Origin: an uncultured Clostridia bacterium
Lineage (GTDB): Bacteria; Bacillota; Clostridia; Christensenellales; Borkfalkiaceae
DNA: 32,288 nucleotides
NCBI GenBank assembly: GCA_944368215.1
Contig: CALVWX010000018.1
Span: 1 to 32,288, forward strand
Direction: 5' to 3'
Positions 1-32,288 of the stretch are shown here, piece by piece (the first letter of the stretch is position 1; each line of letters opens with the position of its first letter). The notes beneath the pieces were generated by a model. That model was given only the letters and a program-made list of their open reading frames with translations. It did no database searches and was not told the origin of the DNA. Both the position numbers and the translations under genes were made by a program.

Positions 1-2
1 CA

Positions 3-332
3 GGTTATAGCTCAAGCACTTATTATAACGAATCCCCCAGACTTCGCAGAATAATAGAAGCTTTGATTATTGGTTTCAACGGTCAGTCGTTCTCAGATAT
101 GGCAAACTATTTGCTTACAGGTTCGCCTGTAGCTGACCCTTACATGTGCATGGCAGATTTCACATCGTACAGCAAAACCCAGCACGAGCTTTCTGATTTA
201 TATGTCAACGACAAGAGAAAGTGGAACCAGATTTCGCTCCGCAACATTGCCGCTGCCGGATATTTCGCCGCAGACAGAAGCATAAAAGAATATGCAGAAA
301 AAATCTGGAATCTCAAACCACTTACAAAGTAA
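3..332 (+). CDS. glgP: Glycogen phosphorylase, C-terminal fragment (5' end outside window)
   Basis: The reading frame is open from the left edge of the window, so this is the last 109 codons of a protein usually about 800 residues long. The visible part carries the typical C-terminal landmarks of GT35 glycogen/maltodextrin phosphorylases: a DPYMCMADF segment, then a Y-x7-W region, a LRNIA-x-AGYFAADRSIKEYA segment and a final IW. The enzyme releases glucose-1-phosphate from alpha-1,4-glucan chains in the cytoplasm, using pyridoxal phosphate. The PLP lysine and the substrate loop lie upstream and cannot be checked. A strong terminator follows 15 nt after the stop. The TTG at position 63 is internal and not the start. 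Family assignment is confident; glycogen versus maltodextrin preference cannot be told. Confidence 0.93.
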   Translation, partial: GYSSSTYYNESPRLRRIIEALIIGFNGQSFSDMANYLLTGSPVADPYMCMADFTSYSKTQHELSDLYVNDKRKWNQISLRNIAAAGYFAADRSIKEYAEKIWNLKPLTK

Positions 333-346
333 TTGTTTAAAAATAT

Positions 347-374
347 AAAAAAGCGGGCTTTGCCCGCTTTTTTA
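347..374 (+). terminator. Intrinsic terminator of glgP
   Basis: An 8-bp stem AAGCGGGC/GCCCGCTT (351-358 with 362-369) with a 3-nt loop, flanked by an A-run and followed by a T-run. Confidence 0.93.
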
Positions 375-888
375 TATAAATATTGTCTTATTTTGGTGAT
401 TTTTAAAGTACTATGCGTGACATAATTCGCATTTTTTACTATAATTTTGCTTTATTCAACCGAAATATAAAAAGGATTTCTTAAGCGCAGCGGAATATGG
501 AAAAAAACGGCAATGCGTTGTAATCAGCATAGCAGTAAACTAAATACTTAAAAATTATTTTAAATTTTAAAAATTTTTAACGCTGTTTTGTGATTTTTTA
601 AAAAAAAGAGCGTTAAGCCAATGGATAAATGAGTTGATTGTTTTTAAATGTGTAGTTACAGCAATTAAGTACGCTGAATTATTTTTCCGAGTTATTTTAC
701 GGCGTTACAGAATGAGCAAAAAATTTAAGACCGAATTGGCTACCGTCGTATCATAAAAGCATTCAATTTAAAGTTCATTAATTAAATTTAAGATACATTT
801 TAATACGACAAATTCTGGAGTTGCGAAAAACTGGACATTTTTTTAAAATCTGTTGTCTGTTTTGGTTGATATACGCTCGATTTAACCA
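375..888. other. AT-rich intergenic stretch, no gene seen
   Basis: No reading frame with a ribosome binding site and no tRNA-like or known RNA fold was recognised. There are two loose foldbacks: TTAACGCT/AGCGTTAA (577-584 with 609-616) and GTCGTAT/ATACGAC (745-751 with 803-809). Neither is followed by a clear T-run. Together with 889-1132 this makes about 760 bp between the glgP terminator and the recombinase gene, far longer than the other gaps here. Confidence 0.6.
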
Positions 889-924
889 TATTTCTTCGTA
901 AAAGCTGTGTTTTACGAAGAAATA
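889..924. repeat. Perfect 15-bp inverted repeat with 6-bp centre; candidate Xer (dif-like) site
   Basis: TATTTCTTCGTAAAA (889-903) is followed by the hexamer GCTGTG (904-909) and the exact reverse complement (910-924). The inner part gives two 11-bp arms around a 6-bp centre, which is the geometry of dif sites bound by Xer recombinases. It lies about 210 bp upstream of a solo Xer-type recombinase gene. No T-run follows on either strand, so an intrinsic terminator is unlikely. The arms are perfectly symmetric, whereas classical dif arms are only partly so. The recombination role is inferred from geometry and position. Confidence 0.5.
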
Positions 925-949
925 AATATACTCCACTCGGCTCAAATGA

Positions 950-978
950 TTGCTAAAAAATTTGCTTGATGTTATAAT
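950..978 (+). promoter_or_regulatory. Sigma-A promoter for xerS-hflX
   Basis: TTGCTA (950-955), 17-nt spacer, TATAAT (973-978). Transcription would start near 985 and give a leader of about 150 nt before the recombinase start codon. It lies just downstream of the inverted repeat at 889-924. Confidence 0.7.
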
Positions 979-1132
979 TACTATACTAGCGGCAAACTAA
1001 ATTTAAAAGAATTCAGCTATTCCCCCACATTATTATATTTGATTTTAAAAATTTTTTGATTCAAGCTTCTATTTAGTACATTTAATTTTTTACTGTACAG
1101 GCGGCTTTAATTTTTTCTAACGAGGTTCTGCT

Positions 1133-2206
1133 TTGGCCACTACTTCAAAAAACAATTCAAATTTTTATGTTGAGCGCAACAACCGCAATCTGGCTGTAAT
1201 TGATGAACTTCTCGAAAAAGAATTGCCCGATTTTTGCGGCGATTATTTTCTTGCAATCGACAGTCAGACTTCTACCCTTACGCGCCTGAACTACGCTCAC
1301 GACCTTAAAATATTCTTTTATTTTCTGATGACCAAAAGGTTTAAAAGCTATACGTCGGTCAAGCAGTTTACGCTTGAAGACCTTGAAAGCGTGACAAACA
1401 ACGATATTGAAATGTTTTTGGCCTTTCTGTCCCGCTATACCTATCAGGACAAGCAACATGTCTGCAACGACCGTGCTAAGGCAAGAAAACTGTCTTCCGT
1501 ACGCGCCATGTTCAAGTATTTTTTCAACCGCGGAATGATAAGCGTCGACAATGCCGCAAAAGTTGCAACGCCAAAGCTACATGAAAAACCGATAATCAGG
1601 CTCGAAGGCGACGAGGTTTACGATATCATCGATGTCGCCGAAACAGGGCAGGGTCTCTCCCCTCACCAGCGCGTTTTCCATGAAAAAACCAAGGTGCGCG
1701 ACGGCGCAATTCTCACACTTTTTCTCGGCACCGGAATACGTATCAGCGAACTTGTAGGGCTCAACAACGAGGATATAAACTTTAACGACAATTCCTTTAT
1801 CGTTACGCGAAAGGGCGGCAGCAAATCGATTTTATATTTTGACGATGACGTCGCAAACGCGTTAAAAAGATATATGGATTACAAGCAGGAGACAGACCTG
1901 CCGGTCGGACCGAAGGACGCTCTCTTCCTTTCTTCTCAGAAAAAGCGCATAACCGTGCGCGCAGTTGAAAACGCCGTTCAAAAGTATGCAAAAATTGTGT
2001 CTCCGCTCAAAAAAATTTCCCCGCACAAACTCAGGAGCACTTATGGTACGGCATTATATAAAGCCACGGGAGACATTTACGTCGTTGCGGACGTCCTCGG
2101 ACATAAAGACGTAAACACAACCAGAAAGCACTATGCCGCCATAAGCGACGATATAAGGCGGTCTGTCGTCGGAAAAGTAAAACTGCGCCCCGACGAAGAG
2201 GATTGA
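1133..2206 (+). CDS. xerS: Solo tyrosine recombinase, XerS-like
   Basis: A 357-residue tyrosine recombinase. An N-terminal SAM-like core-binding domain (about 35-150) precedes the catalytic domain (about 160-345). All six catalytic residues are visible: R203 (GTGIRISEL), K227 (TRKGGS), H298 and R301 (HKLR), H324 (LGHKD) and the nucleophile Y334. The length, the insert before the catalytic arginine (SPHQRVFHEKTKVRD) and the solo state resemble XerS of streptococci (about 356 residues) more than the roughly 300-residue XerC/XerD. Such enzymes resolve chromosome dimers at a dif-type site, and a perfect inverted repeat of fitting geometry lies upstream. Start is TTG with GAGG 7 nt before it. hflX follows after 6 nt. 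A mobile-element integrase is less likely because no other mobile genes or att repeats are present. Recombinase assignment is certain; the XerS label is an inference. Confidence 0.85.
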   Translation: MATTSKNNSNFYVERNNRNLAVIDELLEKELPDFCGDYFLAIDSQTSTLTRLNYAHDLKIFFYFLMTKRFKSYTSVKQFTLEDLESVTNNDIEMFLAFLSRYTYQDKQHVCNDRAKARKLSSVRAMFKYFFNRGMISVDNAAKVATPKLHEKPIIRLEGDEVYDIIDVAETGQGLSPHQRVFHEKTKVRDGAILTLFLGTGIRISELVGLNNEDINFNDNSFIVTRKGGSKSILYFDDDVANALKRYMDYKQETDLPVGPKDALFLSSQKKRITVRAVENAVQKYAKIVSPLKKISPHKLRSTYGTALYKATGDIYVVADVLGHKDVNTTRKHYAAISDDIRRSVVGKVKLRPDEED

Positions 2207-2212
2207 TTCTTA

Positions 2213-3430
2213 ATGGAACATATTGAAAAAGTTTTCGTAATTCAACCAATTCTAAATGATAAATGGCGCGTTTTGCATGACGAAGCCGTGGCTTTGATTG
2301 AAAGCGCGGGCGGCGCGTATTGCGGTTCAAGCTATCAGAATATTAAAGAAATTAACCCCGCCACATTTATCGGCTCGGGTAAATTGCTGGAAATAAGGCA
2401 AACCCTCGAAGGCCTCGACGGAATAACGATTTTATTCAACGGCGAGCTTTCCCCGTCGCAGACGTTAAATATTTCTGCCGCGCTCGAAAACAGAAAAGTC
2501 ATCGACAGAACTACCCTCATTCTCGATATTTTCGCACTCAACGCCGTCACAAGCGAGGGCAAAATTCAGGTTGAACTTGCACAGCTCAAATATATCTATC
2601 CCCGTCTGAAGGGCAAGGGCGCAGCTCTTTCTCGCCTCGGCGGCGGAATAGGTTCGCGCGGCCCCGGCGAGACACAGCTCGAAACAGACCGCAGACACAT
2701 AAGATACCGCATAAAATATCTTGAAAATCGCCTTACCGAGACGACTACGCGCCGCGCGCTGCACAGTAACCGCAGGGCCAAGGACGACGCAAAAATTATC
2801 GCGCTCGTCGGCTACACAAATACAGGCAAATCGAGCCTTATGAACACGCTTACGGGCGCGGGCGTATTGGAAAAAAATGCATTATTTGCTACACTTGACC
2901 CCACGGCACGCAGGCTTGAAATAGACGGCATGCAGTTTATTTTAACCGACACGGTAGGGTTTATCCAGCAGCTGCCGCACGACATAGTCGAAGCCTTCAA
3001 ATCGACGCTTGAAAGCGCGATAAACTGCGACCTTGCGCTCTTCGTCGCAGACGCTTCAGGCGATTATCAGATGCAGTTCGAAACAACTTGCTCCACCCTC
3101 GCTTCGCTCGGGTTCAACAAGCCTTACCTTAAAGTACTCAATAAATGCGACCTCGTCGACACAACCGATTGCCTGCCCGCCGATTGCATCTGTATTTCGG
3201 CAAAGAAAAATCAGGGCATAGACGAGCTTAAACGGAGCATAAAGGAAAGTTTTGCAGACAGGTTCACAAAGTTAAAAATTTTCGTGCCGTACGAACAAAT
3301 GAGCGAATATTCCGCGCTGTCGTATGCGGTGAATGAATTGAGCCGAGAGTACAAAGACGGCGGAATGGAAATCGACTGCGTGGCAGAAAATAAATATCTC
3401 CCGCGCATACAAAAATTTATAAAAACATAA
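2213..3430 (+). CDS. hflX: Ribosome-associated GTPase HflX
   Basis: A 405-residue HflX-family GTPase, which in other bacteria binds the 50S subunit and splits or rescues stalled ribosomes under heat or antibiotic stress. The N-terminal domain (about 1-190) ends with the glycine-rich family segment GGGIGSRGPGETQLE (143-157). The G domain shows the P-loop GYTNTGKS (200-207), G3 DTVG (246-249), G4 NKCD (310-313) and G5 SAK (329-331). The ATG is 6 nt after the recombinase stop, and its Shine-Dalgarno AGAGGA lies inside the end of that gene, so the two are very likely co-transcribed. A terminator follows directly. Confidence 0.95.
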   Translation: MEHIEKVFVIQPILNDKWRVLHDEAVALIESAGGAYCGSSYQNIKEINPATFIGSGKLLEIRQTLEGLDGITILFNGELSPSQTLNISAALENRKVIDRTTLILDIFALNAVTSEGKIQVELAQLKYIYPRLKGKGAALSRLGGGIGSRGPGETQLETDRRHIRYRIKYLENRLTETTTRRALHSNRRAKDDAKIIALVGYTNTGKSSLMNTLTGAGVLEKNALFATLDPTARRLEIDGMQFILTDTVGFIQQLPHDIVEAFKSTLESAINCDLALFVADASGDYQMQFETTCSTLASLGFNKPYLKVLNKCDLVDTTDCLPADCICISAKKNQGIDELKRSIKESFADRFTKLKIFVPYEQMSEYSALSYAVNELSREYKDGGMEIDCVAENKYLPRIQKFIKT

Positions 3431-3433
3431 AAG

Positions 3434-3456
3434 AGGCAACGCCGCAAGCGTTGCCT
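3434..3456. terminator. Bidirectional terminator, hflX / Cys-rich gene
   Basis: A 9-bp stem AGGCAACGC/GCGTTGCCT with a 5-nt loop between two convergent genes. The T-tract is short on the plus side and better on the minus side. Confidence 0.75.
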
Positions 3457-3633
3457 TTAATCATCTTCATCCATAATTATTTTATCTATTTTAATGACGG
3501 CATCGTCGCGGATATCGAGACATTTGCCGCAGTTGTCGCACACTTTTTCCGGGTCGAGGTCACACATGTCGCACTCGCCGCACTCAATGCATTTTCTGTC
3601 GTAAAGCACACATTCATCTCCTCTTTTATTCAT
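3457..3633 (-). CDS. Small 8-cysteine protein, probable metal or Fe-S binder
   Basis: A 58-residue acidic protein with eight cysteines: one near the N-terminus, then C-x2-C-x2-C-x2-C, seven residues, and C-x2-C-x2-C. This suits zinc or Fe-S cluster binding, but the spacing differs from the classical ferredoxin CxxCxxCxxxC. The start is the ATG at 3633 because GGAGGG lies 6 nt before it; the frame is open further upstream, but that part is AT-rich and has no ribosome binding site. Small Cys-rich proteins of this type occur in other Clostridia, but I know of no assigned function. It is divergent from lexA, shares the intergenic region with the LexA box, and has its own promoter. An SOS link is only inferred. 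Confidence 0.75.
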   Translation of the reverse strand: MNKRGDECVLYDRKCIECGECDMCDLDPEKVCDNCGKCLDIRDDAVIKIDKIIMDEDD

Positions 3634-3685
3634 ATGAATCCCTCCTTCTGCGCCTGATATTTGCAACAGGTTCAAATCTGCACAT

Positions 3686-3714
3686 ATTATATAACACAAA
3701 AAATAAAAAAACAA
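3686..3714 (-). promoter_or_regulatory. Sigma-A promoter of the Cys-rich gene
   Basis: Minus strand: TTGTTT (3709-3714), 17 nt, TATAAT (3686-3691). It is divergent from the lexA promoter, with its -35 about 12 bp from the LexA box. Confidence 0.72.
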
Positions 3715-3725
3715 GCGTTTAAACG

Positions 3726-3739
3726 GGAACAATCGTTTG
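3726..3739. promoter_or_regulatory. LexA operator (SOS box)
   Basis: GGAACAATCGTTTG matches the Gram-positive LexA consensus CGAACRNRYGTTYG at 12 of 14 positions, including both GAAC and GTTYG half-sites. It overlaps the -35 box of the lexA promoter (3737-3742), as expected for autorepression. Confidence 0.85.
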
Positions 3740-3765
3740 CATTTTAAAAAAATATGTGCTAAAAT
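3737..3765 (+). promoter_or_regulatory. lexA promoter
   Basis: TTGCAT (3737-3742), 17 nt, TAAAAT (3760-3765). The predicted transcript starts around 3772, just before the Shine-Dalgarno AGGAGG (3774-3779), giving a very short leader. Confidence 0.8.
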
Positions 3766-3786
3766 TGTTTCATAGGAGGCTGAACC

Positions 3787-4377
3787 ATGAAAAAGATTGA
3801 CAAAAGCCAGCGAGTATATGAATACATAACCTCTTTTATATCCGAAAACGGGTATGCCCCCACCGTGCGCGAAATATGCCAGGCCTGCGATATCCGTTCA
3901 ACGGCCACAGCGTTCAATATTATGAACGAGCTTTCTGATAAAGGTCTTATAACAAAAAGCAAGGTCGGCGAAAATAAAAGACGCGCCATTTCAATAAATC
4001 AGCAGTCAGTCAAAGTGCCTCTCATCGGTACGGTCGCCGCGGGCGAACCTATATTCGCACAGGAAAATTATGAGGATTTTTACAGTATTCCCACAAACCT
4101 CTTCAAGGGCGACGATTTGTTTATGCTGACCGTAAAGGGCGATTCGATGATAAACATCGGTATGTTCAGCGGAGATAAAATAATCGTAAAGAAACAGCCC
4201 GTAGCAGAAAACGGTGAAATCGTTGTCGCTCTCGTCGATGACAGCGCGACTGTCAAGCGCTTTTTCAAGCGCGACGGTAAAATTATTCTCCATCCCGAAA
4301 ATGACGATATGGAAGATTTCGTTTTTGACGACGTAACTATTTTAGGCAAAGTCATCGGCCTTGTAAGAAACATATAA
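3787..4377 (+). CDS. lexA: SOS repressor LexA
   Basis: A 196-residue LexA. The N-terminal winged helix (about 1-70) contains YAPTVREICQACDIRSTATAFNIMNEL. The C-terminal S24 autoprotease domain has the Ala85-Gly86 cleavage site (TVAAGEP), nucleophile Ser120 (GDSM) and general-base Lys157 (ATVKRF). It represses DNA-damage genes until RecA filaments trigger self-cleavage. The start has AGGAGG 7 nt upstream. The promoter is overlapped by a near-perfect LexA box, so it should repress itself and perhaps the divergent Cys-rich gene. A bidirectional terminator follows. Confidence 0.97.
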   Translation: MKKIDKSQRVYEYITSFISENGYAPTVREICQACDIRSTATAFNIMNELSDKGLITKSKVGENKRRAISINQQSVKVPLIGTVAAGEPIFAQENYEDFYSIPTNLFKGDDLFMLTVKGDSMINIGMFSGDKIIVKKQPVAENGEIVVALVDDSATVKRFFKRDGKIILHPENDDMEDFVFDDVTILGKVIGLVRNI

Positions 4378-4387
4378 AATGAAAAAC

Positions 4388-4417
4388 GCGCACTCAAAAA
4401 AATGAGTGCGCATTTTT
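4388..4417. terminator. Bidirectional terminator, lexA / HAD phosphatase
   Basis: A 9-bp stem GCGCACTCA/TGAGTGCGC (4388-4396 with 4403-4411), loop of six A, T-run on the plus side and A-run before it that serves the convergent minus-strand gene. Confidence 0.92.
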
Positions 4418-5063
4418 ATAGCTCTTCTAAAATTTCCGCAATGCCCTGCGGGTCATTGGCGAGGTAGTCTGCACCTGCGGCTTTGAGCTCCTCTTCATCT
4501 CCGTAGCCGTACAGAACGCCTATCGATTTCAAACCGTTGGCCTTCGCTCCGATAACGTCATGCTCGCGGTCGCCGACCATAACGGCATTTGCCGGTTCAA
4601 TGCTTAAAGCTTTGAGAGCGTATGCCACGATGTCGCTTTTTTCCACGCGCGTGCTGTCGAGCGACGCACCCGATACAAAACAGAAATAACGGGCAAGATT
4701 GAAATGTTCAAGAATTTTTTGAGCAAAAATCTGCGGCTTTGAAGTTGCAACGACCAGTTTTTTGCCCGCCGATTCAAGGTGCGAAAGTACCTCTTCCATG
4801 CCGTCGTATACTCTGTTTTCGAATATACCGTCGGTTGCAAAATATTCGCGGTAATAATCGACCGCCTTCAGCGCGGTTGCTTCGTCAAAGCCATAATTTG
4901 CCATAAAAGATTTGTACAGCGGCGGGCCAATAAAACTTTTCAGCTTTGCCTTGTCCCTCTCTTCTATGCCGAATTTTTTCAGGGCGTAAATGACTGAATT
5001 TGATATGCCTTCGTACGGGTCTGTCAGGGTGCCGTCGAGGTCAAAAAGAACGTAATTAATCAT
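4416..5063 (-). CDS. HAD-family phosphatase, Gph/PpaX-like
   Basis: A 215-residue subfamily-I HAD hydrolase with an alpha-helical cap (about 15-85). Motif I is DLDGT with nucleophile D8 and acid/base D10; motif II is T107-S108 (VATSKP); motif III is K142; motif IV is GDREHD (D165, D169). The best matches in type are phosphoglycolate phosphatase and the pyrophosphatase PpaX, but the substrate cannot be read from sequence. The start ATG lacks a Shine-Dalgarno sequence and lies 16 nt downstream of a GC-rich hairpin in the 49-nt gap after rluB, so expression is probably weak or coupled to rluB. Confidence 0.88.
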   Translation of the reverse strand: MINYVLFDLDGTLTDPYEGISNSVIYALKKFGIEERDKAKLKSFIGPPLYKSFMANYGFDEATALKAVDYYREYFATDGIFENRVYDGMEEVLSHLESAGKKLVVATSKPQIFAQKILEHFNLARYFCFVSGASLDSTRVEKSDIVAYALKALSIEPANAVMVGDREHDVIGAKANGLKSIGVLYGYGDEEELKAAGADYLANDPQGIAEILEEL

Positions 5064-5079
5064 AAGTTAAACACAAATT

Positions 5080-5101
5080 GCGCACCGCAAAAGCGGTGCG
5101 C
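5080..5101 (-). terminator. Hairpin between rluB and the HAD gene
   Basis: A 9-bp stem GCGCACCGC/GCGGTGCGC with a 4-nt loop. On the minus strand it is followed only by AATTTGTGTTTAA, a poor U-tract, so it may be a leaky terminator that lets some transcription into the HAD gene. The better T-run is on the plus side, where no gene ends. Confidence 0.5.
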
Positions 5102-5112
5102 TGTTTTTTATT

Positions 5113-5814
5113 TTAAAGCGACATGAGATATGCGACTTCCTGTTTGTTGAGTTTGCGCCATTCCCCCCTGTCGAGACCGCGGAGAGTAAGTTCTCCCACT
5201 TTGATGCGCTTCAAAAGGGTGACTTCCCTGCCGATGGCGGCAAACATTTTTCTTATCTCGCGGTTCTTTCCTTCCGTAATTGTGATATGAATTTTTGTGT
5301 ATTCTTTATTAGTTTCGACTATGTGCGCCTTGCATTTTTTTGTGACATAGCCGCCCTCAATTTCAATCCCGCTGCGTATCGGATTTAAAGTTGCTTCTGT
5401 AGCCGTGCCTTCAATTTTTACGAGGTAGGTTTTGGGCACTTCGTTTTTGGGATGGGTGAGTCTCTGCGCCAACTCTCCGTCGGTCGTCAAAATGAGCAGA
5501 CCTTCGCTGTCGTAATCGAGTCTGCCGACGGGGTAAATCCTGCCCACGTTTGCAGGCATCAGATCCATTACCGTTTTGCGACCTTTTTCGTCAGAAACAG
5601 TGCTTAAATAGCCCTTGGGTTTATTTAAAATATAATATTCGTTTTTCTTTAAAACGACTTTATTTCCGTCGACGGTAACCTCGTCGCCTTCGTCGGCTTC
5701 CATGCCGAGGGAGGCAACTTTGCCGTTGATTTTAACCCTGCCCTGCTTTATAAGCTCGTCGCAATCCCGCCTCGATGCAACTCCGCAAGCGGCGAGAAAT
5801 TTATTCAAACGCAT
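5113..5814 (-). CDS. rluB: 23S rRNA pseudouridine synthase RluB
   Basis: A 233-residue RsuA/RluB-type pseudouridine synthase. An N-terminal S4 RNA-binding domain (about 2-50) is followed by the catalytic domain with the GRLDYDSEGLL motif holding the catalytic Asp (residue 100 from this start). The family modifies uridine in helix 89 of 23S rRNA (RluB) or 16S rRNA (RsuA); the dacB neighbour and length favour RluB. I chose the ATG at 5814 because AAGGA sits 6 nt upstream; the TTG two codons earlier would have no spacing. It starts 9 nt after the dacB-like stop, in the same operon. Confidence 0.92.
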   Translation of the reverse strand: MRLNKFLAACGVASRRDCDELIKQGRVKINGKVASLGMEADEGDEVTVDGNKVVLKKNEYYILNKPKGYLSTVSDEKGRKTVMDLMPANVGRIYPVGRLDYDSEGLLILTTDGELAQRLTHPKNEVPKTYLVKIEGTATEATLNPIRSGIEIEGGYVTKKCKAHIVETNKEYTKIHITITEGKNREIRKMFAAIGREVTLLKRIKVGELTLRGLDRGEWRKLNKQEVAYLMSL

Positions 5815-5823
5815 AGTCAATCC

Positions 5824-6891
5824 TTAAAAAATTGTTTTTCTATTAACTATACTATATAAATTTCCGCTAAAAATCAAGTCATTTTTGCAATAAATTTCAA
5901 GTCTGCCGACCATATCGCCCTGATTTATTTTCGTTGCATCGTTTGTACGTATGCATTTTACTGTTATTTCCTGTTCTTTTTCTATGAGAAGATTTATATC
6001 TTCACCGATATTGCAGGGAAGTCCGCCGCACATAAATACGGCCGAGCCGCTTACCGTTCTTAGCGCGTAATTTTTGAAGGCGTTTTCGATAAGTTTTCCG
6101 CTCCTTTCGTACATGTCGGGACAGTTTAAAACGACGCAGACTACGTCCATGCCTTCCCTCTCTGCGGACGAAACAAGGCATCTTCCCGCCTTCATCGTAT
6201 ACCCTGTCTTAACGCCGTTTGCGCCTTCGACGAGCGAGAGCATTTTATTTTTATTGACAAAACTTCTGTATTCGCCCGTATAGCTGCGCGTTGAAACTAT
6301 TTTTCTGAACTGTTCGTTTTTCATGGCTTCACAGGCAATCAGGCACAAATCGTGCGCCGTCGTGTAGTGGTCGTCGTCCGGCAGGCCGCTGGGATTGGTA
6401 AAATGCGTATTTTCCGCTCCCGCTTGCACCGCGCGCTCGTTCATAGCCTGTGCGAATTGCGACGTGCTTCCGCTGTGATAGATCGCCAGCGCCACGGCGC
6501 TGTCGTTGCCCGAGCGTAACATGAGCCCGTAAAGCAAATCTTTTATGGAAATTTTATCGCCGTGCTTCAGATAAATGCTTGAACCCTCGGTTCCGACGGC
6601 TTCGGCCGGTACGGTAATCACGTCGGATATATCGCAATCCTCAAGGATTATGAGAGCCGTCATGATTTTTGTCGTGCTGGCCATGGGAAGCTTCGCCCCG
6701 TCGTTGCGGCTGTACAAAGTGCTCCCTGTGGAGAGTTCCATCACGCACTCGGCGCGGCCGTCGGCGAAAGCAGCGTTTTTGTTCGGCTCCGGCAGGAGAA
6801 ATACTGCCAGCAAAAGAGCGCATGCGACGGCGAGAATTTTAGTTATCCGTGATGCTGCGCACAAGTTCGCCCGTCTTTTCGATGAGTGCAT
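5824..6891 (-). CDS. dacB: Sporulation-type D-alanyl-D-alanine carboxypeptidase (DacB-like)
   Basis: A 355-residue S11 peptidase (penicillin-binding protein 5 family), exported and acting on peptidoglycan stem peptides. A signal segment (about 16-43) ends near AFA. Catalytic motifs are S72-T-T-K75, S127-G-N129 and K228-T-G230, followed by a C-terminal beta domain. It lies between gerW and rluB, where B. subtilis and clostridia carry dacB, the spore-cortex enzyme; spmA/spmB, which usually follow, are absent. The ATG overlaps the end of gerW by 53 nt and has GGAGG about 12 nt upstream, suggesting coupling. DacB and DacF cannot be separated by motif; the name rests on gene order. Confidence 0.88.
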   Translation of the reverse strand: MHSSKRRANLCAASRITKILAVACALLLAVFLLPEPNKNAAFADGRAECVMELSTGSTLYSRNDGAKLPMASTTKIMTALIILEDCDISDVITVPAEAVGTEGSSIYLKHGDKISIKDLLYGLMLRSGNDSAVALAIYHSGSTSQFAQAMNERAVQAGAENTHFTNPSGLPDDDHYTTAHDLCLIACEAMKNEQFRKIVSTRSYTGEYRSFVNKNKMLSLVEGANGVKTGYTMKAGRCLVSSAEREGMDVVCVVLNCPDMYERSGKLIENAFKNYALRTVSGSAVFMCGGLPCNIGEDINLLIEKEQEITVKCIRTNDATKINQGDMVGRLEIYCKNDLIFSGNLYSIVNRKTIF

Positions 6892-7213
6892 TTACAGGCT
6901 CGTCCTCCATTTTTAAAAGTCGGCATTCCCTGCCGTCGTCGACGAGAAAGCCCCTGGGTTTAACAGTAACCACGGAACCGTTGCCGCCAGCGAGCTTGAA
7001 TCCGTCGGTCTCCCTGAACGTCTTAATGTCGCCGTACTCTCCTCCGCCGCCTATATTTACGACGGTGATAGAAGTGAGAGGTATGACCTGCGCGCCGCTC
7101 ACCGTTATTATCGGACGGCCTATGACTGTATTGGCATCGGCCACCTTTTCAATGGGCAATGTCGGCTTGTCGTATTCGTTTGTTTTGTGTCTGTCATTTT
7201 TTAATCTGTTCAT
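6839..7213 (-). CDS. gerW: Spore protein GerW/YtfJ family
   Basis: A 124-residue Spore_YtfJ-family protein. The core ANTVIGRPIITVSGAQVIPLTS, a glycine-rich turn (GGGGEYGD) and the segment GSVVTVKPRGFLV match the family pattern. In B. subtilis this forespore protein affects germination. It overlaps the upstream DUF2953 gene by 20 nt and the downstream dacB-like gene by 53 nt, so the three form one tight operon, apparently driven by the sigma-G-like promoter at 7730-7759. Confidence 0.85.
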   Translation of the reverse strand: MNRLKNDRHKTNEYDKPTLPIEKVADANTVIGRPIITVSGAQVIPLTSITVVNIGGGGEYGDIKTFRETDGFKLAGGNGSVVTVKPRGFLVDDGRECRLLKMEDEPVNALIEKTGELVRSITDN

Positions 7214-7724
7214 ACATTTTTTCCATCATCAAAATAAACATTATTTTAATTGCGGCGAGCAGGTTTATTACGCCGGAAATTTTAGCGTAATATACCACGC
7301 CGTCATGTTCCCTGTTTAAAATAATGTAATTTTTTAATTTTATATTCCCGCCGTTGAGCGTTGCAAAAGAGTATACCGCCTGCGTTACCGCATTCTGTGC
7401 CACGGCGGCATATGCCCCGCCTTGTCCGGCTATGCCGTAATCGCCAAGCTGAATTATCTTTGTCACGCTGAGATTATTATAAATTTTAAGCATGTTGCTC
7501 TTAAAAAAGCCGGCGTCGATATCTTTATCTTTGCCGTTGACATGCATTCTTCTCACCGAATGCGCGACGGTGTTGACATTAAATACCCTGATAAAGCGGT
7601 ATAACGCAACGTTAACGCTTGCGTATTTTTCGACGGAATTAAAATAAATATAATTATCGATGTGCAGCGGAAAGAGAATTATTGCTAAACTTACGGTGAC
7701 CGCAATAACAATTAAGCTGTTCAC
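7194..7724 (-). CDS. DUF2953 membrane protein of the gerW operon
   Basis: A DUF2953-type protein, commonly found next to gerW in clostridia; its function is unknown to me. I place the start at the GTG at 7724 (176 residues), which gives an N-terminal membrane anchor beginning MNSLIVIAVTVSLAIILF. The frame continues 12 codons further to a TTG at 7760, but that TTG has no ribosome binding site and overlaps the -35 element of a sigma-G-like promoter. That promoter puts the start codon 5 nt after the -10, as in spoIVB and the dacF-like gene. Near the C-terminus a second hydrophobic stretch (INLLAAIKIMFILMM) precedes the overlap with gerW. Confidence 0.78.
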   Translation of the reverse strand: MNSLIVIAVTVSLAIILFPLHIDNYIYFNSVEKYASVNVALYRFIRVFNVNTVAHSVRRMHVNGKDKDIDAGFFKSNMLKIYNNLSVTKIIQLGDYGIAGQGGAYAAVAQNAVTQAVYSFATLNGGNIKLKNYIILNREHDGVVYYAKISGVINLLAAIKIMFILMMEKMYEQIKK

Positions 7725-7729
7725 ACCAT

Positions 7730-7759
7730 TATTATCTGTAAGAATTGTAAAAATATTCA
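7730..7759 (-). promoter_or_regulatory. Sigma-G-like promoter, leaderless, DUF2953-gerW-dacB
   Basis: Minus strand: TGAATA (7754-7759), exactly 17 nt, GATAATA (7730-7736), 5 nt, GTG start at 7724. This fits the forespore pattern gnATr-N17/18-cAtnnTa except for the first -10 base. With so little room the transcript would begin at or next to the start codon. Confidence 0.6.
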
Positions 7760-7778
7760 AAAAAAATTGTATATGCCG

Positions 7779-7806
7779 TTGACAAATGCAATTTAGCGCG
7801 TATAAT
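7779..7806 (+). promoter_or_regulatory. Strong sigma-A promoter of the alcohol dehydrogenase
   Basis: Perfect TTGACA (7779-7784), 16 nt, perfect TATAAT (7801-7806). The leader is about 70 nt. It is divergent from the DUF2953 promoter, only 20 nt away. Confidence 0.88.
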
Positions 7807-7882
7807 AATTTGTGGTAATCGATAAATAAATATCAATTAGACTACCGAATCAAATAAATACACAAACGGAGGATTTTATTTT

Positions 7883-9097
7883 ATGGCAAGATTTACGCTT
7901 CCCCGCGATATTTATCACGGCAAAGGTGTAATGAGTGAAGTTCTGGCGGAACTTAAAGGCAAAAAAGCAATTATAGTAACGGGCGGCAGCTCGATGCGCA
8001 AGGGCGGCTTTATCGACAAGGCCGAAAAGGCTCTTAAAAAGGCCAAGATGGAAGTTTACGTGCTCGAAGGCGTTGAACCAGACCCCTCTGTCACGACGGT
8101 AATGAATGGCGCAAAGATTATGCAGGAATTCTGCCCCGACTGGATTATTGCAATCGGCGGTGGCTCCCCCATCGACGCGGCAAAGGCCATGTGGGCGTTC
8201 TACGAATATCCCGACGTAACGTTTGAAGCGCTTTGCATACCCTTCAACTTCCCCGAACTCAGAAAAAAAGCTCACTTCGTTGCAATTCCCTCCACTTCGG
8301 GAACGGCCACAGAAGTTACGGCATTCTCTGTCATAACCGATTATGACAAAGGCATAAAATATCCTCTCGCTGACTTCAATATCACGCCCGACATCGGTAT
8401 TATAGACTATGAACTCGTCGAAAGCCTGCCCCCCAAGCAGGTCGCTTACACCGGTCTCGACGCACTCACCCACGCAATCGAAGCTTATGTTTCCACAGCG
8501 GCATGCAACTTCACCGACGGCCTCGCCCTGCACGCCATCAAGCTTATTTTCGAAAATCTTAAAAATTCGTACGACGGCGACATGAAGGCGCGCGGCGTAA
8601 TGCACGACGCGCAGTGCCTTGCAGGCATGGCTTTCTCCAACGCTCTCCTCGGCATTGTACACTCCATGGCACACAAATCGGGCGCCGTGTTTAAGGAAAA
8701 CGGCGAAACCATACATATCGTTCACGGCTGCGCCAACGCTATGTACCTGCCCAAGGTTATAGAATATAACGCAAAGAATCTGCGCGCAAAGAAGCGCTAT
8801 ACAGAGATTGCTTCTCTGCTCGGCATCAAAGGCGGCTCGCAGGCGGCTAAAGTGCAGAATCTCATCAAGGCAATCTGCGAACTGCGCGCATCCGTAAACG
8901 TTCCTTCCTGCATAAAGGATTACGATGACGGTCGTGGCAGAAAGATTTCTGAAGAGCTCTTCCTCTCCAAGCTCGAAAAGATGGCAGACGACGCCATAGG
9001 CGATGCCTGCACGGGCTCCAATCCAAGAATACCCACCCATGACGAAATGGTAAAGCTTTACAAGGCTTGCTATTACGACACCAAAGTAGATTTCTGA
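7883..9097 (+). CDS. Iron-containing (group III) alcohol dehydrogenase
   Basis: A 404-residue Fe-ADH. The N-terminal half binds NAD(P)H, with GGGSPIDAAK at 92-101 and STSGTATEVT at 137-146. Metal-ligand candidates by family position are D193, H197 (DALTHAIEAY), H264 (MAHKSG) and H281 (HGCANA). It resembles the alcohol dehydrogenase half of AdhE and clostridial butanol dehydrogenases, so a fermentative role reducing acetaldehyde or butyraldehyde is likely; substrate and cofactor are not determined. GGAGGA lies 9 nt before the ATG. It sits alone on the plus strand between scpB and the gerW operon, with a near-consensus promoter, which suggests high expression. Confidence 0.93.
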   Translation: MARFTLPRDIYHGKGVMSEVLAELKGKKAIIVTGGSSMRKGGFIDKAEKALKKAKMEVYVLEGVEPDPSVTTVMNGAKIMQEFCPDWIIAIGGGSPIDAAKAMWAFYEYPDVTFEALCIPFNFPELRKKAHFVAIPSTSGTATEVTAFSVITDYDKGIKYPLADFNITPDIGIIDYELVESLPPKQVAYTGLDALTHAIEAYVSTAACNFTDGLALHAIKLIFENLKNSYDGDMKARGVMHDAQCLAGMAFSNALLGIVHSMAHKSGAVFKENGETIHIVHGCANAMYLPKVIEYNAKNLRAKKRYTEIASLLGIKGGSQAAKVQNLIKAICELRASVNVPSCIKDYDDGRGRKISEELFLSKLEKMADDAIGDACTGSNPRIPTHDEMVKLYKACYYDTKVDF

Positions 9098-9116
9098 TAG
9101 GATTAATAACATGTAA

Positions 9117-9145
9117 GGCGGCGCGTTGCATTGCAACGCGCCGCC
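9117..9145. terminator. GC-rich hairpin between adh and scpB ends
   Basis: A perfect 13-bp stem, arms GGCGGCGCGTTGC/GCAACGCGCCGCC, with a 3-nt loop, between convergent genes. Neither side has a T-run, so it is an atypical terminator or an mRNA 3'-end protector. Confidence 0.6.
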
Positions 9146-9188
9146 GAAACTTTGAATCAAACCTTTGCAGCAAAAATGCCGGCTTTTT

Positions 9189-9920
9189 TTACTTTATTTC
9201 TATAATATCGTCGTCTTCGCCGTCGAGGTGTTCGGGCAGCTCATAGCCGTCCTCCGTAACCTTGGGCTCACGCTTTACGGGCTTTTCGCTCTTTGCCTGC
9301 TTGTCCTTAAGGTCGGGATCGTTTTCTTCCGAATACTCGTCTTTATGATAGAGATAATTGCTGTCCTCTTCGTCGAGAATGGAACTGTTAATCTCCGCTA
9401 TCTGTGCCATCAGTTCGTCGTAATCGGGCAAGTCTTCAAGCGAGTTGAGTTTGAACCTCTTTAAAAAGTTGTCTGTCGTTGCATACAGAATAGGTTTGCC
9501 CACGGCGTCCTTTCTGCCGCACGGAACAATCATGTCGAGGTCCAGAAGGGTATGTATTGCATAATCGCAGCTGACCTGCCTTATCTCTTCAAGCTCGCCC
9601 TTTGTGACGGGCTGTTTATATGCTATAAGGGCGGCGCACTCAAGTATCGTCTTGGTGAATTCCTTTTCCTTGATAGGCTGCAGCACGGATGAAATCTGCT
9701 GTTTATAGGCAGGATTAGTAGCGAACTGAATTTTGCCGTTAAAAGTAAGCAGCTGAATTCCGCTGTCGCCGGAGTATTTTTGTTTGAGCTCGTCAATGCA
9801 GGCATTGACTTCCTTAAGCGAGCAACCGAGCTTTTCTATTATGAACTTTACCTGAACGGCATCGCCAGAAGCAAAGGCGACGGCCTCAATTATATTCGTC
9901 AAATTGTTCAAGGTCCACAT
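9189..9920 (-). CDS. scpB: Segregation and condensation protein B (ScpB)
   Basis: A 243-residue ScpB, the winged-helix partner of ScpA that links SMC heads in the condensin complex. The two winged-helix domains span about 1-170, with the conserved LECAALIAYKQPVTKGELEEIR segment near 95-115. A long acidic, lysine-rich tail (about 185-243) goes beyond the usual core and is probably disordered. It overlaps scpA by 35 nt. The ATG at 9920 has its Shine-Dalgarno directly adjacent, while the in-frame TTG at 9911 has AAAGG at a better distance, so the real start may be three codons later. Confidence 0.93.
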   Translation of the reverse strand: MWTLNNLTNIIEAVAFASGDAVQVKFIIEKLGCSLKEVNACIDELKQKYSGDSGIQLLTFNGKIQFATNPAYKQQISSVLQPIKEKEFTKTILECAALIAYKQPVTKGELEEIRQVSCDYAIHTLLDLDMIVPCGRKDAVGKPILYATTDNFLKRFKLNSLEDLPDYDELMAQIAEINSSILDEEDSNYLYHKDEYSEENDPDLKDKQAKSEKPVKREPKVTEDGYELPEHLDGEDDDIIEIK

Positions 9921-10704
9921 CCTTTAAATCCGATTCCGGATTGCGTTTGATAATAATAGTCCCGAAAGTTTTCTGCTGTTCGACGAGTATGTACTGATAT
10001 TTTAACATTTCGAGCAGTGCCTGAAAAGTAGTGATTACTTCATTTTTTGAAAAACTGGTAAAAAGCTGTTCAAACTCTATCTGATCCTTGTCGACCAGCG
10101 CATCGCCGATAAATTTGACCTTCTCTTCTACGGTAAACTCGTCCTTGGGAATTTCCTTGACGTTGTCCTTTTCGCGCTGCATGCTCTCGTTTCTGAGGAG
10201 AAGTTTGGCAAACGCGTCGAGCATGGCCGTAACACTGAAATCAGTATAGACTATTTTTACTTCGCTGAAATCTTTCGAAGGCGGCTTGAAATAAAAGCCC
10301 ACCGTTTCCAGTTCCCTGAGTTGCGGCGTCTTTTCTTTTATGAGCTCGAATTCGCGCTGGCGGAGCTGTTCGATGAGCGCCTGTTTTTCTTCGTCATCGC
10401 CCCCCATCTCTTCGCCGGCGACCTCTATGGCAGGCACCATGGCGTTGGACTTAATATAGACGATGCGCGCCGCCATGGCGAGGTATTCACTCTCCTTGTC
10501 CACGTTGCGCGAAGGCTGGGTTTTCATGTATTCGATATAATCGAGGAACTGCTCGGTTACTTTGGACACGAAAATATCCTCGATCTTTATCTGCGCTATA
10601 TTTATGAGGTGCAGAAGAAGGTCGAGCGGGCCCTCGAAGTCGTCTAAAACAGTGTTGTAGTCGACGACCGATTCAAAGTTGGAATAGTCTTTTATAGTTG
10701 TCAT
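9886..10704 (-). CDS. scpA: Segregation and condensation protein A (ScpA)
   Basis: A 272-residue ScpA kleisin. The N-terminal segment DDFEGPLDLLLHLINIAQIKIEDI is the family signature that contacts the SMC neck, and the C-terminal winged helix (about 195-260) binds the SMC head. I use the ATG at 10704, which overlaps the stop of the M50 protease gene as ATGA and implies coupling; a GTG seven codons earlier is possible but has no ribosome binding site. Order M50-scpA-scpB is common in clostridia. Confidence 0.94.
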   Translation of the reverse strand: MTTIKDYSNFESVVDYNTVLDDFEGPLDLLLHLINIAQIKIEDIFVSKVTEQFLDYIEYMKTQPSRNVDKESEYLAMAARIVYIKSNAMVPAIEVAGEEMGGDDEEKQALIEQLRQREFELIKEKTPQLRELETVGFYFKPPSKDFSEVKIVYTDFSVTAMLDAFAKLLLRNESMQREKDNVKEIPKDEFTVEEKVKFIGDALVDKDQIEFEQLFTSFSKNEVITTFQALLEMLKYQYILVEQQKTFGTIIIKRNPESDLKDVDLEQFDEYN

Positions 10705-11414
10705 AAAGTCAGAATCCAGCCCCACGCCGCTTTTATGGGATAACCGATAATATCGGTGGCGAAGTACATTATATAACCCAAAATATCAAAATATCCCGCC
10801 CAGCCCACATAGCGCGAAAGTATGTCGCAGATAAAACTTTCAACTATGAGAATAATTAAAATCATCTGACCGTAGTTGCGCAGAAAGCGCCTTACGGGAT
10901 TGAACTGCCGCGTGCACGATTCGACTACTCTGAACCCGTCGAGCGGATATAAAGGCAGAAGATTGAACACAAAAACGGACAGGGAATAAGCAAAAATATT
11001 GCCGAGCGTAAAGTAAACAAACCAGCCGAGATAATACGTAAAGTCGTTTACCGAGAGCATTGGATTGAACGCAAAGCGCACAAACAAGGCAAACAGAAGA
11101 TATGCAAAAAAAGCAATAATATAATTTACGACTACTCCCGCTATTGCCGTCAAAAAAAGTCCTTTGCGGTAATTTTTGAAATTATACGGATTTATCGGAA
11201 CGGGCTTGGCCCAGCCGAAACCTACGAGGGCGCAACAGACAAAACCCACCGGATCGAGGTGTTTTATGGGGTTCAAAGTCAGTCTGCCATATGCTTTGGG
11301 CGTACCGTCGCCGCATTTGGTAGCTGCGAAAGCGTGTCCCCATTCATGCGGAGCGAGCACGAAGATGACTGCCACCACTCCCGCAAGCAGATTAATCAAA
11401 TCTAAAATTGTCAT
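10701..11414 (-). CDS. Site-2 protease family (M50) membrane metalloprotease
   Basis: A 237-residue polytopic protein with the zinc motif H23-E24-W-G-H27 in the first membrane segment and the second ligand motif in NLLPLYPLDG (D159). The compact family lacks a PDZ domain and is usually found beside lysA or scpA in Firmicutes; the substrate is unknown. It is not SpoIVFB by position, since no SpoIVFA partner is present. Its ATG overlaps the lysA stop by one base (TAATG), with AAAGG 8 nt upstream inside lysA. Confidence 0.9.
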   Translation of the reverse strand: MTILDLINLLAGVVAVIFVLAPHEWGHAFAATKCGDGTPKAYGRLTLNPIKHLDPVGFVCCALVGFGWAKPVPINPYNFKNYRKGLFLTAIAGVVVNYIIAFFAYLLFALFVRFAFNPMLSVNDFTYYLGWFVYFTLGNIFAYSLSVFVFNLLPLYPLDGFRVVESCTRQFNPVRRFLRNYGQMILIILIVESFICDILSRYVGWAGYFDILGYIMYFATDIIGYPIKAAWGWILTL

Positions 11415-12739
11415 TATTTAAGCCTTTCGGGGATGACGTCGTTGCGGACGATATCCTCATAGGTCTGTTTTTTGATAATTGTTTCCGCCTTTCCGTCGTT
11501 GACGAGAATTGCCTGAGGAATAAAATTGCGGTTGTAATTACTCGCCATGGAGTAATTGTAAGCGCCTGTAGAAAGCACGGCGATGATATCGCCGCTCTTG
11601 ACATCGGGCATTGGCACGTCCACTGCGATAATGTCGCCGCTTTCGCAACATTTGCCCGCAATGGTTACCTTCTGCGTGCAGGGCGCGTTCATGTCCCCGG
11701 CCGCAACTACAGTATATCTGGACTGATAGAGTGCGTATCTCGGATTATCGAACATGCCTCCGTCTACCGCCAAGTAAGTTTTGATGCCAGGAATTTCCTT
11801 TATGGCGCCGGCTGTATAAAGCGTAATGCCGGCTTCGCCTACTATCGAACGACCGGGTTCAAGTGCAATAAAGGGGCGGCTGAGCCCGAGTTCGCCGGCT
11901 TTTGCCTTGATTTCGTCGCAGAGCGCTTTGAGATAATCTGAATAATCTTTGCTCGTCAGTTTGGGGTCTTCGTCCGTATAATAAATACCGAAACCTCCGC
12001 CGATGTTGAGCACTTCCGCTTCGAAACCCGTCGAATTTTTGATTGCGGCTATAAAGTTCATCATCTTGTCGGCCGCGAGCACAAAGGACTGCTTTTCGAA
12101 AATCTGAGAGCCGATATGGCAATGGAAGCCCTTAAGAGCGATATTTTCCTTTGAAAGTACGTATTTTGTGATATCTTCGGCCGTTCCGTTGGCGATGGAG
12201 AAACCGAATTTGCTGTCGGGGGTGGCAGTCTGCACGTAGGCGTGCGTGTGAGCTTCGACGCCGGGGTTAATGCGGATGAGCACGCTTTGCTTTACGCCCT
12301 TCTCACCGCATATCTTTTCGAGTCTGTCCGCTTCGAGATAAGAATCGACGACTATCGTACCGACGCCGCTTTGCACTGCATATTCCAGCTCTTCGGGCGT
12401 TTTGTTGTTGCCGTGCATATAAATTTTATCTGCGGGAAAACCAGCCGACAATGCGGTGTAAAGCTCGCCGCCCGACACGACGTCCACGCCTATTCCTTCA
12501 CTTTTTGCTATCTTGTATATCGCCTTGCACGAAAACGCCTTTGAGGCGTAAAGAACTATGCCCTTTCCGTCATAATTTTCTGCAAGAGACTTTGTGTATG
12601 TGTTCATCATTTTGCGGATATACGCCTCGTCGAAGACATAAAGGGGCGTTCCGAACTGCTTTGCAAGTTCAACCGCGTCGCAGCCGCCTATTTCGAGATG
12701 GCCGAGCGAGTTGACTTTAAGCGTGCTTCTTTGGTTCAT
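11414..12739 (-). CDS. lysA: Diaminopimelate decarboxylase
   Basis: A 441-residue fold-III PLP enzyme that converts meso-diaminopimelate to lysine, the last step of lysine synthesis. PLP lysine is K67 (YASK), followed by H206/H208 (HCHIGS), the glycine loop NIGGGFG (245-251), EPGR (294-297) and the CESGD motif (365-369) contributed to the neighbouring active site. Shine-Dalgarno AGAGG is 9 nt before the ATG. Its promoter lies inside the terminator of the preceding dacF-like gene. No lysine riboswitch is present: the 97-nt gap is too short. Confidence 0.96.
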   Translation of the reverse strand: MNQRSTLKVNSLGHLEIGGCDAVELAKQFGTPLYVFDEAYIRKMMNTYTKSLAENYDGKGIVLYASKAFSCKAIYKIAKSEGIGVDVVSGGELYTALSAGFPADKIYMHGNNKTPEELEYAVQSGVGTIVVDSYLEADRLEKICGEKGVKQSVLIRINPGVEAHTHAYVQTATPDSKFGFSIANGTAEDITKYVLSKENIALKGFHCHIGSQIFEKQSFVLAADKMMNFIAAIKNSTGFEAEVLNIGGGFGIYYTDEDPKLTSKDYSDYLKALCDEIKAKAGELGLSRPFIALEPGRSIVGEAGITLYTAGAIKEIPGIKTYLAVDGGMFDNPRYALYQSRYTVVAAGDMNAPCTQKVTIAGKCCESGDIIAVDVPMPDVKSGDIIAVLSTGAYNYSMASNYNRNFIPQAILVNDGKAETIIKKQTYEDIVRNDVIPERLK

Positions 12740-12740
12740 T

Positions 12741-12788
12741 AAAAAAGACCTCTGGAAAAATAATTATATAATTATTTTACCAAAGGTC
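12741..12788 (-). terminator. Terminator of dacF-like gene overlapping the lysA start region
   Basis: Long imperfect inverted repeat: GACCT, TGG and an 11-bp AT core pair with their complements, 19 of 21 pairs matched (12747-12767 with 12768-12788). On the minus strand six T follow at once, then the lysA ATG. A transcript from upstream forms the whole hairpin, which also hides the lysA ribosome binding site in its 3' arm. Confidence 0.8.
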
Positions 12789-12802
12789 GTAAATTTAGTC
12801 AA
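12774..12802 (-). promoter_or_regulatory. lysA promoter, inside the terminator
   Basis: Minus strand: TTGACT (12797-12802), 17 nt, TAAAAT (12774-12779). The -10 is in the 5' arm of the 12741-12788 hairpin, so a transcript from here carries only the 3' arm and keeps the ribosome binding site open. Confidence 0.7.
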
Positions 12803-12836
12803 ATGATTTACACAACATATAGTATGGACGGTTATT

Positions 12837-13994
12837 TTACAGACACCAGTTGTCGGCTATTTTTTTCCAGTTATCCGCATAACCCGCTTTTTCAACCCCC
12901 TCTGCACAGACGAGGGCAACGCTGTCGCACAGAACTCCGTTTTTATATACTTCTATTTTTCCTACTTCATCGCCCTTATCAAGCGGAGCCTTTGCGGACG
13001 AAGTTATCACGTTGAATGTTATATCAGGATTTTCTCCGCGCGGGCAGAACACAAAACAGTCGCGCTCGGGTCTTATGCTTACGCTGTCCTTCTTTCCCAT
13101 GCTTACAGACAGCTTATCGTTGAGGTTGACGTTCCTGTCGAGAACCATTTTATTCATGAAATTGGCAAAGCCGTAGTTGAAAAGGCTGACCGTCGAATCG
13201 AATCTGTCGTCGCTCGTATTGCCGCCGAGCACGACCGATACAAGCCTTAAGTTATCTTTTATCGCCGTCGCAGCCAGACAGAACCCCGCCTCATTCGTGA
13301 AACCCGTCTTGCCGCCGTCGCAGAAAGAATACTTTCTTATCAGCTTGTTTGTGTTGGTCATCGACGTCACCCTGTCGTCGGGGTGTTCGAAATTTTCAAG
13401 CCAAATCCTGCTGTATTCAAAATACTTTTCGTGGTTGATGAGGTTGGCAAACATTACGGCAACATCCCTCGCACACGAATATTGCGTGCTGCCGGGCAAA
13501 CCAGTGCAGTTTGCAAAAAGCGTATCGGCACAGCCGAGTTCCTCCGCTTTTTTGTTCATCGCGGCGACAAAACTTTCCTCGCTACCGCTGACAGCTTCCG
13601 ACAAGGCAACGCAGCTGTCGTTGGCTGAGCAGACAACGATAGATTTTATAAGCTGGCTGACAGGGTATTCGAGCCCGCCGTCCAGAAATACCTGCGAACC
13701 GCCCATTCCCGCCGCGCGGTCAGAAACGGTAACTTTTCCGTCTATATCCAGTTTCCCCTCATCGGCGGCATCCAGAATGAGAGTAAGCGTCATCACTTTG
13801 CAGACGCTGGCAATAGGCATATGAGCCTTTGCGTTTTCTTCATAAATTATTTCGCCCGAGTAGGCGTCCATAAGGCAAGCGCTTTTGCATCCCGATGTAA
13901 GCGAAGCGTCCGCATTTGCCTGCGGAGCCTTTGCCGCAATAAATGCATATGTGCAAGATGCCGCGGCGAGTGTAATAGCCAAAAGTTTTTTCAT
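12837..13994 (-). CDS. dacF: Sporulation-type D-alanyl-D-alanine carboxypeptidase (DacF-like)
   Basis: A 385-residue S11 peptidase with a signal peptide (MKKLLAITLAAAS..., cut after about residue 28). Motifs: S62-V-C-K65 (IASVCKVMT), S-A-N in place of S-G-N (VVCSANDS), and KTG in GGKTGFTNEAG. It trims the terminal D-Ala from peptidoglycan, here probably for the spore wall. The SAN variant of motif 2 is worth noting. The frame extends 30 codons upstream but that part is AT-rich; the ATG at 13994 begins a good signal peptide. There is no Shine-Dalgarno; instead a sigma-G-like -10 ends 5 nt before the ATG. The name rests on position near spoIVB and is tentative. Confidence 0.87.
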   Translation of the reverse strand: MKKLLAITLAAASCTYAFIAAKAPQANADASLTSGCKSACLMDAYSGEIIYEENAKAHMPIASVCKVMTLTLILDAADEGKLDIDGKVTVSDRAAGMGGSQVFLDGGLEYPVSQLIKSIVVCSANDSCVALSEAVSGSEESFVAAMNKKAEELGCADTLFANCTGLPGSTQYSCARDVAVMFANLINHEKYFEYSRIWLENFEHPDDRVTSMTNTNKLIRKYSFCDGGKTGFTNEAGFCLAATAIKDNLRLVSVVLGGNTSDDRFDSTVSLFNYGFANFMNKMVLDRNVNLNDKLSVSMGKKDSVSIRPERDCFVFCPRGENPDITFNVITSSAKAPLDKGDEVGKIEVYKNGVLCDSVALVCAEGVEKAGYADNWKKIADNWCL

Positions 13995-13999
13995 GCTAA

Positions 14000-14029
14000 T
14001 ATTTTGGGAAAATACGGGCAAATTATGCG
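14000..14029 (-). promoter_or_regulatory. Sigma-G-like promoter, leaderless, dacF-like gene
   Basis: Minus strand: CGCATA (14024-14029), 17 nt, CAAAATA (14000-14006), 5 nt (TTAGC), ATG. It fits gnATr-N17/18-cAtnnTa in all but one base, and the geometry is the same as at 7730-7759 and 15667-15696. Confidence 0.6.
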
Positions 14030-14076
14030 CACATTCTAAAAAAGCATTTTCATGATTAGAAATTGTAAAAACATAC

Positions 14077-14619
14077 TTAAACAATGACGATAAGTATTCT
14101 GAAAATAATATTCAAAAGAATTAATAAAAGCGCGCAATTTGCAAGCGCGGCAACTGCCGGATAAAAAAATACATACTTTTTATTTATGCATCTGCACGTT
14201 TCGGCAACAAACCAGCACGTTATAAAAGAAGCGATAAAACAGGGAATGAAAATAATCAAGGCGGCCATTACACCGCTGAATCCGAGACAGCCGAACAGAA
14301 CGGCGCAATAAAATACGCATATAAGCGTTCTGAAAAATGCAATTATGCAGGTCAGAATTTTAAACTTGGTAAAATACGCTATTGAAAAAAAGGCATAAAT
14401 GTAGCACAGCTCTTTCAGAAGATGGGAGATAAACAATCTGCCGTTATTAAATTCAAACACGCAAACGACATAGTCTTCGGCATATCCTACAAAGAATGTG
14501 CCGATATTTGCGATTTTATATAGTACTACGCCACATATAATTGCTGCTATAAATGTACAAATCAGCCATATAAAGTAGTTCTTATCCCATTTTACATTAT
14601 TTAAAGACAAAATCCTCAT
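14077..14619 (-). CDS. Multi-pass membrane protein, possibly SpoIIM-like
   Basis: A 180-residue hydrophobic protein with about five membrane segments (near 17-37, 66-83, 87-107, 108-138 and 150-180). The order of segments and a GFSGV...P helix resemble SpoIIM, the septal peptidoglycan hydrolase scaffold of engulfment, and its place between spoIVB and a dacF-like gene would suit that, but there is no decisive motif. The start is uncertain: the ATG at 14619 lies inside the 3' arm of the hairpin after spoIVB and has no Shine-Dalgarno. It may be read through from spoIVB. Confidence 0.55.
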   Translation of the reverse strand: MRILSLNNVKWDKNYFIWLICTFIAAIICGVVLYKIANIGTFFVGYAEDYVVCVFEFNNGRLFISHLLKELCYIYAFFSIAYFTKFKILTCIIAFFRTLICVFYCAVLFGCLGFSGVMAALIIFIPCFIASFITCWFVAETCRCINKKYVFFYPAVAALANCALLLILLNIIFRILIVIV

Positions 14620-14638
14620 ATAAAAATATATGAGGATT
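14611..14638 (-). terminator. Hairpin after spoIVB, containing the next start codon
   Basis: A perfect 12-bp AT-rich stem AATCCTCATATA/TATATGAGGATT with a loop of four bases, 6 nt after the spoIVB stop, then TTGTCTTT on the minus strand. The U-tract is weak. The ATG of the membrane protein is in the 3' arm, so folding would hide it. Confidence 0.5.
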
Positions 14639-14644
14639 TATTAT

Positions 14645-15661
14645 TTAATATGAGTTCAACATTTTATCTATAGCTATTCCGTATCCCCTCGTCGGGTCGT
14701 TGACAAAGACATGAGTCACGGCGCCTATCAGTTTACCGTTCTGCACGATGGGACTGCCGCTCATTCCCTGCACTATTCCGCCTGAAAGGTTTATTAAGTC
14801 CTCGTCGTCAATTCTTATAACAAAGTTGCGGTTTTCCTTATTAAACGCATCGACTTTTACAATACTTATATCGTATTCCACGGTTTTATTATTTTCTACA
14901 GTGGAATAAATTGTGGCTTTGCCCATTTCAGCTTCGCTGATGTTTGCCGTTTTAATTTTTCTGAGGCCTTCCGTATCGAGTTCTGAAGACACCTTGCCGA
15001 ACACGCCGCAACTGCAATTTGTTGAAGCCGCGCCTATCATATAATTGCTCTCGATACTGCCTTTAAGCTCTCCTGGATTGCCCCTCAACCCCTTTTTTAC
15101 ACCATAAATTGCGCAGGTGTAAATTGTGCCGCCGTTTATCTGCATAATGTTCTTAGAACTATCCGTAACCGGATGGCCGAGCGCAGCTATCACACCTTTT
15201 GTTTTATCCACAAAAGTTACAGTACCTATTCCGTTTACACTGTCTTTGACAAGCATTCCCAGCTTTTTCTGTCCCGATGCCCTGTCTGTTACGGGCGTAG
15301 CGTGCAATGCAAGCTGTTCGCCGCCGCGCGTTATTGTAATGGTATAGCTTTTGTACGGCGCGGACAGCGCTTTATTTAAATCGTCGGCGGCGTCTATTTT
15401 TATATCGTTTATACTTTCGATTATGTCGCCTGCCTTTATGCCGCAATCGCGGGCGGGACTGGAAATACCCTCGTCAGACAAGATGTCGCAGAGCCCCACC
15501 ACTTCTACAGTTTTTGTATTCAGAACAAAACCTGCGGCAAATCCGCCGAGGTAAATTTCACGTTCGTCAGCATAGACTGTAACGGTAGAAAATGAAATAC
15601 AGCAGACAAGCACGCACAACAGCACGAGCAACGCCCTTTTGAACTTTTCGGAATAATGCAT
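14645..15661 (-). CDS. spoIVB: SpoIVB signalling serine peptidase
   Basis: A 338-residue S55 peptidase secreted from the forespore, which in B. subtilis cuts SpoIVFA and so starts pro-sigma-K processing in the mother cell. An N-terminal membrane/signal segment (about 10-31) is followed by a PDZ domain (about 40-125) and the peptidase domain. The catalytic set by family pattern is H163 (ALGHPVTD), D288 and S303 in GGIVQGMSGSPIV. The usual neighbour spo0A is missing downstream. There is no ribosome binding site; a sigma-G-like promoter ends 5 nt before the ATG, in line with forespore expression. Confidence 0.94.
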   Translation of the reverse strand: MHYSEKFKRALLVLLCVLVCCISFSTVTVYADEREIYLGGFAAGFVLNTKTVEVVGLCDILSDEGISSPARDCGIKAGDIIESINDIKIDAADDLNKALSAPYKSYTITITRGGEQLALHATPVTDRASGQKKLGMLVKDSVNGIGTVTFVDKTKGVIAALGHPVTDSSKNIMQINGGTIYTCAIYGVKKGLRGNPGELKGSIESNYMIGAASTNCSCGVFGKVSSELDTEGLRKIKTANISEAEMGKATIYSTVENNKTVEYDISIVKVDAFNKENRNFVIRIDDEDLINLSGGIVQGMSGSPIVQNGKLIGAVTHVFVNDPTRGYGIAIDKMLNSY

Positions 15662-15666
15662 ACAGT

Positions 15667-15696
15667 TATTGTGTGCATATCGCCGCTTACTATTCA
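15667..15696 (-). promoter_or_regulatory. Sigma-G-like promoter, leaderless, spoIVB
   Basis: Minus strand: TGAATA (15691-15696), 17 nt, CACAATA (15667-15673), 5 nt (ACTGT), ATG. spoIVB is a known sigma-F/sigma-G gene in B. subtilis, which supports the call. Confidence 0.65.
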
Positions 15697-15715
15697 GAAC
15701 GCAAATAATAATTTA

Positions 15716-15748
15716 AAATAAAAAAAGCCGGCTTTGCAAGCCGGCTTT
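15716..15748 (-). terminator. Intrinsic terminator of nadK-argR-recN
   Basis: An 11-bp stem AAAGCCGGCTT/AAGCCGGCTTT with a TGC loop, followed on the minus strand by a T-rich run. Confidence 0.93.
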
Positions 15749-15751
15749 CGA

Positions 15752-17431
15752 TTATTTATTGAATTGAGCAATAAGCTGTTTTGCATGTTCCCGCGCCACG
15801 GTTGAAACGACGCTGCCTGTCAATCTTATAATTTCGTCTACTTTTTCCCCGTCGGTAAGCCGCTTTACGCGCGTTACAGTTTTGGAATTTTCTTCCGTTT
15901 TATAGATAAGAAACTGCGCATGGCTTGCCGCGCAAACCTGCGGAAGGTGCGATACCGCTATAATCTGGGTATCCCGGCTTATATCGAGGAACTTCTGCGC
16001 AACCGTCCTCGCGGTCATTCCGCTTATGCCAGCGTCGATTTCGTCGAAGATATACGTCGAAATACCGTTTATACCTTTTAGCTGAGTCTTTATCGCAAGC
16101 ATGAAGCGGCTCATTTCGCCACCCGATATAACTTTGCTGAGCGGTTTCAAAGGCTCGCCCTTGTTGGCCGAAAACATAAAGCAGATGCTGTCCGAACCGT
16201 TCGCCGAATTAAGATTTGCCGTAGCTTTATCCAGCGGTGTAAACTGAACAACAAATTTTGCATCGGGAATATTTAAACTTTTAAGCTGTTCTACAACATT
16301 TGAACTCAATTTATCTGCGCATTCTTTCCGCTCTTGCGACAATTTATTGCACAGCGCAAAAATTTTATCGTCAATCTGCGACAATCCGGCGTTGAGCTTT
16401 TCAAGCTGTTCCGCACTGTTCAAAAGATTGTCGTAGCGCGTTCTTGCACTTTCGAGGTAAGCAAGAATACTTTCCTCGTCAGCACCATATTTTTTCATCA
16501 GTCCGCGCAAAAGTTCTATGCGCTCTTCCACGTACTGCGCTTCGCGCTCGTCAAAGGTAAGTTCGTCCGCAAGGTCGCCAAGGCTCTGCGCTATATCGTC
16601 CGCTTCGGCATAGAGATTTTCAAGGCGGTTATATATTTTTTCGTACTCTTCGCTCAGTTCCGAAACACCTCCAACCTGCCTTTGGGCCATGGAAATAAGG
16701 TCGACGCATCCGCCGTCGGAGCTAAGTGCGTCGGAAGCCCCGCTCAGAGCGGTAAGAATTTTTTCTGTATTATTTATAAGGTTACGCCTTGCGATAAGCT
16801 CCTCGTATTCACCGGCGCGAATGTCCGCCGCCTCAATCTCTTTAATCTGATAATCAAGAAGATCGAGCTGTCTGGCGCGCTCCTGCTCGTCGCCGCCGAG
16901 CTCTGCAATGCTCTTTAAAATTTGCTTTTTCTGCGCAATTACGGCGCTGAGCTCTTCCTTTATTTTATCTGCTTTACCGCCGCAGAGACCGTCTATGACT
17001 TTAAGCTGATTAGCCTCGCTCATGAGAAAGAAATGTTCGCTTTGGCCGTGGACGTCGACGAGTCGCGACGTAACCGTTTTGAGCATGGCCGCGGTAACAG
17101 TGTTGCCGTTGAGTTTTATGCTGCCCCTGCCCTCAGCGTTATATTTTCTCGTAATTATTATCTGTCCGCCGCATTCGATGTCGAGTTCTTCAACGGCTTT
17201 TGCCGCAGGACTTTCGGGGTCAACTTCAAATTCCGCACGCACCGAGGCCTCGCTTTCTCCGTAGCGAATCATACTCTTATCGGCCTTGGAACCGAGCACA
17301 AAATTTATAGAATCGAGTATTACCGATTTGCCCGAGCCCGTTTCGCCGGAGAGCACGTTCAGGCGGCCGTCGAATTGAATATCCGCGCTGTCAATGAGCG
17401 CGATATTTGTTATATGCAATCTGCTTAACAT
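15752..17431 (-). CDS. recN: DNA repair ATPase RecN
   Basis: A 559-residue SMC-like ATPase of double-strand-break repair. Walker A is GETGSGKS (29-36); two coiled-coil arms fill about 150-390; the ABC signature VISGGEMSRFML and Walker B TYIFDEIDAGISG are in the C-terminal lobe. The ATG is 12 nt after the argR stop, with no clear Shine-Dalgarno, so translation is probably coupled. No LexA box lies upstream. argR-recN adjacency is conserved in Firmicutes. Confidence 0.97.
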   Translation of the reverse strand: MLSRLHITNIALIDSADIQFDGRLNVLSGETGSGKSVILDSINFVLGSKADKSMIRYGESEASVRAEFEVDPESPAAKAVEELDIECGGQIIITRKYNAEGRGSIKLNGNTVTAAMLKTVTSRLVDVHGQSEHFFLMSEANQLKVIDGLCGGKADKIKEELSAVIAQKKQILKSIAELGGDEQERARQLDLLDYQIKEIEAADIRAGEYEELIARRNLINNTEKILTALSGASDALSSDGGCVDLISMAQRQVGGVSELSEEYEKIYNRLENLYAEADDIAQSLGDLADELTFDEREAQYVEERIELLRGLMKKYGADEESILAYLESARTRYDNLLNSAEQLEKLNAGLSQIDDKIFALCNKLSQERKECADKLSSNVVEQLKSLNIPDAKFVVQFTPLDKATANLNSANGSDSICFMFSANKGEPLKPLSKVISGGEMSRFMLAIKTQLKGINGISTYIFDEIDAGISGMTARTVAQKFLDISRDTQIIAVSHLPQVCAASHAQFLIYKTEENSKTVTRVKRLTDGEKVDEIIRLTGSVVSTVAREHAKQLIAQFNK

Positions 17432-17443
17432 ATAAAAGAGAAA

Positions 17444-17896
17444 TTATCTTACGTATTCCTTGAGCCTGTCGACAATAAGCGCCGCGTTTTCGTTGCTGTC
17501 GACGACAATTAAAACGGTATCGTCGCCTGCAACCGAACCTATTATTTCGGAAAACTGAAGTGAATCTACGAACGCACCCGCAGTTGAACCGTTGCCCCTC
17601 ATAGTTTTAATGACTATTATGTTGTTGGCAAAATTGATGCTCTGAACGCACTCGCGGAAAAGATTGCGCATCTTGTTCGTAACGACGTCGCCCTCGCCTT
17701 CAATATATGCATACTTGTATTTCTTTGTCGTCCCGGCAACTTTGTAAAGCTTTAAATCTTTTATATCTCGCGAAATGGTCGCCTGAGTAACGTTGAAATT
17801 GAGTTTGTTGAGCTCGGCGCAGAGCTCTTCCTGTGTTTCGATGTCCTTTTTTGAAATAATGTCGAGAATTGTGGCCTGTCTGGCATTTCTGTGCAT
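17444..17896 (-). CDS. argR: Arginine repressor ArgR/AhrC
   Basis: A 150-residue ArgR. The winged-helix DNA-binding domain (1-70) carries the recognition segment VTQATISRDIKDL with S42-R43. The C-terminal hexamerisation and arginine-binding domain ends with SVAGDDTVLIV, where D125-D126 bind arginine. It controls arginine synthesis and breakdown genes; none is nearby. GGAG lies 9 nt before the ATG, and the gap to nadK is 2 nt. Confidence 0.95.
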   Translation of the reverse strand: MHRNARQATILDIISKKDIETQEELCAELNKLNFNVTQATISRDIKDLKLYKVAGTTKKYKYAYIEGEGDVVTNKMRNLFRECVQSINFANNIIVIKTMRGNGSTAGAFVDSLQFSEIIGSVAGDDTVLIVVDSNENAALIVDRLKEYVR

Positions 17897-17898
17897 AA

Positions 17899-18711
17899 TT
17901 ATTTACTCCAGATGTTGAGTTTGATAAGTAATTTATTAAAGAAATTATTATTGAACGAGGTTATGAAACCTACTTTGAAATTGGCTTTGGTGACCGAAAT
18001 ATTGTCAATTTCGCAAACGCAATCGACGGCGATTCCGTCCACCACCACGTTGATTGCTCCCCTGCTGTCGGTACGAGTAAGCGTCAGAGTTGACTTGTCG
18101 CTATAGACCACGGGACGGGAATGCAGCGAATGTGCGCATATCGGCGTCATGATAAACGCTTCAATATCGGGAGTCAGAATAGAGCCGCCCGCAGCGAGAG
18201 AATAGGCCGTTGAACCTGTAGGCGTACTGACGATAAGCCCGTCCGCCGTGTAATTGTCGACCACCGCGCCGTCTATCGCCGCGCGCAGATTAATTGTGTT
18301 GGAAAACTGGTTTCCAGACGTGCAACGCTGGATAACAAGATCATTTAAGGCATAATACTGCTTGTCGGCGTAAGCAATTTTAAGCATGCTCCTTTCCTCA
18401 AGCTTATAATTGCCAGTACAAATCATGTCTATTGCGGCGTCGAGTTTTTCCGGTTCAAACTCGGCGAGGAACCCCGTGTGTCCGTAATTTATTCCGATAA
18501 TCTTTACGTTGCGGCGCGCACATTCCGAAGCCATGTTCAGAATTGTCCCGTCACCGCCGAACACCATCAGAACGTCGAGCCCGTCCAGATCAGTCGGACC
18601 TCTGACGATTACATAGTCGCTTACTTTGTTGCGGAGCGCGGCGATTACGTTTTCAACATAATCCCTTTTGCCGCAATACGACTTTTTAAAATACAGACCC
18701 ACCTTAATCAT
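17899..18711 (-). CDS. nadK: NAD kinase
   Basis: A 270-residue NAD kinase, making NADP from NAD and ATP in the cytoplasm. The phosphate-binding GGDGT is at 52-56, followed by the ALND motif and STPTGSTAYSLAAGG. The start is the ATG at 18711 (MIKVGLYFKKS); an in-frame TTG 12 codons earlier lies in the -35 box and is rejected. There is no Shine-Dalgarno, and a strong promoter ends 7 nt before the ATG, predicting a leaderless mRNA for nadK-argR-recN. Confidence 0.95.
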   Translation of the reverse strand: MIKVGLYFKKSYCGKRDYVENVIAALRNKVSDYVIVRGPTDLDGLDVLMVFGGDGTILNMASECARRNVKIIGINYGHTGFLAEFEPEKLDAAIDMICTGNYKLEERSMLKIAYADKQYYALNDLVIQRCTSGNQFSNTINLRAAIDGAVVDNYTADGLIVSTPTGSTAYSLAAGGSILTPDIEAFIMTPICAHSLHSRPVVYSDKSTLTLTRTDSRGAINVVVDGIAVDCVCEIDNISVTKANFKVGFITSFNNNFFNKLLIKLNIWSK

Positions 18712-18718
18712 ATGAATA

Positions 18719-18747
18719 ATTATACCACCAAATATACAAATATGCAA
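18719..18747 (-). promoter_or_regulatory. nadK-argR-recN promoter, predicted leaderless
   Basis: Minus strand: TTGCAT (18742-18747), 17 nt, TATAAT (18719-18724), preceded by TGG as an extended -10. The ATG follows after 7 nt, where the transcript itself should start. Confidence 0.75.
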
Positions 18748-18784
18748 GAAAAGTACGCTAAATATTTATAATTTAACGTACTTT
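18746..18784 (-). terminator. Terminator of tlyA
   Basis: Inverted repeat AAAGTACG-TAAAT with one mismatch and a 7-nt loop (18750-18763 with 18771-18784). The 5' arm is formed by the last codons of tlyA; a short T-run follows and merges with the nadK -35 box. Confidence 0.75.
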
Positions 18785-19521
18785 ATTATATCAAAAAATG
18801 AAGTTGATTTACCATTTTTAACAAGGTATATTACATATTCCTTATTTTTCCCGTCTTTTATCGGAGCATTAGTCAGCGCGACGGGAGAAAGGTAATACTG
18901 CATGGCAAAATCGTATATTTTTTTTATAACCCTTTTATGAACGGCAGGGTCCTTTACGATGCCGCGTTTACCCACCCTTCCGCCGTCGCACTCGAACTGA
19001 GGCTTTATAAGGGCGAGCACGCATTTTTCGTCGCCGAGTATTTCGCTGACCTTATCGAGAATATACGTGAGCGATATAAAGCTGACGTCTATCACAGCAC
19101 CGTCGAGCTCTTCTTCAAACATTTCCGATGTCAGGTTGCGCGCATTGAAGTTATCGTAAATTACAATGTTCTTACTGCGCAGACTGCTGTCGAGCTGATT
19201 TTCGCCGACATCAATACAATAAACTTTTCGGACGCCGTTTTTAAACAGGCAGTCGGTAAAGCCGCCGTTGCTGGCGCCTATATCGACAAACACTCCGCCC
19301 GACACATCGAGGTTGAAATCATTTAGCGCTTTGGCCAGCTTATAGCCGCCGTTCGAAACAAAGCTTTGACCGAGCTCTGCAAAAGTTATGTCGTCCTCTT
19401 CGCGCACTTCATACGACGGAGCTACGACTTTGCCGTTTACGAGAACATGTCCCCCGGCCACAGCCTCTGCCGCCTTCGTGCGCGAACCGTATTTACGGGC
19501 AAGATATTTATCTATGCGCAT
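18766..19521 (-). CDS. tlyA: TlyA-family rRNA 2'-O-methyltransferase
   Basis: A 251-residue protein with an N-terminal S4 domain (1-60) and an FtsJ-type methyltransferase domain. The SAM loop is DIGASNGGF (80-88); catalytic-type residues are a Lys in GGYKLAK (61 or 64), D145 (DVSFISL) and K173 (LIKPQFE). TlyA homologues methylate 16S and 23S rRNA in mycobacteria; in Firmicutes the gene (yqxC) sits between dxs and argR as here. It overlaps dxs by 14 nt. Confidence 0.93.
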   Translation of the reverse strand: MRIDKYLARKYGSRTKAAEAVAGGHVLVNGKVVAPSYEVREEDDITFAELGQSFVSNGGYKLAKALNDFNLDVSGGVFVDIGASNGGFTDCLFKNGVRKVYCIDVGENQLDSSLRSKNIVIYDNFNARNLTSEMFEEELDGAVIDVSFISLTYILDKVSEILGDEKCVLALIKPQFECDGGRVGKRGIVKDPAVHKRVIKKIYDFAMQYYLSPVALTNAPIKDGKNKEYVIYLVKNGKSTSFFDIIKYVKL

Positions 19522-21226
19522 TGCTGATTATATAATCGCTGACATTTTTAACCGAAATGCCGTATTTTGCGATGAGTTCCTTTACGCTGCCGTGCGGAAT
19601 AAATTCGTCGGGATACGCAAAATTTTTTATAATTTTACCGCCCTCGCTGAAATAGCTGTCCACGAGGGAGCCCAATCCGCCGATGAGTGCGTTATCCTCC
19701 ATGGTAATTATGTGCTTTTGTGTGAGGGACGACAGCATCTGAGTATCGAGCGGTTTTACAAAGCGTGCGTTAATAACGCTGCATCCGATATCTTCCTCCG
19801 CCGCAATCTGCGCCGCGGAAAGGGCGAGACTTATCATTCTTTCGCCGCAGGCGATAATCGCAACGTCGCCGCCGTCGCACAGCTTTTCCCATTTGCCGAA
19901 ATCAAAAGAGGTATTTTCAAATATTCTGAAGCCGTCCTTTGGATATCTTATGGCGAGCGGACCGTTGAAATTTACCGATTCGATAAGCATCTGTCTGAAT
20001 TCTTCAACGTCCTTCGGCACCGCGATGGTGATATTCGGTATAAGACTTAAGAATGAAAGGTCAAATTCGCCCTGATGGGTTTCGCCGTCCGTACCCGATA
20101 TGCCCGCCCTGTCTATGCACAGAGTCACGGGCAGATTCTGGCTGCAAATGTCTACGACGACTTGGTCGAAAGCGCGCTGCAGGAATGTGGAATATACGGC
20201 GTAATAGGGTTTTAATCCCTCTGTGGCAAGCCCGGCACACACGACGGCGGCGTGCGACTCGCAGATGCCGACGTCTATGGAACGTTCGGGATATTTTTCA
20301 AAAAAATGAGAAAGTCCGAGGCTGGGAGTCATCGCCGCCGTAACTGCGACAATGCGCTTGTCCGTCAACGCCATTTGAGTAAGCGTCTGACCCAAAACAG
20401 CGGAATATTCGGTAGATTTTACGTGGCCCGCCGATATGCCGTGCGTTTCTTGCGGATTCTCCTCACAATACAAATATCCCTTGCCCTTCTTTGTGACAAC
20501 GTGCAATATTATCGACTTCGTTTGAAGTTTTTGCTTGATTTCGGTGAGTTTTTCTATCATGCACAGCAAATCGTTGCCGTCATACACACCTTCATAGCTG
20601 AGGCCGAAGCGCTCGAAGATGGTTTCGTGTCTCTTCTTCTTTGCGCGCTGTTCGCTCTCCGCGCTGAGTTTTTCAAGATACTCATGCATCGAACCGACGG
20701 TCGGGGAAATTGACATGTGGTTGTCGTTTATGATTATCAGAATGTTGGAATTGATTTCGCTTACGCTGTTGAACGCCTCATAAACGAGGCCGTTGTTGAA
20801 AGACCCGTCACCTATGACTGCAATAACTTTAAAATCTTCGCCCTTTATGTCCCTTGCCTTGGCTATGCCGAGCGCGGCCGAAACGGAAGTTCCCGCATGG
20901 CCGGTATTATAGCAGTCGTACTCGCTCTCTTCTCTCTTGGGGAAGCCAGAAATTCCGCCGAATTTGCGGAGGGTATCGAAGCGATCGGCCCTGCCCGAAA
21001 GAAGTTTATGGGTATAACATTGATGGCCGACATCGTAAATTATTTTATCTTTGGGAAAATCAAAGACATAATGAAGCGCGACGGTAAGTTCTACCATACC
21101 GAGGTTGGAGGAAAGGTGTCCCCCGTTCTTCATTACAGTATCTATAATTTTATTTCTGAGCTCGTCGCAGAGCGCATTAAGCTGCTCTGCAGACATGCTT
21201 TTCAAATCAGGTATACCGTCAAGCAT
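19508..21226 (-). CDS. dxs: 1-deoxy-D-xylulose-5-phosphate synthase, short form
   Basis: A 572-residue thiamine diphosphate enzyme, first step of the MEP isoprenoid pathway (pyruvate + glyceraldehyde-3-phosphate). Seen: YDVGHQCYTHKLLSGR (64-79), the ThDP motif GDG at 139-141, INDNHMSIS, the catalytic Glu in DVGICESHA, DRAGISGTDGETHQG and YSTFLQRAFDQ. It is about 50 residues shorter than the usual 620; the loss lies between the ThDP and pyrimidine domains, after YLEKL. Several usually conserved positions differ (GDGSFNNG, NDNH, CESH), but catalytic residues remain. The ATG is 6 nt after the ispA stop, without a clear Shine-Dalgarno. Confidence 0.9.
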   Translation of the reverse strand: MLDGIPDLKSMSAEQLNALCDELRNKIIDTVMKNGGHLSSNLGMVELTVALHYVFDFPKDKIIYDVGHQCYTHKLLSGRADRFDTLRKFGGISGFPKREESEYDCYNTGHAGTSVSAALGIAKARDIKGEDFKVIAVIGDGSFNNGLVYEAFNSVSEINSNILIIINDNHMSISPTVGSMHEYLEKLSAESEQRAKKKRHETIFERFGLSYEGVYDGNDLLCMIEKLTEIKQKLQTKSIILHVVTKKGKGYLYCEENPQETHGISAGHVKSTEYSAVLGQTLTQMALTDKRIVAVTAAMTPSLGLSHFFEKYPERSIDVGICESHAAVVCAGLATEGLKPYYAVYSTFLQRAFDQVVVDICSQNLPVTLCIDRAGISGTDGETHQGEFDLSFLSLIPNITIAVPKDVEEFRQMLIESVNFNGPLAIRYPKDGFRIFENTSFDFGKWEKLCDGGDVAIIACGERMISLALSAAQIAAEEDIGCSVINARFVKPLDTQMLSSLTQKHIITMEDNALIGGLGSLVDSYFSEGGKIIKNFAYPDEFIPHGSVKELIAKYGISVKNVSDYIISNAHR

Positions 21227-21232
21227 AGTTTA

Positions 21233-22111
21233 TCAGCCAAGTCTCGTCTTAACAAAATTGACGAAATCATACAAAAATGACGCGTCGCCGTCAATTCCGT
21301 CAATTATCTTTATGCAGTCGTCGCCCATAATGTCGACGCGCAGTTTACAATTTTCAAGCCCGTATACTTTAACGCCCGTAAGCTTGTCCTCTTCTTCGTC
21401 CTTGCCCAGACTCTTGCCGAGCTTTTCAAAGTTGCCCTCGACATCGAGTATGTCGTCTGTAAGCTGAAAGAGATAGCCGAGCTTTTTACCCAAAGCTTTG
21501 AGTTCGGGATAGAATTTCCCGCCGTTGAGTATCGAGGGCACTACGGTTGCCGCAGTAATGAGCTTTGCCGTCTTGTTCTCATAGATAAATTCGAGCACAT
21601 CCTCGTCGACGTCCTTGTCATGTTCATGGAGAAGGTCGGCCGACTGTCCGGCTATCATGCCGCGGATTCCGGCGCAATCGCAGATAAATTTTGCGGCGGA
21701 AATGTACTCGTTTCCCTTGAAGCATTCGTCAAACAATATGGAATACGCCGTATTGAGCAATCCGTCGCCCGCCAGAATAGCGTTACCCGCGCCGAAAACT
21801 TTGTGGTTGGAAGGTCTTCCGCGCCTGAAGTCGTCGTTATCCATATCCGGCAGGTCGTCGTGAATGAGCGAATAAGTGTGGATAAGCTCGAGAGCGAGCG
21901 CAAAAATTTTAACCTTTTCCGCCCCCGTTCCGATTATATCGGCTATCGACAGCATAAGCACGGGCCTGATTCTCTTTCCGCCCAGCTTAAGGCTGTACAC
22001 TAAGCTTTGTTTTAAAATATCCGGTCTGCAGTTGAGTTCATCGCAGAATTTATCGAGGTACTCATTGAAATCAGACAAATATTTCTGGTAAATCTTATCG
22101 AATTCAGCCAA
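21233..22111 (-). CDS. ispA: Polyprenyl (farnesyl) diphosphate synthase
   Basis: A 292-residue short-chain trans-prenyltransferase joining IPP units to allylic diphosphates. First aspartate-rich motif D85-D-L-P-D89, LGGKRIRP at 43-50, second motif QLTDDILD. The length and short residues before the first motif suit farnesyl or geranyl diphosphate synthase. Start TTG at 22111 with AAGGAG 9 nt upstream; the gap to folD is 2 nt. xseA and xseB, usually just before ispA, are absent. Confidence 0.94.
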   Translation of the reverse strand: MAEFDKIYQKYLSDFNEYLDKFCDELNCRPDILKQSLVYSLKLGGKRIRPVLMLSIADIIGTGAEKVKIFALALELIHTYSLIHDDLPDMDNDDFRRGRPSNHKVFGAGNAILAGDGLLNTAYSILFDECFKGNEYISAAKFICDCAGIRGMIAGQSADLLHEHDKDVDEDVLEFIYENKTAKLITAATVVPSILNGGKFYPELKALGKKLGYLFQLTDDILDVEGNFEKLGKSLGKDEEEDKLTGVKVYGLENCKLRVDIMGDDCIKIIDGIDGDASFLYDFVNFVKTRLG

Positions 22112-22113
22112 AG

Positions 22114-22962
22114 TCAGACGCTCCTTTTTGCCGCCTCAAGAGTGTTGTAGAGTAACATGGTTATAGTCATGGGGCCTACGCCGCCGGGAACGGGCGTTAT
22201 ATACGAACACTTTTCCCTGACATTTTCGTAGTCGACGTCGCCGCAGAGCTTGCCGTTTTCGTCGCGGTTCATGCCGACGTCGATTACAACGGCCCCTTCT
22301 TTTACCATATCGGCGGTTATAAATTTTGCCCTGCCAATTGCCGCAACGAGTATATCGGCCTTAGAGCATATTTCTTTGAGGTTTTGAGTCTTGCTGTGGC
22401 AGACGGTAACCGTTGCGTCGGCATTGAGCAGAAGCATGGCCATGGGCTTGCCGACAATATTCGAGCGGCCCACTACCACAGCATTTTTGCCCTTGATTTC
22501 TATGCCTTCGCGTTCAAGCATTTTCATAACGCCGTTTGGCGTGCACGCGACGAGGCAGGGACGGTTCAGGCAGAGGCTGCCTATATTGCTTTCGCAAAAG
22601 CCGTCGACATCTTTGCTCACAGGAATGAGCGAGAGTATACGCTGTGCGTCCAGTCCCTCAGGCAAGGGCAACTGGACGAGTATGCCGTGCACGGCGTCGT
22701 TGACTGCAAGTTCGCTTACGAGCTCCTCCACCTGCGCCTGCGAAGCGTCGGCGGGGAGATAGTATGCAAAGGATTTTATCCCTACTTCCTCGCAACCCTT
22801 TATTTTATTGCGCACATAAACCTGTGACGCACCGTCGTCTCCGACGAGAACGACGGCGAGACCGATTTCCTTGCCGTATTGCTGCTTGAATTGCTGAACG
22901 CCCTGCGCGATTTCCTGTCTTATTCCGCGTGAATGTGCCTTTCCGTCGATAATTTTATGCAT
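22114..22962 (-). CDS. folD: Methylenetetrahydrofolate dehydrogenase/cyclohydrolase FolD
   Basis: A 282-residue bifunctional enzyme interconverting 5,10-methylene-, methenyl- and 10-formyl-tetrahydrofolate with NADP. Y49-x3-K53 form the active site, Q97 and D120 (SKDVDGF) bind folate, the dinucleotide motif is VVGRSNIVGKP (163-173) and the C-terminal signature is PGGVGPMT. It overlaps nusB by 8 nt with GGAGGG just before the ATG. Confidence 0.97.
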   Translation of the reverse strand: MHKIIDGKAHSRGIRQEIAQGVQQFKQQYGKEIGLAVVLVGDDGASQVYVRNKIKGCEEVGIKSFAYYLPADASQAQVEELVSELAVNDAVHGILVQLPLPEGLDAQRILSLIPVSKDVDGFCESNIGSLCLNRPCLVACTPNGVMKMLEREGIEIKGKNAVVVGRSNIVGKPMAMLLLNADATVTVCHSKTQNLKEICSKADILVAAIGRAKFITADMVKEGAVVIDVGMNRDENGKLCGDVDYENVREKCSYITPVPGGVGPMTITMLLYNTLEAAKRSV

Positions 22963-23356
22963 TTTTCCCTCCGCTTATCGCCGAAAGCACGCCCGTTATG
23001 AATGAAGCGCTCTTTTCTGACGAATACTTCGAGGCAATGTTCGCAGCCTCGTTTAAAGACACTTTATCGGGGATGTCATCCATATAGAGAATTTCCGCGA
23101 GAGCAATCAGCATAATGCTCCTGTCGGCGGGGAAAATACGCTTTTCCGGGAAGGAAATAGAATGCTCGTCCAAAAGCGCGGTGAACTCGTTTGAATGTTC
23201 GGCAATGATGCCGAGCGCTTTGTTGCAGTATTCCCTGTCGTTTTCATCGAGCTTGTTTATCCTGTACAAGCTGTTTTTGAGCGTTTCGTCCACACCGTTG
23301 CCGAATTGCGACGAAAAAATAATTTTAAAAAGCGTTTCTCTTGCTATCGTCCTCAT
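22955..23356 (-). CDS. nusB: Transcription antitermination factor NusB
   Basis: A 133-residue all-helical NusB, the RNA-binding partner of S10 (NusE) in rRNA antitermination. The N-terminal R-x-x-A-R-E-T-L-F-K-I-I-F and the D-R-S-I-M-L-I-A-L-A-E helix fit the family. AGG is 7 nt before the ATG. There is no room for a promoter between it and the asp23 terminator, so the nusB-folD-ispA-dxs-tlyA chain probably depends on readthrough from the asp23 promoter or on one inside asp23. Confidence 0.92.
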   Translation of the reverse strand: MRTIARETLFKIIFSSQFGNGVDETLKNSLYRINKLDENDREYCNKALGIIAEHSNEFTALLDEHSISFPEKRIFPADRSIMLIALAEILYMDDIPDKVSLNEAANIASKYSSEKSASFITGVLSAISGGKNA

Positions 23357-23373
23357 AAAGTAACCTGTAAATA

Positions 23374-23413
23374 AAAAACATAAAATATTCCCTTAAAAAA
23401 ATTTAAGGGAATA
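23374..23413 (-). terminator. Terminator of asp23, partial barrier before nusB
   Basis: A 12-bp stem TATTCCCTTAAA/TTTAAGGGAATA with a four-base loop, followed on the minus strand by TTTTATGTTTTTT. Confidence 0.85.
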
Positions 23414-23426
23414 CGTTGAAATTATT

Positions 23427-23756
23427 TTAAATAATTGCGTTTTCAGGAAAATTAACGTCCTGAATGTGAACGTCCACCTTATCAACCTTGTATTTAGTCA
23501 TGGATTCAACGTTGTGCTTAATTGACTGCTGGATGCGGAAAGCCAGCGAAGGCACATTATACCCGTAATCCACTTTTACGCTGATATCGGCGACGATGCC
23601 TTGTTTTTCGAACAAAAGCTTTATGCCCTTATTCTTGGAGTTGAGCAGACTTACGCCCTCAACTTCCGAGACAGCCAGCGAAACTATGCCGCTCACAATG
23701 CCTGCATTGTATGAAATTTTACCCTTCTGGGTGTTGTCAGGTCTGATATGTGCCAT
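23427..23756 (-). CDS. Asp23/Gls24 family envelope stress protein (YqhY-like)
   Basis: A 109-residue Asp23/Gls24 (DUF322) protein with the family pattern G-x-I-x-Y-x-x-x-I-V-x-x-I-V-x-x-A-V-x-x-V-E-G-V and a V-D-V-H-I-x-D-V-x-F end. In B. subtilis yqhY lies before nusB and is linked to acetyl-CoA carboxylase control; accB/accC, which normally precede it, are missing here. AGGAG lies 7 nt before the ATG. Confidence 0.92.
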   Translation of the reverse strand: MAHIRPDNTQKGKISYNAGIVSGIVSLAVSEVEGVSLLNSKNKGIKLLFEKQGIVADISVKVDYGYNVPSLAFRIQQSIKHNVESMTKYKVDKVDVHIQDVNFPENAII

Positions 23757-23791
23757 AAAGTTCTCCTAAAAGCAATTCTGCTTTCTTTATA

Positions 23792-23820
23792 ATTATAGCA
23801 CAACGCTTACCATTTTGCAA
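23792..23820 (-). promoter_or_regulatory. Sigma-A promoter of asp23-nusB...
   Basis: Minus strand: TTGCAA (23815-23820), 17 nt, TATAAT (23792-23797), extended by TG one base before. The leader is about 30 nt with a good ribosome binding site. Confidence 0.82.
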
Positions 23821-23829
23821 CACCTAAAT

Positions 23830-24315
23830 TCAAATTTGTGAATAAACGGGCATTATTATTATGTTTGTAGGCGCAACACCGGCTTCATTTCTCAAAAGAT
23901 TGTATATTGAAAGGGCGGTGTCGGTCGAAAGTTCGTCTGAGTTGATAAAAACGTTTACGTTTTCCGAATCCATGCCTATGGATACTACGGCATCGGAAAA
24001 GCCCAAAGACTTTATCATGGTCTCGAGCACAAGTTCGTCTTCCATGATTTCGATTATCTGCAACTTCAGGTCGACGGCCTGCTCATACCTTTCGCTTCCC
24101 TCGTCGTACAGCTCGATAACGCTGTCGAGCTGCAAAAGCTCTTCGCTGCGCGTGGTGGTACGCTCGGAGCGATAGGTCGTAAAGTAGTTTGCAGTGGTCA
24201 CGGCGTCAGCATCCGCGGACGCATTGTTGGTAACGAGCAATACATTGAGAATGGCCGTTACTGCGAGTAAAAATACCAGCGATGACATAATGATAATTTT
24301 TTTCTTCTTGGTCAT
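23830..24315 (-). CDS. spoIIIAH: Stage III sporulation protein AH
   Basis: A 161-residue bitopic protein: positive N-terminus, one membrane helix (about 8-30), then an extracellular domain related to YscJ/FliF ring proteins. It forms the mother-cell ring that docks with forespore SpoIIQ across the intermembrane space. The YFTTYRSERTTTRSEELLQLDSVI region is typical. GGAGAGG precedes the ATG. Last gene of the operon. Confidence 0.94.
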   Translation of the reverse strand: MTKKKKIIIMSSLVFLLAVTAILNVLLVTNNASADADAVTTANYFTTYRSERTTTRSEELLQLDSVIELYDEGSERYEQAVDLKLQIIEIMEDELVLETMIKSLGFSDAVVSIGMDSENVNVFINSDELSTDTALSIYNLLRNEAGVAPTNIIIMPVYSQI

Positions 24316-24328
24316 AAACCTCTCCTTA

Positions 24329-24682
24329 TTAATTCATAGCGTAAACAGCTATGATATTTTTATTTATATTGAGGGCTGTGGAGACGACGTTTAAAATGTC
24401 GTTGCGCGTCATTATATTATCGGCGCCGCGGCATACAATCACAACACCCTCTATCCCGTCTTCGTCTTCGGTTACGAATACCTGGTTTTCGCCCACGCCT
24501 TCTACCGATGAAAGGATTGCCTCAAGCCTGATTTCCGTCTGAGTTTTATCCGTCACCGTTCCGGCGGAAACGTCCCCGCCGCTGTCGTAGAATATTACGA
24601 CTATGGCTATCAGCGCGAACACCAGGACAAGTATTATTAAAAGCGTTTTGTTGGCCTTTATTGCTTCAATAAGTTTTTTCAT
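24329..24682 (-). CDS. spoIIIAG: Stage III sporulation protein AG
   Basis: A 117-residue protein with one membrane helix (about 13-32) and a ring-building motif domain containing LEAILSSVEGVGENQVFVT. SpoIIIAG makes a large ring in the feeding-tube channel between mother cell and forespore. It is shorter than the B. subtilis protein (about 229), lacking its long beta-sheet insert. It overlaps spoIIIAF by 4 nt. Confidence 0.92.
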   Translation of the reverse strand: MKKLIEAIKANKTLLIILVLVFALIAIVVIFYDSGGDVSAGTVTDKTQTEIRLEAILSSVEGVGENQVFVTEDEDGIEGVVIVCRGADNIMTRNDILNVVSTALNINKNIIAVYAMN

Positions 24683-25101
24683 TGTACGTTTATATTTATA
24701 TAACCGAGTTCGCTCAAATATGATAAGATATCTTCGATTAGTCCGCTTTCGACATTATTAGTGTAAATTGTAACGCCGTTTTCCCTGAAAGATCCGTCCT
24801 CGTAGATAATTTTCACTTCGCAGTCGCACTGCACGCCGATATTCTCCTCTATCATTTTCTCGAGCTGCTCGCTCTGGCTCTGCGAATAAACCGAACATAC
24901 ATAATCATAGTCGACGATGCCGCCGTCCTCCTCGGGAAGTTTGAGATTGAATATGCCGAACACAGGGCTTATCAGAATAAATATACAGGCGATGCGCAAC
25001 ACAAAATTTACACTTTTATTGAGTTTTCCTTCCGGAATTATCATGCCGACAACTACAGTCAGAAAAACCGCGCCGGCCGCGAGCGAAATATAAGCAGTCA
25101 T
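24679..25101 (-). CDS. spoIIIAF: Stage III sporulation protein AF
   Basis: A 140-residue protein with two membrane helices (about 3-22 and 30-52) and a soluble C-terminal domain with a ring-building fold. The ATG at 25101 overlaps the spoIIIAE stop as ATGA; the frame is open much further upstream, but that part is the shadow of spoIIIAE. Confidence 0.92.
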   Translation of the reverse strand: MTAYISLAAGAVFLTVVVGMIIPEGKLNKSVNFVLRIACIFILISPVFGIFNLKLPEEDGGIVDYDYVCSVYSQSQSEQLEKMIEENIGVQCDCEVKIIYEDGSFRENGVTIYTNNVESGLIEDILSYLSELGYININVQ

Positions 25102-26276
25102 ATGAAATTTGTTGCCGAGCTTATAATGAGCATGACGACGAGAGCGTACATAAACGCAACAGTACACAGGCCCGCAATAAAATATTCTATATCCGACGCG
25201 AGGTCGGAAAAGAGCGAAAATAAAGTGCCCTCTCCGAGCGGCTGGACCACGGCGGCAACAAGTTTTAAAATCAGTGAAAACGCCGCAAAAGAAATTATCG
25301 GAGAAGCCACTTCGGCAATAAGAAGGACTATTCCTACTACGCCGACCGAGCTTTTTATGACAGAACCCGCCGCTACCACCATATCGACGCCCGCGGAAAG
25401 AAAGTTGCCGACTATAGGTACCGAACTTCCGACGAGATATTTTGTGGCCTTGAAGAAGATACCGTCGAAAATGGATGACGCGGTGCTCTGCACGGTGATG
25501 AAGAGCGAAAATACAGCCAGCGTTATGCCTATCACCCATTTTAAAATGCTTTTTAAAAGCTTAGACGTTCCCGAAAAGGATAAATCGGGTGAGAGTTTGG
25601 ATATAAAATTTATAACTATTATTGCAACAGTCGCCGGGAAGATTATGCCGCTGACGATGCTGACGGCGCCGCCGGATATAAAGAGCGCCGAAGGCTGGTA
25701 AATTGCGCCCGCCCCGCTGCCTCCCGTCAGAACGGTGAGAGTGACAAGTATGGGAGTCACCACTTCCACCTGTGCCTTTATGTTGTTTATGCTCTGCGTC
25801 GCGGAAGAAATAAGACCGCCGAGCATTGCGACGAGGATGGTTATTATGAGCGCATAACAGGCTATCCGCACGGCTTTGGCGGTGCTTCTGCTCATGGGTC
25901 CGTCTTCCGCACTCTTTATTATCGCACACAGAATGGCGAGCGCAATTATCTGCGCGAAAGCGGGCACAAGAGACAGCACGTTGCTGAACAGCACGGAAAA
26001 AAGTTCGCCGAAGTAGCTTGAATAATTTATGCCGAGATTGCCGTGCATGAGGTATTCGACAATTTCTCTTGCGCTGTCACCAAAAGTAAACAGAAAGTCG
26101 TTACCGTGCTCTTCAAGGTAATTCTGGAGAGCCGATAAGTCAAGGCCGTCTAAAATCGTGGAAATATTGTCGTTAAGTTCCTGCTCCGCATCATCGGCAA
26201 ACGCCGTGCCGCAAAAAAGCATGAGCGCGACGACAGCGACTGCAAGAATGACTAAAATTCTGATTTTTGTCTTCAT
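25098..26276 (-). CDS. spoIIIAE: Stage III sporulation protein AE
   Basis: A 392-residue polytopic protein with a cleavable signal peptide (MKTKIRILVILAVAVVALML..., ending near AFA) and a C-terminal permease-like region of several helices. It is thought to be the transmembrane channel part of the SpoIIIA-SpoIIQ complex. I use the ATG at 26276, which overlaps the spoIIIAD stop as ATGA. Confidence 0.94.
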   Translation of the reverse strand: MKTKIRILVILAVAVVALMLFCGTAFADDAEQELNDNISTILDGLDLSALQNYLEEHGNDFLFTFGDSAREIVEYLMHGNLGINYSSYFGELFSVLFSNVLSLVPAFAQIIALAILCAIIKSAEDGPMSRSTAKAVRIACYALIITILVAMLGGLISSATQSINNIKAQVEVVTPILVTLTVLTGGSGAGAIYQPSALFISGGAVSIVSGIIFPATVAIIVINFISKLSPDLSFSGTSKLLKSILKWVIGITLAVFSLFITVQSTASSIFDGIFFKATKYLVGSSVPIVGNFLSAGVDMVVAAGSVIKSSVGVVGIVLLIAEVASPIISFAAFSLILKLVAAVVQPLGEGTLFSLFSDLASDIEYFIAGLCTVAFMYALVVMLIISSATNFI

Positions 26277-26662
26277 ACGCTGTTTATAAGCGATAATATC
26301 ACCTCGAACATTGCCTGAAGAATTGGCACGGCCATCACAAAAATTATGAGTTTGCCGCACATGACGAGCTTGTCCGAAAGACTGTCGAAACCGAGGTCTC
26401 TTACCGCACCCGCAGTTATTTCAATCAGATACCCCACGCCGACCACTTTGAAAATAAGCCGAACTACAGAGCTGTCGATTCCCGTCTGTTCGGTGAACTG
26501 CCTTATAAACTCAACGCTGACCGACAGATAATCGAAGCCGAAAAGAACGAGCATGACGCCGCCCGCCGTAAGGCACATCGGCACGAATTCAGGCTTGTTT
26601 GCTTTAAGAATGGTGGCGCAAACGGCTGTGATTACCGCCACGCAACAAATTTTTGCTATCAT
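26273..26662 (-). CDS. spoIIIAD: Stage III sporulation protein AD
   Basis: A 129-residue membrane protein with about four helices and the conserved core GIDSSVVRLIFKVVGVGYLIEITAGAVRDLG. It overlaps spoIIIAC by one base (TGATG). Confidence 0.94.
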   Translation of the reverse strand: MIAKICCVAVITAVCATILKANKPEFVPMCLTAGGVMLVLFGFDYLSVSVEFIRQFTEQTGIDSSVVRLIFKVVGVGYLIEITAGAVRDLGFDSLSDKLVMCGKLIIFVMAVPILQAMFEVILSLINSV

Positions 26663-26859
26663 CAGAAAGTATCGAACAGCGTTTTAATCTGCTCAAACAG
26701 GTCGGCTATCATTGAAATTACCACTGTAAGCACTATAATAAGCCCTACAAGGCTGACTATAGTTGCAATATCGTCGCGGTCAGATTTTTTTAAAATCTGA
26801 CAGATTATGGTAATTATTATGCCGACAGCGGCGATTTTAAAAATTATGCTGATATCCAT
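26662..26859 (-). CDS. spoIIIAC: Stage III sporulation protein AC
   Basis: A 65-residue protein with two membrane helices and the conserved link QILKKSDRDDIATIVSLVG. Its start shares one base with the spoIIIAB stop. Confidence 0.94.
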   Translation of the reverse strand: MDISIIFKIAAVGIIITIICQILKKSDRDDIATIVSLVGLIIVLTVVISMIADLFEQIKTLFDTF

Positions 26860-27284
26860 TATGCAAGTAAAACGGCTATGAGAATGCCTATCATCAACGC
26901 TATTTTAATGTACAGGGAGCTGTGTTTTTTATAGTTTTCCCCGCTCTCCTCCATCATTTTTTTTATGGCCGGCTTGCGCTCGTTGAGATAATCGATTTGC
27001 GATACACTGTCGCTCACGCCGATATTTTTTACGTAATCGCTTAAAAACTGCCCGTCGGCCCCGCCAAGCACGCGTCTGCCGGCCAAAATATCCGGTATGA
27101 ATTTGAAATCCGCCGCAACCTGCGACAAGCGCATTTTCCCGAACTTTAAATTTATAAGCATGCGCTCGTTGAATTCATACAGTTCGGCAAAGACTGCAGC
27201 GCGCTTCTTTTTATCGGACGAAAGGAGCACCCCTATCGCCGTCGTCGCCGCAATTATCGCGCACAATATCAAAATTTTTATCAT
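26859..27284 (-). CDS. spoIIIAB: Stage III sporulation protein AB
   Basis: A 141-residue protein with an N-terminal and a C-terminal membrane helix and a GspF-like helical middle. Conserved features are the L-I-N-L-K-F-G-K-M-x-L-S segment and S-L-Y-I-K-I-A-L-M-I-G near the end. Its start lies 74 nt inside spoIIIAA, with AAAGG 9 nt before the ATG. Confidence 0.92.
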   Translation of the reverse strand: MIKILILCAIIAATTAIGVLLSSDKKKRAAVFAELYEFNERMLINLKFGKMRLSQVAADFKFIPDILAGRRVLGGADGQFLSDYVKNIGVSDSVSQIDYLNERKPAIKKMMEESGENYKKHSSLYIKIALMIGILIAVLLA

Positions 27285-28110
27285 AAATTACGACCTTTTT
27301 GCCGATGCCCGTCAGGCGGCAGAAATAATCGAAAGGCATGCTTTTTAAAATATTCTCGTCCGTCACATGGGTAGACGCGCACACCGCGATGCCGCAGTCG
27401 GCGGCATACCTGACCGCCGCGATATCATTCGGCCCGTAGAGCTCGTCCGTAACGATGACCTGCGGCTTCATGGCCCTAATCGCGCAGGCAAAGGCGGAAA
27501 GTTTGTCCCCGCCGCGCACTATATCGCACCTCTCGCCTAAGTTGTAGCCATCACCGTCGCAATCGGCGGCCGAAATTTCGTCGCGTTCGTCAAATATCAG
27601 AACATTGTAGCGCGCGCCCAGCCTGCGCGCGAGATCGCGCAGCATTGTCGTTTTCCCGAACCCTGGAGGCGAAAAGATGAGCACGCTCCTGGCGCCAGGT
27701 TTCTGGGTTGTCCCAAAAATATCGTCCGCACATCCGACTATGTCATGCGGTATTCTGATATTGAGCGAAGTTACACACCTGACTGCGTTTATGCTCCCGT
27801 TTTGAGTGACATACTGCCCGGCAACGCCTATTCTCACGCCGCCGTCGAGTGTGACGTAAGCGTTTTTCAGCTGTTCCGTATAAGCGTAGACGCCGTCTGA
27901 AATTGCCGAAGACAGCAGCCCGTCCACATCGTAGACGCGCAGGGCTTCGGACGGATTTTTACATGCGCCGAATTTATTTATATATTCATATTCCCCGCGG
28001 TATTCAATTATGACAGGCTGTCCCCGCCTTATCCTTATTTCCGTAAGGAAATTGATATTTAGGCAATCTATCGCCCTCTTCAGTTCCATCGGCAAAAATT
28101 TGAGGTTCAC
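27211..28110 (-). CDS. spoIIIAA: Stage III sporulation protein AA (ATPase)
   Basis: A 299-residue secretion-type ATPase, the motor of the SpoIIIA-SpoIIQ channel. Walker A SPPGFGKTT (147-155), FDERDEI (173-179), Walker B VIVTDE (218-223). I use the GTG at 28110, as the FLP before Met8 aligns with the start of the B. subtilis protein, but neither this GTG nor the ATG at 28089 has a Shine-Dalgarno. A sigma-E-like pair (AAATATT, 15 nt, CAAATTTT) ends 5 nt before the ATG at 28089, so a leaderless start there is possible. Confidence 0.92.
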   Translation of the reverse strand: MNLKFLPMELKRAIDCLNINFLTEIRIRRGQPVIIEYRGEYEYINKFGACKNPSEALRVYDVDGLLSSAISDGVYAYTEQLKNAYVTLDGGVRIGVAGQYVTQNGSINAVRCVTSLNIRIPHDIVGCADDIFGTTQKPGARSVLIFSPPGFGKTTMLRDLARRLGARYNVLIFDERDEISAADCDGDGYNLGERCDIVRGGDKLSAFACAIRAMKPQVIVTDELYGPNDIAAVRYAADCGIAVCASTHVTDENILKSMPFDYFCRLTGIGKKVVIYDKNFDIVRDNCGDDGDRGAPFVR

Positions 28111-28132
28111 ACTTTAAAATATTTAAAAGGGC

Positions 28133-28162
28133 ATAAAAAAAGACCGCCAAAAGGCGGTCTTT
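28133..28162 (-). terminator. Intrinsic terminator of htpG
   Basis: A 10-bp stem AAAGACCGCC/GGCGGTCTTT with a loop of four A; on the minus strand a T-run follows. Confidence 0.93.
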
Positions 28163-28174
28163 TAAAAATTTTAT

Positions 28175-30028
28175 TTATTTTACATATTCGCCGAGGAGGG
28201 TCATGTTCTCGTTCATGAACTTATCGAACTCTTCGGGAGTAAGCTTTTTGAAGGAAAGCAGCGCGAGCGAGTATACGTATCCCGCGACAAACTTCTGCTT
28301 TTCGTCGTCGAGTTCTTTTATTTTGGAAATAACGGGATTGGCCGTGTTGATTATCATTGTTTTTGCAACGTCGCCGTCGCTCATGCCGTAGAATGCGCCC
28401 ATTTCGGAGTATCTGCGCATGTACTCGTCGACGTTGATGACGGCGGGAACGGCTGTATTTTTAAGCGCCTGCGTCTTTATCGTCAGCTTATCGTCGCCGA
28501 TTGCATTTTTGAAAATATCTATCAGCACACTGTCGTCCGCGGAGTCCTGTTCCTTGAGCGCGCCTGCAATATCGGCGTCGATGCGCATAAATTTGAGTTT
28601 ATCCGGCATCTTATACTCGAGATAGCTTACAAAATGAGGGTCTATGAAATTATCGCAGATTATGGCGTTAAGTCCCGCATCTTTGAACATTTTGATATAC
28701 TGCGCCTGCTGTTGTTCGTCTGATACGTAGTATATCGTGGAAGGTTCGGATTTCTTTTCCTCTTTCTTTTCTTCTTTTTCTGCGCTCTCGCCGACCTCGT
28801 CACTCTTTTCATCTTCGGCGGGGAGTCCTAAGAATTCATTGATATTCTTATACTCGCCGTTGATATCCTTGTAGATAATGATATCCTTGACGCGCTGATA
28901 GAAGTCGTCATCCTTTATGCAGCCGAATTTGATGAAGTTTGCAAGGTCGCTCCAGCATTCTTCGTACTTTTTCCTGTCAGTTTTGAAGAGAGAACCGAGC
29001 TTATCGGCAACCTTTCTGGTAATATACTTGGTAATTCGCTGAACCTGCCTGTCGTTCTGAAGGAAGGAACGCGAAACGTTCAGAGGGATATCGGGGCAAT
29101 CGATAACGCCGTTTAAAAGCATAAGGAATTCGGGGATGACTTCCTTTATATTGTCGGCAATAAACACCTGATTGCAATAAAGCTTTACCTTGCCGCGCTC
29201 AAGCTCAACCTTGTTCTTGACCTTGGGAAAATAAAGGATACCCTTTAATTTAAAGGGATAATCCATATCGAGATGTACCCAGAAGATGGGCGGGGTGAAA
29301 TCGAGGAATGTATCGGTGTAGAACTCTTTGTACTCCTCGTCCGTGCAGTCCTTGGCGGACTTTAAATAGAGCGGCGTCGTCGTGTTGAGCGGTTTATCCT
29401 TGCCGTCGCCCTTATAGTCGACATAGATATTATAGGGCATGAAAGAGCAGTATTTTTTGACGAGCTCTTTTATTTTGCTCTCTTCAAGGAACTCCTTCTC
29501 CTCGTCGAGAATGTGCATTACAATCCTGGTGCCGCGCCCGGACTTGTCGCATTCTTCAATGGTATAAGTCTTGTTGCCGTCCGACTGCCAGTGCACGGCG
29601 GGGCTGCCGTCGTAAGATTTTGTAAATATTTCAACGTTGCCCGAAACCATGTAAGCCGAATAGAAACCAAGGCCGAAATGACCGATTATGCCGTCGCCGC
29701 CCGCCTTTTCATACTTTGCAAGGAAATCGGAAGCACCCGAAAAGGCAATCTGGGTTATGTACTTTTCGACTTCTTCCTCCGTCATGCCTATACCGTTATC
29801 CTCAACGGAAAGCGTTTTGGCGTCTTTATCGACGGAAATTTTTATGCAGTATTCCTCACCATCGGCCTCGGCGGCCGCGCCCATAGAAACAAGCTTTTTA
29901 AATTTTGTAATTGCGTCGATGCCGTTGGCGATAATCTCCCTCAGGAAGATATCCTTGTCGGAGTAAAGCCACTTTTTGATTATCGGCATCATGTTTTCGC
30001 TGGAAATTTGTATATTACCCTCTTTCAT
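28175..30028 (-). CDS. htpG: Hsp90-family chaperone HtpG
   Basis: A 617-residue Hsp90. The N-terminal GHKL ATPase shows E31, N35 and D38 (EIIANGID), DNGIGMT and GHFGLGFYSAYMV; the middle domain has the P-L-N-V-S-R-S-F-L-Q-N-D-R motif; a charged linker lies at about 410-430. GGAGG is 6 nt before the ATG. No CIRCE element is seen. A weak promoter pair (TTGCTC, 18 nt, TTTAAT; 30079-30108) lies upstream. Confidence 0.96.
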   Translation of the reverse strand: MKEGNIQISSENMMPIIKKWLYSDKDIFLREIIANGIDAITKFKKLVSMGAAAEADGEEYCIKISVDKDAKTLSVEDNGIGMTEEEVEKYITQIAFSGASDFLAKYEKAGGDGIIGHFGLGFYSAYMVSGNVEIFTKSYDGSPAVHWQSDGNKTYTIEECDKSGRGTRIVMHILDEEKEFLEESKIKELVKKYCSFMPYNIYVDYKGDGKDKPLNTTTPLYLKSAKDCTDEEYKEFYTDTFLDFTPPIFWVHLDMDYPFKLKGILYFPKVKNKVELERGKVKLYCNQVFIADNIKEVIPEFLMLLNGVIDCPDIPLNVSRSFLQNDRQVQRITKYITRKVADKLGSLFKTDRKKYEECWSDLANFIKFGCIKDDDFYQRVKDIIIYKDINGEYKNINEFLGLPAEDEKSDEVGESAEKEEKKEEKKSEPSTIYYVSDEQQQAQYIKMFKDAGLNAIICDNFIDPHFVSYLEYKMPDKLKFMRIDADIAGALKEQDSADDSVLIDIFKNAIGDDKLTIKTQALKNTAVPAVINVDEYMRRYSEMGAFYGMSDGDVAKTMIINTANPVISKIKELDDEKQKFVAGYVYSLALLSFKKLTPEEFDKFMNENMTLLGEYVK

Positions 30029-30078
30029 GTTAAACCTCCGTATTATAACATTAATATATATAAACGCGGAAAAATCCC

Positions 30079-30108
30079 ATTAAACCTTTTTGTCCGGACT
30101 TTGAGCAA
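30079..30108 (-). promoter_or_regulatory. Possible htpG promoter
   Basis: Minus strand: TTGCTC (30103-30108), 18 nt, TTTAAT (30079-30084). The spacer holds the palindrome GTCCGGAC. Another TATAAT at 30042-30047 is too close to the ribosome binding site to serve. Confidence 0.35.
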
Positions 30109-30155
30109 TATTTCATTAAAATTATAGCAGTTTATACACAACCATTTAACACATC

Positions 30156-30192
30156 AAAAAAAACAGTTCCGCAATCAAGCGACTGCGGAACT
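30156..30192 (-). terminator. Terminator of the acetyltransferase gene
   Basis: A 9-bp stem AGTTCCGCA/TGCGGAACT with a 10-nt loop (30165-30173 with 30184-30192), followed by eight T on the minus strand. Confidence 0.85.
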
Positions 30193-30197
30193 ATTTT

Positions 30198-30836
30198 TTA
30201 AGTCATATCAATTAATGCCTGAATATTTCCTGACTGGATATATTTTATACGCTCCAGTATTCTGTCCGGCGGAAGCTCCCACCATTTCAACCTTAACAGA
30301 GCATCAATGACTTCGTCAGAAAAACGCTTGCGGATAAATTTTGCAGGAACGCCGCCGACAATTGTATAAGGAGGAACGTCCTTTGTTACAACTGCCCGCG
30401 CGCCGATAATTGCACCGTCGCCAATCTTTACTCCGGCGAGAATAACGGCTTCGTAACCTATCCACACATCGTTGCCGATAATTATATCGCCTTTGTTGTC
30501 CCACGCTTTATCTGCCCAAATACCATGGTCCCACTCGTCATAAAAAATCGGGAAAGGATATGTTGACAACGAATGCATTGTATGGTTTGCGCTGTTAAAC
30601 AAAAACTTCGCTCCGCAGGCAATAGAGCAAAACTTTCCGATTTTCAATTTATCGTGGTTGATTTGATAATGATACAAAACGTTGTTCTTTTCAAAGTCTT
30701 TAGGGTTATTTACAAAATCGTTATAAAAGGTGAATTCGCCTACTTCGATATTACTATTTGTTATTACGTTTTTCAGATACACAATTGTATCGTCCCCTCT
30801 GCGGGGATATATTTTTTTGCTATCCGGAATAGCCAT
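30198..30836 (-). CDS. Vat/CatB-family xenobiotic O-acetyltransferase
   Basis: A 212-residue left-handed beta-helix (hexapeptide repeat) acetyltransferase. The pattern [39 protein letters not shown] with catalytic His85, [26 protein letters not shown] and KWWELPPD is that of the family that includes Vat (streptogramin A) and CatB-type (chloramphenicol) enzymes. It lacks decisive residues for naming a drug, and many such proteins in gut Firmicutes have unknown substrates. GGAG is about 10 nt before the ATG. An 11-codon leader ORF and complementary stem arms precede it, which suggests drug-responsive control. It has its own terminator and looks like an accessory gene between htpG and the S1 gene. 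Confidence 0.85.
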
Positions 30837-30880
30837 AGATTTTTATCTCCTTTTTTATTTATTTTCTCAGACTATTCCGG
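30824..30880 (-). promoter_or_regulatory. Candidate translational attenuator
   Basis: In the minus-strand RNA CCGGAAUAG (30872-30880, codons 8-11 of the leader ORF) is perfectly complementary to CUAUUCCGG (30824-30832, codons 2-5 of the acetyltransferase). Pairing would put the ribosome binding site and AUG in a 39-nt loop that also holds a small AGAU/AUCU stem over them. Confidence 0.5.
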
Positions 30881-30902
30881 CAAATACAATGCAAAGTTTC
30901 AC
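30867..30902 (-). CDS. Leader peptide MKLCIVFAGIV
   Basis: An 11-codon ORF starting with GTG at 30902, with a perfect AAGGAGG 7 nt upstream, ending 31 nt before the acetyltransferase start. Its last codons form one arm of the attenuator stem. Size, position and hydrophobic I-V-F-A sequence recall leader peptides of erm and cat resistance genes, where a drug-stalled ribosome opens the stem. Its translation is a prediction. Confidence 0.55.
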   Translation of the reverse strand: MKLCIVFAGIV

Positions 30903-30921
30903 AGAACTTCCTCCTTAATGC

Positions 30922-30949
30922 ATAAAGGCCGCAACTAAAGTTGCGGCCT
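30922..30949 (-). terminator. Terminator-like hairpin after the IspH-S1 gene
   Basis: An 11-bp stem AGGCCGCAACT/AGTTGCGGCCT with almost no loop, then only TTTATG on the minus strand. As no promoter is seen between this and the leader ORF, readthrough may feed the acetyltransferase. Confidence 0.7.
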
Positions 30950-30966
30950 CATTTTGACTTTAATAA

Positions 30967-32288
30967 TTACTTGTTATTCTTTTCAGCGTTTGCAAGCAGA
31001 TCGCCGAGGGAAGTTCCGATGGAGATGGAACCTTCGTTCCAATCGGAATATTCATCGTCTGACCTTCTGGGTGCGCGGCTCCTTCTGGGAGACTCTTCGC
31101 TGTTCTTTTCCGCTCTGGGCTTTCTTTCGGGTTCGGGAAGAACTGCCTTGATGGAAAGGTTCATCTTCTTTGCGGCGGGGTCGAGCGAAATAATTTTTGC
31201 ATCTACTTCGTCGCCGACGTTAAGAACGGATGCGGGAGTTTCGATTCTTTCGTAGCTGATCTGCGATACGTGAACGAGACCGTCAATGCCCTTTTCTACT
31301 TCAACAAATGCGCCGAATGGAACAATGCGGACAACCTTGCCGTGGATAACGTCGCCGACAGCATATTTATCTGCAACGAGATCCCAAGGCTGGGGCTGAA
31401 GCTGCTTGTAGCCGATGGAAACCTTTTTGTTTTCCTTGTCTACTTTAAGAACTTTGAACTCATAAGTCTTGCCGATTTCAAGCACGTCGGTTACAGCCTT
31501 TGCTCCCGTCCATGACAAATCGGAAATGTGAGCGAGGCAATCGAAACCGTTTACGGAAACGAATGCGCCGAAAGACGTTACCCTTTCAACTTTTCCTTCA
31601 ACGACGTCTCCTACGTTGATGTTTGCGAAGAATTCTTCTTCCTTGGCGGCTTTAGCTGCTTCTCTTGCTTCCTTCTCTTCCTGAAGAATGACGCGCTGGG
31701 AAGCGATGATTTCTTTCTTTCTTGCGTCCTTCTTTACTTCGAGAGCACGAAGGCGAAGGGTTTTGCCGACATACTTTGTAAGATCTTTAACAAAGCTGGG
31801 GCGGATTTCCTTTGCGGGAACGAACACCGAATATGTGCCGAGCGTTGCTGTGAGACCGCCTTTGTTGTAACCGGTGCAGACGACCTGAAATTCCTTGCCA
31901 GATTCGATTTCTGCCGTGAGGGACTCTTCCTCTGCGAGAATTTTAATCATTTTCTGCGAGAGCTTTAAAGTGGGCTTAAGCTCAACGACCAACAAATCGA
32001 TCGGTTCGCCGATTTTACTTGCATAGTCGGCCGCGTTGTATTCTTCGCAGTCGAGCTCATCCTTGCTCAAAGGAATTTCCTTTTTCGAGAATGGCAAAAG
32101 AATCTGCAGGCCTTCGTCTGTTGCTTCCGAAATGGTAGCCGTGACAATCTGGCCCTTTTTGAACTTCGATTCGCTGTCGATCTTTGCAACCACATCAGCC
32201 ATGGAACTGGTTGCGTTTACTTCTGTGCTTTTTTCTTCCATCTTTAAGAGAACCTCCCGGTTTTGCGCCATCGGGGTAGATGCCCCCG
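30967..32288 (-). CDS. ispH-rpsA: Bifunctional IspH-ribosomal protein S1 fusion, S1 part (5' end outside window)
   Basis: The frame is open to the right edge. Upstream of the ATG at 32271 it reads GASTP, the conserved C-terminal motif of IspH (HMBPP reductase), in frame with the S1 part, as in the bifunctional IspH/S1 proteins known from Clostridia. Counting from 32271, four S1 domains lie near 38-105, 122-195, 218-290 and 304-376; the last two have the classical G-A-F-V-x-V/L-x-H-I/V-S pattern and the first two are degenerate. A charged Arg/Ser-rich tail follows. S1 domains bind mRNA or ribosomes; IspH makes IPP and DMAPP. A GGGAGG 11 nt before the in-frame ATG at 32241 could allow separate S1 translation. 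Confidence 0.85.
   Translation of the reverse strand, partial: GASTPMAQNREVLLKMEEKSTEVNATSSMADVVAKIDSESKFKKGQIVTATISEATDEGLQILLPFSKKEIPLSKDELDCEEYNAADYASKIGEPIDLLVVELKPTLKLSQKMIKILAEEESLTAEIESGKEFQVVCTGYNKGGLTATLGTYSVFVPAKEIRPSFVKDLTKYVGKTLRLRALEVKKDARKKEIIASQRVILQEEKEAREAAKAAKEEEFFANINVGDVVEGKVERVTSFGAFVSVNGFDCLAHISDLSWTGAKAVTDVLEIGKTYEFKVLKVDKENKKVSIGYKQLQPQPWDLVADKYAVGDVIHGKVVRIVPFGAFVEVEKGIDGLVHVSQISYERIETPASVLNVGDEVDAKIISLDPAAKKMNLSIKAVLPEPERKPRAEKNSEESPRRSRAPRRSDDEYSDWNEGSISIGTSLGDLLANAEKNNK

Follow-up and report, generated by a model that had tools for sequence, protein, structure and literature searches.

Several sporulation genes in this DNA raise the question of whether their mRNAs begin at the start codon itself. 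In the window (the whole stretch of 32,288 nucleotides that was analysed), a sequence-only reading had recognised three transcription units with the same promoter geometry, ending five nucleotides from a start codon that lacks a Shine-Dalgarno (SD) sequence, and had taken them for leaderless forespore mRNAs. The follow-up suggests that, in a large uncultured genus of Clostridia, transcription of several late sporulation genes appears to begin at the start codon, whereas related lineages keep the same promoter type, followed by an ordinary leader.

Three units in the window

The three units and their elements are as follows.

15691..15696, minus strand: spoIVB -35 element TGAATA (GNATA in 30/30 genus loci read)
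15667..15673, minus strand: spoIVB -10 element CACAATA, separated from the ATG by 5 nt (all 30 rows have A(-11) and T(-7))
14645..15661, minus strand: spoIVB, SpoIVB peptidase (PDZ + S55), ATG start at 15661
14024..14029, minus strand: dacF-like gene, -35 element CGCATA
14000..14006, minus strand: dacF-like gene, -10 element CAAAATA, separated from the ATG by 5 nt (several orthologues have CATACTA)
12837..13994, minus strand: dacF-like D-Ala-D-Ala carboxypeptidase (S11 + PBP5_C), ATG start at 13994
7754..7759, minus strand: gerW operon, -35 element TGAATA
7730..7736, minus strand: gerW operon, -10 element GATAATA within the conserved TTACAnATAATA, 5 nt from the GTG
7194..7724, minus strand: DUF2953 gene, first of the gerW operon, GTG start at 7724
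6839..7213, minus strand: gerW (YtfJ family), second gene of the operon
5824..6891, minus strand: dacB-like S11 peptidase (PF00768, 2.4e-55), third gene of the operon

The claimed elements were seen base for base: TGAATA-17-CACAATA-5-ATG before spoIVB, CGCATA-17-CAAAATA-5-ATG before the dacF-like gene and TGAATA-17-GATAATA-5-GTG before the DUF2953-gerW operon, with no SD at any of the three starts. The spoIVB product matches Pfam PF05580 (1.5e-69) and TIGR02860 (2.4e-89; 300.1 bits, cut-off 305.25), and that of gerW matches PF09579 (1.3e-9, over the cut-off) and TIGR02874 (6.6e-14; 52.3 bits, cut-off 116.3). The name dacF is that of the earlier reading, Pfam giving the domains PF00768 and PF07943; the name DUF2953 could not be confirmed, as the product had no match in Pfam or NCBIfam, and it is kept here as a label. 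A 180-aa gene between spoIVB and dacF (14080-14619) has a sigma-E-like box at gap 5 that lies inside an apparent terminator hairpin, and it was left uncounted.

In Bacillus and Clostridium the sigma-F/G forespore consensus is GNATA/GNATR-N17/18-CAnnnTA. The spoIVB and dacF orthologues match it, reaching CACAATA or CATACTA, and the -10 of DUF2953 (GATAATA or AATAATA) fits it more poorly, GATAATA also resembling a sigma-A box. Factors of both types are encoded in the genome: the best NCBIfam matches are SigG for one protein (L003) and the SigF/SigG family for another (L005), both falling under the SigG/SigF equivalog cut-offs and over the SigB/F/G subfamily cut-off.

Conservation of the start geometry within the genus

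The geometry was found to be kept across the genus. A promoter with a gap of 5 precedes 24/30 spoIVB, 29/30 DUF2953 and 17/24 dacF starts. Reading covered the 30 best-scoring loci per search, from 48 genomes with spoIVB and 47 with DUF2953 (47/61 genus genomes have a match to the latter), so that closer relatives are over-represented; dacF was read in 24 of the 30 spoIVB loci, the other six having no usable dacF start. No SD was found at the start in any of the 84 rows. The column profiles, in which A(-11) and T(-7) are invariant in spoIVB and DUF2953 and -1 is a pyrimidine, would place +1 on the start codon. In dacF, A(-11) and T(-7) occur in 22/24 rows, the called gap being 4 or 6 in four rows and the motif call absent in three. 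The remaining six spoIVB rows have a gap of 8 with a G six bases past the box, and they also have A(-11)/T(-7), counted from the ATG, within an AATACTA, AATACTT or GATAATA at gap 5; hence, +1 in these would be either the ATG or 3 nt before it. Save for these six rows, the -10 box is so placed that +1 would coincide with the start codon.

The conservation also bears on whether the start codons have been assigned correctly. In-frame TTG, GTG or ATG codons do occur within the first ~20 codons of many rows, and translation from a downstream codon with its own SD would explain the bare starts. However, in-frame starts preceded by an SD, sought from +3 to +87, were seen in 0/30 spoIVB, 0/30 DUF2953 and 1/24 dacF rows, i.e. 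in 1/84 rows overall, which makes such mis-assignment very improbable.

It is somewhat less improbable, though still not to be expected, that leaders exist from promoters further upstream, that translation is SD-independent and that the -10-like boxes are something else. In its favour, about a third of the genes of the same genome (103/305) have no SD at any candidate start. Against it, the register of the -10 element to the start codon is fixed, although the adjacent columns have drifted; the element also agrees with the sigma-F/G consensus and has a counterpart before SD-bearing leaders in sister lineages.

Pattern searches and the chance background

When all ATG/GTG triplets on both strands of the 30 spoIVB loci were examined, 44/4314 had the promoter at gap 5. 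By subtraction, about 41 of these are the true spoIVB and dacF starts, leaving a background of 3/~4270, near 0.1 percent. A whole-genome motif search had been proposed earlier. With gaps of 3-7, the loose pattern gave 51 matches in the own genome, including those in the window (7722-7758, 13992-14028 and 15659-15695), versus 27 for the reversed pattern, so that many of the loose matches are chance. That three units should match by coincidence is suggested by these 27 reversed matches; against a background near 0.1 percent, conservation across the 24 to 30 genomes covered for each gene refutes this explanation, and its probability is negligible.

With the tight pattern, the gap-5 matches in the own genome were spoIVB, dacF and a 26-codon ORF overlapping spoVAC. 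When 740 kb of this genome were scanned with a fixed-spacer PWM, no convincing case of a leaderless sigma-G gene came up beyond the window; the two other matches above 13 were a 20-codon ORF and an ATG within a longer frame, and the spoVAC leader ORF was missed because its spacer is 18. Across the genus, the pattern gave 397 matches versus 177 reversed. Among the 150 of these 397 that were listed, gap 5 (26) and gap 6 (24) stand out from the remaining 13 gaps, which have 7.7 matches on average and 15 at most. Of the gap-5 matches, 19/26 are at spoIVB (10), dacF (3) or the heads of spoVA operons (6), with five of these sporulation assignments made by position or common first gene. For gap 6, 9 of the 24 were looked into.

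Other sporulation and vegetative genes

Two further genes of the window serve for comparison.

28136-28145, minus strand: spoIIIAA -35-like element GGTCTTTTTT, overlapping the T-run of a terminator-like hairpin
28116..28123, minus strand: spoIIIAA sigma-E-like -10 element AATATTTT, 5 nt from the GTG
27211..28110, minus strand: spoIIIAA, mother-cell gene, GTG start without SD
18719-18724, minus strand: nadK TATAAT, sigma-A-type near-leaderless start, 7 nt from the ATG
17899..18711, minus strand: nadK (NAD kinase), vegetative (PF01513, PF20143)

The spoIIIAA product matches PF19568 (3.4e-42) and, under the cut-off, TIGR02858 (7.2e-51); 51/61 genus genomes have a match, 30 of which were read. The start of yunB, with a sigma-E-type box, and that of spoIIR, with a sigma-F-type box, are likewise leaderless or nearly so. 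When leaderless sigma-E genes were sought with a PWM, 15 matches were obtained at score 8 versus 17 reversed, i.e. no excess, and hence the sigma-E claim stands on spoIIIAA and yunB only. In the genus, spoIIR has the box at 7 nt without SD in 12/30 rows and at 21-46 nt with an SD in 9/30 (one row having only 11 nt of upstream sequence); leader and SD are coupled across these rows. Leadered genes were also met: the own sigG has an SD, the own sigK has the SD-like AAAGGGGGA before its start (counted as such under a wider motif list, a stricter matcher finding no SD), and spoIVA of relatives has a strong SD or SD-like leader in 22/22 read, two partial matches over the cut-off among the 24 being left out. 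The start of cwlD is ambiguous: the distance from TAGTATA is 4 nt if the GTG is taken and 10 nt if the ATG is. The alpha/beta SASP genes, the classical sigma-G controls, were sought and found in 0/61 genomes.

In all, 8/11 late sporulation units examined in the own genome are leaderless or nearly so (DUF2953, spoIVB, dacF, the spoVAC leader ORF, spoVAD, spoIIR, spoIIIAA and yunB), the exceptions being sigG, sigK and the ambiguous cwlD. Part of this list came via the motif itself; among units that neither the motif nor the initial observation had brought up, the count is 4/6 (spoIIIAA, spoIIR, spoVAD and yunB, not sigG and sigK).

Vegetative genes are not free of such starts. In 25/30 genus loci (30 of 36 genomes with the gene read), nadK is near-leaderless, with TATAAT at 6-9 nt. 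Before the unit-first-like genes of the own genome (740 kb covered), TATAAT-like boxes show a peak at gap 6, with 19/383 genes (other gaps: mean 6.9, maximum 12), and all 19, one of which is DUF2953 itself, lack an SD. The peak is absent from two smaller mixed sets dominated by a few gene neighbourhoods (2/250 genes from genus loci and 4/263 from outside loci). The statement that most vegetative genes carry an SD is only roughly right: a match of at least 4 bases was found at some candidate start in 202/305 own genes, the stricter count giving 148/383 unit-first-like genes. The genes behind all these counts were picked with a simple ORF caller, and spurious frames are among them.

The sigma-E-type spoIIIAA and yunB and the near-leaderless vegetative nadK therefore speak against leaderlessness confined to forespore sigma factors, and this reading was rejected. 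The proposal of leaderless forespore mRNAs holds in so far as the three units fit, the genome encodes factors of SigG and SigF type and the arrangement is kept in the genus without SD. Its tie to a single developmental sigma factor fails, also in view of the sigma-F-type spoIIR and of the leadered sigG, sigK and relatives' spoIVA. An alternative is a general leaderless habit of a small genome (1.67 Mb) with short intergenic gaps, which sporulation genes would simply share, with nothing developmental about it. Both nadK and the gap-6 peak speak for this account, which is quite conceivable although the balance leans against it: the vegetative excess is a few percent versus 8/11 (4/6 independent) late sporulation units, and these, small as the numbers are, look enriched for leaderless starts as a group.

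Sister lineages and the proposed mechanism

In ten sister loci (L155-L160, L162, L163, L165 and L167), a spoIVB promoter of the same type lies 17-40 nt upstream of the start (TTG in L159, L162 and L167), with an SD between them, 4-7 nt before the start. Near sisters L161, L164, L166, L168 and L198 fit this promoter-plus-SD picture poorly. In a 56-row tree, with labels assigned by the author of the analysis, the leader state changes once (SH-aLRT 99). Under the same rule, the motif was not found in 55/68 spoIVB rows from outside the genus, and at least 20/68 have an SD, a lower bound because the start was chosen roughly (nearest ATG/GTG). Judging from the outgroups, the genus ancestor would most simply have dropped a short SD-bearing spoIVB leader and retained the promoter.

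Given their geometry, its conservation, the absence of SD and the leadered outgroups, the three units are best read as leaderless mRNAs from sigma-G/F-type promoters, and this is considered highly probable. RNA polymerase with sigma-G (or sigma-F) would bind the -35/-10 pair and start transcription at the first base of the start codon; the ribosome would therefore have to load on a 5'-terminal AUG or GUG without an SD, presumably by 70S-type initiation. Like changes, one gene at a time, may have hit other late sporulation units, whose promoters are of sigma-F, sigma-G and sigma-E type, as well as a minority of the vegetative ones. A bolder and rather unlikely extension is that the ribosomes of late sporulation favour 5'-terminal start codons (70S-type), and that this preference led most sigma-F, sigma-G and many sigma-E units to lose their leaders. 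If so, a translational gate would be added to the developmental programme, and the split of spoIIR within the genus would be a transition caught midway.

Comparison with known systems

In the sigma-F/sigma-G regulons of Bacillus and Clostridium, such promoters precede spoIVB, dacF-like and spoVA genes, and the same holds here for GNATA-17/18-CAnnnTA. The difference lies in the leader, which the ten sister loci have and this genus lacks at spoIVB.

Bacterial leaderless genes have been described with the -10 box ~12 nt upstream, Firmicutes among them (56 of 209 genomes; 4.2 percent, range 2.4-16.6; Zheng et al. 2011, PMC3160421). The present units are similar in that the box distance would set +1 on the start codon. 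In the part of that paper at hand, however, the boxes are TANNNT/TATAAT (sigma-70 type) and the Firmicutes cases are concentrated in Lactobacillales and Mycoplasma, whereas the present boxes are of alternative-sigma type and stand before late sporulation genes of Clostridia. TSS maps of C. difficile (PMC7438776), solventogenic Clostridium (PMC9045289) and C. phytofermentans (PMC5171806) contain few leaderless genes (15 genes, about 2-3 percent and 4 percent of intergenic TSS, respectively), those behind the last figure generally having another TSS and an RBS. C. difficile likewise has SigF, SigG, SigE and SigK (PMC7438776); in the available portions of the three reports, leaderless transcription is low or rare and a link to sporulation sigma factors is not made.

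Leaderless Firmicutes genes have thus been described as rare and tied to sigma-A-type boxes, and the sporulation units here differ. Gene annotation may be affected too, as SD-based start callers could misplace such starts. The precise, apparently leaderless starts of the spoIVB, dacF-like, gerW, spoVA and spoIIIA units, beside sisters in which the same spoIVB promoter is followed by an SD leader, amount to a natural experiment on the loss of leaders and on whether a developmental programme can rely on SD-free initiation.

Promoter-to-start arrangement in the genus

Leaderless mRNA transcribed from a sigma-G/F-type promoter is the best supported reading of the starts of spoIVB, the dacF-like gene (the S11 peptidase gene downstream of spoIVB) and the gerW operon. 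A sigma-G/F polymerase would begin transcription on the start codon itself, and the resulting transcript would be translated from its 5' end. This reading draws on the sequences, their conservation, the missing SD, outgroups with leaders and the link between leader and SD at spoIIR; the acting sigma factor, the precise +1 and the route of initiation are inferred. The three promoter-to-start arrangements, described earlier by the sequence-only reading, were confirmed by direct reading and by a whole-genome pattern search. Pfam and NCBIfam support the identities of spoIVB, the S11 peptidases, GerW, SpoIIIAA and NadK; SpoIVB, GerW, SpoIIIAA and NadK score above the Pfam cut-offs and below the NCBIfam equivalog cut-offs. 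The gene that leads the gerW operon is present with the promoter claimed for it, but it matches no Pfam or NCBIfam family, and its name, DUF2953, is kept here only as an unconfirmed label. The sigma factors encoded by the genome (1.67 Mb in 46 contigs; completeness 92 percent) include SigA, SigE and SigK, each above a cut-off of its own family, together with SigG- and SigF-type factors that lie above the SigB/F/G subfamily cut-off and below the equivalog cut-offs.

The spoIVB gene is present in 48 of the 61 genus genomes searched, and in all of the best 30 of these 48 its promoter consists of GNATA, a spacer of 17-18 nt and a -10 box. The gap between this box and the ATG is 5 nt in 24 loci and 8 nt in six. 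DUF2953 was found in 47 of the 61 genomes, and the promoter rule (sigma-G/F-type -35 and -10 elements with a gap of 5) is satisfied at 29 of the best 30 of these 47. In 24 of the 30 spoIVB loci the dacF-like gene, which follows spoIVB, was readable; it has gap 5 in 17, gap 4 or 6 in four and no motif call in three. Shine-Dalgarno (SD) motifs are absent from the starts of spoIVB (0/30), DUF2953 (0/30) and the dacF-like gene (0/24).

Column statistics showed that A(-11) and T(-7), counted from the start codon, do not vary in either the spoIVB or the DUF2953 set, and that position -1 is T in 100 percent of the spoIVB rows and 87 percent of the DUF2953 rows; A(-11) and T(-7) also occur together in 22/24 dacF-like rows. 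Since -10 boxes are conventionally numbered with -11A and -7T, the invariant pair would place +1 on the first base of the start codon. In the six gap-8 spoIVB loci, +1 may lie at the ATG or 3 nt earlier, because a G six bases past the box and the A(-11)/T(-7) pair are both present.

Leaders in sister lineages

An outgroup search with 12 genus sequences as queries gave 80 named relatives, six of which (L149-L154), judged by their geometry and by identities of 54-79 percent, are members of the focal group. At ten sister loci, including that of Candidatus Borkfalkia faecipullorum (L157), a sigma-G-like spoIVB motif of the same kind lies 17-40 nt upstream of the start, which also has an SD at 4-7 nt; three of these starts are TTG codons picked by their SD. 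Further near sisters fit less clearly: L161 has an SD and no motif call, and L164, L166, L168 and L198 have a motif and no SD call. On the SpoIVB tree (56 rows), with leader-state labels assigned by the analyst and unclear rows excluded, there is a single change between a close box without SD and a more distant box with SD, the direction of which we infer; it lies on the branch leading to the genus, which has an SH-aLRT of 99. By eye, sisters L155 and L165 also have a dacF box standing 5 nt ahead of the ATG, with a -35 element that fails the rule, while 11/15 dacF rows outside the genus carry an SD. Because dacF behaves differently from spoIVB in these outside loci, leaders seem to have changed one gene at a time.

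Pattern search and spoVA units

A search proposed by the sequence-only reading covered 61 genomes and matched the pattern 397 times, compared with 177 times for its reversed form. Among the 150 matches listed, gap 5 accounts for 26 and gap 6 for 24, and the other 13 gaps average 7.7; the count at gap 0 (15) is high because ATAATG overlaps inflate it. Of the 26 listed gap-5 matches, 19 are at spoIVB (10), dacF (3) and heads of spoVA units (6); the other seven are two short ORFs (123 and 138 codons) that match no family, two small ORFs and three spurious-looking matches. The spoIVB matches were assigned by the coordinates of the spoIVB search and one dacF by position; two spoVA heads were read beside spoVAC, two were assigned by distance to it and two because they share a short-chain dehydrogenase as first gene. 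Of nine listed gap-6 matches examined, one is dacF-like and most are chance-like. The short-chain dehydrogenase gene with a gap-5 sigma-G-like promoter occurs in three loci (L379:341-1138, L369, L370), in L379 just upstream of spoVAC.

The tight pattern matches at gap 5 in three places of the own genome: spoIVB, dacF and a 26-codon ORF (L077, contig C31) that immediately precedes spoVAC and overlaps the start of that gene with its stop codon. This small ORF is recognisable in 30 other loci (L309-L338), whose DNA was inspected by eye and of which two were translated; in most it appears to come directly after another reading frame rather than at the unit head. It has about 26-31 codons and an RRDERES-like core in the genus loci examined. 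The own-genome spoVAD (CGCATA-17-CATACTG-7-ATG) has a predicted 2-nt leader. It is divergent from yunB, and both promoters lie within a 58-bp gap (L389:2944-3001), one sigma-G-like with the 2-nt leader, the other sigma-E-like and leaderless. SpoVAC/SpoVAEB-family genes were found in 56/61 genus genomes, and alpha/beta-type SASP genes (PF00269) in 0/61, despite the sigma-F, G, E and K genes of the own genome.

Eight of 11 late sporulation units examined in the own genome are leaderless or nearly so, part of them having been found by the motif; without the motif-found units the figure is 4/6, versus a few percent of vegetative units. An enrichment of leaderless starts in late sporulation units over vegetative genes is suggestive only.

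Other sporulation and vegetative starts

The proposal that such starts are tied to a forespore sigma factor did not hold, as spoIIIAA, yunB and nadK share the geometry or come close. In current models spoIIIAA is a mother-cell gene; it lacks an SD in 30/30 genus loci (30 of the 51 genomes with the gene) and has a conserved pair, G[TG]TCTTTTTT / AATAnnTT, ending 5 nt from the start. Its -35-like element (window 28136-28145) coincides in many genus members with the run of T in a terminator-like hairpin, and a GTTCT core is kept in some members without the hairpin. The own-genome yunB has CATATAAT 5 nt from its ATG.

At spoIIR, leader and SD are coupled. In 12/30 loci, the own genome included, there is no SD and the sigma-F-type promoter stands at 7 nt from the ATG; in 9/30 the distance is 21-46 nt and an SD is present. 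The remaining rows comprise one gap-7 variant without SD, five with a variant box and SD, one that is cut short, and two in which the gap is long and no SD was called. For the ten genomes that are in the spoIVB tree, with the cut-short row taken as short, the spoIIR state changes twice.

The vegetative nadK has TATAAT 6-9 nt from the ATG in 25/30 loci. Repeats like TTGCATATTTGCATA overlap its promoter (window 18712-18750); we take them to resemble ARG boxes, and the following ORF is presumably ArgR-like. Across 740 kb of the own genome, TATAAT-like boxes peak at gap 6, with 19 of 383 unit-first-like genes (other gaps: mean 6.9, maximum 12); all 19 lack an SD, and DUF2953 is one of them. The spoIIGA gene has TATAAT 10 nt from the ATG and no SD. 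Own-genome sigG and spoIIAA have an SD and sigK an SD-like AAAGGGGGA; spoIVA orthologues have a strong SD in 22/22 examined. SpoIVA is patchy (24/41 above cut-off) and absent from the own-genome search results.

Comparison with known leaderless genes

Among the matches listed from the open-licence PMC literature, no description of leaderless sporulation genes in Clostridia was found. Zheng et al. (PMC3160421) report leaderless genes in 56/209 Firmicutes genomes at 4.2 percent (range 2.4-16.6), chiefly in Lactobacillales and Mycoplasma and with TANNNT/TATAAT boxes. There are 30 leaders below 11 nt in B. licheniformis (PMC3871023) and 28 below 10 nt in B. amyloliquefaciens (PMC4634765). In clostridial TSS maps leaderless transcription is called low or rare. 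For C. difficile the figure is 15 genes (PMC7438776), for solventogenic clostridia 2-3 percent (PMC9045289), and for C. phytofermentans 4 percent of intergenic TSS, with the genes concerned generally having another TSS and an RBS (PMC5171806).
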